Assembly (NCBI GenBank): GCA_005882135.1
Contig: VBDR01000036.1
Coordinates: 21,519-85,518 of the forward strand
Origin: Chloroflexota bacterium
GTDB lineage: Bacteria; Chloroflexota; Dormibacteria; Dormibacterales; Dormibacteraceae
Length of the DNA: 64,000 nt
Direction of reading: 5' to 3'
Shown here: in pieces, positions 1-64,000 of the stretch
Layout of the letters: each line of letters begins with the position of its first letter
How positions within the stretch are numbered: the stretch's first letter is position 1
Position numbers and translations under genes: made by a program
The notes under the pieces: model-generated
Databases searched by the model: none
What the model was told of the DNA's origin: nothing
The model's input: only the letters and a program-made list of their open reading frames with translations

Positions 1-1080
1 ATGTCGTCCGGTGTATGCCATCGCGTCGTCCGGCACGCGTCCGACCGCGCCCCCCTGCGCCCACAACGACAGCTCGGCGCCGGGCGGGATGGTTTCCACC
101 AATCCCGCGCACAGGCTGACCACCTCGTCGCTGAGCGCGGCCAGAAAACCCGCCTTCGTGTAGAAGCGCTGGCCCCACCCCGACGACTCGTCAGCCATGC
201 GCTGCACCTCCAGGTATGGCTTGGCGCCAAATGTGTCCCGAAGCGGGCGCAGCTCGCGGAAGACCCGGAGGTCGCGCTCCGCATCATCGACACCGCCGGC
301 ATGAGTCGAACCAACCACGAAGACCGGCTGACCCTCGAGCTCCTCGTCCTTCGTGAAAGCAAGGGCGACGTGGACGTCATCGTGCGTGGCGACGAATTCG
401 CGGACGTGCTCGGCCACCTCGAGGCTTCGCTCGACCGGGAAGACGACCCCGCCCTGGAAGATGGTTCCATCCATCGGATGCAGGCGGAACTCAAACGAGG
501 TGGCCACGCCGAAATTCGCGCCTGCCCCGCGCAGACCCCAGAACAGATCGGGGTTCTCTGTCTCGCTCGCGTGGATCTTGTTTCCGTTCGCGGTGACGAG
601 GTCGACCCCCACGAGGTTGTCGACCGTCAGCCCGAGTTTGCGCTGCAGGCGGCCCATGCCGCCCCCGAGCGTCAGTCCGGCCACGCCGGTATGCCCGACC
701 ACGCCGACGGGACAGACCAGGCCGTGCGATTGCGCCGCCTTGTCGAGCTGCGACAGGTGCGCGCCGCCTTGAGCCCGCGCTCGTTTGTTCACCGGATCGA
801 CCGTCACCTCGCGCATGCGCGAGAGGTCCAGGACCATGCCGCCGTCGCACGTGGAGAACCCGGCCACGCTGTGGGCCCCACCGCGCACCGCCACGACAAG
901 CTGCTCCTCGCCCGCAAACTGGATCGCGCTGATCACGTCATCGACCGAGGTCGGGCGGACGACCAGGGCTGGGCGCCGGTCGGCGATTGCGTTCCAAACG
1001 ATTCGCGCCTGGTCGTAGTCCGGGTGGCCGGGAAGGATCACCTCGCCTGCGAATCGCTCCCTGAACTCCGCAAGATTCAG
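1..1080 (-). CDS. FAD-binding oxidoreductase (PCMH/berberine-bridge type), C-terminus beyond window edge
   Basis: Reverse-strand reading gives LNLAEFRERFAGEVILPGHPDYDQARIVWNAIADRRPALVVRP...VVAVRGGAHSVAGFSTCDGGMVLDLSRMREV, the typical FAD-binding PCMH motif. Not in the ORF track because it runs off the edge. Start tentatively CTG at 1080. Confidence 0.85.
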   Translation of the reverse strand, partial: MNLAEFRERFAGEVILPGHPDYDQARIVWNAIADRRPALVVRPTSVDDVISAIQFAGEEQLVVAVRGGAHSVAGFSTCDGGMVLDLSRMREVTVDPVNKRARAQGGAHLSQLDKAAQSHGLVCPVGVVGHTGVAGLTLGGGMGRLQRKLGLTVDNLVGVDLVTANGNKIHASETENPDLFWGLRGAGANFGVATSFEFRLHPMDGTIFQGGVVFPVERSLEVAEHVREFVATHDDVHVALAFTKDEELEGQPVFVVGSTHAGGVDDAERDLRVFRELRPLRDTFGAKPYLEVQRMADESSGWGQRFYTKAGFLAALSDEVVSLCAGLVETIPPGAELSLWAQGGAVGRVPDDAMAYTGRH

Positions 1081-1084
1081 AGAG

Positions 1085-3754
1085 CTACTTCGTACCAGTA
1101 CCTTCTCCGATCGCCGCTTGCGCCGCGGCCAGCCGCGCCACCGGGACGCGGAACGGGCTGCACGAAACATAGTTCAGCCCCAGCTTGTGGCAAAGGTGGA
1201 TCGAGTCGGGGTCTCCCCCATGCTCGCCGCAGATCCCGACCTCGAGATCGCGCCGGGTCCTGCGGCCCTCCTTGACCGCGATCTCCATGAGCCGCCCCAC
1301 GCCGGCCACGTCGATCGTCTCGAACGGGTTGCGGGGCAGGATCTTCTGTTCGAGGTAGCGGACGATGAAAGCTCGCTCGGCGTCGTCGCGAGAGAAGCCG
1401 AAGGTGGTCTGGGTGAGGTCGTTTGTGCCGAATGAGAAGAACTCGGCCTCCTGCGCGATCTCGCCCGCCGTCAGCGCGGCGCGCGGGATCTCGATCATGG
1501 TCCCGAACTTGTACGGTACCTTGACGCCCGCCTCCCTCTGCACCGCTTCCGCCACCGGCTTCAGCTCGGCGTGAACCGTGCGCAGCTCAGCCACCGTGCC
1601 CGCGAGCGGGATCATGATCTCGGGTCGCGCGTCGACCTTGCGCTTGCGCAGGTTGCAGGCCGCCTCCATGATCGCGCGCACCTGCATTCGTGTGATCTCC
1701 GGATACAGGATCGACAGCCGCACGCCGCGAAGGCCCAACATCGGGTTGGCCTCGTGCAGCTCCTCGACTCTGGCCTGGACCTTCTCTCGCTCGGCCAGTC
1801 GCGCGGGATCCTCGCCCGTGTCCTTGAGGTGGGTCGTCTCGCGTATCAACTCTTCGAGGCTCGGCAGGAACTCATGAAGCGGCGGGTCGATGAGCCGGAT
1901 GATCACCGGCAGCCCCGCCATCTCCTTGAAGATGCCCTCGAAGTCACCGCGCTGCATCGGTAGGAGCTTGGCGAGCTGTTTTTCGCGCTCCGCGGTGGTG
2001 GTGGCCATGATCATGGCCTGCACGACCGGCAGCCGTTCCTGCTCCATGAACATGTGCTCGGTCCGGCACAAGCCGACGCCCTGGGCGCCGTTCTCCCGCG
2101 CCTTTTGCGCATCGCGCGGATAGTCCGCGTTCGCCCATACCTCGAGGCGCCGGAGTTCGTCGGCCCAGCGCAGGACCGCGCTCGCAGCGGGGTGCTGGTT
2201 CAATGAACGGGCTTCGATCGTCGGGACATTGCCGACGTATACCTCACCGGTGGTGCCGTCGATCGTGATCTGATCACCTTCTTTGATCGTGGTGCCGTTG
2301 GCAGAGAACTTGCGCTGCCGCACATCCACGTCGATTGCGCTGGCGCCCACGACGCAGGGCCGGCCCATGCCGCGCGCAACCAGGGCCGCATGGCTCGCGG
2401 TGCCGCCGGTTTGGGTCAGGATGCCCTTCGCCTCGACCATGCCGTGCACGTCGTTGGGGTTCGTCTCAACCCTGACCAGGATCACCGCCTTGCCTTGCTT
2501 GCCCCATTCGACCGCGGTGTCGGCGTCGAAAACCGCGCCGCCGCTGGCCGCTCCAGGTGATGCGGGGACGCCCTTCGCGAGCGGGGACACTTTCGCCGCT
2601 GGGTCGACGCGCGGGAACAGCAGCTGCTCGAGCTGCCGCGGCTCGATGCGCGCCACAGCGTCCTTCTTCGTGATCAGCCGCTCCTTCACCATGTCGACCG
2701 CGATGTTCACGGCCGCCTCACCGGTGCGCTTGGCCGAGCGTGTCTGCAGCATGTAGAGCTTGCCGCGCTCAATTGTGAACTCGAGGTCCTGGACGTCGCG
2801 GTAGTGCTTCTCGAGCTGACGCGCGTAGCGCTCGAACTGCGCGTACACCTTCGGCATGTGGCGCTTCAGCGCATTGATCGGCTCGGTGTCGCGCACTCCC
2901 GCCACGACGTCTTCGCCCTGCGCGTTGGCAAGGTAGTCGCCGTACAGCTCCTTGCCGCCCGTGATCGGGTTGCGCGTGAACGCGACGCCGGTCCCTGACG
3001 TCTCGCCCATATTGCCGAACACCATCATCTGCACGTTGACCGCGGTCCCCAGGTCGTCCGGAATTCGTTCCATGCGCCGATATGTCTTCGCGCGATCGGT
3101 GTTCCATGATTTGAACACCGCGTCGATCGCATCGCGCAGTTGCTCGACCGGGTCGGTCGGGAAATCGCGACCCGTCTCTTCCTTATAGATGCTGAGGAAC
3201 CGAGCGACCAGCGGGCGCAGCTGCTCGGGCTTCAGGTCGGGGTCGGTTTTGACCCCGGCCTTCTTCTTGGCCTCCTGCAGCGCATGCTCGAACTTCTCGC
3301 CGTCGATGCCCTTGACCGTCTTGCCGAACATCTGAATGAAGCGGCGCCTCGCATCGAGGGCAAAGCGCTCGTCTTTGGTCAGAGCGGCGAGGCCCTTGGT
3401 CGTTTCTTCGTTCAGGCCCAGGTTCAGGACGGTGTCCATCATCCCGGGCATGGAGAACTTCGCGCCCGAGCGGACGCTGACTAGCAGCGGATCCTTCAGG
3501 TCGCCGAATTTCTTGGCCGCCTTGCGCTCGAGGATCTTCAGCGCCGGCAGGATCTGCTCCCATAGTCCTTTCGGAAACTTGCCGCCGCTCGCGTAATACG
3601 CGCGGCACGCCTCGGTCGTGATCGTGAAGCCATGTGGGACAGGCATGCCCGCCCGCGTCATCTCCGCGGCGCCAGCGCCTTTGCCGCCAAGAAGGTCGCG
3701 CATTTTGGCGGAGCCTTCTGAGAACTGATACACCCACTTGTGGACTTTCGGCAT
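1085..3754 (-). CDS. ppdK: Pyruvate, phosphate dikinase
   Basis: Full-length reading MPKVHKWVYQFSEGSAKMRDLLGGKGAGAAEM... with GGTASHAALVARGMGRPCVVG (phospho-His domain) and C-terminal GICGEHGGDP. Start set at MPKV; the ORF track start lies in an upstream repeat. Confidence 0.96.
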   Translation of the reverse strand: MPKVHKWVYQFSEGSAKMRDLLGGKGAGAAEMTRAGMPVPHGFTITTEACRAYYASGGKFPKGLWEQILPALKILERKAAKKFGDLKDPLLVSVRSGAKFSMPGMMDTVLNLGLNEETTKGLAALTKDERFALDARRRFIQMFGKTVKGIDGEKFEHALQEAKKKAGVKTDPDLKPEQLRPLVARFLSIYKEETGRDFPTDPVEQLRDAIDAVFKSWNTDRAKTYRRMERIPDDLGTAVNVQMMVFGNMGETSGTGVAFTRNPITGGKELYGDYLANAQGEDVVAGVRDTEPINALKRHMPKVYAQFERYARQLEKHYRDVQDLEFTIERGKLYMLQTRSAKRTGEAAVNIAVDMVKERLITKKDAVARIEPRQLEQLLFPRVDPAAKVSPLAKGVPASPGAASGGAVFDADTAVEWGKQGKAVILVRVETNPNDVHGMVEAKGILTQTGGTASHAALVARGMGRPCVVGASAIDVDVRQRKFSANGTTIKEGDQITIDGTTGEVYVGNVPTIEARSLNQHPAASAVLRWADELRRLEVWANADYPRDAQKARENGAQGVGLCRTEHMFMEQERLPVVQAMIMATTTAEREKQLAKLLPMQRGDFEGIFKEMAGLPVIIRLIDPPLHEFLPSLEELIRETTHLKDTGEDPARLAEREKVQARVEELHEANPMLGLRGVRLSILYPEITRMQVRAIMEAACNLRKRKVDARPEIMIPLAGTVAELRTVHAELKPVAEAVQREAGVKVPYKFGTMIEIPRAALTAGEIAQEAEFFSFGTNDLTQTTFGFSRDDAERAFIVRYLEQKILPRNPFETIDVAGVGRLMEIAVKEGRRTRRDLEVGICGEHGGDPDSIHLCHKLGLNYVSCSPFRVPVARLAAAQAAIGEGTGTK

Positions 3755-3777
3755 GGAGGTGCTATTTTCCCATGCTT

Positions 3778-3833
3778 CCTCCCCATTCATGGGGAGGCCG
3801 GCCGCCGGCGCAGCGCGCGGCCGGGTGGGGAGA
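3778..3833 (-). repeat. Dispersed palindromic element, variant copy R1
   Basis: CCTCCCCAT-TC-ATGGGGAGG (9-bp arms) plus a GC-rich flank ending GGGTGGGGAG, in the ppdK / ParB-like divergent region. Confidence 0.75.
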
Positions 3834-3852
3834 GCCGATTACCCTTTCCACG

Positions 3853-4470
3853 ATGGACGACCTGGGAAAGGCGACCGAAGACCAGGTCATTCTGGCCTGG
3901 CTCCAGGCCGAGATCGAGTCGCCCGAGTTCCAGGCCTACCTGGTCGGCAACCCACCCAATCCTGCGAACCTGTCGGTCGCTCTCAAGGCGGCGCGGTCGC
4001 CAGATCTACATGACGGCGCACAGAACGAGCTGCGGCGGCAGATCATCACCTCGGTCTACGGGTTCGGACAGAGCGCGGGCAGCTTCCAGGGACTCGGCGC
4101 CGACATCGGGTGGCGTCGATTCCGGTTGAGCACCGACGAGGTCGGCGAGCTGCTGTACGCAAGGCAAGGCGCGGCGTGGCCGATCCTCGCGCCCGCCACT
4201 CGCAAGGTTGCCGAGGGCGCGACCAACGTCGGCCACGTCTTCACCGGCGACTCGACCAACATGGTCGTGCTGTCGCTGGCGTCAGGCCTGTGCCACTCGG
4301 ACAAAAAGGTGCCCGAGATCATCGCGCTGCGCCGCCCCGACGGACATCTCGTGATCCTCGAGGGACACGCACGCGCGACCGCGATCGTGCTGGAGGCTCA
4401 CCGTTTTCCGAATGGCGTTCAGGCTTACGTCGGCGACGGCCCGAGCGTCGCCAACTGGCCATACCTCTAG
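3853..4470 (+). CDS. Hypothetical protein with ParB/sulfiredoxin-like segment
   Basis: ATG at 3853, 205 aa, C-terminal VPEIIALRRPDGHLVILEGHARATAIVLEA resembling ParB-like N-domain motifs. Followed 12 bp later by the C1 protease. Confidence 0.6.
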   Translation: MDDLGKATEDQVILAWLQAEIESPEFQAYLVGNPPNPANLSVALKAARSPDLHDGAQNELRRQIITSVYGFGQSAGSFQGLGADIGWRRFRLSTDEVGELLYARQGAAWPILAPATRKVAEGATNVGHVFTGDSTNMVVLSLASGLCHSDKKVPEIIALRRPDGHLVILEGHARATAIVLEAHRFPNGVQAYVGDGPSVANWPYL

Positions 4471-4482
4471 GAGCTTGATGCC

Positions 4483-5250
4483 ATGACCCAACCCCGCGAG
4501 ATCCGCCACTACGGGTGGATACCGGACGTGCCCGACCAGCGCGACCATCTTTACGCTGCTCCCGCCCAGTACCTCAAGGCGCTGCCGGCCCTCACCGACC
4601 TACGCGCCAAGTGCCCGCCCGTCTACGACCAGGGCCAGCTCGGCAGCTGCACGGCCAACGCGATCGGCGGAGCGGTCGAGTTCGACCGCATCAAGCAGAA
4701 GCTCTCGGATTTCGTGCCGTCACGCCTTTTCATCTACTACAACGAGCGCGTCATCGAGGGCACGGTGTCGATCGACAGCGGCGCGATGATCCGCGACGGG
4801 ATCAAGTCGGTGGCGAGCGACGGTGTCTGTCCGGAACCCGAATGGCCTTACGACATCGCTAAGTTCGCGAAACGGCCGTCGGCGAAGTGCTACAAGGACG
4901 CCAGGCTGGACCGCGCCGTTTCGTACCAGAGCCTCATCCAGGACCTGAACCAGATGAAGGGGTGCCTTGCCTCGGGCTACCCGTTCATCTTCGGGTTCAC
5001 GGTCTATGAGAGCTTCGAAACCGAGGCGGTCCGGAAGACGGGCCATGCGCCCATGCCCGGTTGGGGTGAGCGGCCGGTCGGCGGCCACGCGGTGATGGCG
5101 GTTGGTTACAACGAGTCCAGGCAGTGGTTCCTGGCCCGCAACTCATGGGGCGCCGCCTGGGGCATCAAGGGTTACTTCACGCTCCCATACGCGTACTTCG
5201 TCCAGCCAGGCTTGGCGAGCGACTTCTGGACGGTCCGATTGGTGGGATAG
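4483..5250 (+). CDS. Papain-like (C1A family) cysteine peptidase
   Basis: YDQGQLGSCTANAIGGAVEF (catalytic Cys), GGHAVMAVGYN (His), ARNSWGAAWGIKGYF (Asn). No signal peptide evident. Confidence 0.88.
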   Translation: MTQPREIRHYGWIPDVPDQRDHLYAAPAQYLKALPALTDLRAKCPPVYDQGQLGSCTANAIGGAVEFDRIKQKLSDFVPSRLFIYYNERVIEGTVSIDSGAMIRDGIKSVASDGVCPEPEWPYDIAKFAKRPSAKCYKDARLDRAVSYQSLIQDLNQMKGCLASGYPFIFGFTVYESFETEAVRKTGHAPMPGWGERPVGGHAVMAVGYNESRQWFLARNSWGAAWGIKGYFTLPYAYFVQPGLASDFWTVRLVG

Positions 5251-5293
5251 CCCCTCCGGCGCCTTGAGCTCCACCTCCGCACGAGTGGGGAGG
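5251..5293 (+). repeat. Dispersed 43-bp element, copy R2
   Basis: CCCCTCCGGCGCCTTGAGCTCCACCTCCGCACGAGTGGGGAGG, immediately after the C1 peptidase stop. Confidence 0.75.
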
Positions 5294-5481
5294 AAGCCCA
5301 ACCGGAGCCCGGCGAGCAATCAGGGAGGGGGGCCCGCCGGGTCGGCTGGAGCATCGGCCTCGAGAAGTTGGAGATGGGGAGTGTAGAGAGGAGGAGGCCT
5401 TACTCCTCGTGGTATTCACATACGGCCCTACAGCGCGGCTTAACGAACGCGGCCTCCGAAACTTGCGTTTGAATTGACGCC

Positions 5482-6072
5482 GTGACAACTTCCCGGCTCG
5501 AGGCCTTCAGCGACGGCGTCTTCGCGATCGCGGCCACGCTCTTGATCCTGAACGTGTCAGCAGAAGGCGCGCCGTTGGGACTGCAGCTGTTGAAGATCTG
5601 GCCGAGCTACGTGGCGTACGCCGTGAGCTTCATCACGATCGGAATCATCTGGGCCAACCACCACACCGTCATGAGCCAGATCGCGCACGTCAACCGGCTG
5701 TTTCTGCTGCTGAACGTGCTGTTCCTGATGGTGATCGCGTTCATCCCCTTCCCGACCAGGCTCCTGGCCGAGCACATCACCAATCCCGACGGCCTGCAGG
5801 CGGCGTCGATCGCCTACGGCATCACGCTGACGCTGACCGCCGTGTCATTCAACCTGCTGTGGCGCTACGCGGCCGCAGGGCGGCGCCTGCTTCGAACCAA
5901 CGCGGACGCTCGGACGGTGGAGGGCATCGGGCGAAGCTACCTGCCCGGGCCTTTCCTGTACGCGGCGGCCACCGCCCTGGCCCTCGTCAACCCATATGCA
6001 AGCGCGGCTTTCTACACCGCGATCGCGGTGTTCTACGTGCTCGAGAGCTCGATCTTCGGCGGCCGCAGCTGA
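5482..6072 (+). CDS. TMEM175/DUF1211 family membrane protein (putative K+ channel)
   Basis: RLEAFSDGVFAIAATLLILNV signature plus several TM segments; GTG start. Confidence 0.85.
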   Translation: MTTSRLEAFSDGVFAIAATLLILNVSAEGAPLGLQLLKIWPSYVAYAVSFITIGIIWANHHTVMSQIAHVNRLFLLLNVLFLMVIAFIPFPTRLLAEHITNPDGLQAASIAYGITLTLTAVSFNLLWRYAAAGRRLLRTNADARTVEGIGRSYLPGPFLYAAATALALVNPYASAAFYTAIAVFYVLESSIFGGRS

Positions 6073-6130
6073 GGCGACCGGCGGCCGGCCGCGAGGGCCC
6101 GACGCCGGGCCCTCGCTTTCCCTGCCTCGG

Positions 6131-7834
6131 TCAGGCGAAAGGCGATTTCGCCGCGAAAACCCTGGAGAGGTCGTTGACCGCACCATCGCGCGTTTCGGCG
6201 CCGAGCGGGGTGAGGCCGTAGCGGCGCTCGATCGTGGCGAGGATGGAGGTGGTGTCGTACTGGGTGTGGTCGACGACGAATTCCCCGCGCAGGCGCGGAG
6301 CAATGACCAGCGCCGGGATGCGCGTGCCCGGGCCCCACTGGTCGTGGGGTCCGGCGGTTCCGCCCTGGCCCGGAGGCACGACGTGGTCCCACTGGCCGCC
6401 GAACTCGTCATAGGTGACGACGACCATGGTGTCCTTGCGGCAGGCGCTGTTGTCGATCGCCGAGAGCAGCTGAACCAGGTGGTCACTGCCGCGGCCCTCG
6501 CTTGTGTATCCGGGGTGCTCGTTCTCGAGCCCGATCGGCTTCACGAAGCTGACCGAGTTGAGGTCGCACGTTTGGGCCGAGTTGTTCGCAAGCTGCATGA
6601 ACTCAACCTCGTCGCGCAGGTGCGTCCGCCCAGGGGTGCCGGTCGCATACGCGGCGTAGTAGTTGAACGGCTGGTGGTGGTACTGGAAGACCTTGTTCGG
6701 GCAGTGCGGCCAGGCCGGGTTCGGAGCGGAGGCGGGGTCGGTACAGGTGGGATTCAGGCCGGGAGTGCCATTGCTCCAGCCCGGCGCCCCGACGTCACCG
6801 TTGGCGTTCGACCATCCGCCTGAGTACCACGCCCAGCTGACACCTGCGCTGGTCAGCTTGTCGCCGATGGTCGTGCCCGTCTGGGCGGGAAGCTGAGGCG
6901 AACCCTTGAAGGGTTGCTGGAAGGGCTGGATGGTGTTGACCGCGTAGTCACCGCATGCGCGGTTCGGATTGGTCGTGGAAAGACCGCAGGCCTGTGTGAC
7001 CGCTTTGTCGAGTTTGGCGGTATCGGTGTGGTAGAGCGGGTAGTTGGTCGGCATGCCCTTGATGTCGAGGATCGAGTGCTGGTCAGCCGGCGCGTCCGTC
7101 CATGTAGGGCTGGCCGCCGCGATCAACCATTGGTGGTTGAGGAACGATCCGCCGAACGCCGACTGGAAAAAGTCGTCAGCGATCGCGTAGTGAGGGTGGC
7201 CGTCACTGTGCAGGTACGTATAGATCGGCAGGGCGCTCGTGTTGTAGTAGCCCATCGCCAGGCCGACCGCATCGCTGCCTGTGACGTACAGATTCTGCCG
7301 ACCGTTGTTGAGCTGGTACTGCTCCTGGTAGAAGCGGTGCACGATATCGCGCGTGCAGCCACCGGGCAAATTGCTCGAATTGTCCGGGTATCCGGTCGCC
7401 GAGAACGGCGCCCCTGGGACAGGGCAGGTGTGCGCGCTCGCCGGAATGGATGCCTCGATGCTGAAGGGTTGGTTGGTGAAGTGGCTCGTGAAAGTCGTTC
7501 CGGTCGTCGTATCTGTGCAGACGGGACCTGGCGCCGAGACCAGGTTCACGTCGTTCTGCATCAAGCAGGTGTACACCGGTGGCGCCACCGCATCACTCTG
7601 AATCACCTGAGTCGTATGGGCGGCGTCAGCGTTGGCGCGGCCATTCACGCCTTCCCAACCTCCGTAGAGATTGTCGAAGCTGTGGTTCTCCTCGTAGATG
7701 ACGACGATGTGGTTGATCGCGGAGAGACCCTTCTGGTCGGTGGTCGCCTGCACGGTCGCCAGCGCCGGTCCGGCCGCAACGGCCGTGACGAATCCGGTCG
7801 CCAGAGTGAGCGCGCGTCGCAACGATCGAGACAT
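6131..7834 (-). CDS. Secreted phosphoesterase (phospholipase C/acid phosphatase-like)
   Basis: MSRSLRRALTLATGFVTAVAAGPALA signal peptide; INHIVVIYEENHSFDNLYG phosphoesterase motif; TYDEFGGQWDHVVPP. SD GGAGG before ATG. Confidence 0.85.
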   Translation of the reverse strand: MSRSLRRALTLATGFVTAVAAGPALATVQATTDQKGLSAINHIVVIYEENHSFDNLYGGWEGVNGRANADAAHTTQVIQSDAVAPPVYTCLMQNDVNLVSAPGPVCTDTTTGTTFTSHFTNQPFSIEASIPASAHTCPVPGAPFSATGYPDNSSNLPGGCTRDIVHRFYQEQYQLNNGRQNLYVTGSDAVGLAMGYYNTSALPIYTYLHSDGHPHYAIADDFFQSAFGGSFLNHQWLIAAASPTWTDAPADQHSILDIKGMPTNYPLYHTDTAKLDKAVTQACGLSTTNPNRACGDYAVNTIQPFQQPFKGSPQLPAQTGTTIGDKLTSAGVSWAWYSGGWSNANGDVGAPGWSNGTPGLNPTCTDPASAPNPAWPHCPNKVFQYHHQPFNYYAAYATGTPGRTHLRDEVEFMQLANNSAQTCDLNSVSFVKPIGLENEHPGYTSEGRGSDHLVQLLSAIDNSACRKDTMVVVTYDEFGGQWDHVVPPGQGGTAGPHDQWGPGTRIPALVIAPRLRGEFVVDHTQYDTTSILATIERRYGLTPLGAETRDGAVNDLSRVFAAKSPFA

Positions 7835-7945
7835 ACTTGCTTCCTCCAAAACCCCATATCTCTGCGCGCCAAAGCGGCTCCAGGGAGTGTAGTTCGGCCT
7901 GAGAAAAAGGCAAGGGAACGGGTGGTTATGGTTTGGAGCGTGGCC

Positions 7946-9052
7946 ATGAACGTTTCCACAGGACTCGAGTCGCTGATCTGTGAGCTGGTGGCGATCGAGT
8001 CGGTGAATCCCGACATTGCGGCCTCGGGCGGCGGTGAGACAGCGATCGCCGGATTCGTTGCGTCGTGGTTACGTGCCGAAGGTCTCCTGGTCGAGGTCGT
8101 CGAGCCGGTGCCCGGGCGCCCGAGCGTGGTGGGAGTCCTGCGCGGCAGTGGCGGCGGGCGCAGCCTCATGTTGAACGCGCACATGGACACCGTGGGCGCG
8201 GGCGGGATGGCCGCGGCGTTCTCGCCCGTGGTGCGCGAGGGTCGCGTGTACGGCCGTGGCGCGTACGACATGAAGGCGAGCCTGGCGGCGATCATGGTCA
8301 CGGCTCGAGAGGCGGCCCGCCTGCGCTTGAAAGGCGACCTGATCGTGACGGCGGTCGCAGATGAGGAGGTCGCGAGCCTCGGTACCTCCGCGGTGTTGGA
8401 AAAGTTTCGCGCCGACTTCGGGATCGTCACCGAACCAACCGAGCTGCAGCTCTGTCTCGCCCACAAAGGGTTCGTCTGGCTCGAGGTGGAAACGCACGGC
8501 GTCGCCGCCCACGGGTCGCGCTCCGATCTGGGCGTGGACGCGATCGCACACATGGGCCGGGTCTTGACGGGGGTTCTAGACCTCGATTCGCGCTTGCGCG
8601 AGGGTCCACGACATCGATTGCTCGGGGCGGGCTCCATCCACGCCTCGCTGATCGAGGGCGGCCAGGAGATGTCGACGTATCCGGCCCGCTGCGTGGCCAA
8701 GCTGGAGCGGCGCACGGTGCCCGGCGAAGACGGCGCCAGCAGCCTGCGCGAGATCCAAGAGCTGATCGGCGAGGAACGCGGCACCGCCCGCGTGATGCTG
8801 GAGCGACCGCCGTCGGAAGTCGCCGGCGACCATCCGCTCACCCGCGCCGTTGCGCTGGCCGCAGCAGACCCGGTGCTTATCGGCGTCGCGTACTGGATGG
8901 ACATGGCGCTGCTGAACGCGGCTGGCATCCCAGCGGTGGCGTATGGACCGGAAGGCGAAGGCGCGCACGCCGACGTGGAGTGGGTCGATTTGGCCTCGGT
9001 CGAGAGGTGCGTGCAGGTCTACCTGCGGGCTGCGGAGCTGCTCTGCAGCTGA
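7946..9052 (+). CDS. M20-family metallopeptidase / ArgE-DapE-like deacylase
   Basis: LNAHMDTVGAGG, GRGAYDMKASLAA, ADEEVASLGT, TEPTELQ and EGAHADVEWV motifs. The upstream part of the 712-aa ORF is antisense to the phosphoesterase. Confidence 0.85.
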   Translation: MNVSTGLESLICELVAIESVNPDIAASGGGETAIAGFVASWLRAEGLLVEVVEPVPGRPSVVGVLRGSGGGRSLMLNAHMDTVGAGGMAAAFSPVVREGRVYGRGAYDMKASLAAIMVTAREAARLRLKGDLIVTAVADEEVASLGTSAVLEKFRADFGIVTEPTELQLCLAHKGFVWLEVETHGVAAHGSRSDLGVDAIAHMGRVLTGVLDLDSRLREGPRHRLLGAGSIHASLIEGGQEMSTYPARCVAKLERRTVPGEDGASSLREIQELIGEERGTARVMLERPPSEVAGDHPLTRAVALAAADPVLIGVAYWMDMALLNAAGIPAVAYGPEGEGAHADVEWVDLASVERCVQVYLRAAELLCS

Positions 9053-9100
9053 CCTCCGGCGCCCGGCACGGTCGAAAGCATTACCGGCGCGTAGTTCTGG

Positions 9101-10420
9101 CTAGTGGGTCAGCTCCGTCAATCGACCGGGCAGCGTCGCGATCGCGACCCGTTCTTGTTCCGTGCTGTCGCGCCGTCTGATGGTGACGGCCTGGTCGGTC
9201 AAAGTGTCGAAGTCGACAGTGACGCAGAACGGCGTGCCGATCTCGTCTTGGCGCCGGTAGCGCTTCCCGATGCTGCCTCCGGTCTGGTCGTATTCGACCC
9301 GGAACTGACCGCGCAGCGAGCCGATGACCATTTGCGCCACGTCGATCAGCTCCTGCTTCTTCGATAGCGGGAACACCGCGACCTGCACCGGCGCCACGTT
9401 CGGGTGCAGGCGCAGCAGGACTCGGGGCTCGTTGTTCACGACATCCTCGTCGTACGCATCGAGCAGCAGCGTGATGAAGATCCGTTCCACGCTCACCGCC
9501 GGTTCGATCACCCACGGCAGGTAGCGCTCGTTGGTCTCCGGATCCAAATAAGTCAGGTCCTGCTTCGACTTTTCCTGATGCACCGCCAGGTCGAAGTCGG
9601 TCCGGTCGGCGATTCCTTCCAGCTCGCCCCAGCCGAACGGGAACTCGTACTCGATGTCGGTCGTCTGCTTCGAGTAATGCGATAGCGATTCCTGCGGGTG
9701 GTCGTACATCCGCAGCCGCTCGCGGTTGACGCCAAGGACGTCCGTGTACCAGCGCAGGCGCTCCTTGCGCCAGTAGTCGAACGCCTCCTCGTCCTGATGC
9801 GGACGTACGAAGTATTCCATCTCCATTAGCTCGAACTCGCGGACGCGAAAAACGAAATTCCCGGGTGTGATCTCGTTGCGGAACGCTTTGCCTTGCTGCG
9901 CGATGCCGAACGGCACGCGCACCCGCGTCGAGCTGATCACGTTCTTGAAGTCGACGAACATCCCCTGCGCGGTCTCAGGCCGTAGGTACACCTCCGACGC
10001 GCGATCCTCCAGAGGGCCGACGTGCGTCTTGAACATCAGGTTGAACATGCGGGCGTCGTCGAGTGTCCCGCCGCACTCCGGACATTTCTCGCCCAGGACC
10101 TTGTCGGCGCGCCAGCGCTTCTTGCACTCGCCCAAGCACTGCCGGAGCGGATCGACGAAGTTCTGGAGATGGCCGGAGGCTTCCCACACCGCCTCCGGCA
10201 TCATCAGCGTCGACTCCAGGCCGACCACGTCGTTTCGCAGCTCGACCATGTGACGCCACCACAGGTCGCGGATCGCCCGCTTCAGGGCGACCCCGTACGG
10301 GCCGTAGTCGTAGAAGCCCGACAGGCCGCCGTAGATCTCGCTCGACGGGTAGATGAACCCCCGGCGCTTGGTTAGAGCGACGACCTTGTCCATCACTTGG
10401 TCGCGTGAAATGGTCATCAC
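9101..10420 (-). CDS. glyS: Glycyl-tRNA synthetase (alpha2-type, class II)
   Basis: KRRGFIYPSSEIYGGLSGFYDYGPYGVALKRAIRDLWW; CPECGG; RPETAQGMFVDFKNV; ARFNEITPG-type motif. Confidence 0.96.
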   Translation of the reverse strand: MMTISRDQVMDKVVALTKRRGFIYPSSEIYGGLSGFYDYGPYGVALKRAIRDLWWRHMVELRNDVVGLESTLMMPEAVWEASGHLQNFVDPLRQCLGECKKRWRADKVLGEKCPECGGTLDDARMFNLMFKTHVGPLEDRASEVYLRPETAQGMFVDFKNVISSTRVRVPFGIAQQGKAFRNEITPGNFVFRVREFELMEMEYFVRPHQDEEAFDYWRKERLRWYTDVLGVNRERLRMYDHPQESLSHYSKQTTDIEYEFPFGWGELEGIADRTDFDLAVHQEKSKQDLTYLDPETNERYLPWVIEPAVSVERIFITLLLDAYDEDVVNNEPRVLLRLHPNVAPVQVAVFPLSKKQELIDVAQMVIGSLRGQFRVEYDQTGGSIGKRYRRQDEIGTPFCVTVDFDTLTDQAVTIRRRDSTEQERVAIATLPGRLTELTH

Positions 10421-10466
10421 TCGGCCCCATCCCCCGATTGCGCCGGGTACTTCCCAATAAACGTCA

Positions 10467-11207
10467 TCACATCCTCATCTCATGGAGGAACGCCAGGGAT
10501 TTCAGGCGGCGGTCCAGGTGGTGCTCCAGCTGCGACTGCAGCACGCCTTCGATCGATGCCATCAGCGCCCCGTCAAGCTTCACCCGCCGGTATGTCTCGA
10601 GGTCGCCCGAAGCCATCAGCCGCAGCACCTTGATCGTCGCCAGGGGGACGAGATCCATCGACGGCAGCGCGCACCGGTCGCACAGAAAGCCCCCCGCCTC
10701 GGCGCTGAACGCCGCCGGCTTTGCGGCCAGCGGCCGCTCGCATGAGACGCATGCCATGAGCTGCGGCGCGTAGCCGAGCAGGTCGAGCGCCGACATCAAA
10801 AACCACGCTGAGGCGCGCCGGGGGTCGGTCTCGCGGGCGAGCTCGTCCATCGCCGTCACCGCCAGCTCGTAGACGCCTTCAACCGGATGGCGGTCCTCGC
10901 ATACGCGCTCCGCCAGCTCCGCGATCAGCGCCGCATGGGCCATCCGCACGACATCACCTTCGATCCGGTAGCCGGGCACGCGCTGGACCTGCGCGACGAC
11001 GTCGAGCTCACCGCGACCCTTGGCCAGCAGCACGTCGACGTGTCCGTACAGCTCCAGCGACGGGCCCAGCTTCGACTCCGGGCGCCGCACGCCCTTGGCG
11101 ATCGCGCCGACCTTGCCGTGATCGCGGGTCAGGAGCGTGAAGATGCGGTCGGCCTCGCCGTAGTCGAGCTTGCGCAGGACGACGGCGCGGTCACGGTAGG
11201 TGGCCAG
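10467..11207 (-). CDS. recO: DNA repair protein RecO
   Basis: [47 protein letters not shown]...; CVSCER...CDRC zinc motif. Probable CTG start preceded by GGAGG; the track ORF starts at 11282. Confidence 0.88.
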   Translation of the reverse strand: MATYRDRAVVLRKLDYGEADRIFTLLTRDHGKVGAIAKGVRRPESKLGPSLELYGHVDVLLAKGRGELDVVAQVQRVPGYRIEGDVVRMAHAALIAELAERVCEDRHPVEGVYELAVTAMDELARETDPRRASAWFLMSALDLLGYAPQLMACVSCERPLAAKPAAFSAEAGGFLCDRCALPSMDLVPLATIKVLRLMASGDLETYRRVKLDGALMASIEGVLQSQLEHHLDRRLKSLAFLHEMRM

Positions 11208-12543
11208 TCTGCTCCTCCACCCGGATCTCGCCCGCCCCGTCGTGACCGTGCACTTCGGTCGGCCACGGGTCCTGGGCGACAAGGCGGATGGTCTCGATCC
11301 GCCTCCCTCTCACCTTCTCGACGATCCAGCGCGCGCGACCCGACTGGAAGGAATCGCCTTCCTCTGCGATCTTGCCGAGCATCGAATGCACGTAGCCGCC
11401 GACCGAGTCGTAGTCGCCCGACTCCTCGATCCCGAGATGAAGGCGCTCGTTCAGCTCTTCTAGCGGGAACCCCGCATCAACACGCGCTTCGTGGTCGTTG
11501 ACGATCACGAGCTGCTCCTGCTCGGCGGTGTCGTACTCGTCGCGGATCTCGCCCACGATCTCTTCGAGCAGGTCCTCCAACGTCACCAGGCCAGCGGTGC
11601 CGCCGTACTCGTCGACCACGATCATCATGTGGACTTTCTTCGTCCGCATCTCGTTCAGCAGCTCGTCAACCTTCTTCTGCTCCGGCGTGAACTCAATCGG
11701 CCGCAGCACCTTGTCCATGTCGAACTTCCGCGAGCTGGACAACGTGTAGAACAGCAGCAGGTCCTTGGTGTGGATGAGGCCGATCACGTGGTCGATGTCG
11801 CGCTCGAAGACCGGCATCCTTGTGTGGCGGTGCTGCTTGAAAAGCTTGACGATGTCACGCAGCTGGGCTTCGCGGTCGACGGCGATGATGTCGGTGCGCG
11901 GAATCATGATCTCGCGCACGGTCTTGTCGCCGATCTCGATGATGCCGTGGATCATCTGGTGCTCCTGCTCTTCGATCACCCCCGCCTCTTCGGACACGTG
12001 CAGGGCGGTGATCAGCTCCTCCTCGGTCAGGTACGGAGCGCGCGCGGCTCGGCCGCCGGTCAGAGCCCTCGAGACGATCGTGACCGCCCACAGGATCGGG
12101 CCGAGAAAGCTCGCCAGCCGGTCGACTGGAACCGCCGCGGCCAGGGCGACGCGCTCGGCGTGAGCGAGGGCGAGCGTCTTCGGAGTGACCTCGGCCACGA
12201 TCAGCAAGACGATGGACAGCGCGACCGAATCCAGCAGCGTCAGCCACAACCGCCACTCGGGCGCCACGCCCCAACGCGTAAACAGGGAGTCGCTCAGCAG
12301 GGCCGATGCGGTCGAGGCGACGATCAACGCCAGCGTGTTGGTGAACAGAACCGTCGACAGGAACCGATTGGGATCCGCGCGCAGCCGCTGCAGGATGGCC
12401 GCCGCCTGGCTTCCCTGCTCGGCCAGGTAGCGGACGCGCAAGCGACCGACCGACGTCAGCGCGGTCTCGGTACCGCTCGCAAACGCAGCCAGCACGAAAC
12501 AGAAGATCATGACGATGACTTCCATCCATTCCTGGGCGGTCAT
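11191..12543 (-). CDS. Hemolysin C/CNNM-family membrane protein with CBS pair and CorC/HlyC domain
   Basis: N-terminal DUF21 TM region ([24 protein letters not shown]), CBS region ([20 protein letters not shown]), C-terminal HlyC domain. Confidence 0.92.
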
Positions 12544-12552
12544 CGGGACGAA

Positions 12553-13542
12553 CTAACGGAAGAGCTCGCTGACGCTCCGGTTCTCGTGTACCCGGATGAT
12601 CGCTTCAGCGAGAAGTGGCGCCACCGACAGCACCTTCAGCGGCGCGCCCAGCTTTTCAGGCGGGATGGGCACGGTATCGGTCACGATCACCTCTTCCACG
12701 TCGGCATTCTTCAGCCTCTCGAGGGCGTCGCCGGTCAGCACCGGATGCGTCGCCGCGATGAGCACTCTGTTCGCGCCCTGCTGCCGCAGGGCGGCGGCCA
12801 GCTTGGAGACGGTGCCGCCGGTGGTGATGATGTCCTCGACCACCACGCAGTCACGCCCCTTAACGTCACCTGAGACCGCGATCACCTCGACCGACTGCTC
12901 GTCGGGGCGGCGTTTGTAGCCGAATGCGATCGGCGCCCCGAGATCGTTGGCCACGGCCTCGGCCCGGCGGCCGCCGCCGGCGTCGGGGGCGACGATGGTG
13001 AGGTGTTTCAGGTTCATTGTCTTCAGGTGCTCGGCGAAGATGCGGTGCGGCGACAGGTGGTCGGTCGGGACGTCGAAAAAGCCCTCGATGGCTTCCGCGT
13101 GCAGGTCGAACAGGAGCAGGCGGTCGGCCCCGGCCAGGGTGATGAAGTTCGCGATCAGCTTGGCCGAGATCGGCTCGCGGGGCTGGGTCTTGCGCTCCTT
13201 CCGCGCGTACCCGTAATAGGGGATGACCGCGGTCACCCTGCCGGCCGACGCGCGGCGCAGCGCGTCGAGGATGATGAACAGCTCCATCAGGTGCTCGTTC
13301 ACCGGCGGGCTCGTGGGCTGGATCACGAACACGTCGTGGCCGCGCATCGAGTCCTCGATCTTGACGTTGATCTCGCCGTCGGGAAAGTGACGCAGCCGTG
13401 GATCGGTGAGCTGGACGTCAAGGATCTCGGCGATGCCGGCGGCCAGCTTCGGGTTGGCGCCGCCTGAGATCAGCTTGAGCTCGCCCCAGGGCGAGGTTTC
13501 AGTCCCGGTGTACTCGACGGCGGTCTGGAGCCTCCCGATCAA
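12553..13542 (-). CDS. prs: Ribose-phosphate pyrophosphokinase
   Basis: LKLISGGANPKLAAGIAEIL, DLHAEAIEGFFDVPTDHL, VVEDIITTGGTVSKLA. ATGA overlap with the glmU stop. Confidence 0.96.
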   Translation of the reverse strand: MIGRLQTAVEYTGTETSPWGELKLISGGANPKLAAGIAEILDVQLTDPRLRHFPDGEINVKIEDSMRGHDVFVIQPTSPPVNEHLMELFIILDALRRASAGRVTAVIPYYGYARKERKTQPREPISAKLIANFITLAGADRLLLFDLHAEAIEGFFDVPTDHLSPHRIFAEHLKTMNLKHLTIVAPDAGGGRRAEAVANDLGAPIAFGYKRRPDEQSVEVIAVSGDVKGRDCVVVEDIITTGGTVSKLAAALRQQGANRVLIAATHPVLTGDALERLKNADVEEVIVTDTVPIPPEKLGAPLKVLSVAPLLAEAIIRVHENRSVSELFR

Positions 13543-14870
13543 GGGGTGTCCGAACTCGAATCCGGGGAACTCACAGCTTTTCTCCGTACCACCCTAGCTG
13601 GAACTCCAACGGCTGTCGCGCCGTCGGGCACGTCTTTCGTCACCACCGAACCGGCTCCGGTGCGCGCGCGCTTGCCCAGTTTGACGGGCGCGACCAGCAT
13701 CGTGTCCACGCCCACGAAGGCGCCGTCTCCGATCTCCGTCCGATTCTTGTTGGTGCCGTCGAAATTGGCCGTAATCGTACCGGCGCCGATGTTGGCGTCC
13801 GCGCCGAGATCGGTGTCGCCAAGGTAAGAGACATGCGGGACCTTGCTGCGGGGGCCGACTTTGGTCCGGACCAGCTCGGTGAAGCTGCCGATGTGGACGT
13901 CCTCCGCGATCTCCGTGCCCGGGCGGAGCTTGGCGAAGGGGCCGCAGTCGGAGCGGTCGCCGAGCCTCGCGTCCTCTATATAGACATGCGGGCCGATGTG
14001 GCATTCGGAACCGATATGCGTCTCGCCCTTCAGGACCGTGAAGGGCTCGATCACCGTGTCCTGGCCGATGGTGACCGCGGCGTCGATGAAAGTGGTGTCC
14101 GGGTCGACGATGGTGGCGCCCCCGAGCATGCACCGCTCGAGCAGGCGCCGGCGCAAGATATCCGTCGCCGCCGCGAGGCGGATGCGGTCCTTGACGCCCA
14201 TCGCCTCACGTGGATCGTCCAGCTTGACGATCGTCACCGGCTTCAGGTGCAGGAAAACATCGGGGAGGTAGAACTCGCCCGCTTTGTTGTCGTCCTTGAC
14301 CTTGTCGAGCTCGTCGACCAGCCGGCTGCCGTCGAAGCAATAGAGGCCGACGTTGAACTCGTGAACCTGCGCGCGCAGCTCCCTGGTGGCGTCCTTGCGC
14401 TCAACGATGCGCTCGAGTGAGCCGTCCTTGGCGCGTACGATGCGGCCGTCGTCGCGGCTCGGATCCTCGACGCTGGCGATGCTCGCCGGCGCGTCCCCTT
14501 CCTGTTGCGCGTGGATCACCCTGAGGATGCTTGCCGCCGTGAGGAGTGGCGAATCCCCGTTGACGACAAGGACCTGGCGTCCGCGAAGCTCGCCTTGCGG
14601 GATCTGCCGCAGCGCGTGGGCGGTGCCTTTCGGATCGCGCTGGTAGACGAGCTCGACCCGCCCGTCGAGATGCGCCGCGACGTCGGCGTGATGCGGGTTC
14701 GCGATCACCTTGACGTCCTTGTCACGGGTGACGCCGGCCTCGCGGACCGCCTCGAGGACCCAATCGATCATCGGACGGCCGCAGATCGGATGGAGGACTT
14801 TGGGAATCCGCGATCGCATTCGGGTGCCGTGGCCGGCGGCGAGTACGACCGCAATCAGGGTGGGGCTCAG
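13539..14870 (-). CDS. glmU: Bifunctional UDP-GlcNAc pyrophosphorylase / glucosamine-1-P N-acetyltransferase
   Basis: SPTLIAVVLAAGHGTRMRSRIPKVLHPICGRPM and left-handed beta-helix repeats. The track ORF (ATG at 14819) cuts off the essential LAAGxGTRM loop, so the start must lie upstream (CTG at 14870 proposed). Confidence 0.92.
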   Translation of the reverse strand: MSPTLIAVVLAAGHGTRMRSRIPKVLHPICGRPMIDWVLEAVREAGVTRDKDVKVIANPHHADVAAHLDGRVELVYQRDPKGTAHALRQIPQGELRGRQVLVVNGDSPLLTAASILRVIHAQQEGDAPASIASVEDPSRDDGRIVRAKDGSLERIVERKDATRELRAQVHEFNVGLYCFDGSRLVDELDKVKDDNKAGEFYLPDVFLHLKPVTIVKLDDPREAMGVKDRIRLAAATDILRRRLLERCMLGGATIVDPDTTFIDAAVTIGQDTVIEPFTVLKGETHIGSECHIGPHVYIEDARLGDRSDCGPFAKLRPGTEIAEDVHIGSFTELVRTKVGPRSKVPHVSYLGDTDLGADANIGAGTITANFDGTNKNRTEIGDGAFVGVDTMLVAPVKLGKRARTGAGSVVTKDVPDGATAVGVPARVVRRKAVSSPDSSSDTP

Positions 14871-14890
14871 CTTGTGCCGATTATGGCATG

Positions 14891-14933
14891 CCCCTCCGGC
14901 GCCTTCGGCGCCACCTCCCGATAAATGGGGAGG
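14891..14933 (+). repeat. Dispersed 43-bp element, copy R3
   Basis: CCCCTCCGGCGCCTTCGGCGCCACCTCCCGATAAATGGGGAGG, between divergent glmU and lon. Confidence 0.85.
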
Positions 14934-14967
14934 ACGCGTCCGGTTGGGGGCGTAGCATCACGTTCTT

Positions 14968-17460
<2,493 letters not shown>

Positions 17461-18096
17461 GGGCGGCCGCGATCAGGTGATCGGCGAGGTGCGGATTCTT
17501 CGGTAGCAGCGAACCATGCAGATAGGTTCCGATGATGCCTCCCTGCACGCATCCCTCCCGGCGGTCGGAGCCGTTGTTGCCCTTGCCGAGCAGGACTTTG
17601 CCGAGCGGCTTGGCGTCCCGGCCGAGAAACGTCCTTCCACTGTGGTTTTCAAAACCCACCAGCGTGCTGGGCGAGAGGTTCTCCAGGTCGGCCTGGACGA
17701 CAACGTCGCCGATGAAGCGCTTCTTCCCAGCCTCGGTCCTGACGTCGATCAGGCCGATGCCGTCGAAGCGTTCGCCGTCGGCGGTCTGGTAGTAGTGGCC
17801 GAGCAGCTGGTAGCCCCCGCAAACCGCGAGGATCTGGGCGCCGTTCCCAACCGCGCGCTGTAGTGACTCCTGCTTGAACTGTCTGAGGTCGTCATAGATC
17901 AGGGCCTGCTCGCGATCCTGGCCGCCACCAAAGAAAAAGATGTCGACGTCCGCCATGGCGTCGGTGGCGCCCCTGCCCAGCTCGACGAGCCTCGCTTCAT
18001 GCCCATGCCACTCCGCCCGCCGCAGCAGCGTGAGGATGTTGCCGCGGTCGCCATAGATGTTCATGAGGTCCGGGTAGAGCCAACCGACCGTCAGCT

Positions 18097-19464
18097 TCAC
18101 GTTTCCCAGTATGGCTGCGCCCATCCGCGCCTCACCAGCTCCGCCCTCAGGTCGAGCATCGCCGTGTAGGTGCAGAGCAGGAACGCGGTGTCGCCTTCAT
18201 TCGTGGACTTGATCAGCTGGTCGAGCGCCTTGCCTGGATCCGGCTGCGGCGGCTCGGCGGCGACACCCGCGTATTTGAGCCGGACCGCGAGGTCATGCGC
18301 GCGCACGCCCGCGGGGATGACGACGCTCGCTCTGTCCTTCAGCTGCTCGAAGTCGACGTCCCAGATCCAGGACACGTCGGTGCCGTCGGCCTTGCGGTCG
18401 TTGAGGCCGATGACGAAGTTCTTGCCGTTGGCGAGCTCGACCGCGGTGCGCACGGTCTCGTTAAAGCCGGCTGGATTCTTGGAGAGCACCAGGATCAGGT
18501 GGCGACCGCGGAAGTCGACGCGTTCCTGGCGGCCGAATGCAGCCTTGAAAGTGCGCAGCCGCTCGGCGATGTAAGCCGCCTCGAGGCCGATGCTGCACGC
18601 CGTGGCGTATGCGGCGAGCACGTTGTAACAGTTGTAGAGACCGCCTAGCGGCATTTCGATTCGCGTGCCGCCGATGGTGAGAGCGAGGCTGTCGAATCCA
18701 GTCAGGGTGATTGTGGTCGCGGTGATATCAGGGGTCGGGCGGGCAAAGTCCTGATTCGGGCAGCGGTACACGCCGTCGTGCCCGACATAGACGGCGTCGA
18801 AGATGAGGCTCGAGCCGCATTTCGGGCAGGTGCGAGCGTCTGCGGCGTGCGGGAGCGTCTTCGAGGCGATCGAGGTGTCGTCGAGGCCGAACCAGAGCGG
18901 AGGCGTGGGCAGGCTGAGCCCGATCTCGGCCACGCGAGGGTCGTCTGCATTGAGGATGGCGCGGCCGGTCTCCGGTTGCGCGCTGAGCGCGTGCTCGATC
19001 TTTTTCGCGATCGACTCGAGCTCGCCGTAGCGGTCGAGCTGGTCGCGGAACAGGTTCAGGACGAGTGTCGACCTGGGCTGTATCTCGTCCACTGCCCTGG
19101 GCAGGCTCGCCTCGTCGATCTCGAAAACTCCCCAGTCCGCCTTCAGCGTCCCGTTGGCGTCCGCGCGGTTGAGTGCCGCGGCCGTGGCGCCGAAGATGAG
19201 GTTGGCTCCGGAGCGGTTCGAAACCACCCTGTGCCCAGCGCCTTCGAGCAGCCAGCTGACGAGGCGGGCGGTCGTGGTTTTGCCGTTGGTGCCGGTGATG
19301 ACGACCGAGCCCTGGGTCAGGTCGTGCGCGAGACGGGTGAGGATCTTCGGATCGATGGCGCGCGCCACGTCGCCGGGCAGCGTCGTGCCGCCGCCGCGCT
19401 TCGTGACGCGGCTGAGTGCGCCGGTGGCCTTCCCGGCCCAGACCGCTGCGGTCTTGCGAATCAC
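18097..19464 (-). CDS. murT: Lipid II isoglutaminyl synthase subunit MurT
   Basis: Mur ligase core (VVITGTNGKTTTARLVSWLLEGAGHRVVSNRSGANL) plus CPKCG insertion and C-terminal DUF1727 region. GTG start overlaps the ispE TGA. Confidence 0.92.
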   Translation of the reverse strand: MIRKTAAVWAGKATGALSRVTKRGGGTTLPGDVARAIDPKILTRLAHDLTQGSVVITGTNGKTTTARLVSWLLEGAGHRVVSNRSGANLIFGATAAALNRADANGTLKADWGVFEIDEASLPRAVDEIQPRSTLVLNLFRDQLDRYGELESIAKKIEHALSAQPETGRAILNADDPRVAEIGLSLPTPPLWFGLDDTSIASKTLPHAADARTCPKCGSSLIFDAVYVGHDGVYRCPNQDFARPTPDITATTITLTGFDSLALTIGGTRIEMPLGGLYNCYNVLAAYATACSIGLEAAYIAERLRTFKAAFGRQERVDFRGRHLILVLSKNPAGFNETVRTAVELANGKNFVIGLNDRKADGTDVSWIWDVDFEQLKDRASVVIPAGVRAHDLAVRLKYAGVAAEPPQPDPGKALDQLIKSTNEGDTAFLLCTYTAMLDLRAELVRRGWAQPYWET

Positions 19465-20213
19465 GCCCAGCGCGCGACCGCGCGCGTGACGTCCGTCCAG
19501 CAATCGAGCTTGGCGATGGTTTGCCTTCCTTCTTCTTCGGTTTTCGTGCGCTTGAAGAACGCGGAGCCGCTGCCGGTCATTTGCCAGCCGGGGCCCAGGC
19601 TGGCGGCGAAGCTCTTGAGCCGCGGTTCGAAGTGTTCAGCGGCTCGCTGGAGCTGGTTTGGCCCTTCGCCCTTCACGTCGTCCCATGCACGGTACACGTC
19701 GGCCGTCGATAGCTCGATCCTTGGCCAGGCCAGGGCAAACCATGCCGGCTCCGACCGCACCGGCGCCAGGCGCTCGCCGCGCCCCTCGGCCCGCGCCCGG
19801 CCGCCGGTCAAAAAGAACGGAACGTCGGAGCCGAGGACGAGCGCGATCGCCGCCAGGTCGACGTCGAGCGCAAACATCCTCTTCAGGGCCCTCAGCGCTG
19901 TCGCCGCGTCGGAGCTGGCGCCGCCCATGCCGGAGCCGGGCGGGATGCGCTTGTGCAGGTGAAAGCGGGCAGACAAAGTGTGCTTGACTGCCTGCTCCAG
20001 CGCGCGATGGGCCAACAGCACCGAGTTTTCGATCGCGTTGACGTCGAAACCCGACGCGGTGAGACTGGTTTTGCTCGCCGGTTCGACCTCCAGGAGGTCG
20101 TGAAGCTCGATCGCCTGGAAGGTGGTGCGCAGCTCGTGGAAACCGTCGCTGTGGCGGCCGATGACCTCGAGGTCGAGGTTGAGCTTGGCTCGCGCGGGCA
20201 GCGCGAGGGTCAA
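19461..20213 (-). CDS. ispE: 4-diphosphocytidyl-2-C-methyl-D-erythritol kinase
   Basis: ALPARAKLNLDLEVIGRHSDGFHELRTTFQAIELHD; KRIPPGSGMGGASSDAATALRAL GHMP motif; GSGSAFF. TTG start proposed. Confidence 0.92.
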   Translation of the reverse strand: MTLALPARAKLNLDLEVIGRHSDGFHELRTTFQAIELHDLLEVEPASKTSLTASGFDVNAIENSVLLAHRALEQAVKHTLSARFHLHKRIPPGSGMGGASSDAATALRALKRMFALDVDLAAIALVLGSDVPFFLTGGRARAEGRGERLAPVRSEPAWFALAWPRIELSTADVYRAWDDVKGEGPNQLQRAAEHFEPRLKSFAASLGPGWQMTGSGSAFFKRTKTEEEGRQTIAKLDCWTDVTRAVARWA

Positions 20214-20227
20214 TTCACCCCGCGAAG

Positions 20228-20785
20228 TCAGAGGCTTCGCCTGGACTTCGCGGGGACCCCTGGGACGACGATCGGCTTCAGACCTGCCCGGTACCTGACC
20301 GCGCGATCTTTGTAATGCTGCGCCGTGGTGCCGACCCAGTGGTTGGACGAGCCGTCCAAGGATTTCTTGACCGTGGCCGGAACGCCGGCGGCCATATGTC
20401 CAGAGGGGATGGCCACGCCCTCCTCCAGGACCGCGCCCGCCGCAAGCATGGAGCCCGCACCGAGGCGGCTGCGCTGAAGCATGGTCGCGCCCATCCCGAC
20501 CAGGGCCCCCTGCTCGACGACGCAGCCTTCGAGCTGCGCGGAGTGGCCGACGCTGGCGTTGCGCTCGATCACTGTCGGCAGGTTTTCCGCGCAGTGGATG
20601 ACCGCGTTGTCCTGGATGTTGGCGCCCTCGCCAACTTTGATCGTCGCCTCGTCGCCTCTCAGCACCGCGCCGAACCAGACGCTGGCGCCGGCCTCGACCT
20701 CCACGTCGCCGATGAGGACCGCGGTTGGCGCGATGTAGGCGTCGGGGTGCACCTTGGGGCGCCGCCCGCCAAGCTCGAACTCCAC
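20228..20785 (-). CDS. Gamma-carbonic anhydrase-like hexapeptide-repeat protein
   Basis: PDAYIAPTAVLIGDVEVEAGASVWFGAVLRGD...IGEGANIQDNAVIH-like repeats; GHSAQLEGCVV. Confidence 0.9.
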   Translation of the reverse strand: MEFELGGRRPKVHPDAYIAPTAVLIGDVEVEAGASVWFGAVLRGDEATIKVGEGANIQDNAVIHCAENLPTVIERNASVGHSAQLEGCVVEQGALVGMGATMLQRSRLGAGSMLAAGAVLEEGVAIPSGHMAAGVPATVKKSLDGSSNHWVGTTAQHYKDRAVRYRAGLKPIVVPGVPAKSRRSL

Positions 20786-20792
20786 TGGCCCC

Positions 20793-20798
20793 TATAAT
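20793..20798 (+). promoter_or_regulatory. -10 box TATAAT upstream of rpsT
   Basis: Perfect TATAAT about 40 nt upstream of the GTG start; no good -35 seen. Confidence 0.5.
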
Positions 20799-20838
20799 CC
20801 TATCTTCGTGAGTTTGAACTCCCTCCTGAGGTTCTCGC

Positions 20839-21192
20839 GTGGCTAAACGAACCGCTTCGGCAAAGAAGCAGGCTCGCGCGGGCGCGCGGCGCGCGACCCG
20901 AAACCGGGGAACCCGCTCCGAGGTCAAGACCCTGATCGTCAAGGCCCGGCGCTCGTTGGGTGAGACCTCGGGCGACGAGTCCGAACGCGCGGCCACCATG
21001 GTCGAAGCGCTGCGCGCGCTCGACCGCGCCGCCGCCAAAGGCGTCCTTCACCCGAACAACTCCGCCCGGCGCAAGTCGCGCTTGGCCCGGCAGCTGGCGA
21101 AGCTGGCGGTCGCGGGCCCGGCTCCCGCCAAGGCCAAGAAGGGCGGTGCCGCGGCCAGGCCAACCCCCGCTCCTGCCGCCAAGAAGAGGTAG
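20839..21192 (+). CDS. rpsT: 30S ribosomal protein S20 (bS20) with Ala/Pro/Lys-rich C-terminal tail
   Basis: AKRTASAKKQARAGARRATRNRGTRSEVKTLIVKAR...AAAKGVLHPNNSARRKSRLARQL. Confidence 0.92.
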   Translation: MAKRTASAKKQARAGARRATRNRGTRSEVKTLIVKARRSLGETSGDESERAATMVEALRALDRAAAKGVLHPNNSARRKSRLARQLAKLAVAGPAPAKAKKGGAAARPTPAPAAKKR

Positions 21193-21195
21193 GTT

Positions 21196-22155
21196 TTAGA
21201 GCCGGGTCAGCAGGACATCCAGTCCGAGCTCGGCATCGACCTGGCCTGACTTGACCTCCCACTCGTAATCGCGGATCTGCTTCAGCGCCCGCTCCAGCCG
21301 GTCAGGGTTGGCCGATTGCGCGGCGTCAAATGCCTTATGAATCACGAAGCGATGTTCGGACATATCGTCCTGGACCTGCTGCAGTGATTCGCCTCGTTCC
21401 TGGCGGGCCTGGACCTCGAGGACCAGGGCGATGTGGCGGGCCATCCGATAGGCGACCGAGGTGGGCTGCAGCCCGCTCCGTGTGAGGTTGCGCGCGATCT
21501 CCAGCGCCTGGGCAGTCGGGCGCGGTAGCAGGTTGTCGGTGAGCCTGAAGATCTCGTCCTCGCGCCCGCCCGCAAGCAGCTCAGCGATCGCGTCCGGCGT
21601 GAGCTTGGCCCCCGACGCTTTGTATGCGGCGAGCTTGGTCAGCTCGGAGTCGACGATGCTGAGGTCCGGCGGAGAGACGCGGACCACCTGCGCCGCGACG
21701 GCGGGCGTCAATCCATGCTTCTCGACAGCGCGCTTGGCCGCCCACTCGCTGAGGGAGCGGCGGTTGAGGTGCTGCATCTCCTCGACCTTGCCGCCCGCGG
21801 CTGTGATTGCCTTCGCCAGCTTGTTGGCGGAGCTGATGCGCCCCGCGACGGTGACCAGGAGTCGCGTGGTAGGCGGAATCTCGGCCACCGCGGCGACCAG
21901 CCCCTCTGCCCGGTTGCCGGGGAGCATGCGCACGAAGACGACCCGGTATGGATCCAGGAACGGCGCCTGGAGGACTGCGTCCTGGAGCCGGGCGGGCGCC
22001 AGCCCCGCCCCGTCGAGCGTCTCCAGGCCGAAGTCCGAGACCAGCTCCTGGCGCCACGCGTCGAGCGTGGCCCGCGCCATCTCATCGACGAGGAAGCGTT
22101 CCTCGCCGTGAAGGAGAAGCGCGGTCGCGGCGGAGCGGCTCGTCGCTCGGGGCAT
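21196..22155 (-). CDS. holA: DNA polymerase III subunit delta
   Basis: LLLHGEERFLVDEMARATL...; RLLVTVAGRISSANKLAKAI; GREDEIFRLTDNLLPRPTAQALEIARNL. Confidence 0.88.
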   Translation of the reverse strand: MPRATSRSAATALLLHGEERFLVDEMARATLDAWRQELVSDFGLETLDGAGLAPARLQDAVLQAPFLDPYRVVFVRMLPGNRAEGLVAAVAEIPPTTRLLVTVAGRISSANKLAKAITAAGGKVEEMQHLNRRSLSEWAAKRAVEKHGLTPAVAAQVVRVSPPDLSIVDSELTKLAAYKASGAKLTPDAIAELLAGGREDEIFRLTDNLLPRPTAQALEIARNLTRSGLQPTSVAYRMARHIALVLEVQARQERGESLQQVQDDMSEHRFVIHKAFDAAQSANPDRLERALKQIRDYEWEVKSGQVDAELGLDVLLTRL

Positions 22156-22168
22156 GGGTGGATCGTAC

Positions 22169-24382
22169 TTACAACGGCAAGGTGATCGTGCCCTCCTGGT
22201 CGGTCCGCAGGACGGTCGGCGGAAAGCTATTGGCGAGGCGGCCTGATGGGCGCGAGGCGATGAGCTGCGTGCTCGCGTTGATCGCGATGCGTTCGAGCTC
22301 CGGTGACAATCGGCTTCGCCCGCCCGCGGGCAAGAGGAGGTTGGAGCAAGCGCTCTTCAGCCGCGTCGCGGCGACGGTTTGCGCCTCGACATCGAGATCG
22401 CTGAAGTCGCAAAAACTCCGCCCGTCTGGGGCGACGGCGCGCACGGCGAGATAGGCGGCGCCGATCTGGTCGCCGGGCGCGCCTGGCTCGGGGGCGAGGA
22501 TCTCGAGCTTGAAACCCGCGAGGTGCATGGTGCGTCCCGCCGTGACCGTCTGGATGGAGGCGCCGCGCGCAGCCGCTTCAAATGCGGCCGTCCGCCAGGC
22601 GGAACCCGTGAGCTGAGCATGGGGCAGCATCAGCGTGTTCGCCGGGCGGTCGAAGCCTGCGAAGCCGCCGATGTGACCAAGACCGGGCGCGGTGATCAGG
22701 ATGGCGTCCAGCGTCGATTGCCATGGAGGGAGCTGGCTGCCCAGCTCATCTCTCAGCTTGGCCGGGCTCGGGCCCCCGTCGATGAGGATCGTGCCTTGCG
22801 GGCCGCGGAGCAATATCGCCTGGCCGTCGCCGACATTCATGACGACGGCCTGAGGCGGGGCGTTGGCCCATAAGGCAAGAGAGGTCAGCGCGATCGCCGC
22901 CGGAGCGAGCCCCGCGACGACAAGTCCGGCCTTCCGGCGATCGCCCGACGAGTGGGCCGCAGCGACGGCGGGTCCGAGCGCCGAGTAGTACGCGGCGCCC
23001 AGCCAGGTCGGAAACGTTGGAATCGTGATCGCCGCGGCCGGCACCCGCGCCAGCACGTAGCCGACCTGCTCGATGTAGGCGAGCAGGCCGGCGACGGGGA
23101 CAGCAGCCATACGGGCCAGGTCCAACGTGAATGAGAGGGCGCCGAGGACGAGGCCGCAGGCGACCAGCGCCGGAAGGATGGGCAGGGTAAGCGCATTCGC
23201 GATCGGCGCGACCGGCGAAAGGACGTGGAAGTCGGCGGCCATCATCGGCAGGGTTCCGACCTGGGCGGCGCAGGTGACCGCGAACGGCTCGCGCAGGACA
23301 TGCGGCAGGAAGGCGACTTGGCGGGCGATGGCTGGGGTCAGCAGGATGATCGCCGCGGTGCCGGCGAACGACAGCTGAAAACCGACGTCCCAAGCCAGCT
23401 CTGGGTGCCAGCCGAGCATGGCCGCCGCGGTCACCGCGAGCGAGGTCCAGACGTGAGATGGGCGGCCGAGGTGTGAGGCGGCGATGGCGAGGCCGCCCAT
23501 GGCCGAGGCGCGAACGGCGGCGGGGGTTGCGCCGCCGACCATCGCATACAGGGCGATGAGCGCCACCGCCGGCCAGGCGGCGTACCGGCCGAGCAAGGGG
23601 TTCAGCGCACCCTGGACGATGCGCGCAAACACCGCGACCTTGAGCCCGCTGAGCACGAGCAGGTGGATCAAGCCGGTGGCGATGAGGGCGTTCTGGAGCT
23701 CGGCCGGGATGCCCTGGCGAATTCCGAGCACGATCCCCAGCAGGACGGCCGCGTGCGGCGCCGGCAGCGCGGCGTTCACGTCGGTGATGTAGCGCGAGCG
23801 CAGCCAGGAAGGCAGCGCGCCGGGGCCGGCAGCACTGCTCGTGACATCGAAGCTGGAGGCCTGCAGCTCCAGGTAGACCTGGCGCTGGGACAGGTAAGCG
23901 CGCCGATCAAAGCCAGGTAGATCGCGCGGCAGTGTGAGCCTGCCGCTCGCGCGCATCAGGTCGCCATAGCCCGCCTGGGTCGGGCCGCGCCAGCGAACCA
24001 GGAGGTTGCCGACGCCGGCAAGCTTGGTCACGCCGACGACCAGGTTGTTCGGCTCGACGAGCACTTCGGCCCCGCCGGCCACCGAACGGCTGTCGTCAGC
24101 GACTCGCCCGGTCATGAGGACGGTGCTGCCCGCGACCGCGGCGGCGCGGAGCGGCACTGCAGGATCGACTGGCGGCAGCTCCGCCCGGCCGACCGCGAGC
24201 AGCGCGGCCACGACGGCGAGCGCGATCAGGGCTGGTCGCAGCAGGAATGCCAGCGCGAAGAAAGGCACGGCGGCAGCGATCGCAACCGCGCCGACAGCGG
24301 GTTGCTCGGGAAACATCACCACCGCCGTGGTGAGGGCCGCTGACCATGACAGGGCCATGACCAGCGCGGGGTAGCGGGTCAC
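22169..24382 (-). CDS. comEC: ComEC/Rec2 family DNA-internalisation protein
   Basis: DUF4131 and competence TM region (IATGLIHLLVLSGLKVAVFARIV) followed by a degenerate metallo-beta-lactamase-like domain (MNVGDGQAILLRGPQGTILIDGGPSP). Confidence 0.9.
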   Translation of the reverse strand: MTRYPALVMALSWSAALTTAVVMFPEQPAVGAVAIAAAVPFFALAFLLRPALIALAVVAALLAVGRAELPPVDPAVPLRAAAVAGSTVLMTGRVADDSRSVAGGAEVLVEPNNLVVGVTKLAGVGNLLVRWRGPTQAGYGDLMRASGRLTLPRDLPGFDRRAYLSQRQVYLELQASSFDVTSSAAGPGALPSWLRSRYITDVNAALPAPHAAVLLGIVLGIRQGIPAELQNALIATGLIHLLVLSGLKVAVFARIVQGALNPLLGRYAAWPAVALIALYAMVGGATPAAVRASAMGGLAIAASHLGRPSHVWTSLAVTAAAMLGWHPELAWDVGFQLSFAGTAAIILLTPAIARQVAFLPHVLREPFAVTCAAQVGTLPMMAADFHVLSPVAPIANALTLPILPALVACGLVLGALSFTLDLARMAAVPVAGLLAYIEQVGYVLARVPAAAITIPTFPTWLGAAYYSALGPAVAAAHSSGDRRKAGLVVAGLAPAAIALTSLALWANAPPQAVVMNVGDGQAILLRGPQGTILIDGGPSPAKLRDELGSQLPPWQSTLDAILITAPGLGHIGGFAGFDRPANTLMLPHAQLTGSAWRTAAFEAAARGASIQTVTAGRTMHLAGFKLEILAPEPGAPGDQIGAAYLAVRAVAPDGRSFCDFSDLDVEAQTVAATRLKSACSNLLLPAGGRSRLSPELERIAINASTQLIASRPSGRLANSFPPTVLRTDQEGTITLPL

Positions 24383-24954
24383 AGGGTCAGATAACGGCGC
24401 GCGACCAGGTAATCGGCCTCACTCATGCCCAGGATCTCGACGAGCTCGCGGGTGTTCTGAAAGCCGCCGAAGTTGGTGCGGTAGTCGATGCACTCCTCAG
24501 CGAAGGCCTGGGTGAATCCAGGCAGAGCCTCCAGCTCTTCGAGGGTCGACTGGTTGAGGCTGGTGCGGACGATCACGGTGCCGGACGATGTCTTGGCAAA
24601 CGGGACCTTGATCTGCTCGCCATCCTTGAGGCGGCCTGCCAGGTCGGGCAGCCGCGAGGAGTCGACGTCAGCGCTGAATCCGCCCGCGGCCGCGATGGCG
24701 TCGAAAACGCGATCGCCGCGCGGCAGGCGGTACAGACCGGGATTCTCCACCGCCCCGAGCACGTGCACCAGGAGTCCTGGCTCGGGCGGGACATCGAGGG
24801 CGGGGTTGTTGGCGGGAGCGGCCGGAGGGTTGGCTGCGGTGGCCGACACGTGATACACGTACGCGCCGACCGCGACGGCAAGACCAAGCGTGATCGGGGC
24901 GGCGAGGAGGACGAGCCTCTTCCAACCTGGCACCAGTCGAAGGCGAATCGGCAT
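24379..24954 (-). CDS. comEA: ComEA-like SLBB + helix-hairpin-helix protein
   Basis: VHVLGAVENPGLYRLPRGDRVFDAIAAAGGFSADVD (SLBB) and LNQSTLEELEALPGFTQAFAEECIDYRTNFGGF (HhH). Confidence 0.9.
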   Translation of the reverse strand: MPIRLRLVPGWKRLVLLAAPITLGLAVAVGAYVYHVSATAANPPAAPANNPALDVPPEPGLLVHVLGAVENPGLYRLPRGDRVFDAIAAAGGFSADVDSSRLPDLAGRLKDGEQIKVPFAKTSSGTVIVRTSLNQSTLEELEALPGFTQAFAEECIDYRTNFGGFQNTRELVEILGMSEADYLVARRYLTL

Positions 24955-25008
24955 GGCCCGAGCCTAGGGAGGGGAGCCGAACACGGGAACCCTGCCTGTA
25001 AAGAAGCA

Positions 25009-25082
25009 TGGTTCCCGGGGAAGGATTCGAACCTTCGGTCGAGGATCCAAAGTCCTCTGCCTTACCGCTTGGCCACCCGGGA
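25009..25082 (-). tRNA. tRNA-Gln(TTG), CCA encoded
   Basis: TCCCGGG acceptor arm pairs with CCCGGGA; anticodon stem GAGGA-CTTTGGA-TCCTC; T-arm GAAGGTTCGAATCCTTC; discriminator A followed by CCA. Confidence 0.95.
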
Positions 25083-25168
25083 GCGCGTCCACAAACACTA
25101 GCGCGGGCCCAGCGCATCATCCCGCGGCCGGTGTGACCTCAAACGGGTCTGCGTCGTTGGGTCTGGGG

Positions 25169-25582
25169 ATGAGAAATGCATTCCTCGCCGCTGCCGTGCT
25201 GATGCTGGCCACCGGCTGCGGCGCTTACCACTTTCCCGGTGCTGAATCGCCCTCGCCTACGGGGACGGTCAGCGGCACGGTGGTCGCGATTCCGTGCGCG
25301 CCGGTTGAGAAGGCGGGCCAGACCTGCTCCGGGCGGCCGGTCGCGAACCTGGAGCTCGATTACAGCCGCGGGCAATCCACGACCGCCCACACGGTCACCG
25401 ACGCGAAAGGCAACTATTCGATCGACCTGCCGGCCGGCACGTATGCCGTCAAGCCGATCACCTACATGCGCGTCATCAGCGGACCGATCAAGCTGACCGT
25501 GGGTGCAGGCACGAGCGCGGTGGCGAATTACGTGCTCGATTCCGGCATCCGGGTCCCCATCGCAACCCAGCCGAGCGCCTAG
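25169..25582 (+). CDS. Lipoprotein with carboxypeptidase-regulatory-like domain
   Basis: MRNAFLAAAVLMLATGCGAYHF lipobox; VTDAKGNYSIDLPAGTYAVKP. Confidence 0.75.
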   Translation: MRNAFLAAAVLMLATGCGAYHFPGAESPSPTGTVSGTVVAIPCAPVEKAGQTCSGRPVANLELDYSRGQSTTAHTVTDAKGNYSIDLPAGTYAVKPITYMRVISGPIKLTVGAGTSAVANYVLDSGIRVPIATQPSA

Positions 25583-25632
25583 TCGCCGCCTCTCTCGGTC
25601 GGACGTTTACGGCTAAGGTGCGCGAGCAAGCC

Positions 25633-28071
25633 ATGAAACCCACGGCGCCGCGTGCCACGTACCGCCTGCAGCTGTCGAAGGACTTCGACTTCGACGCCGC
25701 CACCGCTTGTGCGGACTACCTTGCCGCCCTCGGCGTCTCGCACGTCTACTGCTCACCGGTGCTCCAGGCGACCCCTGGCAGCGCTCACGGGTACGACGTC
25801 GTCGACCCGACGCAGATCAACGCCGGGCTGGGCGGCGAAGCAGGTTTCCGCCGGTTCGCCACGGCGATGCATCAGCGGTCGATCGAGGTGGTCGTCGACA
25901 TAGTGCCCAACCACATGGCGACGGCGGGCCGTGCGAATCCGTGGTGGTGGGACCTGCTGTCAAAGGGACGGGCGAGCCGCTTCGCCGGCTACTTCGACAT
26001 CGACTGGCACCCAGCGACGTCGACACTGAAGGACAAAGTCCTCCTGGGTGTGCTCGGCGACCGCTACGGACATGAGCTCGAAAAGGGCGCGCTGACGCTG
26101 GAGCGTCAGGGCTCGGAGCTTGTCGTGCGCTATCACGACCAGGTCTTCCCGATCTCCGCCGAAACGACTGACGGCATGGATGTCAACGGCGTCGAGGTCA
26201 CACAGCACGATCCCGATGCATTCGATGGTCTGCTGGAACGCCAGCACTACCGGTTGGCCTACTGGCGCAGCGCCCAGGAGGAGCTGAACTACCGGCGCTT
26301 TTTCACCGTCGACACCCTGATCGGGCTTCGCGTCGAAAGGGAAGCCGTCTTCGAGGACAGCCACAGGCTGATCCTCGACCTCGTCCAGGCCGGCGCCATC
26401 TCGGGATTGCGGATCGACCACATCGACGGCCTTCGCGACCCGGCCGGGTACCTGCGACGGCTGCGAGCTGGCGCGCCTGACGCGTACATCGTGGTCGAGA
26501 AGATCCTGGGACCGGAAGAAGAGCTTGGGCGGCAGCTGCCCGTGCAGGGCACGACCGGCTATGACTTCATCGCCATGGTCGACAGCGTCTTCGTCGATCC
26601 CGGCAACGAGCCGTCGATGACTGCGCTCTACCACGCGTTCACCGGCGAGGCGCAGCCTTACTCCGAGGTGGTGCGCGCCTCCAAGCTGGAGATTTCGACC
26701 ACCGAGCTCGCCCCTGACTTCGAGCGGCTGACCGAGGTCCTGGTCGAGATCTGCGACTCGGACCGCCGGCACCGCGACCGCACGCGTCGCGAGCTTCTTG
26801 ACGCCCTGCACGAGATGGTGATCGGATTCAGGGTGTACCGGACGTACGTGACGCCCGCAGCGACGGCGAGCGAATCGGATCGGCGTGAGGTGGAGGCGGC
26901 CGTCGACGAGGCAGCGCGCCGCCGGCCGGACATCGATCCCGATCTTCTCAGCCTGATCCGCGACGTGGTGCTGATGGAGCGCCGCGGGGAGCGGGAAGCC
27001 GAGTTCGCGGCGCGCTTCCAGCAGCTGACGCCGGCCGTGATGGCGAAAGGCGTCGAAGACACGGCGTTCTACCGCTACCACCGGCTTGCGTCGCTGAATG
27101 AGGTCGGCGGTGATCCAGGGACGTTCGGCCGGCCCGTCGACGCGTTCCATGAGTGGTGTGCGCGCACCGCGAAGACGTGGCCGGACACCATGCTCACGCT
27201 TTCCACTCATGACACCAAGCGCAGCGGCGACGTGCGCGCGAGGCTGAACCTCCTCTCCGAGATCCCCGAGGAATGGGAGTCGGCGGTGCGCAGGTGGGCC
27301 GAGCACAACCACCGGTACCGCACCCAGGGCTACCCCGACCGCAATCTGGAATATCTCGCCTACCAGACACTGGTGAGCGCATGGCCGATTGACGGGGACC
27401 GCCTGACGCGGTTTCTTCAGAAGGCCGCGCGCGAGGCCAAAGTTCACACCTCGTGGATCAATCCCGTCGCCGCGTATGAGGATGGGGTCGCCCAGTTCGT
27501 CGCCGGAGTCACGTCGGACGCCGAGTTCAGAACCGATGTCGAATCGTTCCTCGGACGGCACCAGCTCGTCGCGCTGGGCCGGATCGCGTCGCTGGCGCAA
27601 ACCACATTGCTGCTGACCTGCCCGGGTGTGCCCGACATCTACCAGGGGTCGGAGCTGTGGACGTTGTCGCTCGTCGATCCCGACAATCGGCAATCGGTCG
27701 ATTTCGAAGCGCGGCAGAAGCTGCTCATCGAAAACGACTACGCGGCAGCCCCCAAGCTCTGGCTGCTCACGCGGCTCTTGCGCGAGCGCGCGCGGCGGCC
27801 TGAGCTTTTCGCGAGCCGGCATTACACGCCGTTGCACGCCGCCGGCGCGAAGGCGGGCCACGCGCTGGGGTTCGTGCGCGACGCGCTGCTGGTCCTGGTG
27901 CCCAGGTTGGTGGTCGGACTCGGTGGTGATTGGGGCGACACGAAGGTCGAACTGCCTGGCGGCCAGTGGAGAAGCCTGCTCACGGGATCGGTCGAAGAGG
28001 GCAGGCACGTGGTCGCGGTGAGCAGGCTCGTCGAGCAGTTTCCGGTCGCCGTCCTCGCGCGCGAGCCGTAG
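25633..28071 (+). CDS. treY: Malto-oligosyltrehalose synthase
   Basis: RATYRLQLSKDFDFDAATACADYLAALGVSHVYCSPVLQATPGSAHGYDVVDPTQINAGLGG; LRIDHIDGLRDPAGYL; PDIYQGSELWTLSLVDPDNR. Confidence 0.96.
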   Translation: MKPTAPRATYRLQLSKDFDFDAATACADYLAALGVSHVYCSPVLQATPGSAHGYDVVDPTQINAGLGGEAGFRRFATAMHQRSIEVVVDIVPNHMATAGRANPWWWDLLSKGRASRFAGYFDIDWHPATSTLKDKVLLGVLGDRYGHELEKGALTLERQGSELVVRYHDQVFPISAETTDGMDVNGVEVTQHDPDAFDGLLERQHYRLAYWRSAQEELNYRRFFTVDTLIGLRVEREAVFEDSHRLILDLVQAGAISGLRIDHIDGLRDPAGYLRRLRAGAPDAYIVVEKILGPEEELGRQLPVQGTTGYDFIAMVDSVFVDPGNEPSMTALYHAFTGEAQPYSEVVRASKLEISTTELAPDFERLTEVLVEICDSDRRHRDRTRRELLDALHEMVIGFRVYRTYVTPAATASESDRREVEAAVDEAARRRPDIDPDLLSLIRDVVLMERRGEREAEFAARFQQLTPAVMAKGVEDTAFYRYHRLASLNEVGGDPGTFGRPVDAFHEWCARTAKTWPDTMLTLSTHDTKRSGDVRARLNLLSEIPEEWESAVRRWAEHNHRYRTQGYPDRNLEYLAYQTLVSAWPIDGDRLTRFLQKAAREAKVHTSWINPVAAYEDGVAQFVAGVTSDAEFRTDVESFLGRHQLVALGRIASLAQTTLLLTCPGVPDIYQGSELWTLSLVDPDNRQSVDFEARQKLLIENDYAAAPKLWLLTRLLRERARRPELFASRHYTPLHAAGAKAGHALGFVRDALLVLVPRLVVGLGGDWGDTKVELPGGQWRSLLTGSVEEGRHVVAVSRLVEQFPVAVLAREP

Positions 28072-29711
28072 TGCACCGGTTCACCGTGTGGGCGCCGGAC
28101 CGACGGCGGGTCGACGTCGTCGCCGGCGGCCGTAGAACGCCGATGACCCGGATCGAAAGCGGTTGGTGGGAGGCGTCGGACCCTGACGCCCAAACAGGAT
28201 CCCGCTACGGTTTCTCGCTCGACGGCGGTGAGCCTCGGCCGGATCCGCGCTCGCCGTCGCAACCCGACGGGGTGCTCGGGCTCTCGCAGCTGGTCGACCA
28301 CAGCGCCTTTGCGTGGTCCGATTCGGCGTGGCGTGGCCGGCCGCTGGCGGGGTCGATCCTGTACGAGCTCCACATCGGCACGTTTTCGCCGCGGGGCACA
28401 TTCGATGGCGCGATCGAGCACATTCCACATCTAGTGGAGCTCGGCGTCGACACGGTCGAGCTGATGCCGGTGCCGGAGTTTTCGGGTGATCACGGTTGGG
28501 GTTACGACGGCGTCGATCTGTTCGCGCCACATCACGCCTATGGCGGGCCGGACGGGCTGAAGCGACTTGTCGACGCCTGCCACTCCAAGGGCTTGGCGGT
28601 GGTGCTGGATGTGGTCTACAACCATCTCGGCCCGGCGGGAAACTTCCTGCCCGAGTTCGGGCCTTACCTCAGCACCCGGCACCAGACGTTCTGGGGGCCA
28701 GCGCTCAACTTCGACGGCCCGGGCTCGGATGAGGTCCGTCGTTACGTGATCGACAACGTGTCGATGTGGGTACGCGATTACCATGTCGACGGCCTTCGTC
28801 TCGACGCCGTGCACGTGATCGCCGATCAGTCGCCCCTGCATATCCTCGAAGAGCTCAGCGCAGCCACCAAAGCGGTTGGAGCCCAGCTCCACCGTTCGAC
28901 GTTCGTGATCGCCGAATCCAATCTCAACGACCCGCGGCTGGTGCGGGCTCGGGATGCAGGCGGTTACGGCCTGGACGCGGCCTGGGCGGACGACTGGCAC
29001 CACTCGGTCCACGCCGCGCTCACCGGAGAGCGGGCCGGATTCTACGGAGACTTCGGGGCGCTGGCCCAGGTCGGCAAGGCTCTCCGCCAGGCGTGGGTGT
29101 TCGACGGCGTCTGGTCACCGCACCGAGGGCGCATGCGAGGTGGTGATCCTTCCGGGCTCGAGCCGCATGCCTTCGTGATCGCGGCCCAGAACCACGACCA
29201 GGTCGGCAACCGGGCGACCGGCGATCGGCTCGACGCGGGGTCGTTGAAGATCGCCTCCGCGCTGTTGCTCACATCGCCGTTCACGCCGCTGCTGTTCCAG
29301 GGCGAGGAATGGGCCGCGAGCACGCCCTTCCAGTACTTCACCGACCACCCCGACCCCGACCTGGGTCGAGCGGTATCCGAGGGCCGGCGGCGCGAGTTCG
29401 CCGCCTTCGGTTGGAGCCCGGAGAGCATCCCCGACCCGCAGGACCCCGCTACATTCGAGCGATCGAAACTCGACTGGAACGAGGTCCAGCAGCCCGGCCA
29501 CCGGGAGATGCTCGCCTGGTATCGGGAGCTGATCCAACTGCGGCGACGGCTGCCGCTGCCGCGTGGTCCGGTTGGCCAGGACGTCGAGGTGGCGGTGGAT
29601 GAACCGTCCCGGCGAGTGTCGTTCAGCCGCGACGGGGTCGCCGTGCACGTGGACCTCGGCAAGACGGATGGCGGCGTGACCATCGTCGAGACCGGGAGGT
29701 CCCTTGACTGA
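28071..29711 (+). CDS. treZ: Malto-oligosyltrehalose trehalohydrolase
   Basis: [79 protein letters not shown] start overlaps the treY stop. Confidence 0.96.
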
Positions 29712-31833
29712 CAGCCCCCACATCGAGGTCTGGCCAGGGCGCGGCTATCCGCTCGGCGCCACGTTCGACGGCAACGGCACCAACTTCGCGTTGTTCAGCG
29801 AGGTCGCCGAGCAGATCGAGCTCTGCCTTTTCGACGAGCAGGGGGCACAAACCGCGTTGCCGCTCGAAGAGGTGGACGCCTTTTCGTGGCATGCATACCT
29901 GCCCAACGTCGGCCCCGGGCAGCGCTACGGCTATCGCGTGCACGGTCCGTACGCTCCCGACCGCGGGGTTCGCTGCAACCCGAGCAAGCTGCTGCTCGAT
30001 CCCTACGCGCGCGCGATCGAAGGCCAGGTCACCTGGGACGCAGCATGCTACTCGTACAACCCGGGCGACGAGAATTCCGTCAACGAAGCGGACAGCGCGC
30101 CCTACGTGTTTCGCTCGATCGTCCAGCATCCCCATTTCGACTGGGGAGGCGACCGCCGGCCCGATATCCCGCTGCACGAAACGGTCATCTACGAGGCGCA
30201 CGTGAAGGGAATGACCAAATGTCATCCCGAGGTGCCCGAGGAGCTTCGCGGCACGTATGCCGGTCTCGCGCACCCGGCCATCGTTCAGCACCTCACCTCT
30301 CTCGGCGTGACCGCGGTGGAGCTCATGCCGGTGCACCAGTTCGTCCACGACCAGAGGCTGATCGAACAGGGTTTGCGCAACTACTGGGGCTACAACACGA
30401 TCGGTTTCTTCGCTCCGCACAACGAGTACGCGGCGAGCGGCAGCCGGGGCGAGCAGGTCAACGAGTTCAAGTACATGGTGCGCACGATGCATGAAGCCGG
30501 AATCGAGGTCATCCTCGACGTCGTTTACAACCACACCGCTGAGGGCAACCACCTCGGGCCGACGCTGTGCTTCAAAGGCATCGACAATCGCGCCTACTAC
30601 CGGCTGGTCGGCGAGAGGCCGCAGTACTACTACGACACAACAGGGACCGGCAACAGCCTCAACGTGCAGCATCCGCACACGCTGCAGCTGATCATGGACT
30701 CGCTGCGCTACTGGGTCACCGAGATGCACGTGGACGGTTTTCGGTTCGACCTCGCAGCGACGCTGGCGCGCGAGTTCCACGAGGTCGACCGCCTCTCCAC
30801 GTTCTTCGACATGATCCAGCAGGACCCGGTGATCAACCGGGTGAAGCTGATCGCAGAGCCTTGGGACATCGGTGAGGGCGGGTACCAGGTCGGCAACTTC
30901 CCGGCCTTGTGGTCGGAATGGAACGGGAGATATCGCGACACGGTGCGCGACTTCTGGCGCGGCGAGCCCTCGACCGTCGGCGAGCTGGCATCCCGGCTGA
31001 CCGGCAGCTCAGACCTGTACCAGAACGACACCCGGCGCCCGGTCGCGAGCATCAACTTCGTCACCGCGCACGATGGCTTCACCCTGCGCGACCTGGTCTC
31101 GTACAACGAGAAGCACAACGAGGCGAACGGGGAGGGCAACGCCGACGGCGAGTCCCACAACCGGTCGTGGAACTGCGGCGCGGAAGGGGACACCGACAAC
31201 GCCGTGGTGAACAAACGCCGCGCCCAGCAGCAGCGCAACCTGCTGACCACCCTCTTCCTTTCTCAAGGCGTGCCGATGCTGCTCATGGGCGACGGGCTGG
31301 GCCGGACCCAGAAAGGCAACAACAACGGGTACTGCCAGGACAACGAGCTCTCCTGGGTCAGCTGGTCCGAGATCGATCAGCCTCTGCTCGAATACGTGCG
31401 CTGGCTGATCTCGTTCCGGCGCCACCATCCTGTCTTCCGCCGGCGCCGGTGGTTCCAGGGACGGCCGATCCGAGGCGCAGTGGACATCGCGTGGTTCAAG
31501 CCCGACGGCAAGCCGATGACAGATCGGGACTGGGTCTCACGCCACGCACGGTCGCTGGGTGTCTACTTGAACGGAAAGGCCATTCCGGGCCACGACGATC
31601 GCGGTCGCTCGTTCGCCGACGACTCCTTCCTGCTTCTCTTCAACGGCCATTCGCGAACCGTGTACTGGCAGATGCCACCGGACTTCGGGGGCTCATGGAA
31701 GGTCGCTCTCGACACCGACGCGCTCCAGCCCCAAGAAGACCCTCAGCCGATCACCGGGCGCGTCATGACCCGCGCGCGGACCGTGGTCATCCTGCAGTCG
31801 AGAGGAGACGATGCGTCTACGGAACCAGGTTGA
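29704..31833 (+). CDS. glgX: Glycogen debranching enzyme (GlgX/TreX type)
   Basis: [100 protein letters not shown] start. Confidence 0.96.
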
Positions 31834-34270
31834 TCAGCCGGTCGGGGACGTAGATGACCTTCGACGGCCCCTTGCCGTCGAGGGCCGCGCGCACCTTCTC
31901 GCTGGCAAGCGCCGCCTTCAACGCGTCGGCTTCCGAGAGACCGGCATCGACCTCCAGCCGATCACGCAGCTTGCCGCCCACCTGCACGACCAGGACGACC
32001 TTCGGCTCGGCGGCCTCGGCCTGGTCAAAGGAGGGCCAGGAGGCGTCCGCCAGCAGGCCCTTCTCGCCCAGCCTCTCCCACATCTCCTCACCGAGGTGAG
32101 GCGCGAGCGGGTTGAGCAGCTTGATGAGCGTGCGCACCGAGGCGTCCCACTCGGCGTCGCGCTTACCACCTTCCTGCAGGTAGTCCTGCATCGCGTTTGC
32201 AAGCTCCATCAGAAAGGCGACGGCGGTGTTGAACCGCAGCTCGTCGTAATGGTCCGTAACTCTGCCCACGGTCTGAGCGACCTTACGCCGCAAGACGGTC
32301 GCGTCCACCTTCGCGACCGAACCTCCCCCATCGTCGACGATCGACTCCGGCTCCAGCACCAGCCGCCACACACGCTGCAGAAACTTGACAACCCCGTTTA
32401 GCCCGGCCTCGGTCCACTCGACGTCCTCTTCGGGCGGGCCGATGAACATCTCGTAGATCCGGCCTGCGTCCGCGCCCTGCGCCCCCGCGAGCTCGTCGAT
32501 CGAGACTCCGTTGCCCAGCGACTTCGACATCACCTGCCCGAAGCGCTTGACCATGCCCTGGTTGAACAGGCGCATGAACGGTTCAGTGACCTGCACCAGG
32601 TCCGCGTCGTACAGCACTTTGGTGAAGAAGCGCGAGTACAGAAGGTGGAGGATCGCGTGCTCGACACCTCCGGTGTACTGGTCGACGGGCATCCAGTGGT
32701 TGGCCAGCTCGGGATCGAAAGGCTCGGTCGTATCGTGCGGGCTGGCGTAGCGCAGGAAGTACCAGGACGAGTCGATGAACGTGTCCATCGTGTCGGTCTC
32801 CCGCCGAGCCTCCTCGCCGCCGATCGGACATGTGGTCCGGTACCAATCCGGCTGCTCGGAGAGGGGTTTGTACTCGGCGGGCAGCTCAACCGGCAGCTGG
32901 TCCAGCGGTACGGGCACGATGCCGTGATTCGGGCAGTAGACGACAGGGATCGGCGCGCCCCAATACCGCTGACGCGAGATCAGCCAGTCCCTTAGCCGGT
33001 ACTTGACCGCGCGCTTGCCGATCCCCTTGGCCTCGAGCCAGTCGCAGATCCGGTCGAACGCAACGGCTGAGTCCAGCCCGTTGAACTCGCCGCTGTTCAC
33101 CATCACGCCCGGCCCGAGGTACGCCTCGCGCAGCCGGCCCTGGGAACCCGTTGGGGGCGCTATCACCTCACGAATCGCGAGGTCATACCGGCGCGCGAAC
33201 TCGAAGTCGCGCTCGTCATGCGCGGGCACGGCCATGATCGCGCCCGTGCCGTATGTGACCAGGACATAGTCCGCAACCCAGATCGGGATCCTCTCGCCGT
33301 TGAGCGGATTGATCGCGAAACCGCCGGTCGCAACTCCCGTCTTTTCGCGCTCGGTCGACATGCGCTCGATCTCGGTCTCCTTGCGCGCCTTCTCGACGTA
33401 CTCGCGCACCCGGGCTCGATGCTTTTCCGTCGTCACGCGCTCGACCAGCGAGTGCTCCGGGGCCAGGACCATGAACGTCGCTCCGAACAAAGTGTCCGGT
33501 CGCGTCGTATAGACGCGCACCGACTCGTCAGGCATCCCATCGACGGGAAAGTCGACCTCGGCGCCCATGCTGCGACCGATCCAGTTGGTCTGCATGACGC
33601 GGACCTTGTGCGGCCACTTGTCGAGCAGGGCGATGTCGTCGAGCAGCCGGTCTGCATAGTCGGTGATCTTCAAGAACCACTGCTCCAGGTCGCGCTTCTC
33701 GACCTCCACGTCGGGATGCCGCCAGCAGCGCCCGTTGATCACCTGCTCGTTGGCGAGCACGGTCTTGTCGACCGGGCACCAGTTGACCGGCGCCATCGCG
33801 CGATACGCCAGACCGCGTTCCAGCATCAGCAGGAACAGCCACTGCGTCCACCGGTAGTAGTCCGGCTCGCAGCTGGTCACCTCGCGGTCCCAGTCGTAGA
33901 GGATTCCTGCCATCGTCAGCTCGCGCTTACCTTTCGCGATGTTTTCGAGGGTCCAGGTCCGGGGATGCAGATTGCCGCGCTTCATCGCCGCGTTCTCGGC
34001 TGGCAGGCCAAAGGCATCCCACCCAAACGGATGCAGAACCTCGAACCCCTGCATGCGCTTCATGCGCGCGAGCACATCGCCCATCACATAGTTGCGTAGG
34101 TGTCCGACCGTGAGGTCCCCCGACGGATAGGGATACATGACGAGGTCGTAGAACTTCGGCTTCGGGGAGCTGTCGTCGGCTTTCATGATCCCGCGCTCGG
34201 CCCAGACCCGCTGCCATTTCGGCTCGATCTCCTGGGGAACGTACGCGCTACGGCGGGGACGCCTCGACAT
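31817..34270 (-). CDS. leuS: Leucyl-tRNA synthetase
   Basis: [40 protein letters not shown] (HIGH region); KSLGNGVS-type MSKSLGNGV motif. Confidence 0.97.
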
Positions 34271-35096
34271 GGGGTTCAAATTTTAGGGATGCGAGTTCGT
34301 GACCCACGATCGCGGCCAGGAGCAGGGCCGCACCCGCCGCCTGCAAGACTCCCAAACGCTGGCCCGCCAGAACGACGGCTGCCACCAGCGCCCAGGCCGG
34401 TTCCGTGACGAGGATCAATGCCGTGCGGTTGGCGCTGATGCGTGCCTGGACCCAGGTCTGGATGAAGTAGCCGAACGCCGACGCGAACACGCCGGTGACG
34501 GCGATCGCGAACCAAACCGAGCCATTGGGCGGCCGCAGTGACCAGGTCCCACCAGCGCTGAACAAGAGCGCGCACATTCCCATCTGCACCATCGCCAGGG
34601 GCGCCGAAGGGGTGCCCGGCGACCACCGGCCCAAGAGCACGATGTGCAGAGCGAAGAGGACCGCGCACACAAGGACCAGCACATCGCCGACGTTCATGCC
34701 AAACGAGCCGCCGGTCAGCAGCAAAAGGCCGGCAAACGAGATGACGACAGCCGACCATGTCCACCAGTGGATGGGAGCGCCGAACAGCCGGTTGATCACC
34801 GGCGTCAAGACGACGAATAAGCCCGTGATCAACCCCGCGTTGCCTGGGCTCGTGATGGCAAGCCCCGCTGTCTGGGTCAGATAGCCCCCTGCGAGCGCCA
34901 CCCCAATCACCGCGCCGATCCGCAGCTCTCGGCGCGTTGGAAGGCGATGCACCAGCACCACCAGCACCACCAGTGCCAGCAGGAATCGGATCTCCAGGAA
35001 CGGCAGCGTCGGATACTGTGTGATTGCGTCCTTCACCAGGACGAAGGTCCAGCCCCAGACCGCGGTGACCAACAGCAACAAGAGGACGTAGATCAA
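34248..35096 (-). CDS. DMT-family (EamA) transporter
   Basis: About 10 hydrophobic segments; [20 protein letters not shown] and [14 protein letters not shown] typical of EamA repeats. TTG start. Confidence 0.88.
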
Positions 35097-35581
35097 TGGA
35101 TCGACTCTGGGCGCCCTGGCGGATGGAGTACATCGCCGGCGAGCAGCGACCCGGATGCCTGTTCTGCCGCGTGATCGAGCATCCCGACGACCCCGACGCG
35201 GGGCTGGTGGTGTGGCGGCCCCAGGGGGCGATCGTGATGCTGAACAAATTTCCGTATAACCCCGGCCACGCCATGGTGGCGCCGATCGCGCACAAAGCGA
35301 GCCTCGAGGATCTTGACGACGCCGAGACCACAGAACTCATGCGCGCCGTGCGCCGCACCATCGGCGTCCTCAACAAGACGATGACTCCCGATGGCCTCAA
35401 CGCGGGCGTGAACATCGGACGCGCGGCCGGGGCCGGGATTCCCGACCACGTTCACTTTCACATCGTGCCGCGGTGGAACGGCGACACCAACTTCATGGCC
35501 GTGATCGACGACGTGAAGATCGTCAACGAGGCGCTGGGTCAGACCGCGGAAAAGCTCAAGCGGGCGTTCGCCGCCACGTAA
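35096..35581 (+). CDS. HIT-family hydrolase / AP4A phosphorylase-like
   Basis: [57 protein letters not shown]. Confidence 0.95.
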   Translation: MDRLWAPWRMEYIAGEQRPGCLFCRVIEHPDDPDAGLVVWRPQGAIVMLNKFPYNPGHAMVAPIAHKASLEDLDDAETTELMRAVRRTIGVLNKTMTPDGLNAGVNIGRAAGAGIPDHVHFHIVPRWNGDTNFMAVIDDVKIVNEALGQTAEKLKRAFAAT

Positions 35582-37031
35582 GGCGGCCGCCCGCGACCGT
35601 CGCCACGACCCCGCCATCGTCGACGACGGTCATGTCACAGAGCTTCCGTGGGCGCAGCGCTCCCAGCTCCGATTCCATGCCGGCGGCGTAAGCGGCGCCC
35701 GCCGTGTACGCGCGCAAGGCGGAGGCTCGCGTCAGGGCCAGCTCGGGATGCCACCGTGCGCGCCGTCTCCACGCCGTCGCGGCCTCGATCCCGGCCAGCG
35801 GGTCCGCCGTCTCCACCGGCGAATCGGACCCAAAGGCGAGGCGAACGCCGGCTTCTTCGAGCGCCCGCCACGCGTACGCCTGCTTGGTGACCCCGGGCCA
35901 CATGGCGTCAGCAAGCTCCCGATCGGCGATGGCGTGGATCGGCTGCATCGAGGCTATCACGCCGATCCGCGCCATCCGGACTATGTCCTTGGGGTGCACA
36001 CACTGCGCGTGCTCGATGCGCGGTCGCCACATCGGCCAGGCGTTGCGGTGCGGCGCCAGCGCGTCGAGCGCTCGCCGCACGGCGGCATCGCCGATCGCGT
36101 GGAGGCACACGTTCAGCTCCGCGCGGGCACAACGCTGCACCAGATCGGCCAAGGCGTCCTGGGTTAGGCGTGCGACCCCGGATCCGTCCAGCATCTCAGC
36201 CGTACGGCTGCCCAGGGATCCGTCGAGGAAAGCCTTCACGCCCCAAACGCGCAGCCAGGGATCGCCCCAACCCGAACGTATCCCCATCCGCTCGGCGTGT
36301 GGGAGGTCGGCGAGCGGAAGGTTGTAGGAGACCCGGACGGGCAACGCCCCAGAGGCACGAAGGCGCTGCAGCGACGCCAGGGTGCCCGCGCTGTCCATCG
36401 AGTGCACCGACGTGAGACCAAACCTGGCGAGGTCGCCGAGTACGGCGACCATCGCGGCGTCGAGATCGGGATCCGCCGGCCGTGGCAGCACGCTCGAAAC
36501 GATCTGCATCGCGGTCTCGAGCAGGATCCCCGACGGCTCGCCGTGGTCGTCGCGGACGATCCGACCGCCGGGCGGATCCTCGGTCGAGCTGGAGATGCCG
36601 GCCGCGCGCAGCGCCTCGCTCGATACCCACGCCGAGTGCCCGTCCTTCCGCAGCATGTACGCCGGCCTGCCTGCGACCGCGGCGTCCAGCTGTTGGCGGG
36701 TCGGGAAGGCCGGCTCCGGCCAGGCGTCGTTGTACCAGCCCGATCCCATGACCCAGGCGCCCTTCGGGAGCTCCTTCGCCCGTTGCCTGATCCGGGCGGA
36801 GGCGTCCCGCAGGTCGGTGGCGCCGGACAGGTCGACGGTCAGCTTGCGGTCCGCGAGTCCCTCGAGGTGGATGTGGGAATCGATAAGGCCCGGCCGGGCG
36901 ACGCCACGGAGCCGCACGACCTCCGCCCTCCGTCCCGCTGCCGGCCGCGCCCGTGCCCCGACGGCGATGATCCGTCCGTCAAACGCCGCCACCTCCGGCT
37001 TGCATCCGGAGTACAGAACCGGCTGAATCAA
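35556..37031 (-). CDS. Amidohydrolase family 3 protein (YtcJ-like)
   Basis: GVARPGLIDSHIHLEGLADRKLTVDLSGATDLRDA; RIEHAQCVHPKDIVRMARIGVIASMQPIHA; FGSDSPVETADPLAGI. TTG start overlaps the TGA of the upstream gene. Confidence 0.9.
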   Translation of the reverse strand: MIQPVLYSGCKPEVAAFDGRIIAVGARARPAAGRRAEVVRLRGVARPGLIDSHIHLEGLADRKLTVDLSGATDLRDASARIRQRAKELPKGAWVMGSGWYNDAWPEPAFPTRQQLDAAVAGRPAYMLRKDGHSAWVSSEALRAAGISSSTEDPPGGRIVRDDHGEPSGILLETAMQIVSSVLPRPADPDLDAAMVAVLGDLARFGLTSVHSMDSAGTLASLQRLRASGALPVRVSYNLPLADLPHAERMGIRSGWGDPWLRVWGVKAFLDGSLGSRTAEMLDGSGVARLTQDALADLVQRCARAELNVCLHAIGDAAVRRALDALAPHRNAWPMWRPRIEHAQCVHPKDIVRMARIGVIASMQPIHAIADRELADAMWPGVTKQAYAWRALEEAGVRLAFGSDSPVETADPLAGIEAATAWRRRARWHPELALTRASALRAYTAGAAYAAGMESELGALRPRKLCDMTVVDDGGVVATVAGGRLTWRRTPA

Positions 37032-38161
37032 AGACCGTACGACTTGGCGATGATCTCCTTCATGATCTCGTCGGTACCCGCACCGATCCGCGCCAGCCGG
37101 GCGTCGCGCCACGCCCGCTCAACCGGAAACTCGCGCATGTAACCGTGGCCGCCGAGGATCTGGATCGCGTCGTCCGCGACCTCGCAGGCGACCTGCGTCG
37201 CCAGCAGCTTGGCCTGTGAGATCTCGCGCACCGGGTACTCGCCATCGCCCCAGCGCTTGGCCGTCTCATAAACGAGGGCCCGCGCGGCCGAGATCTTCGT
37301 GCCCATATCGACGAGCTTGTGCTTGATCACCTGGAAATTCGAGATCGGCTGGCCGAAGGCCATCCGGTTGCGCGCGTACTCCATCGTGTACTCGAAGACA
37401 TGGTTCGCCCCGGCGACGGCCCCGGCGGCCGTGATCATGCGCTCGCCCTGAAGCTCCCACATCAGGTGCTTGAAGCCCTCACCCTCCTCCCCAATCAGGT
37501 TCGAAGCAGGAACGTGGCAGTCCTCGAACAGCAGCTCGGCGGTGTCAGACGAATGCATGCCAAGCTTTTTCAGCGTCCGTGAGACCTCGAATCCGGGCGT
37601 CCCCTTTTCGATGACGAGCAGGTTGTAACCCGAGTGGCCTCGCTCGCGCTCGCCCTTGGTGACGACCAACGCCCAGTGACACCGGGCGCCGTTGGTGATG
37701 AACGTCTTGCGGCCGTTGACGATGAACTCGTCGCCGAATCGCCGAGCCACCGTTGTGATGCCGGCCACGTCCGAGCCCGCGTCGGGCTCTGTGATGGCGA
37801 TCGCCGCGATCTGCTCGCCCCGGATCGCAGGAGCCAACCAGCGCCGCTTCTGGTCCTCGGTCCCGAACTTGAATACAGGTGGCGTGGCCATCTCGGTCTG
37901 CACCGCGACTGCCATGCCAAGGCCGCCGCTACCGACCCGCGCCAGCTCCTCAGACAGCACCACGGCCGAGAAGTAGTCGCCGCCCTGGCCGCCGTATTCC
38001 GGCGGATAGCGCAGCCCCAGGAAGCCCAGCTCGCCGAGCCGCTGGAAGATCGAGTCCGGGAAGGTCTTCTCCTCCCACTCCTCGAGGTGCGGCTGGACCT
38101 CTTTCTCGAGGAACTTGCGGATGTGGAGGCGGAGTTCCTCATGGGCGTCGGTGAAGTACAT
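37028..38161 (-). CDS. Acyl-CoA dehydrogenase
   Basis: AIAITEPDAGSDVAGITTVARRFGDEFIVNGRKTFITNGARC; IQILGGHGYMREFPVERAWRDARLARIGAGTDEIMKEIIAKSYGL. Confidence 0.96.
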   Translation of the reverse strand: MYFTDAHEELRLHIRKFLEKEVQPHLEEWEEKTFPDSIFQRLGELGFLGLRYPPEYGGQGGDYFSAVVLSEELARVGSGGLGMAVAVQTEMATPPVFKFGTEDQKRRWLAPAIRGEQIAAIAITEPDAGSDVAGITTVARRFGDEFIVNGRKTFITNGARCHWALVVTKGERERGHSGYNLLVIEKGTPGFEVSRTLKKLGMHSSDTAELLFEDCHVPASNLIGEEGEGFKHLMWELQGERMITAAGAVAGANHVFEYTMEYARNRMAFGQPISNFQVIKHKLVDMGTKISAARALVYETAKRWGDGEYPVREISQAKLLATQVACEVADDAIQILGGHGYMREFPVERAWRDARLARIGAGTDEIMKEIIAKSYGL

Positions 38162-38254
38162 CGGCAAGGAGTGTAGGGCGACCGCAACTCGGCTTACGGT
38201 ATGATTCGCGGCCGAACCTCTAACCGGTAGATCAAACGCGCACTGGGAGTTGGA

Positions 38255-38353
38255 TTGGGCTCAGTCATCAAGAAGCGGCGCAAGAAGATGCGCAAGCACA
38301 AGCACAAGAAGATGCTGAAGAAGACCCGTTGGGCACGACGGGCGCACGCCTAG
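38255..38353 (+). CDS. bS22-like / AURKAIP1-COX24-domain mini ribosomal protein (32 aa)
   Basis: TTG-started ORF: (M)[33 protein letters not shown] GGGAG just upstream. Near-identical N-terminus to the mycobacterial bS22 sequence as I recall it. Too short for the ORF track. Confidence 0.88.
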   Translation: [32 protein letters not shown]

Positions 38354-38385
38354 GCCCCGAGGCCAGGGATTAGGATTAGCCCGGC

Positions 38386-39033
38386 ATGGGTTGGTGGATC
38401 CTCGTGGCGATCGTCGTCCTGGTCGTCCTTTGGCTGGTCTTCACCTACAACGGCCTGATCTCGGCCCGGAACAGAACCCAGGAGGCGTGGTCCGAGATCG
38501 ATGTCGAGCTCAAGCGCCGGCATGACCTGATCCCGAACCTGGTCAACACGGTGCAGGGGTACATGGGCCATGAGCGGGGCACGCTCGAGGCGGTGACCAA
38601 CGCACGCGCTAACGCCGTCGCCGCCGGCGCGACAGGCGACCCGGCCAAGATCGGACAGGCGGAGAACATGCTGTCCCAGAGCCTGCGGAGCCTGTTCGCG
38701 GTGTCGGAGAACTATCCCGACCTGAAGGCGATCTCCGCGTTCACTAACCTGCAGGAGAACCTGACCGCGACCGAGGACAAGCTCGAGTTCTCCCGCCGCT
38801 TCTACAACGGCAACGTGCGCGACTACAACATCAAGCTGCAGACCCTCCCGACCTCGCTCATCGCCGGCGTCCTCGGTTTCAAGCCGTTCGGCTTCTTCCA
38901 GGCGGACGAGGGCGATCGCACGGTGCCACAGGTCAGCTTCGGCAACGTTCCGCCCGCGAGCACGCTTCCGCCGGCGGCAGGCCCGGGCGGGCCTCCCGGC
39001 CCCGGCTCCGCGGGACCCCCACCCCAGAGCTAG
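38386..39033 (+). CDS. LemA family protein
   Basis: TYNGLISARNRTQEAWSEIDVELKRRHDLIPNLVNTVQGYMGHERGTLEAVTNARA. Confidence 0.95.
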   Translation: MGWWILVAIVVLVVLWLVFTYNGLISARNRTQEAWSEIDVELKRRHDLIPNLVNTVQGYMGHERGTLEAVTNARANAVAAGATGDPAKIGQAENMLSQSLRSLFAVSENYPDLKAISAFTNLQENLTATEDKLEFSRRFYNGNVRDYNIKLQTLPTSLIAGVLGFKPFGFFQADEGDRTVPQVSFGNVPPASTLPPAAGPGGPPGPGSAGPPPQS

Positions 39034-39043
39034 CGAGAGAGCT

Positions 39044-39086
39044 CCTCCCCGTTCATGGGGAGGCGGCGCCCAAGGCGCCGGAGGGG
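39044..39086 (-). repeat. Dispersed 43-bp element, copy R4
   Basis: Reverse strand CCCCTCCGGCGCCTTGGGCGCCGCCTCCCCATGAACGGGGAGG; fills the convergent lemA/PLD intergenic gap. Confidence 0.85.
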
Positions 39087-40112
39087 CTACGCGCGGGACC
39101 TCGCCCAGTCCGACTCAAAGCGGTTCGCGTAAGCCTGCACAGCCCCGGCATCGGCCGTTTCAATGTCGAGCTCGTGATTGACGCCCAAGCCGCTGAGCGT
39201 CCAGTTCGCCGAGCCAAGCACGAGCTCGGCGTCGAAGAGCCCGATCTTGGCGTGGAGGAGCACGCCTATGGGGACCGGATACCACCGCACCTCGACCCCG
39301 CCCGCCCGCAGCACGGCGAACGCGTGGAGGTTGTAGGACTGGTTGGGGTCGAGCACGACCCGGACGTCGGCGCCGCGGTGGTGCGCCACGACCAGCCCGG
39401 CGATGACCTCGGCGTCCGTGAGCGTGTAGACCTCCGCCAAGACTCGACGCACGGCGCGGCCAAGCCCGTGCGCGAGCATGCGGCGGATCTCGGCGCCGGG
39501 CGCGGTCTGCGCCACTGCCCCCGCCTGCGCCGGCACCGGCGACGGATGCCCCCCGGCGAGGGCCCAGTCCTGCTCGAAGATGCGGACCAGCCGATCAACA
39601 TCGACTGTGACCTCGGTCTCCAGGACGTAGTCGTGGTTGCGCTCGCTGTGCGCTCCCCAGTTCATGCCGCCGACCGCGGCCTCGCCATCGGCGACGAGGA
39701 GCTTGACGTGGTCGATCTGATGGCGTGCGTCGTCGACGGGGTACGCACGCTCAGGCACGCCCAACGAGTCGAGCTGCTGCACCGCTTTTCGGCTCGCCGT
39801 CACGGTTGGATCGGTGACGACGCGCACGTCAACACCGCGTGCCTCCGCGGTGCTGAGCCCCTCCACCACATCGGGCCGCCCAAGCTCATACATCTCGACC
39901 AGCAGCCGGCGCTCGGCCGAGCCGAGCAGCCGGCCGACCAGGGTGAAGATGCCGGCATCCTGCCAGAGCCGTACCTCGCCCGCGGCGAGCTTGCGGGCGG
40001 CATCACGAGGCCCCACCCCAGCTTCGCCGGACCTCCCCATGAATGGGGAGGAGGCCGGGCTCGAGCAGCCGCCGAGGGAGAGGAGGAAGAGCAGGCAGAC
40101 CACTCGAACCAC
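39087..40112 (-). CDS. Phospholipase D-like (HKD) lipoprotein
   Basis: VCLLFLLSLGGCSSP lipobox; two PLD-type repeats (DHVKLLVADGEAAVGGMNWG; LLHAKIGLFDAELVLGSANW). Confidence 0.88.
   Translation of the reverse strand: MVRVVCLLFLLSLGGCSSPASSPFMGRSGEAGVGPRDAARKLAAGEVRLWQDAGIFTLVGRLLGSAERRLLVEMYELGRPDVVEGLSTAEARGVDVRVVTDPTVTASRKAVQQLDSLGVPERAYPVDDARHQIDHVKLLVADGEAAVGGMNWGAHSERNHDYVLETEVTVDVDRLVRIFEQDWALAGGHPSPVPAQAGAVAQTAPGAEIRRMLAHGLGRAVRRVLAEVYTLTDAEVIAGLVVAHHRGADVRVVLDPNQSYNLHAFAVLRAGGVEVRWYPVPIGVLLHAKIGLFDAELVLGSANWTLSGLGVNHELDIETADAGAVQAYANRFESDWARSRA
40011..40051 (+). repeat. Dispersed element, copy R5, inside the PLD-like lipoprotein CDS
   Basis: CCCCACCCCAGCTTCGCCGGACCTCCCCATGAATGGGGAGG, the same 9-bp-arm palindrome as R1. 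Confidence 0.75.
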
Positions 40113-40175
40113 AGCGGGCGAAAACTACGCCGGACAGATTCGTCCGCCAACCCCGCCTGTTAACGGCACAAAAAG

Positions 40176-40946
40176 CTAGATGGTCTCCACTCGCATGCCA
40201 GGGCGCGCGCCCAGCAGCCGGTCCGCGCGCGATTCGCGGACGCCGACCTCGAGGTATCCCATGCTGCCGACGTACACAAACGGCTCGCCGGGCCTCGCCT
40301 CTGAATATGTCTTGGCCGTCGCGCTGATGTCATGGCCGTGGATGCGCAGCCGCCGCACCGGCGGCTTGAGATTGGTGACCAGGTTGCCAAACCCGTCTGT
40401 CCACAGCACGCGCGGGCCAGTGTCGGGCAGCGCGACTGGCGGATCCGTCTTCGGGCCGAGGGATTCGAGCGGCACGCCTGAGGCGAGGGCCGCCGCAGCC
40501 GGGGCGAACACGTCGCGTCCCTCAAACGTGGGCGCGCCTCGAGGCGCCAGCTCGTGCACCGCCTGCACACCGACCTCGTCGATCACGATCGCGAAAAGCC
40601 CGTTGTCGGGGCCGATGTAGAAGCGCCCGCCGGCCTCCACGATCAGGCGCCGGCGCGTGCTCCCCACCCCCGGATCGACCACCGCAAGGTGCACGGAGCC
40701 GCCGCCGAAGTGGCGCGTGCCCGCGAAAAGCATGAACGCGCCCGCCGAGACATCGAATCGCGGCACCTCATGCGACACGTCGACCAGCACCGCGCTGGGA
40801 CAGCCGGCGAGAACGACGCCTTTCATCGCCGCGACGAGTGGAGAGCCGGATCCGAAATCGGTCGTGAAAGTGACGACCGGCGGTGCGGTTGAACCGCTAC
40901 CAGTACCTCGTTTCTTTCCAGGGGTCTGCTTCGTCGTGATAGCCAC
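40176..40946 (-). CDS. SAM hydroxide adenosyltransferase family protein (DUF62)
   Basis: VTFTTDFGSGSPLVAAMKGVVLAGCPSAVLVDVSHEVPRFDVSAGAFML; VDPGVGSTRR; IGPDNGLFAIVI; FEGRDVFAPAAAAL. Confidence 0.92.
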   Translation of the reverse strand: MAITTKQTPGKKRGTGSGSTAPPVVTFTTDFGSGSPLVAAMKGVVLAGCPSAVLVDVSHEVPRFDVSAGAFMLFAGTRHFGGGSVHLAVVDPGVGSTRRRLIVEAGGRFYIGPDNGLFAIVIDEVGVQAVHELAPRGAPTFEGRDVFAPAAAALASGVPLESLGPKTDPPVALPDTGPRVLWTDGFGNLVTNLKPPVRRLRIHGHDISATAKTYSEARPGEPFVYVGSMGYLEVGVRESRADRLLGARPGMRVETI

Positions 40947-41502
40947 GTTGCTCCCAGAAACCTAGCCGGTTGCGCTGCATGAACTCTAGCCCGCGCAACC
41001 ACTTCGCCGACTTCCAGAAGTATTTCGAGGGCACAAACAGGCGCAGCGGCCAGCCGTGGTCGGGGGTGAGGTCGTACCCATTCCACGCGTAGCACAGCAG
41101 GTTGTCCTCACCGTCCAGCACGCTCAGCGGCACCGACGTCGTGTACCCGTACTCGCAGTGCGCCATCACGTACCTGGCTTCGGGTTTCGGTTGGACGCGG
41201 TCGAGGATCTCGCGGATAGGGACTCCGGTCCACCTGTCCCCGAGCCGGCTCCAACCGGTGACGCAGTGGATGTCGGCGACCACCTCCTTGGATGGGAGCG
41301 CGCGCAGCTCGCCGTAGTCAAGCGTCAGCTCGTTCTCGACCGCTCCGAAAACCTTGAAGTCCCACTTCGTGACGTCGCTGTTGGGCACCGGGCCGAAATG
41401 AAGGAGTGGCCAGCGGTCGGGCGCGGTGAGCGTCTGACCGGGCGGGATGCGAGCCGGATCGACGCCTTCCGGCACGCGCTTGCTTTTGAAGAACGAGGCC
41501 AC
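40897..41502 (-). CDS. Sulfite oxidase-like molybdopterin-dependent oxidoreductase
   Basis: DIHCVTGWSRLGDRWTGVPIREIL; GYTTSVPLSVLDGEDNLLCYAWNG; PDHGWPLRLFVPSKYFWKSAKWLRGLEF. GTG start. Confidence 0.93.
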   Translation of the reverse strand: MASFFKSKRVPEGVDPARIPPGQTLTAPDRWPLLHFGPVPNSDVTKWDFKVFGAVENELTLDYGELRALPSKEVVADIHCVTGWSRLGDRWTGVPIREILDRVQPKPEARYVMAHCEYGYTTSVPLSVLDGEDNLLCYAWNGYDLTPDHGWPLRLFVPSKYFWKSAKWLRGLEFMQRNRLGFWEQRGYHDEADPWKETRYW

Positions 41503-41582
41503 TGGAGGCGAGTATAGGAATCAAACGGGACCGACTAAGGCCGCGGGTATACTGGCCCTTCGGCGCCCTCACGTGATTCCGT

Positions 41583-41655
41583 GGGCCCGTAGCTCAGCTG
41601 GGAGAGCGCGTGAATCGCACTCACGAGGCCAGGGGTTCGAATCCCCTCGGGTCCA
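41583..41655 (+). tRNA. tRNA-Ala(CGC)
   Basis: GGGCCCGTAGCTCAGCTGGGAGAGC...CGTGA-ATCGCAC-TCACG...AGGGGTTCGAATCCCCTCGGGTCCA cloverleaf. Confidence 0.95.
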
Positions 41656-41771
41656 CTCTTGTCACCTCTCACGACATCGCCGACGTGGACGCCTTGCTTC
41701 AAAACATCGTAGACAGGCCACCTGCCGTGGAGCGGCTAGCAGCTCCGGCGTGACGCAACGGCCTCGAGAGG

Positions 41772-42194
41772 CTACATTCCGAGCTGGCGCATGAAGGCGG
41801 CCGCATCGAAATAGAGCCTGGCCTTTCGGATCAGCTCATGGTCGATTTCGAAGATGGCGACCATCGGCAGCTCAACATCTTTGTTCGTCGCCGGGAAGCC
41901 GAGTTGAGGGCCGACGTGCTTTCCCTTGAAAACGAACTCGAGCACGCCGATTCCGGCCTCTGAGTCCGCGACAACGCTTTTGACCTCTGCGCTGGCCGGC
42001 GAGAAAGCATCGTGATAGAAGACTTGAAATAGGGCCTTGATCTGCTCCTTACCTTGATGAAGCTGACCAAGTGGCAGCACGCTGTACTCGGCGTCGTCGG
42101 CAAAGTACTTCGCGACGTCGTGCCCCTTCCCGAACCCTTCCGTTATCTCACGCACGCGCGAGGTCGCCCTCGAGTCGGTTGAACTCTGCGCCAT
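41772..42194 (-). CDS. NTF2/SnoaL-like (ester-cyclase-like) protein
   Basis: GFGKGHDVAKYFADDAEYSVLPLGQLHQGKEQIKALFQVFYHDAFSPASAEVKSVV; SD GGGAGG before ATG at 42194. Confidence 0.75.
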   Translation of the reverse strand: MAQSSTDSRATSRVREITEGFGKGHDVAKYFADDAEYSVLPLGQLHQGKEQIKALFQVFYHDAFSPASAEVKSVVADSEAGIGVLEFVFKGKHVGPQLGFPATNKDVELPMVAIFEIDHELIRKARLYFDAAAFMRQLGM

Positions 42195-42349
42195 CGGTTG
42201 TCCTCCCGCCTTAGTTAGAGGCTGCAACGCGCCACCTGCGCCCAGGGTGACGGTAGCAGGCATCGGATTCGGGTGCCTGCATCCCGTGGTTCTTCAACGG
42301 CCAGGTCTGCGGCGGTTGAGGAGACCCTCAGCCGCGGGATAATCCGCCC

Positions 42350-43411
42350 ATGGCCAGCCAGACAGACCGGCCGGCGGTGTTTTCAGGCCTGCAGGAAGGC
42401 GCGCTCGTGCTGGCCGATATCTCCGGTTACTCGAAGTTCGTCGCGCAGACCGAGGTCGACCACAGCTGGTCGATCCTGCACGAGCTGCTGGACACGATGG
42501 TCCGCAGCGTCCAGGGACGGATGGACGTTTCGCAGGTCGAGGGCGACGCCATCCTGTTCATCAGCGGCCTCTCGACGCCAGATGTGATCGCGGCCCTGGA
42601 GCGAACTTTTATCGATTTTCATCGCCGGCTGCGCGATATGCAGACCGTGACGACATGCCCCTGCAACGCCTGCGCCAACATCGGCATCCTCAAGCTGAAG
42701 TTCATCGTCCATCACGGCAAGTTCTCGCGCCAGCGACTGGGAAATGTCGAGCAGCTGCATGGCACAGATGTGATCGTGGCCCACCGCTTGCTGAAGAACA
42801 CGGTCCCGTCAAAGGAATATCTGCTGGTCACCGACGCCGTGCTCGAGCGGCTGCCCGCCGATACGCGGCGTCGCTTCCATCCGCACACAGAGGAATTCGA
42901 CCTGGGTGCGATCTCCGGCGGCTATGAAGAGATCGCGTATGTCTGGCAAGAGGCGGAGGCCGTGGAGAGGAAACGAGTTCTGCCTGACGAGGCCCTTGTG
43001 AACTCAGAGATTACGGTCGATGCCCCGCCCGATCTGGCCTACAGGCGAATGCTCCAGCCGAAAGTGATGGAGCGCTATCTCTTCTCCGACTCCGTTGAAG
43101 CCCAACCCGGCGCGCGAGGCGAGGACCTGGGCAGCGAGTTTCACTGCCACCACGGGGGCAGCCTGGTCAACATGCGGGTCGTTTCCGCAGACCCCGGGCG
43201 TGAGCTCACGATCATCGCCGACCAGCCGACGGTCATGCACATCACGACTCGCTTTGTCGATTCCGGCGACGGCGGGACGCGTGTACTGCGATCGTTCCTC
43301 TGGGAAGAGCCGGCGGATCCCGACGTCGCGCAGTCGGTGCGCCAGATGATGGAGGGCATCGTGGTAGCTGGCGAGGGCGCCATCAAATCGGTCTTCGAGG
43401 ACGCTCGCTAG
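42350..43411 (+). CDS. DUF2652 (cyclase-like) domain fused to START/SRPBCC-like domain
   Basis: ALVLADISGYSKFVAQTEVDHSWSILHELLDTM...VEGDAILF, CPCNACANIGILKLKFIVHHGKF, then INSEITVDAPPDLAYRRMLQPKVMERYLF (START-like). Confidence 0.78.
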   Translation: MASQTDRPAVFSGLQEGALVLADISGYSKFVAQTEVDHSWSILHELLDTMVRSVQGRMDVSQVEGDAILFISGLSTPDVIAALERTFIDFHRRLRDMQTVTTCPCNACANIGILKLKFIVHHGKFSRQRLGNVEQLHGTDVIVAHRLLKNTVPSKEYLLVTDAVLERLPADTRRRFHPHTEEFDLGAISGGYEEIAYVWQEAEAVERKRVLPDEALVNSEITVDAPPDLAYRRMLQPKVMERYLFSDSVEAQPGARGEDLGSEFHCHHGGSLVNMRVVSADPGRELTIIADQPTVMHITTRFVDSGDGGTRVLRSFLWEEPADPDVAQSVRQMMEGIVVAGEGAIKSVFEDAR

Positions 43412-43450
43412 GCCACCCTTCCGAATTCGCATGCGGCGGATGGCCGCGCC

Positions 43451-44719
43451 TCAGGGCTCCGGCCGCATCCCCTGGTTGAGCTGCGGTCCAAAGATTCCAT
43501 CCTCGAGCTCGCGCATCCGCTCCTGTTCCGCGGCCAGGTCTTCTTCCTGCAGCTGGTGCCACGTCGGCCGGGCCGGCTGCTCCGAGCGCCGGCCGGCGCG
43601 CCGGCGCGCGTACCAGAAAAGGAAGGTTCCGAAAGCGAAGAACGGCATCAGGTAGATGGACCCGCCGGCGACCAGCTTCAACCAGTCAGGCGGTGGCTCG
43701 CAGGCCGCCGGGGTAAAGCTGACGAGTCCGGCCGCACTCACCGCGTAAACCAGACCATGCTCCTGGTCCCACGCCGCCGCGTGCGTCTTTGGTGACGCCG
43801 CAACCGTGCCCAGGAGCTGCCCATCTCCGTAGAAGACGGCCACGGCGCTGTCCGACTTGTCGTGGGGGGAGGCGACCAGAAACCGATCAGCACGTGCGTT
43901 GTAGCTCACGATGTCGCCGCCGGTCACGGCCCGCGTCACCTCGTGCGCGCCATTCCGAAGGTTGATCAGGGCGACGCTGCCGCTGCAGGTGATGAGCGCC
44001 AGCTGGCGGTTGGGGTTGATCGCGAGGCCCGCGGGATGACAGCCGGCCACCTTGAAGGTATTGGTCACCTTTCCGCTGGCCGGATTGATCTGCACCACCG
44101 AGTCGGTCTCGGTGCTCGCCGCGTACACCAGGCCGTCGGACGGGTTGAAGCGCGGCTGCTCGACGGGTACCTTCGCGGCCAATCGCTCTTTGACCTGATT
44201 GGTGGTGGTGTCGATACCCACGACCTCGCCGCTTTGTCCGGTGGCGACATACACCCGCTGCTTCTGGGCGCTGTAGTCGAGAAGGTCCGCGGCCAAGCTG
44301 TCGACGGTGACCCGGTCGATCATCTGCATGAACTTCGGAGAGCTCTCATCGGTGTCGATCACCGCCACAGAGCCGCCGATCAGGCCGGCATACAGGCGGT
44401 GGGTGTCCTCCGCAACGGCAAGGCCGTTGGGCGCACCCGCCACATCGATCGTGCGCACGAATCGAGGGGTTGTCGAGGAGATGTCCACGACGTCGATCCC
44501 GTGGGCGGCGCTGTCGCCGAGGTAAAGGCGGTGGGCGCGCTGGTCAGCCTCGACGCCGTCGAAGGAGCCCGCCGCGATCACCGGGATGGCCGCCTCGCGC
44601 ACGGTTGACTGGCAGCTCGTACAGGCGCCGAGCAGGATCATGCCGCCCGCGGCGGCGACGATGGGCGCCGCGGTGGAGGCGACGAGGGCCCCGAACGCAG
44701 CAGGCCACGTCGCCTTCAT
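43451..44719 (-). CDS. YncE-like beta-propeller protein with N-terminal signal and C-terminal TM anchor
   Basis: Repeated propeller motifs (GVEADQRAHRLYLGDSAAHGIDVVDI, GLAVAEDTHRLYAGLIGGSVAVID, etc.) and a C-terminal hydrophobic stretch IYLMPFFAFGTFLFWYARRR. Confidence 0.75.
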   Translation of the reverse strand: MKATWPAAFGALVASTAAPIVAAAGGMILLGACTSCQSTVREAAIPVIAAGSFDGVEADQRAHRLYLGDSAAHGIDVVDISSTTPRFVRTIDVAGAPNGLAVAEDTHRLYAGLIGGSVAVIDTDESSPKFMQMIDRVTVDSLAADLLDYSAQKQRVYVATGQSGEVVGIDTTTNQVKERLAAKVPVEQPRFNPSDGLVYAASTETDSVVQINPASGKVTNTFKVAGCHPAGLAINPNRQLALITCSGSVALINLRNGAHEVTRAVTGGDIVSYNARADRFLVASPHDKSDSAVAVFYGDGQLLGTVAASPKTHAAAWDQEHGLVYAVSAAGLVSFTPAACEPPPDWLKLVAGGSIYLMPFFAFGTFLFWYARRRAGRRSEQPARPTWHQLQEEDLAAEQERMRELEDGIFGPQLNQGMRPEP

Positions 44720-44776
44720 ACACCCGAAAACGTGCCGGACCCGGGAAGTACGAGAGCCCGGCCTCGGGCCCGCCGG

Positions 44777-44929
44777 CTACCTTCTGGAGGCGGTCCCTGC
44801 TGCCACGAGCTCGCGAAGCCGCTACCGGATGAACCGGCCTACGAACAGGGGTACGAACTGCGGCACGCGGGAGTCGGCAAGGCATTGAATCGACTCGTCG
44901 GCGGCGAGGTCGATGGACTCCTCGGGCAC
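44777..44929 (-). CDS. Short three-helix-bundle-dimerisation-like ORF or remnant
   Basis: Frame reads EYRGRVPEESIDLAADESIQCLADSRVPQFVPLFVGRFIRRRLRELVAAGTASRR*; homologous-looking sequence extends upstream of the only GTG. Confidence 0.45.
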
Positions 44930-44963
44930 CCTGCCCCGGTATTCAGCCTTGATCGTGCGGACC

Positions 44964-45185
44964 TCATGCGGCGGGTCGCAAGCACAGATCCTGCAATCTG
45001 TTGCCGATCCCGCGCAACCCGCCTCGCGCGAAAACGACCGGCATCAGGACCAGCGCGGCCACCCCTGTGCGCACGAACACGAGGGTCCCGGGTGAGATCT
45101 CGCCGACCGCGACGCGGATCAGAAGGTATGGGATGCCCCAGATCACGCTCATGGCGGCGAACAACAGAAGGCCGCGGCGAGTCAC
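44964..45185 (-). pseudogene. Truncated EamA/DMT transporter N-terminus
   Basis: MTRRGLLLFAAMSVIWGIPYLLIRVAVGEISPGTLVFVRTGVAALVLMPVVFARGG then premature end; only about 1.5 TM helices remain. Confidence 0.6.
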
Positions 45186-45306
45186 GTCGTGTCTAACCTA
45201 GCTGCTCCGCGAGGGCTTCCGTATTCAAGAGTTGTGGTCCACGACCCGACGTGATTAGACTGGCTGACAGACTGAAGCCGGCCGGGTGTGTGTGGGGGGA
45301 ACAAGG

Positions 45307-47070
45307 ATGACCAAGCTTTCGGCGATCCCTGTCGCGGCCGTTTTCGCGCTCATCGTGGCGACAACTACGTTGGGCGCAGAACCAAACCCCGGGCTGGTGA
45401 CAACCGGCAGTCCATCGTCACCTTTCTCACAGAACAAGCAGAACGAGCCGGCACTTGCCGTCGACGCCAACCACTCCAACATCCTGGTTGCAGGCGCCAA
45501 CGAAAACATCGACATGGAGGCCTGCAACGCGGGCAATGACACGACCTGTCCTTTCACCCCTGGCGTTGGTGTGTCCGGTGTGTACTTCTCGTTCGACTCC
45601 GGTAAGTCGTGGAGCCAGCCGACGTACACAGGCCTGACAGCCCGTGGCTGTCTGGGTGTGGTTGGCAACACAGATCCCGGGTGCACCCCGACAACCGGTC
45701 CGATCGGGACGCTGCCCTGGTATGCGGAGAACGGGCTCGTATCGGGCGGTGACCCCGCGCTCGCGTTCGGTCCGAAGCCCGGGGCAAACGGCGCATTCAG
45801 CTGGACGAATGGCTCGCGCCTGTACTACGCCAACCTGGCTGCAAACCTCGGCGCGACCCGATCAGAAGAGGTGTTCAAGGGCTTCGAGGCGCTCGCGGTC
45901 TCGCGCACCGACGATGTGGCGATGGCCTCGACCAGCACTGCCGCAGGCAAGGCAGCCTGGATGCCACCGGTGCTCGTAGCGCACCAATCTTCAACGACTT
46001 TCTCCGACAAGGAGCAGATCTGGGCCGACAACGCTTCGTCCAGCCCGTTCTTCGGCAACGTCTACACCTGCTGGGCGGACTTTATGGGCCAGGAGAAGAG
46101 CCCCAACGCGGCTCCGGCGCAGCTCAAAGTCGCGGTTTCAAGCGATGGTGGCCAAACCTGGAGCCAGCACCCGATCGGGGCGGCGGCCAACAACGGCCAG
46201 CGCAACCCGGTGGATGGCTGCACCATCCGAACCGACAGCACCGGCAACGCCTACGTTTTCGGCGTGGCGACCCTTTCCTCAGCCGGGCACGACGCCTTTG
46301 AGTTCGTCTCCATCTCGTCGAACGGCGGCGGGACATGGTCGGCGCCGCGCGCGGTAGCCGGGCCGGTCACCCAACCTGGCATTTTCGACCCAGTGCTCGG
46401 CCGGCCGACAATCGATGGAATCGCGGGGGCGCGGAGCGACCTGGCTCCCGCGCCGAGCGTGGATATCGCCAACGGCGCGCCGACGGGCGCCGATGCCACG
46501 AACCGGATCGTGATGACCTACGTCAGCGGCGCGATCACCAAGCCACATGTCTACTTCACGGAATCGACCGACAAGGCCAAGACGTGGTCAACGCCAAGGG
46601 CGATCGAAGGCTCGACCGACCGCGGCTACTACACCGCTCCATCGATCTCGCCTGACGGAACGAGCGTCTACGTCGTGTACGACGCGTTCACAACGCCGTA
46701 TCAGACCACCACGGCAACCACACGGTCGCTGTTAGGAGTCTTCCTCAGGGCAAGCTCCTCGACCAATTCAGGTACCCCAACAGGCGCGTTCAGCGAGATC
46801 AAACGGGGGGCTGCAGGCGATCCGCGAGGATCGAGCCAGAACAACCTGGTGGGTGAGTTTCTCGGTGACTACGTCTACTCCGTGGCGACTCGCACATACG
46901 GAGCCGCCGTCTATAACGACACACGCAACGCAGCTGACTGCCCGGCCATGGACGCCTGGCGGTTGTCTCTACGTCCTCCCGTGAGCACCGTGACGCGGCC
47001 GGCGCCGCAGCAGGATTGCGAGCCGACTTTCGGCAACTCCGACATCTTCAGCTTCACGACAGCGCCCTAG
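45307..47070 (+). CDS. Secreted BNR/sialidase-like repeat protein
   Basis: Signal peptide and four S-x-D/N-x-G-x-T/S-W Asp-box motifs: SFDSGKSW, SSDGGQTW, SSNGGGTW, STDKAKTW. Confidence 0.8.
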   Translation: MTKLSAIPVAAVFALIVATTTLGAEPNPGLVTTGSPSSPFSQNKQNEPALAVDANHSNILVAGANENIDMEACNAGNDTTCPFTPGVGVSGVYFSFDSGKSWSQPTYTGLTARGCLGVVGNTDPGCTPTTGPIGTLPWYAENGLVSGGDPALAFGPKPGANGAFSWTNGSRLYYANLAANLGATRSEEVFKGFEALAVSRTDDVAMASTSTAAGKAAWMPPVLVAHQSSTTFSDKEQIWADNASSSPFFGNVYTCWADFMGQEKSPNAAPAQLKVAVSSDGGQTWSQHPIGAAANNGQRNPVDGCTIRTDSTGNAYVFGVATLSSAGHDAFEFVSISSNGGGTWSAPRAVAGPVTQPGIFDPVLGRPTIDGIAGARSDLAPAPSVDIANGAPTGADATNRIVMTYVSGAITKPHVYFTESTDKAKTWSTPRAIEGSTDRGYYTAPSISPDGTSVYVVYDAFTTPYQTTTATTRSLLGVFLRASSSTNSGTPTGAFSEIKRGAAGDPRGSSQNNLVGEFLGDYVYSVATRTYGAAVYNDTRNAADCPAMDAWRLSLRPPVSTVTRPAPQQDCEPTFGNSDIFSFTTAP

Positions 47071-47087
47071 CTGTTAGACACCACAAC

Positions 47088-47110
47088 GGGGGGCGCGCCG
47101 AGCGCCCCCC
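47088..47110 (+). terminator. Strong GC hairpin after BNR protein gene (intrinsic-terminator-like)
   Basis: GGGGGGCGC-GCCGA-GCGCCCCCC perfect 9-bp stem 18 nt after the stop; T-tract weak (GCTTCTCT). Confidence 0.6.
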
Positions 47111-47153
47111 GCTTCTCTGGGTACTGGCGCGGCATGAATCCGTTCTCTAGGTG

Positions 47154-47324
47154 ATGTTCATGCGGTTCAGGCTGACGCGCCTGATGATGTGGATGGGTCT
47201 TGCCGCCGCTGCCACCTACTTCCTGGATCCTGACCGGGGCGAGCAGCGCCGGAAGGACCTACGGAAGCGGGTCGACAAGATGCGCAAGGCCGGAGAGAAG
47301 GCCAAGCTCGAAGCCGGCCTGTAG
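47154..47324 (+). CDS. Small membrane-anchored protein, YtxH-like (56 aa)
   Basis: MFMRFRLTRLMMWMGLAAAATYFLDPDRGEQRRKDLRKRVDKMRKAGEKAKLEAGL*; FLDPDRGxxRR motif after a TM. Below the track cutoff. Confidence 0.65.
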   Translation: MFMRFRLTRLMMWMGLAAAATYFLDPDRGEQRRKDLRKRVDKMRKAGEKAKLEAGL

Positions 47325-47393
47325 CTCGTCTCCGTCATCTGGGAGTGACGCCGGCGGCCGAGGGGCCGCACCTACCGACGTGCTGGTCAGGCG

Positions 47394-48713
47394 TTAGGCG
47401 ATCGCCGGAGCCGGGCCGGGCCGCCTCTCTACCGTGCGAGCCTCCTGGGCCAGGACCGTCATCGCGGCCTCGACCACGTGTGGATTCCACTGCGTACCGG
47501 CGCCCCGCCGAAGCTCGTCGAGGGCCAAGGCCCACGATCGGGCGCCGCGGTAGGCGCGGGCGCTCGTCATTGCGTCGAGCGAGTCAGCGACAGGGATCAC
47601 CTGGGCGATCAAGAGCAGGTGCCGGCCGACAGTCCCGTTGGGATAGCCCCGACCGTCGTAACGCTCGTGATGGGTCAGCACCAGCTCCAGCACCTTCGCG
47701 TAGCCAGAGAACTGCTTCAGGATGTCGAACCCGAGCCGAGGATGGGTTTCCATCACACGACGCTCGGCATCCGACAGCTTGTCGGGCTTGAGCAGGATCG
47801 AGTCGGGGATGCGGATCTTGCCGATGTCATGGACCTTGGCCGCAAGCGCGACCAGCTCGATTTCCGCGGCGGTGAAGCCCAGCTTGCGGGCGATCGCGTT
47901 TGAGTAGATTGCGACCCGCTGCGAATGCTGGAACGTGTACGGATCGCGGCGGTCGACCTCGTCCGCCATCCTCTCCATCGCCCTCATGCCGTCGTGCCCG
48001 AGCTCGATTCGCTGCTTGAGGGAGTGGTAGACGAGGACCCCAGGGATGATCGATAGCACCGGCACCCAGGGCCAGCGAACCGCCCCGAACGCGGCCAGGG
48101 CCCCCACCACATAGAGGCTTGCGAATTGCACATATACGAGTTTTTGCCCGTTCAAGACCAGGGCCACCGGATTGCGCGAGGTCGCAAGCGCGGCCGCCAC
48201 CGCAACGAGGAAGACGTTGGTGGCGTACATGACGATCGCGGCGGCGATGAGCACCAACGCGTCCGGCGGCCCGGCCAGCCCGTCGCGCGCTGAGACCCCT
48301 CCAGCGGACAGCAGAAGGCCGGCGCCGAGGGCGGCCAGATAAGCCTGGCCGCCATTGAAGATGATGTTGATCGCGACTGCGCGCAGCGGTGGGCGTTCAT
48401 GGGTAGACCGCACCTTCCTGTAGGCGGCCAGGCAGAGATCGGAGGCCTGCAGGACGCCGACCAGCGCCGCCGCCTGCCAGGCGGGAAGGACCAGGACGGC
48501 CGCGAAGAACACGGCCGTGGCGACGCTCACCTTCTCGTTCAGGCTGATGTGGAGCGGGAACTCGAGGGCCAGGATCCCGGTCACCACGATCGAGGCGATC
48601 AGCCACCAGTCGGCGCGCTCGCCCGCCAGCCGGCCGAACGCGGCCAGGAAGGTGGCGAGGGCCCCCACGCCTACGCCCAGCCGGTAGAGCTCAGATCGCC
48701 GTCGCGGCGACAT
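47394..48713 (-). CDS. Multi-pass membrane HD-GYP domain phosphodiesterase
   Basis: DPYTFQHSQRVAIYSNAIARKLG; AAKVHDIGKIRIPDSIL; THHERYDGRGYPNG; N-terminal TM sensor region. Confidence 0.92.
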   Translation of the reverse strand: MSPRRRSELYRLGVGVGALATFLAAFGRLAGERADWWLIASIVVTGILALEFPLHISLNEKVSVATAVFFAAVLVLPAWQAAALVGVLQASDLCLAAYRKVRSTHERPPLRAVAINIIFNGGQAYLAALGAGLLLSAGGVSARDGLAGPPDALVLIAAAIVMYATNVFLVAVAAALATSRNPVALVLNGQKLVYVQFASLYVVGALAAFGAVRWPWVPVLSIIPGVLVYHSLKQRIELGHDGMRAMERMADEVDRRDPYTFQHSQRVAIYSNAIARKLGFTAAEIELVALAAKVHDIGKIRIPDSILLKPDKLSDAERRVMETHPRLGFDILKQFSGYAKVLELVLTHHERYDGRGYPNGTVGRHLLLIAQVIPVADSLDAMTSARAYRGARSWALALDELRRGAGTQWNPHVVEAAMTVLAQEARTVERRPGPAPAIA

Positions 48714-48716
48714 GGG

Positions 48717-49118
48717 TCAGGCCTGGCTTAAGGTGAAGTACAGGTGGACCGGCGTGCCGCTGGTCCCGTACTTAAGCGCGTAAACGGTGCCTGTTCCGAG
48801 CAAACCGCTCGTCACCATGTCCTTCACCGTGTACCGGAAGAGCAGCCCGGTGGGCACGGTGATCTTCATGTCGACGGCCGTGTGAGGCTTGCCGGACGCG
48901 TCATAGACGCGCGAGACGGTGTAGCTCTCGAGCGGCAGGCCCAGGTCCAGCGGGCTCGCCGTCCACACGCTGTCGTAGACGGGCACGATGTTGCCGGCCG
49001 GGGTCACGATGAGGACGATCGGGTCCCAGTCGCAGAACGTCGCCCAGGCGCCCGCAGAAGTTGGCGAAGCCACCAGAAGTCCGGCCGCCAAGGCGGCAGC
49101 CACCAGCACCCTTTTCAC
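48717..49118 (-). CDS. Secreted hypothetical protein
   Basis: Signal peptide KRVLVAAALAAGLLVASPTSAGA; SD GGAGGG upstream of the GTG start. Confidence 0.65.
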   Translation of the reverse strand: MKRVLVAAALAAGLLVASPTSAGAWATFCDWDPIVLIVTPAGNIVPVYDSVWTASPLDLGLPLESYTVSRVYDASGKPHTAVDMKITVPTGLLFRYTVKDMVTSGLLGTGTVYALKYGTSGTPVHLYFTLSQA

Positions 49119-49207
49119 CCCAAATCCCTCCAGAAACTGAAAAACCGTGGAAGGAGAACGCTAGTGGCGTTCGGAGGGATTTGCTGTAAAAAACATGTAA
49201 GTCGGCC

Positions 49208-50857
49208 TCAGACGCCGATGTCCTTGCGGGCGAAACGGAGGGTGCCGAGGGCGAGGGCCGCCGCGCCGACGGCCACCATCACCGCCACGTTGGCGAGCTG
49301 AAGCCCGTGGAGCAGCGGCGTGCCGTAGTAGTAGAAGGCGGAGAGCTTGAGCGTCGCCTCGGGAAGTTTCAGCTCCGGCCCGACAAAGGTGATGAAGAAC
49401 CAGGCCGCCAGCAGGAAGCTGATCAGACCCGTGTCGGCCGCGCTGCGCAGCCAGCCCGCGGCCAGGTAGCCGATCGCGGCTACGAAAAGCGCCATCGGGA
49501 CCAGGCCCAGGGTCGCCTCGGCGAGGTTGGTGGAGTCGAGCTTGATACCCGTCGCCGATGACGCCAACGCGGCGCCCGCCAGCGTCGCCACCGCAACCAC
49601 GACCGTGGAGGTGGCCAGCGCCGCAAACCGACCGAAAAGTACGACCGGCCGTGACTGGGGGGTCGACAGCACGATCTCGAGCCGGCCGTCGTCCTCGTCC
49701 GCGGTCCAGCGGTTGACCTGTGTCACGGCGAAGGCCATGAGGAGCAAGGGGAGCAGCGAGAACATAGCGGCGAGGAAGGCGGCGTTGAACTCCGCGTTGG
49801 CGCCACCAAGGTTCTTGATGAGGTCGGTCAGGAACGGGGAGTCGGTGTAGAGCGTCTTGAGCTTGCCTTCCACCTGCTGGACGACGATGACCATCCAGGC
49901 GGCGCCCCCGGCGATGCCGAGCGTCCACCAGAGTGTCGGCACGGCGATCATGCCCAGGCTTCGGGCGTAAACCGATCGGAGCGACCACTCCCGCTCCGGC
50001 AGCGAGCGGCTCGGGCCGGCGACACGGTCGGACAGGCGCAGCCACCGGGGCAGAGGCACGGTGTCGCCGACGTCGCGGCGGGCAAATAGCCAGACCGCCG
50101 CCGCGCTCAGGGCCACCGCAAGAGCGAGTAGCACGAGCATGCCGCCCAGGCTGGCGCCGTAGGTCGGGACAAGGGGCTTGCTGAGGTTGTAGTAGTAGAT
50201 CGGCGAAAGGCGCGAAATCCAATCGGTGTTCGGGATCACGCGGTGGACCATATCGAGGACGATGAAGATGAGCAGCAGCCCTGCGGTGGTGCCGGCGGCG
50301 GGACCACGCTCGTGGGTGAACTGTGAGATCAACAGTGCAACGCCGCCGATGACCGCGCAGAAAAGGGCGAGGTCGAGCCCAAAAAGGAGGGCGTCGCCCA
50401 AACCGAAGCTTGCCTTGAACGCGGTCCTGCCTAGGAACGCAAGGACACCGATGATGACTGCCATCGCGAACAGCGCCGTCCACATCGCCGCCAGCTTTTC
50501 GAGCGCGACACGGACGCGGCCGCGCGGCACCGACAGCAGCATGTCGAGCGACGATCGATCTTCCTCACCGCGCAGCATCCGACTGGCCGCCAGGAGCGGC
50601 CAGATGCCTATGAGGAAGATGAAGATGCCGATCTTGAAAGTCGCGTAGCCGCCGACGGTGTCGGCCGCAATCGCGTCCGCATTCCATACAAAGGTCTGGG
50701 CAAGGCTCACCAGGGCAGCCCGCGCCTCTGGAGTCCTCACGAGCTCGCTGACGCTTGCCATCGGAGAAACGATGACCAGGCCCATGCCGATGCCCCACCC
50801 GAGGATGGGGACGCGGTAGTCGCGAAGCGTCTTGAGGTAGATGCTCCTAAGCCACAC
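49208..50857 (-). CDS. ABC-2 type exporter permease
   Basis: About 12 TM segments; SRMLRGEEDRSSLDMLLSVPRGRV. GTG start preceded by GGAGG. Confidence 0.88.
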   Translation of the reverse strand: MWLRSIYLKTLRDYRVPILGWGIGMGLVIVSPMASVSELVRTPEARAALVSLAQTFVWNADAIAADTVGGYATFKIGIFIFLIGIWPLLAASRMLRGEEDRSSLDMLLSVPRGRVRVALEKLAAMWTALFAMAVIIGVLAFLGRTAFKASFGLGDALLFGLDLALFCAVIGGVALLISQFTHERGPAAGTTAGLLLIFIVLDMVHRVIPNTDWISRLSPIYYYNLSKPLVPTYGASLGGMLVLLALAVALSAAAVWLFARRDVGDTVPLPRWLRLSDRVAGPSRSLPEREWSLRSVYARSLGMIAVPTLWWTLGIAGGAAWMVIVVQQVEGKLKTLYTDSPFLTDLIKNLGGANAEFNAAFLAAMFSLLPLLLMAFAVTQVNRWTADEDDGRLEIVLSTPQSRPVVLFGRFAALATSTVVVAVATLAGAALASSATGIKLDSTNLAEATLGLVPMALFVAAIGYLAAGWLRSAADTGLISFLLAAWFFITFVGPELKLPEATLKLSAFYYYGTPLLHGLQLANVAVMVAVGAAALALGTLRFARKDIGV

Positions 50858-51776
50858 CGGCGGCCTCCTTCGGGGCTTCACCATCACGCTCGTAGTAGCG
50901 AAGGAAGACATCCTCGAGACTCGGCTCGTAACTCGTCAGCGAGACGACCGGATACTGCGCCGCGGCCTTGATGACGGCGTCCGCCGCGCCTTGCATCGCC
51001 AGCCGCACCGCCGAGCCGTCGCGCAGAGTCTCGACGTCGGTCACGCCGTCGAGCTTCGTGAAAGCGTCGACCGGTATCGGGTGCGCGAACGAGATCGTGA
51101 TCTCGTAGCGCTTGATGTCCTTCAGCTCCGCCACGTCGCCAATGCGGACAAGGTGGCCCTCGCGAATGATTCCGACCCGTGTGCAGGTCTTCTCGACCTC
51201 GCTCAAGACGTGGGACGACAGGAACACGGTATGCCCTTCTTCTCGCGCCTCTTTGACCATGCCGTCGAACTCCTGCTGATTCAAAGGATCGAGTCCGCTC
51301 GTCGGCTCATCGAGGATGAGGACACGGGGCCGGTGCATGAAAGCCTGGATGAGGACCACCTTCCGCTTGTTGCCCGTCGAGTACTGGCGAAACTTGCGGC
51401 TGGTGTCGAGGTCGAGCCTCTCGATCAGCGTCTTTAGATACGCCTGGTCGACGCCGCCGCGGAGGTTCGCGAAGTATTCGAGAAGCTGGCCGCCGGTGAG
51501 GTTCGGATCGAGCGAGGGCTCACCAGGCACGTAGCCGAGCAGTCGCTTGACCTCGAGCGACCGGTCCCAAGAGTCGAGGCCCGCGATCCGGGCCGTCCCG
51601 GAATCGGCGCGGAGCAACGCCATGAGGACGCGGATGGTGGTCGTCTTGCCCGCGCCGTTGGGCCCGAGAAAGCCGAACACCTCACCTTCGCCGACCTGGA
51701 ACGAGACATCGATGATGCCCCGCTTGCCGCCGTAGCTTTTGGTCAAGCCCTCCACTTCAATGATCGATGCGGTCAT
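50847..51776 (-). CDS. ABC transporter ATP-binding protein
   Basis: GFLGPNGAGKTTTIRVLM (Walker A), LILDEPTSGLDPLNQQEF (Walker B). Confidence 0.95.
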   Translation of the reverse strand: MTASIIEVEGLTKSYGGKRGIIDVSFQVGEGEVFGFLGPNGAGKTTTIRVLMALLRADSGTARIAGLDSWDRSLEVKRLLGYVPGEPSLDPNLTGGQLLEYFANLRGGVDQAYLKTLIERLDLDTSRKFRQYSTGNKRKVVLIQAFMHRPRVLILDEPTSGLDPLNQQEFDGMVKEAREEGHTVFLSSHVLSEVEKTCTRVGIIREGHLVRIGDVAELKDIKRYEITISFAHPIPVDAFTKLDGVTDVETLRDGSAVRLAMQGAADAVIKAAAQYPVVSLTSYEPSLEDVFLRYYERDGEAPKEAAGVA

Positions 51777-52258
51777 TTGCTTTGCCTCCTACGCCTCCAG
51801 CGGTCGAGGATTCCCGTGCTCTCTCGGAGCCAGAACTCATGTACCTCAACCATTTCCTTCATCCGCCGCCTGGCCTTGCCCGGGCCAAGATGGGACTGCG
51901 CACGCTTCATCGCGTTCAGCGAATCCCTCACCCGCGCAAACGTTCCCGTGAACGTCGATTCCATCTCATCGGTCGCCTCATAAAGAACACGCTTGCTTCC
52001 AGGGGTGCCGAGCCGGTGCACGACGCCGACCCGCTCGAGGTCACGCGCCGCGACGCTGGCGCCGCTCTTGCTGATCCCCAGCGCGATCGCGATCTCGTCG
52101 AGGCTGAGCGGGCCGTCGCTCGCGAGCAGCAGTCCAAAGACGCGCCCAATGCTCAGCGCAAGCCCGTACCTCGCGTAGAGACGGCCGATGTCATCGGCGA
52201 TCTGAAGCTGCCCATCGACGGGCGATGCTGTTCTCTTCTTGTTCTCTATATTCAGCAC
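51773..52258 (-). CDS. GbsR/MarR-family transcriptional regulator
   Basis: SLDEIAIALGISKSGASVAARDLERVGVVHRLGTPGSKRVLYEA winged HTH; GTG start; overlaps the ATPase gene. Confidence 0.88.
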   Translation of the reverse strand: MLNIENKKRTASPVDGQLQIADDIGRLYARYGLALSIGRVFGLLLASDGPLSLDEIAIALGISKSGASVAARDLERVGVVHRLGTPGSKRVLYEATDEMESTFTGTFARVRDSLNAMKRAQSHLGPGKARRRMKEMVEVHEFWLRESTGILDRWRRRRQSK

Positions 52259-52270
52259 ATACTGAATATA
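52247..52270. promoter_or_regulatory. Perfect inverted repeat TATATTCAG-CACATA-CTGAATATA at gbsR-like start
   Basis: 9-bp arms, 6-bp spacer; overlaps the GTG start codon and a -10-like TATATT. Confidence 0.75.
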
Positions 52271-52464
52271 GCAAATATCCAGGCTGTGGCGTCAGGCCGC
52301 CCAGCGCATTCCTGGCCCGCGGACCCGTTTTGGAATCACCCGGTCAGGCGGAATGAACTTGACCCCTTCGCCCGCCCTGACCACCTGCAAGCAAAGCGTT
52401 AACAGCCGCCAATTTATTCAATCCGGCTTCCCAGACCCACCCGACGCGCTCTTCCCAGTCTTCG

Positions 52465-53175
52465 TCAACCAACCTTCAAGGCCCCGCGGCGACCCAACAC
52501 CCAGCCCAACCATCCCGCCCATACCAGTGAGACCCCCGCCCCCAACGCAATCAGGATTGAGCCCACAGCATCAGGAAAAGGAATCCCCAGATCCCGCACC
52601 ACCAGGCTCGCCAACCCAAGCCAATAGGCGACCGCGAGTGCGATGCTCAGCCAGGCGAGCGGGCGCGTCAAGGACCCCTGGAGCAGGGCACTCCGCCCCG
52701 TCCAGTACGTCCCCAGGCTCGCAAACAACAGGAACCCCCGCTGGATCCAGTTGATCGCGCCTGACCAGATGCTCGACGAGGCCCCCACCACGTTGAGCTG
52801 CTCGGGCGTGGCGCCGGCGGTGTCACGCACAACGGCCTGCGCCGACCCGAGCTGGACAAGCATCCAGAGCACGCCCACGATCGCAGCCGCCAGAAACGAC
52901 ATGTACATCAGCTCCGCGCGGAGGTCCCGCCCGAAAAACTCGCGAAGTGCGAGGCCCAGCGGCGCAAGGCTTATGAACGCAGCGATGAACAGCAGGAACG
53001 AGACGTAAAGCTCGGGCCAGATGCTTCGCACATAGTCGTAATGCCTTGCCAGGTCGGGTTCCGTCGGCGGGATGCCGACACCGACAACCGTGACCAGGAC
53101 TCCGCCCGCGACGACCAGGCCACCGAAAAGCCAGGCGGACGTCCGGCCGAGGCGACCCCAGGCAAGCTCTTTCAC
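52465..53175 (-). CDS. Multi-pass membrane protein of unknown function
   Basis: Hydrophobic ORF VKELAWGRLGRTSAWLFGGLVVAGGVLVTVVG...; GTGA overlap with the upstream permease. Confidence 0.7.
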   Translation of the reverse strand: MKELAWGRLGRTSAWLFGGLVVAGGVLVTVVGVGIPPTEPDLARHYDYVRSIWPELYVSFLLFIAAFISLAPLGLALREFFGRDLRAELMYMSFLAAAIVGVLWMLVQLGSAQAVVRDTAGATPEQLNVVGASSSIWSGAINWIQRGFLLFASLGTYWTGRSALLQGSLTRPLAWLSIALAVAYWLGLASLVVRDLGIPFPDAVGSILIALGAGVSLVWAGWLGWVLGRRGALKVG

Positions 53176-55499
53176 TCCGAATGAAGCACCTCTACGACGT
53201 TGGTCCGCGCCGCCCACCTGGCAGGGATCAGAGCCGCGGCAACAGCGACGGTCACAACCATCAGCAAGATGCCGGCCAGCTCCGTCGGGTTGAGCGCTGC
53301 GTAGCCCGAAGGCGGCGTGTCGTTGCCCGCCGAGCTGTTGACCACGTCTAGAAGGAGCCTGTTCAACACCACACCCAGGGGCGTGGCGAGCAGCCCCCCG
53401 ATCACGGCAAGCAGCCCGGCCGAAGCGGCGACCATGACCAGGACCTGGCGCGGGCTCATCCCTACCGCCTTCAAGGTGGCGGTGTCTCGCATCCGCTCGC
53501 GTGTGTTGAGGAGCAGCGTGTTGAAGACCCCGCCCGCGGCGATCAACGCGATGACGATCGCGATGAGCACCAGCACCGAGTCGATTATCTTCACTGGCGC
53601 GATGAGCCCCGTGTTGTTCGGCTGGACGTCGATGAAGTCCGGCTCGGCTGCGGCAACCCGACGCATGTATTCGCCGACGTTTGCGCTCGGCGTAAGGGTT
53701 ATGTAGTAGACGACGGGACTCGACTCGGGACTGAACTCGGCGTAAGTCGACCAATCCGTGAACAGCTCATGACCGAGATTCGATACGTCATAGACCTCAC
53801 CAACGACCCGCAGCCGAAGCGGCCGGCCGTTGGCCATCCCGGTGAAGGTGTCGCCGATGGAGAGGTGCGCGTCGCGGAGCAGCGCCTTTTCAGCCAGAAC
53901 CTCGCCCGGGCCGTCAAACCAGCGGCCGGCGACCAGCAGATAGCCCAGGTGCCACGAGTCTCCCCGGAACACTCGGGTGTTCACCGGATTACTGATTCCG
54001 GGGACATCGATATTGACCCCACTCAGTCCCACGACGCGCGTCGTCTCGGGCTGGGCGGTCAGGATCCGCATCACATCCGAGTCAGGAAAACCGTCATTAC
54101 GCGTGACGATCACCTGCATGTTGCCTGCGGAGGTCTCACTGTCGTTGATCTTCTGGAAGCTGCGCGGCATGCCGATGGCTACCGCCACCGTCGCCGCGCC
54201 CAGCAGGATGGCAAGCACTGTGAGGCCACTGCGCAGCGGGCGGGCAAACGCCTCGCCGACGCCGAGCACGATGGGCTGCGGAAGCCGAAGCCGGTTGGCA
54301 GCCAGGCGCAAGAAGCGTCCGCTGGCGCCCCGCGGCGCGGTGGCCGTGGTCAGCACCACGATTGGCTTCAAAAACCCGGCTCGTATGGCAGGCAGCGCGG
54401 CGGCAAGGCCGGTGAGGACCAGGGCACCCGCCAGGGCAAGCAGGCCCATTCCGATGGAAAAGCTGGGTTCGTACGCAAGGCCAAGTGCGTGCGAGCTGTT
54501 CGCCAGTAGAGGCTGGGTGGCGACCGCGCCCACTGGAATGCCGATCAGGCAGGCGAGCAGCGTGGGCGCCTGGATCTGCAACACCAGCACAGCCACCACG
54601 TCACGCGGCGCAAAGCCGATCGCCTTCATGATCCCGATCTCGCGATACGAGGAAACGACAATTCCAGTCACCAGGTTGGCCACGATGGCGGCGGTGGCCG
54701 CGAGCGCGAAGACGCTGAACGCGACCAGCACGCTGGTGAGGATCTGGTTGGTGATGTTGAAGATGCTTGCGATCAGCAGGAAGTTGGTCGCCCCGGCGAC
54801 GCTTCCCGCCGGCAAGCCAGCTCTGAGCTGAGCCACGTAGCCGGCCAGCTGTGCCGCGCTGGGGTCGGTCGCGAAGCGGTAGTCCATCTTGTAGAAGGCC
54901 GAGTGCGGCGTCGAAGGGGTGAGGGTGGGGATCGCCGCACTCGGGACCCAGGCATGCTGGCTGCTGAGGTCGGCGCTCCCTTCGTCGATATCGACGAGCT
55001 CTGCCGCCACGGTCAGGACGGGCCTCTGCGGCACACTGACCACCTTCAGCCGGTCGCCGATCGAGATGTTGTTGAGCTCGGCGAAGGATCGCGTGAGCGC
55101 GATCTCGTCATTAGAGGTGGGCCAGTGCCCCGCCGTGATCCTCAGCACCTCGACATCGCCCGCGGGGTTGTCGCGGCCGAACGTGTCGAGCGAGAACTTC
55201 CGGCTTCCATGCTGAAACTCGATCGTTGTCGATGGGTACGGTCCCCCGAAGGACGACGCGCCGATGAGCGAAGGCGTCGCGGCGAGTGCCTGCCGCGAGG
55301 TCGCACCGTCGTAATAAACCTGGAGATGCGCGCCCTTCTGCGCCGCGAACGCTGTCCGATACGGGTCGCTCGTCTGCGTCATCAGGGTCAGGGCCATCAT
55401 TCCGGTGCCCACGGCCAAAAGCACCGTGAGGAAAATCACAGCCGCCTGGAGCCGCCGCCTGCGCAGATCGGCCCATGCCTTGATGAAGATCGCGTTCAT
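53172..55499 (-). CDS. FtsX/MacB-like ABC transporter permease
   Basis: ADLRRRRLQAAVIFLTVLLAVGTGMMAL; MAB periplasmic core; two FtsX TM regions. Confidence 0.92.
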   Translation of the reverse strand: MNAIFIKAWADLRRRRLQAAVIFLTVLLAVGTGMMALTLMTQTSDPYRTAFAAQKGAHLQVYYDGATSRQALAATPSLIGASSFGGPYPSTTIEFQHGSRKFSLDTFGRDNPAGDVEVLRITAGHWPTSNDEIALTRSFAELNNISIGDRLKVVSVPQRPVLTVAAELVDIDEGSADLSSQHAWVPSAAIPTLTPSTPHSAFYKMDYRFATDPSAAQLAGYVAQLRAGLPAGSVAGATNFLLIASIFNITNQILTSVLVAFSVFALAATAAIVANLVTGIVVSSYREIGIMKAIGFAPRDVVAVLVLQIQAPTLLACLIGIPVGAVATQPLLANSSHALGLAYEPSFSIGMGLLALAGALVLTGLAAALPAIRAGFLKPIVVLTTATAPRGASGRFLRLAANRLRLPQPIVLGVGEAFARPLRSGLTVLAILLGAATVAVAIGMPRSFQKINDSETSAGNMQVIVTRNDGFPDSDVMRILTAQPETTRVVGLSGVNIDVPGISNPVNTRVFRGDSWHLGYLLVAGRWFDGPGEVLAEKALLRDAHLSIGDTFTGMANGRPLRLRVVGEVYDVSNLGHELFTDWSTYAEFSPESSPVVYYITLTPSANVGEYMRRVAAAEPDFIDVQPNNTGLIAPVKIIDSVLVLIAIVIALIAAGGVFNTLLLNTRERMRDTATLKAVGMSPRQVLVMVAASAGLLAVIGGLLATPLGVVLNRLLLDVVNSSAGNDTPPSGYAALNPTELAGILLMVVTVAVAAALIPARWAARTNVVEVLHSE

Positions 55500-56230
55500 C
55501 GAGCCGTCTCCTCGCCTCGCACGCGAATCACGTCCGCCGGCTTGCGCTCAGCCGTCTCGAGCCGCGCGTCGTCGACCACCCGGCCGTCCATGATGCTGAT
55601 CACGCGGGCGGCGTAGCGCGTGGCGAGCTTTGGGTCGTGGGTGACGAGGACGATGGTCTGGCCCTGCTGATGAAGCTGAGCCAGCAGCTCCATGACCTGG
55701 TCGCCGCTCTTCGTGTCCAGCGCGCCGGTCGGCTCGTCGGCCAGGAGGAGATCTGGTTGGTTGATCAGAGCGCGCGCGATGGCGACCCGCTGCTGTTGAC
55801 CACCGCTCAGCTTGGCCGGATACCGATGGGCAATGTCATCGATGCCCAACCGCGATAGGAGCTTGCGGCCGGCGGCCTCGACGCTGGTCCGGCTCTTGAG
55901 CTGCGCCGGAATGAGCACGTTCTCGAGGGCGGTCAGGTTCGGCAGCAGGTGGAAGAACTGGAACACGAAACCGACGCGATCGCGACGGAAGCGGGCGAGC
56001 CCCGCCTCCCCCAGACGGCCGAGCTCGGTTCCGCCCACGACCACGCTCCCGGACGACGGCCGGTCGAGTCCCGCGACGAGGTTGAGCAGGGTCGATTTTC
56101 CGCTGCCGGACGGCCCCATGATGGCGCTGAACTCACCCCGGTCGATGCTCAGCGAGACGCCGTTGAGTGCGCCGGTGACGCCTCCCTGGTATACCTTCGT
56201 GATGTCGGTTAGCCGCACGAGCTCGCTCAT
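55496..56230 (-). CDS. ABC transporter ATP-binding protein (LolD/MacB type)
   Basis: [73 protein letters not shown]. Confidence 0.95.
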
Positions 56231-56757
56231 TCGGTCACCGTCCTCCCACCAACGCTTCGCTCCGACAGCTCGTCTATCCATTTGATGTCAGCCTCCGTGT
56301 GAAGTAGGGCGCCGCGGACCAGCCGCGCCAGGTCGTTGCGTCCGTCTCTCTTCGCTCGGTCCTCGAGCTGGTTCAGGTCTCGCAGCAGCTGGAGATAGGC
56401 GCGCTTTTGTCGCGCGAGCAGCGGCCCGAGATCGCCGTTGGCCAGCCGCGCGGCGAGGAGCAGCTTCACGTAGATCTCCTCATGCAGGCGCTGCGGGCCA
56501 AGGTCAGGCTCGGCGAGCCAAGCGTCCAGCGCTTCGCGGCCCGAGGCGGAAAGCTCGTAGAGGAGCTTGCCGCGGTCACCCCGGCGACCCAGCGGGCGGA
56601 CCAGCCCGTCGCGCTCGAGGCGCTGGAGCGTCGTGTAGACCTGGCCGATATTGACTTCCCAGGTACCGCCGAGCAGCGCTTCAAAACGGTTTTTCACCTC
56701 GTATCCGTGGAGCGGCTCCTCGGCGAGGAGTCCCAGCACCCCGTACCTAAGCGACAT
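56227..56757 (-). CDS. PadR-family transcriptional regulator
   Basis: MSLRYGVLGLLAEEPLHGYEVKNRFEALLGGTWEVNIGQVYTTLQRLERDGLV. Confidence 0.95.
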   Translation of the reverse strand: MSLRYGVLGLLAEEPLHGYEVKNRFEALLGGTWEVNIGQVYTTLQRLERDGLVRPLGRRGDRGKLLYELSASGREALDAWLAEPDLGPQRLHEEIYVKLLLAARLANGDLGPLLARQKRAYLQLLRDLNQLEDRAKRDGRNDLARLVRGALLHTEADIKWIDELSERSVGGRTVTE

Positions 56758-56761
56758 TATC

Positions 56762-56811
56762 CATACTCAGTATGCATTAAGAGTATGCATCGGAGCCAGC
56801 GGCAGTGTCAA
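56762..56811 (-). promoter_or_regulatory. Putative padR promoter/operator: TTGACA box plus repeated CATACT/AGTATG half-sites
   Basis: TTGACA (minus, 56811-56806), CATACT 18 nt downstream; palindrome CATACT-C-AGTATG (56762-56774) and a direct repeat of AGTATGCAT at 56769 and 56782. Confidence 0.65.
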
Positions 56812-56836
56812 GACCTCTTTTTCGACTCGCGCGGGT

Positions 56837-58726
56837 CTACCTTTGGCCCGCCAGGTACCCCTCGTACCAGACCTGGAACGCGAACAGCGTCCAGAGCTGC
56901 TTGCGGTTGTCACGCCGCCCGGCAAGGTGATCGTCAATCAACCCCCCGACCGCCCGCACGTCGAACAATCCCTGCCGACCGATGCGCTCCGGTGCCAGCA
57001 CCGACAACATCTGCTCCCTGAGCGGCCCCCGAAACCACTCCGCGACCGGGATGCCGAACCCCTTCTTCGGGCGGCTGAGGATCCGCCCCGGCAGGATGCC
57101 GCGCATCGCCCGCTTCAACAGGTACTTGGAGCGCAAGCCGCGCAGCTTGAGGTCGAGCGGGAGGCTGGTCGCATAAGCGACGAGATCGTTGTTCAGCAGC
57201 GGCACCCGACCTTCGAGCGACGCCCTCATCGATGCCCGATCCAGCTTGACGAGGATGTCGTTCTCGAGATAGAGCCGCATATCCATCATCAGGACCTGGT
57301 TGATCGGGTCATACGAGCCGTGCTCGTCAGGCGATCCGCCGCCATTGGCCGCGGTGATTTCCTCGCGCACGCTGCGCGAAAGCAAAGCGGTCCGATCCTC
57401 TGACGCAAACGATCCCATCCAGCGCTGATGCCTCTCGGCGACCGGTTGGTCCGCTCCGCTCACGAAGCGTTTGGCCCGAAAGTCGAAGCTGAGGTTGCCC
57501 CGCGATACTGGCAGGCGCCTGACCAATGGCTCGACCAGTCCGCGCCGCAGCATCCGTGGCGCACGCAGGTAATAGCCAGCGAGCCTGTGCGCCTGAAGGG
57601 TTGGGTAACCCGCGAACAATTCGTCGCCTCCGTCGCCGCCCAGCGCCACCTTCACGTGCTGGCGCGTGAAGACCGAAAGAAGGTACGTCGGGATGATGGA
57701 CGCGTCCCCCAGCGGTTCGTCGAGCAGCTCGGGCAGCTTTGGAATGAGTCCGAGCAGCATCGCGGGCTCCAGCGTCAGCTCGTGGTGGTCGGTGCCAAGA
57801 TGTCTCGCCACCACCCGCGCATGCGCGGCCTCGTCGAATGAGGGCTCCGCGAAACCCACCGAAAAGCTCTTCACGTCGCCGCCGAGCTCGGTCATCATCG
57901 CGGTCACGACGCTCGAGTCGATGCCGCCTGAAAGGAACACCCCCAGTGGAACGTCGCTGATGAGCTCCTTGCGCACAGACTCACGAAGCACGGTGCGCAG
58001 CTCTGCGCATTCCTCGTCGAGGTTGCGGTCGCGCTGTTTGCCATCGACATTGAGCTCCGCGGCCCAGTAGCGGCGAAGCCGCGGCCTCTGTTCGGCCAGC
58101 GACCAGGTGAGGGTGTGGCCTGGACGCAGCTTGTCGATACCGCGGACGATGCTGCGCGGCGATGGCACAAACTCGTGGGCGAGGTATTCGTCGAGCGCCA
58201 CGGGGTCGACGCCTTTGCGCAGGGCCGGATCTCGGAGCAGCGCCTTGAGCTCCGACGCGAAGACGAGGCGGCCGGATTCGACAGCATAGTGCAGGGGTTT
58301 GATGCCGACCCGATCGCGGGCGAGAACAACGAGTGAGCGGCGCCGGTCGAGCAGAGCAAACGCGAACATGCCGTTCAAGCGCTCGACCATCTGCTCGCCC
58401 CACTCCTCATAACCGTGGACCAGCACCTCAGTGTCCGACTGCGTCGCAAAGGCGTGACCGGCGGCGATCAGCTGCCGGCGAAGCTCCAGGTGGTTGTAGA
58501 TCTCGCCGTTCTGGACCACCCATACCGTCGAGTCTTCGTTGTGCATCGGCTGGTGTCCGCCCGCGAGGTCGATGATCGAGAGCCGGCGCATGCCGAGGGT
58601 GACGCCATCGAGGTGCACGCCCCCTTCGTCGTCAGGTCCTCTATGCACCATGGCCGCGCACATCCGACGGATGAGGTCACGACCATCCGCAGGATCCCCG
58701 CCCGCCACGCCGCAGATTCCGCACAT
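56837..58726 (-). CDS. asnB: Asparagine synthase (glutamine-hydrolysing)
   Basis: MCGICGVAGGDPADGRDLIRRMCAAMVHRGPDDEGG (N-terminal Cys after Met); GVFLSGGIDSSVVTAMM PP-loop. Track start is 74 aa too early. Confidence 0.95.
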   Translation of the reverse strand: MCGICGVAGGDPADGRDLIRRMCAAMVHRGPDDEGGVHLDGVTLGMRRLSIIDLAGGHQPMHNEDSTVWVVQNGEIYNHLELRRQLIAAGHAFATQSDTEVLVHGYEEWGEQMVERLNGMFAFALLDRRRSLVVLARDRVGIKPLHYAVESGRLVFASELKALLRDPALRKGVDPVALDEYLAHEFVPSPRSIVRGIDKLRPGHTLTWSLAEQRPRLRRYWAAELNVDGKQRDRNLDEECAELRTVLRESVRKELISDVPLGVFLSGGIDSSVVTAMMTELGGDVKSFSVGFAEPSFDEAAHARVVARHLGTDHHELTLEPAMLLGLIPKLPELLDEPLGDASIIPTYLLSVFTRQHVKVALGGDGGDELFAGYPTLQAHRLAGYYLRAPRMLRRGLVEPLVRRLPVSRGNLSFDFRAKRFVSGADQPVAERHQRWMGSFASEDRTALLSRSVREEITAANGGGSPDEHGSYDPINQVLMMDMRLYLENDILVKLDRASMRASLEGRVPLLNNDLVAYATSLPLDLKLRGLRSKYLLKRAMRGILPGRILSRPKKGFGIPVAEWFRGPLREQMLSVLAPERIGRQGLFDVRAVGGLIDDHLAGRRDNRKQLWTLFAFQVWYEGYLAGQR

Positions 58727-58739
58727 TAGCGGTGGTGAG

Positions 58740-59759
58740 TCACCTGGCTCGGACGGCGGGTCTCCCGTTCGTCGCCGGTTGCCGGTGAGGGTTTTTCTCG
58801 ATGACCTCGCGGACCACGTACGTCGGTTTCGACTGTGACTCGTGGTAGGTCCGGACCGAGAGCTCCGCCAGCAAGCCCATGAGGATGAACTGGACGCCGA
58901 TGATGACAAGGACGACTGACAGCAGGAGAAGCGGGTTGTTATGGGCATAGGGGTAAGGCGGAAGCAGCTTCTGGACGAGCACGATCACCGCCAGCACCAA
59001 CGCGAGCACCCACAGCCAGAAACCGGCAAATCCGAAGAAGTAGATGGGTTTGGTGGAGTAGCTCCCCAGAAGCTTGACCGTGATCAGGTCGAGCATGACT
59101 CGCGACGTGCGCGACAGCGAGTACTTCGACTTCCCGTACGTGCGGGGGCGGTGATTGACTGGAAGCTCGGTGATGCGCGCCCCGACCATAGCCGCGAAGA
59201 CCGGGATGAACCGGTGCATCTCGCCATACAGCCGCACGTCCTGGATGACCTCGCGACGATAGGCCTTCAGCGTGCATCCGAAGTCGCTCAGTGAAACCCC
59301 GGTCACGCGACCGATGACCCAGTTCGCGACCTTCGAAGGGATGACGCGAGTGGCGTCGTCATGCCTGTCGCGGCGCCAGCCGCTCACGACGTCATAGCCC
59401 TCGTCGATCTTCTCGAGGAGGTGAGGGATGTCGTGCGGGTCATTCTGCAGGTCGCCGTCGAGGAAAACGAGGACCGCGCCGCGGCTGTAATCGATGCCCG
59501 CCTGCACGGCGGCTGTCTGGCCGAAGTTGCGGCGGAAGCTCACCACACGCACCCGCGCATCCCGTGATGCAAGCTGGCCCAAGCGCTCGGTGCTGCCGTC
59601 GCGACTGCCATCGTCGATGTACAGCACCTCGAAGGATGTGCCCAGGGCCTCGAGCACGCCCATCAGCTCGCGATGAAGTGGATCGACGCTATCGACTTCG
59701 TTGTAGACGAGAACGATCACCGAGACGTGCGGGGTATCGGCGGCCGCCTGACGGGCCAT
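58740..59759 (-). CDS. Family 2 glycosyltransferase (polyprenyl-phosphate glycosyltransferase type) with C-terminal TMs
   Basis: VSVIVLVYNEVDSVDPLHREL; YIDDGSRDGSTERL; FLDGDLQNDPHDIPHLLEKIDEGYDVVSGWRRDRHD. Confidence 0.94.
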   Translation of the reverse strand: MARQAAADTPHVSVIVLVYNEVDSVDPLHRELMGVLEALGTSFEVLYIDDGSRDGSTERLGQLASRDARVRVVSFRRNFGQTAAVQAGIDYSRGAVLVFLDGDLQNDPHDIPHLLEKIDEGYDVVSGWRRDRHDDATRVIPSKVANWVIGRVTGVSLSDFGCTLKAYRREVIQDVRLYGEMHRFIPVFAAMVGARITELPVNHRPRTYGKSKYSLSRTSRVMLDLITVKLLGSYSTKPIYFFGFAGFWLWVLALVLAVIVLVQKLLPPYPYAHNNPLLLLSVVLVIIGVQFILMGLLAELSVRTYHESQSKPTYVVREVIEKNPHRQPATNGRPAVRAR

Positions 59760-59793
59760 CAGGCGGATTATCCCTTGATAAGCTCGGCTGGCG

Positions 59794-61251
59794 ATGAGTG
59801 TGGATGCCCTTCAAATCGGAGGGGCGCAGCGAACGAAGTCGGCCGCGGAGGCGTGGTGGGTGTTCCCGGCCGTGCCGCTGCTGGCCGCCGCGGTCGCTTT
59901 CGCGTGGACGCTTCATGGCGACCTGCAGCGGCTCTACGGCATGACCAGCGAGGCCTGGGACCTCGCGTACGACCAGCAGGTGATCTGGAACATCTCCCAA
60001 GGCCAGGGGTTTTACTCGAGCTTCGCCCGTGCGAACTTCCTCGGCATCCACCTCGAGCCGATCTTCGTCGTGCTGGCCGCGGTCGAGAAACTCTGGCCGA
60101 GTCCCACGGTCCTCCTCATCTTTTCGTCCGCCGGGCTGGCGGCCACGGCTCCCGCCGCCTACCTCTTCTTCCGGGCCATTCTCCCGGCCGAGCGGGTCGA
60201 GTCCCCATGGCTGGCGGTCGCACTGTCGGCGCCGATCCCTTTCTGGGCCGCGCTCCAGGAAGCCGCACGCGACTTCTTCCATCCCGAGAACATGGCGCTC
60301 AGCTTCGCCCTGCTCGCCGCCTGGGCCGGGATCCGCGGCCGGCGCGTCGCGATGTGGTCCTTCTGCGTGTTGGATCTCAGCTGTAAGGAGGACCAGGTCT
60401 ATACCGTCGCCATGATCGCCATCCTTATGTCGGCCTACGGTGCCCCGGCGGTCAAGAAGCACTGGCGCTTCGTGCTCTATCTGGCGGTCGCATGGTTGCT
60501 GATCGGCACCGGCATCGTGCAGCAGCATTTCCGCAACGCGGGCTACTCCGACTTCATCTATTACCTATGGTTGCTGGGCCTGGATCCAGCCAACCCGGTC
60601 TCGCCCCTGGCCATCGCGGAGCAGCTGGTGCGACCACAGGCGCTGTCCATGCTCGCGGCGATCATCGCGTCGATGTTCGCCCTGCCGCTGCTCGCGCCGC
60701 GATGGCTGCTGCTCGCGATCCCGCCCTATCTGGCCAACGTGCTCAGCGCGCACAACCCGCAGAACGACCTGCACCTGCACTACGTCTTGCTTCTTTTGTT
60801 TCCGCTCATGGTCGCGGGCGGGCTGGGCGGGAGGAGGCTGTTGCTGCTGCGCTCGATCAAGCCGGCGGTGGCGCTGGCGGCGATGCTGCCCGCGCTGATC
60901 CTTGGTCTGGGCATGGGACGCTTTCCCCCAGCACTCCTCAGCCATCAAAACCTCTATTCGAGGCCCAACAGCGTCTCCCAGCTGGCGACGGCGACCTCGA
61001 TGATCCCGCGCGACGCACCGGTGAATGCGGACGCGGGGCTGGCAGCGTGGCTCGCCAACCGTCACACGATCAACGACTTCCCCGACAAGCTCGACGCCAG
61101 CTGTTATGTGGTGATCGACCTCGATCTGTATGTGGGCCGAACGACAAACAGGATCAAGCGCCAGCAGGCCGCCGATGCGCTCGCGACCAGCGGCCGGCGG
61201 GTGCTTTACGATGACGGCCGATTCCAGGTCTGGAGCCCGGCCGGAGATTGA
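59794..61251 (+). CDS. DUF2079 family integral membrane protein
   Basis: [41 protein letters not shown]...[18 protein letters not shown] characteristic pattern. Confidence 0.85.
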
Positions 61252-61276
61252 CACTCCCGTACCCTTAGGGATCACC

Positions 61277-64000
<2,724 letters not shown>

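Follow-up and report, generated by a model that had tools for sequence, protein, structure and literature searches.

The repeat found in five copies in the window studied here, a 64-kb stretch of DNA (bases 21519-85518 of contig C40) from a 2.71-Mb MAG that is 85% complete, is best explained as a non-autonomous, REP-like mobile element of two consecutive hairpins, which would be inserted at hairpin tips or breaks without a RAYT and subsequently be sorted by selection (we put the probability of this reading at roughly 0.7). Orthologous sites that are filled in some genomes and empty in others, with no target duplication, demonstrate its mobility. Movement of REPs is normally ascribed to RAYTs, and families without a RAYT (CGTC REPs) had no explanation. 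The present family is an orphan of this REP-like kind, genus-wide, rich in filled/empty pairs and apparently recent, given its consensus-identical copies. The original prediction of a dispersed 43-bp REP-like repeat is partly supported, and our analysis goes beyond it with the filled and empty sites, the nesting of copies, their placement at gene 3' ends and in frame, and the lack of Y1 or RAYT matches in the genus.

Anatomy and distribution of the element

The family consensus reads (C)AG-CCCCTCC-hairpin1-A-CCTCCCCATRAATGGGGAGG-A, and the unit derived from 224 distinct full copies is (C)AG-CCCCTCC-hairpin 1-A-CCTCCCCAT-RA-ATGGGGAGG-A(G/C). The length of exactly 43 bp first assigned to it is too short, as the conserved unit spans about 46-48 bp, from (C)AG to A(G/C). 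The 5' box is exactly CCCCTCC in 202/244 copies and the conserved flank upstream of the element is CAG. Hairpin 1 is hypervariable yet paired, with 187 perfect stems and 19 arm types; its arms are mostly 5-6 bp long, with versions such as GGCGC, GGCCC, GGCGCC, GGCGGC, GTCGGC and GCCGGC, and pairing reached 92.4% when copies were extracted by anchors. In a covariation test that takes no account of kinship among copies, 97.8% of the cells were paired, compared with 42-62% when the partners were slid, and both sides had changed in 51 cells compared with 17.4 in shuffles. The arms change together while the loop is kept: it is TNC in 92% of the copies, so that the other strand reads C-GNA-G. Triloops of the d(GNA) type with a C-G closing pair are known to be exceptionally stable in DNA single strands, and the active form would accordingly be DNA rather than RNA. 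Regarding the stem bases, hairpin 1 begins with G and hairpin 2 with CC, and AT pairs sit at the tip. Folding showed that the two hairpins can form on either strand and that the RNA folds are stable. The triplets TGA, TAA and TAG occupy most hairpin-2 loops and some genes terminate there; a selected stop codon is not claimed, since a purine-rich loop explains the pattern equally well. Genes in L217, L218, L230 and L250 have their stop codon inside this loop and two others (L113, L123) appear to begin within the element.

Table 1. Features of the element in the 64-kb window and in the Fpg/MutM orthologues.
Feature	Position	Strand	Basis and context
Full copy	14890..14934	+	cmsearch 68.1 bits; upstream of lon, in its divergent gap with a GlmU-like gene; orthologous site empty in G001
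5' box CCCCTCC	14891..14897	+	part of the lon-upstream copy 14890-14934
Hairpin 1 GGCGCC-TTC-GGCGCC	14898..14912	+	covarying stem, folded
Hairpin 2 CCTCCCgATaaATGGGGAGG	14914..14933	+	105 pattern sites in the genome vs 1 for the control
Full copy	39043..39087	-	cmsearch 64.8 bits; immediately after the TAG stop of a PLD-like gene, in the convergent gap with lemA
Variant copy	40010..40052	+	cmsearch 50.8 bits; inside the PLD-like gene (39087-40112, - strand)
Decayed copy	5250..5294	+	cmsearch 41.9 bits; adjoins the stop codon at the end of a C1-peptidase-like gene (Pfam)
Variant copy	3777..3831	-	cmsearch 37.1 bits; hairpin 2 intact, 5' half enlarged and divergent
Fpg/MutM orthologues L297-L311	L012 1501-1545 (own copy)		

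All five repeat sites proposed for the window were recovered where they had been placed, with cmsearch scores of 68.1, 64.8, 50.8, 41.9 and 37.1 bits (Table 1). The Rfam scan of the window yielded two tRNAs and nothing else. Concerning the whole genome, a blastn search with a single copy gave at least 57 matches, the hairpin-2 pattern occurred at 105 sites as opposed to a single one for the reversed-pattern control, and at least 123 matches at E≤0.01 were obtained with a covariance model derived from 47 copies, a copy number above chance as had been anticipated. With 66% GC and 106 occurrences of GGCGCC, the window could be suspected of producing such palindromes by chance; this explanation is already refuted by the control and by the 43-mer consensus, which has two matches at ≤3 mismatches vs 0.00 expected from shuffles, and its probability is negligible.

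Conservation also extends well beyond the five window sites, the element being present in 17/17 genomes of the genus (our own and all 16 others). Matches per genome range from 2 (G014) and 5 (G003) up to at least 57, some genomes of this soil Chloroflexota genus hold up to 100 or more copies, and several genus genomes contain exact consensus copies; all the genomes compared, our own included, are incomplete MAGs. In the other genera of the family the element is patchy and thins out and, among the 110 genomes searched, the only one outside the family with matches (two) was G028, of the same class. This genome, from another family of the class, carries at least one copy of consensus quality (L063/L099) on an 11.8-kb contig, which may reflect misbinning or contamination, or else transfer. 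Named records with the element are Chloroflexi soil MAGs and one record labelled Ca. Dormiibacterota. A sibling repeat family was also encountered, with hairpin 2 CTTCCCCAT..ATGGGGAAG and the 5' part CCCCATCC-CCCGGCTTCGCCGGGT; 12 exact and 4 one-mismatch sites were listed in our genome (e.g., G000 C16:26403-26422 and C9:28081-28100; L317, L318), and the main element is inserted twice in its loop (L024, L122).

Filled and empty sites, nesting and gene context

Comparison of orthologous intergenic regions, which the original prediction had put forward as a check, led to both filled and empty sites, at lon and at the PLD-like gene. Upstream of lon, the element lies between TATGGCAT and CGCGTCC in our genome, while G001 has TATGCCA-GT-CGCGACC, i.e., an empty site with 2 nt between the flanks and no target duplication; in G012 a decayed copy remains in this place. 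The site at 39043, behind the PLD-like gene, is filled in three genomes (our own, G006 and G016), whose junctions differ; in most of the other genus genomes it is empty. Additionally, an RbfA gene (named from its sequence) has an in-frame insert in L231, where L136 has 12 other nucleotides. A MITE of a DDE insertion sequence would share with this element its short, non-coding and dispersed nature and its presence/absence polymorphism. However, the element ends (CAGCCCC... / ...GGAGGA) are not inverted repeats, so the terminal inverted repeats of a MITE are missing, as is target-site duplication at the clean junctions, and no transposase is enriched beside the copies; a MITE is therefore very improbable.

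Copies were also found within one another. A second box upstream was seen in 29 copies, in 16/29 exactly 14 nt away, a distance that equals the 5' box plus the hairpin 1 left arm with the first bases of its loop; the hairpin-2 units downstream are headless in 25/29. Several copies are interrupted by another copy at their hairpin 1 tip (e.g., L023, L038, L151, L166), and the left and right remnants have complementary or nearly complementary arms, such as GGCCCT...AGGGCC (L151) and GGTTCT...AGAGCC (L166). These half-units read as a copy inserted into the hairpin 1 tip of an older copy, and such self-nesting points to how insertion sites are chosen. Part of them could stem from slippage or tandem duplication rather than nesting; L017 contains the 14-nt 5' unit more than once, and slippage probably contributes to the long tandem arrays. 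Arrays of this type were noticed at G000 C6:28799-28989, where the units run head-to-tail, at G013 C106:119989-120631 and in L053 and L061. The spacers of the latter two repeat the flanking sequence, and therefore flank and element were amplified together. In a further locus (L227 493-1701), the C-terminus of an RmuC-like gene holds an in-frame tandem array of the 21-aa unit AGDNVFSSPSHGEVARSAGGA.

We were able to map 91 copies relative to genes, which were called by codon usage and have uncertain starts: 62/91 are intergenic and 29/91 lie in called genes. The intergenic copies comprise 36 in unidirectional, 15 in convergent and 11 in divergent gaps, against a background of gap length of 60, 10, and 30%, respectively, i.e., an excess in convergent gaps and an under-representation in divergent ones. 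Around the intergenic copies, 55 gene 3' ends were counted at a distance of up to 60 nt; of the intragenic copies, 21/29 are no more than 60 nt from the 3' end, compared with one near the 5' end. The divergent promoter regions first named as one of the locations hold for the lon copy; genome-wide, copies are scarce there and hug the 3' ends of genes. A selected RNA element at gene ends, acting as a bidirectional terminator or a stabilizer of mRNA 3' ends, would account for this strong 3' bias, for the excess in convergent gaps and for the stable RNA folds with compensatory changes. It is nevertheless quite improbable, as the copies have no clear orientation bias relative to genes (24 sense, 31 antisense), no T-run was seen at their 3' flank, they occur in frame within genes and within each other, most orthologous sites are empty, and a 3' bias is shared by known REPs.

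Inside genes, inserts are kept in frame. The variant at 40011-40051 had been taken for an intergenic repeat; this copy (40010-40052) in fact encodes SSPFMGRSGEAGVGP, the linker behind the lipobox LSLGGC, in the frame of the PLD-like gene (translation; Pfam PLDc_2). The element also forms this linker in G010 and G005, and other genomes have different linkers. The copy at 3777-3831 overlaps the called start of a PPDK/PEP-utilizer-like gene (Pfam), with the uncertainty inherent in gene starts. In MutM/Fpg, GlgE and a TgpA-like (transglutaminase-like) protein, the Pfam domains flanking or enclosing the insert share its reading frame. Specifically, MutM carries an insert in 8/15 orthologues of the genus, 7 being empty, always at one beta-turn between GRRGKYILI-L and LVVHLGMTG. 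Plus-strand copies are found in our genome, G008 and G004, a minus-strand copy is common to G001, G002 and G009, G005 has a copy of the sibling family and G010 a composite. Judged by orientation and element type, these are at least three independent events, on a tree that is weakly supported. The turn appears as an insertion hotspot, used in both orientations and by two element families. Repeated in-frame insertions of this kind are a natural experiment in which a protein gains loops from selfish DNA. The copies that survive thus either adjoin the 3' end of a gene or are read in frame as part of a tolerant loop or tail of a protein.

Search for a mobilizer and proposed mechanism

The original prediction had expected a RAYT mobilizer elsewhere in the genome. 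The searches lend this no support: Y1_Tnp (PF01797) had no match in our genome even at E≤10, nor in the 25 family genomes searched, several of which are 95-96% complete, and the RAYT model NF047646 found nothing in the 17 genus genomes. The sole convincing match of NF047646 in the family is a RAYT-like protein (L293, G109 C100:12033-12413) whose score of 65.7 bits falls short of the cut-off, and that genome lacks the element. After clustering of 513 neighboring proteins, none of the largest clusters was a recurrent transposase-like family. An autonomous parent element was also considered and rejected, as the genes that separate copies spaced by 0.4-3.3 kb resemble ordinary cellular ones when read from the sequence, the recognizable ones being housekeeping genes. 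A RAYT/IS200 mobilizer was likewise set aside, with no match to the two models in the genus. In sum, the case for absence is strong, short of proof given the incomplete MAGs, and a mobilizer gene may have been lost from every assembly.

An ordinary REP family whose spreading agent, a RAYT/Y1 transposase, has since been lost or is missing from the assemblies would fit the anatomy and location of the copies; loss of RAYTs from strains is known (PMC3733652) and G109 shows that a RAYT-like protein exists in the family. Against it stand the negative results of both models in all 17 genus genomes, the GTAG tag, which lies immediately upstream of only 3/224 copies, and the genes between close copies, which are not transposase-like. 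Furthermore, consensus-identical copies in several Y1-negative genomes suggest recent spread. We consider this explanation unlikely, albeit the least improbable of the rivals.

Since no mobilizing protein was identified, we infer the movement step of the double-hairpin element from its copies. The copying form would be a folded single strand, because the GNA loop suits DNA hairpins, and new copies would enter exposed hairpin tips or breaks. Insertion may be carried out by a host nuclease and ligase or by template switching rather than by a RAYT, and we favor hairpin-guided insertion by host repair or some nuclease. Selection would then purge insertions in promoters or out of frame.

Comparison with known repeat systems

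The element is REP-like in anatomy and habits and lies outside the GTAG and CGTC superfamilies. It comes nearest in kind to REPs, to Rickettsia palindromic elements and to the double-hairpin elements of fungal mitochondria. The label REP-like is upheld by a short, abundant, dispersed and palindromic unit that sits near gene 3' ends and shows evidence of movement; it is a high-copy palindrome, mostly extragenic, and biased to gene 3' ends and to convergent and unidirectional gaps. Known REPs likewise favor 3' ends, provide some stop codons and can be inserted inside genes, those for DNA repair included (PMC3733652). The GTAG tag marks REPs linked to RAYTs (PMC3733652); our element shares with these its small size, abundance, dispersal, palindromic form and position near gene 3' ends, but it is devoid of GTAG, has two different hairpins per unit, and no RAYT or Y1 was found in its genus. 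REPs of the CGTC superfamily have no dedicated transposase (PMC3733652). Those of alphaproteobacteria, Neisseria (dRS3) and Rickettsia (RPE-4/6) are comparable as REP-like families with no associated transposase, whereas the present element has no CGTC/TGTC/CCTC tag, no AT pairs at the stem base, a double hairpin and a host in another phylum.

In BIMEs and REPINs, the REPs alternate in orientation or are inverted (for BIMEs, see PMC2817692). Palindrome clusters and tandem arrays are common to both systems; the arrays of our element, however, are head-to-tail and built from two unlike hairpins, not from inverted copies of one REP. Rickettsia palindromic elements are inserted in frame in protein genes, and RPE-1 is longer (PMC3733652). 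In-frame insertion in Fpg, GlgE, the TgpA-like protein and RbfA is a likeness drawn from their description; our element is shorter than RPE-1 and mostly extragenic. Finally, the double-hairpin elements of fungal (Allomyces) mitochondria consist of consecutive hairpins, differ in insertion between species and have no flanking duplication (PMC2800124). By description, they share with our element two consecutive hairpins and insertion without flanking duplication, theirs being mitochondrial. A bolder proposal, which we offer tentatively and regard as rather doubtful, is that a bacterial element of about 45 bp spreads without any HUH/DDE transposase: it might fold as a single strand, with new copies pasted by host repair both into chance breaks and into older copies at their exposed hairpin tips. 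Russian-doll arrays and concerted arm changes would result, and the element would be a prokaryotic counterpart of the mitochondrial double-hairpin elements.
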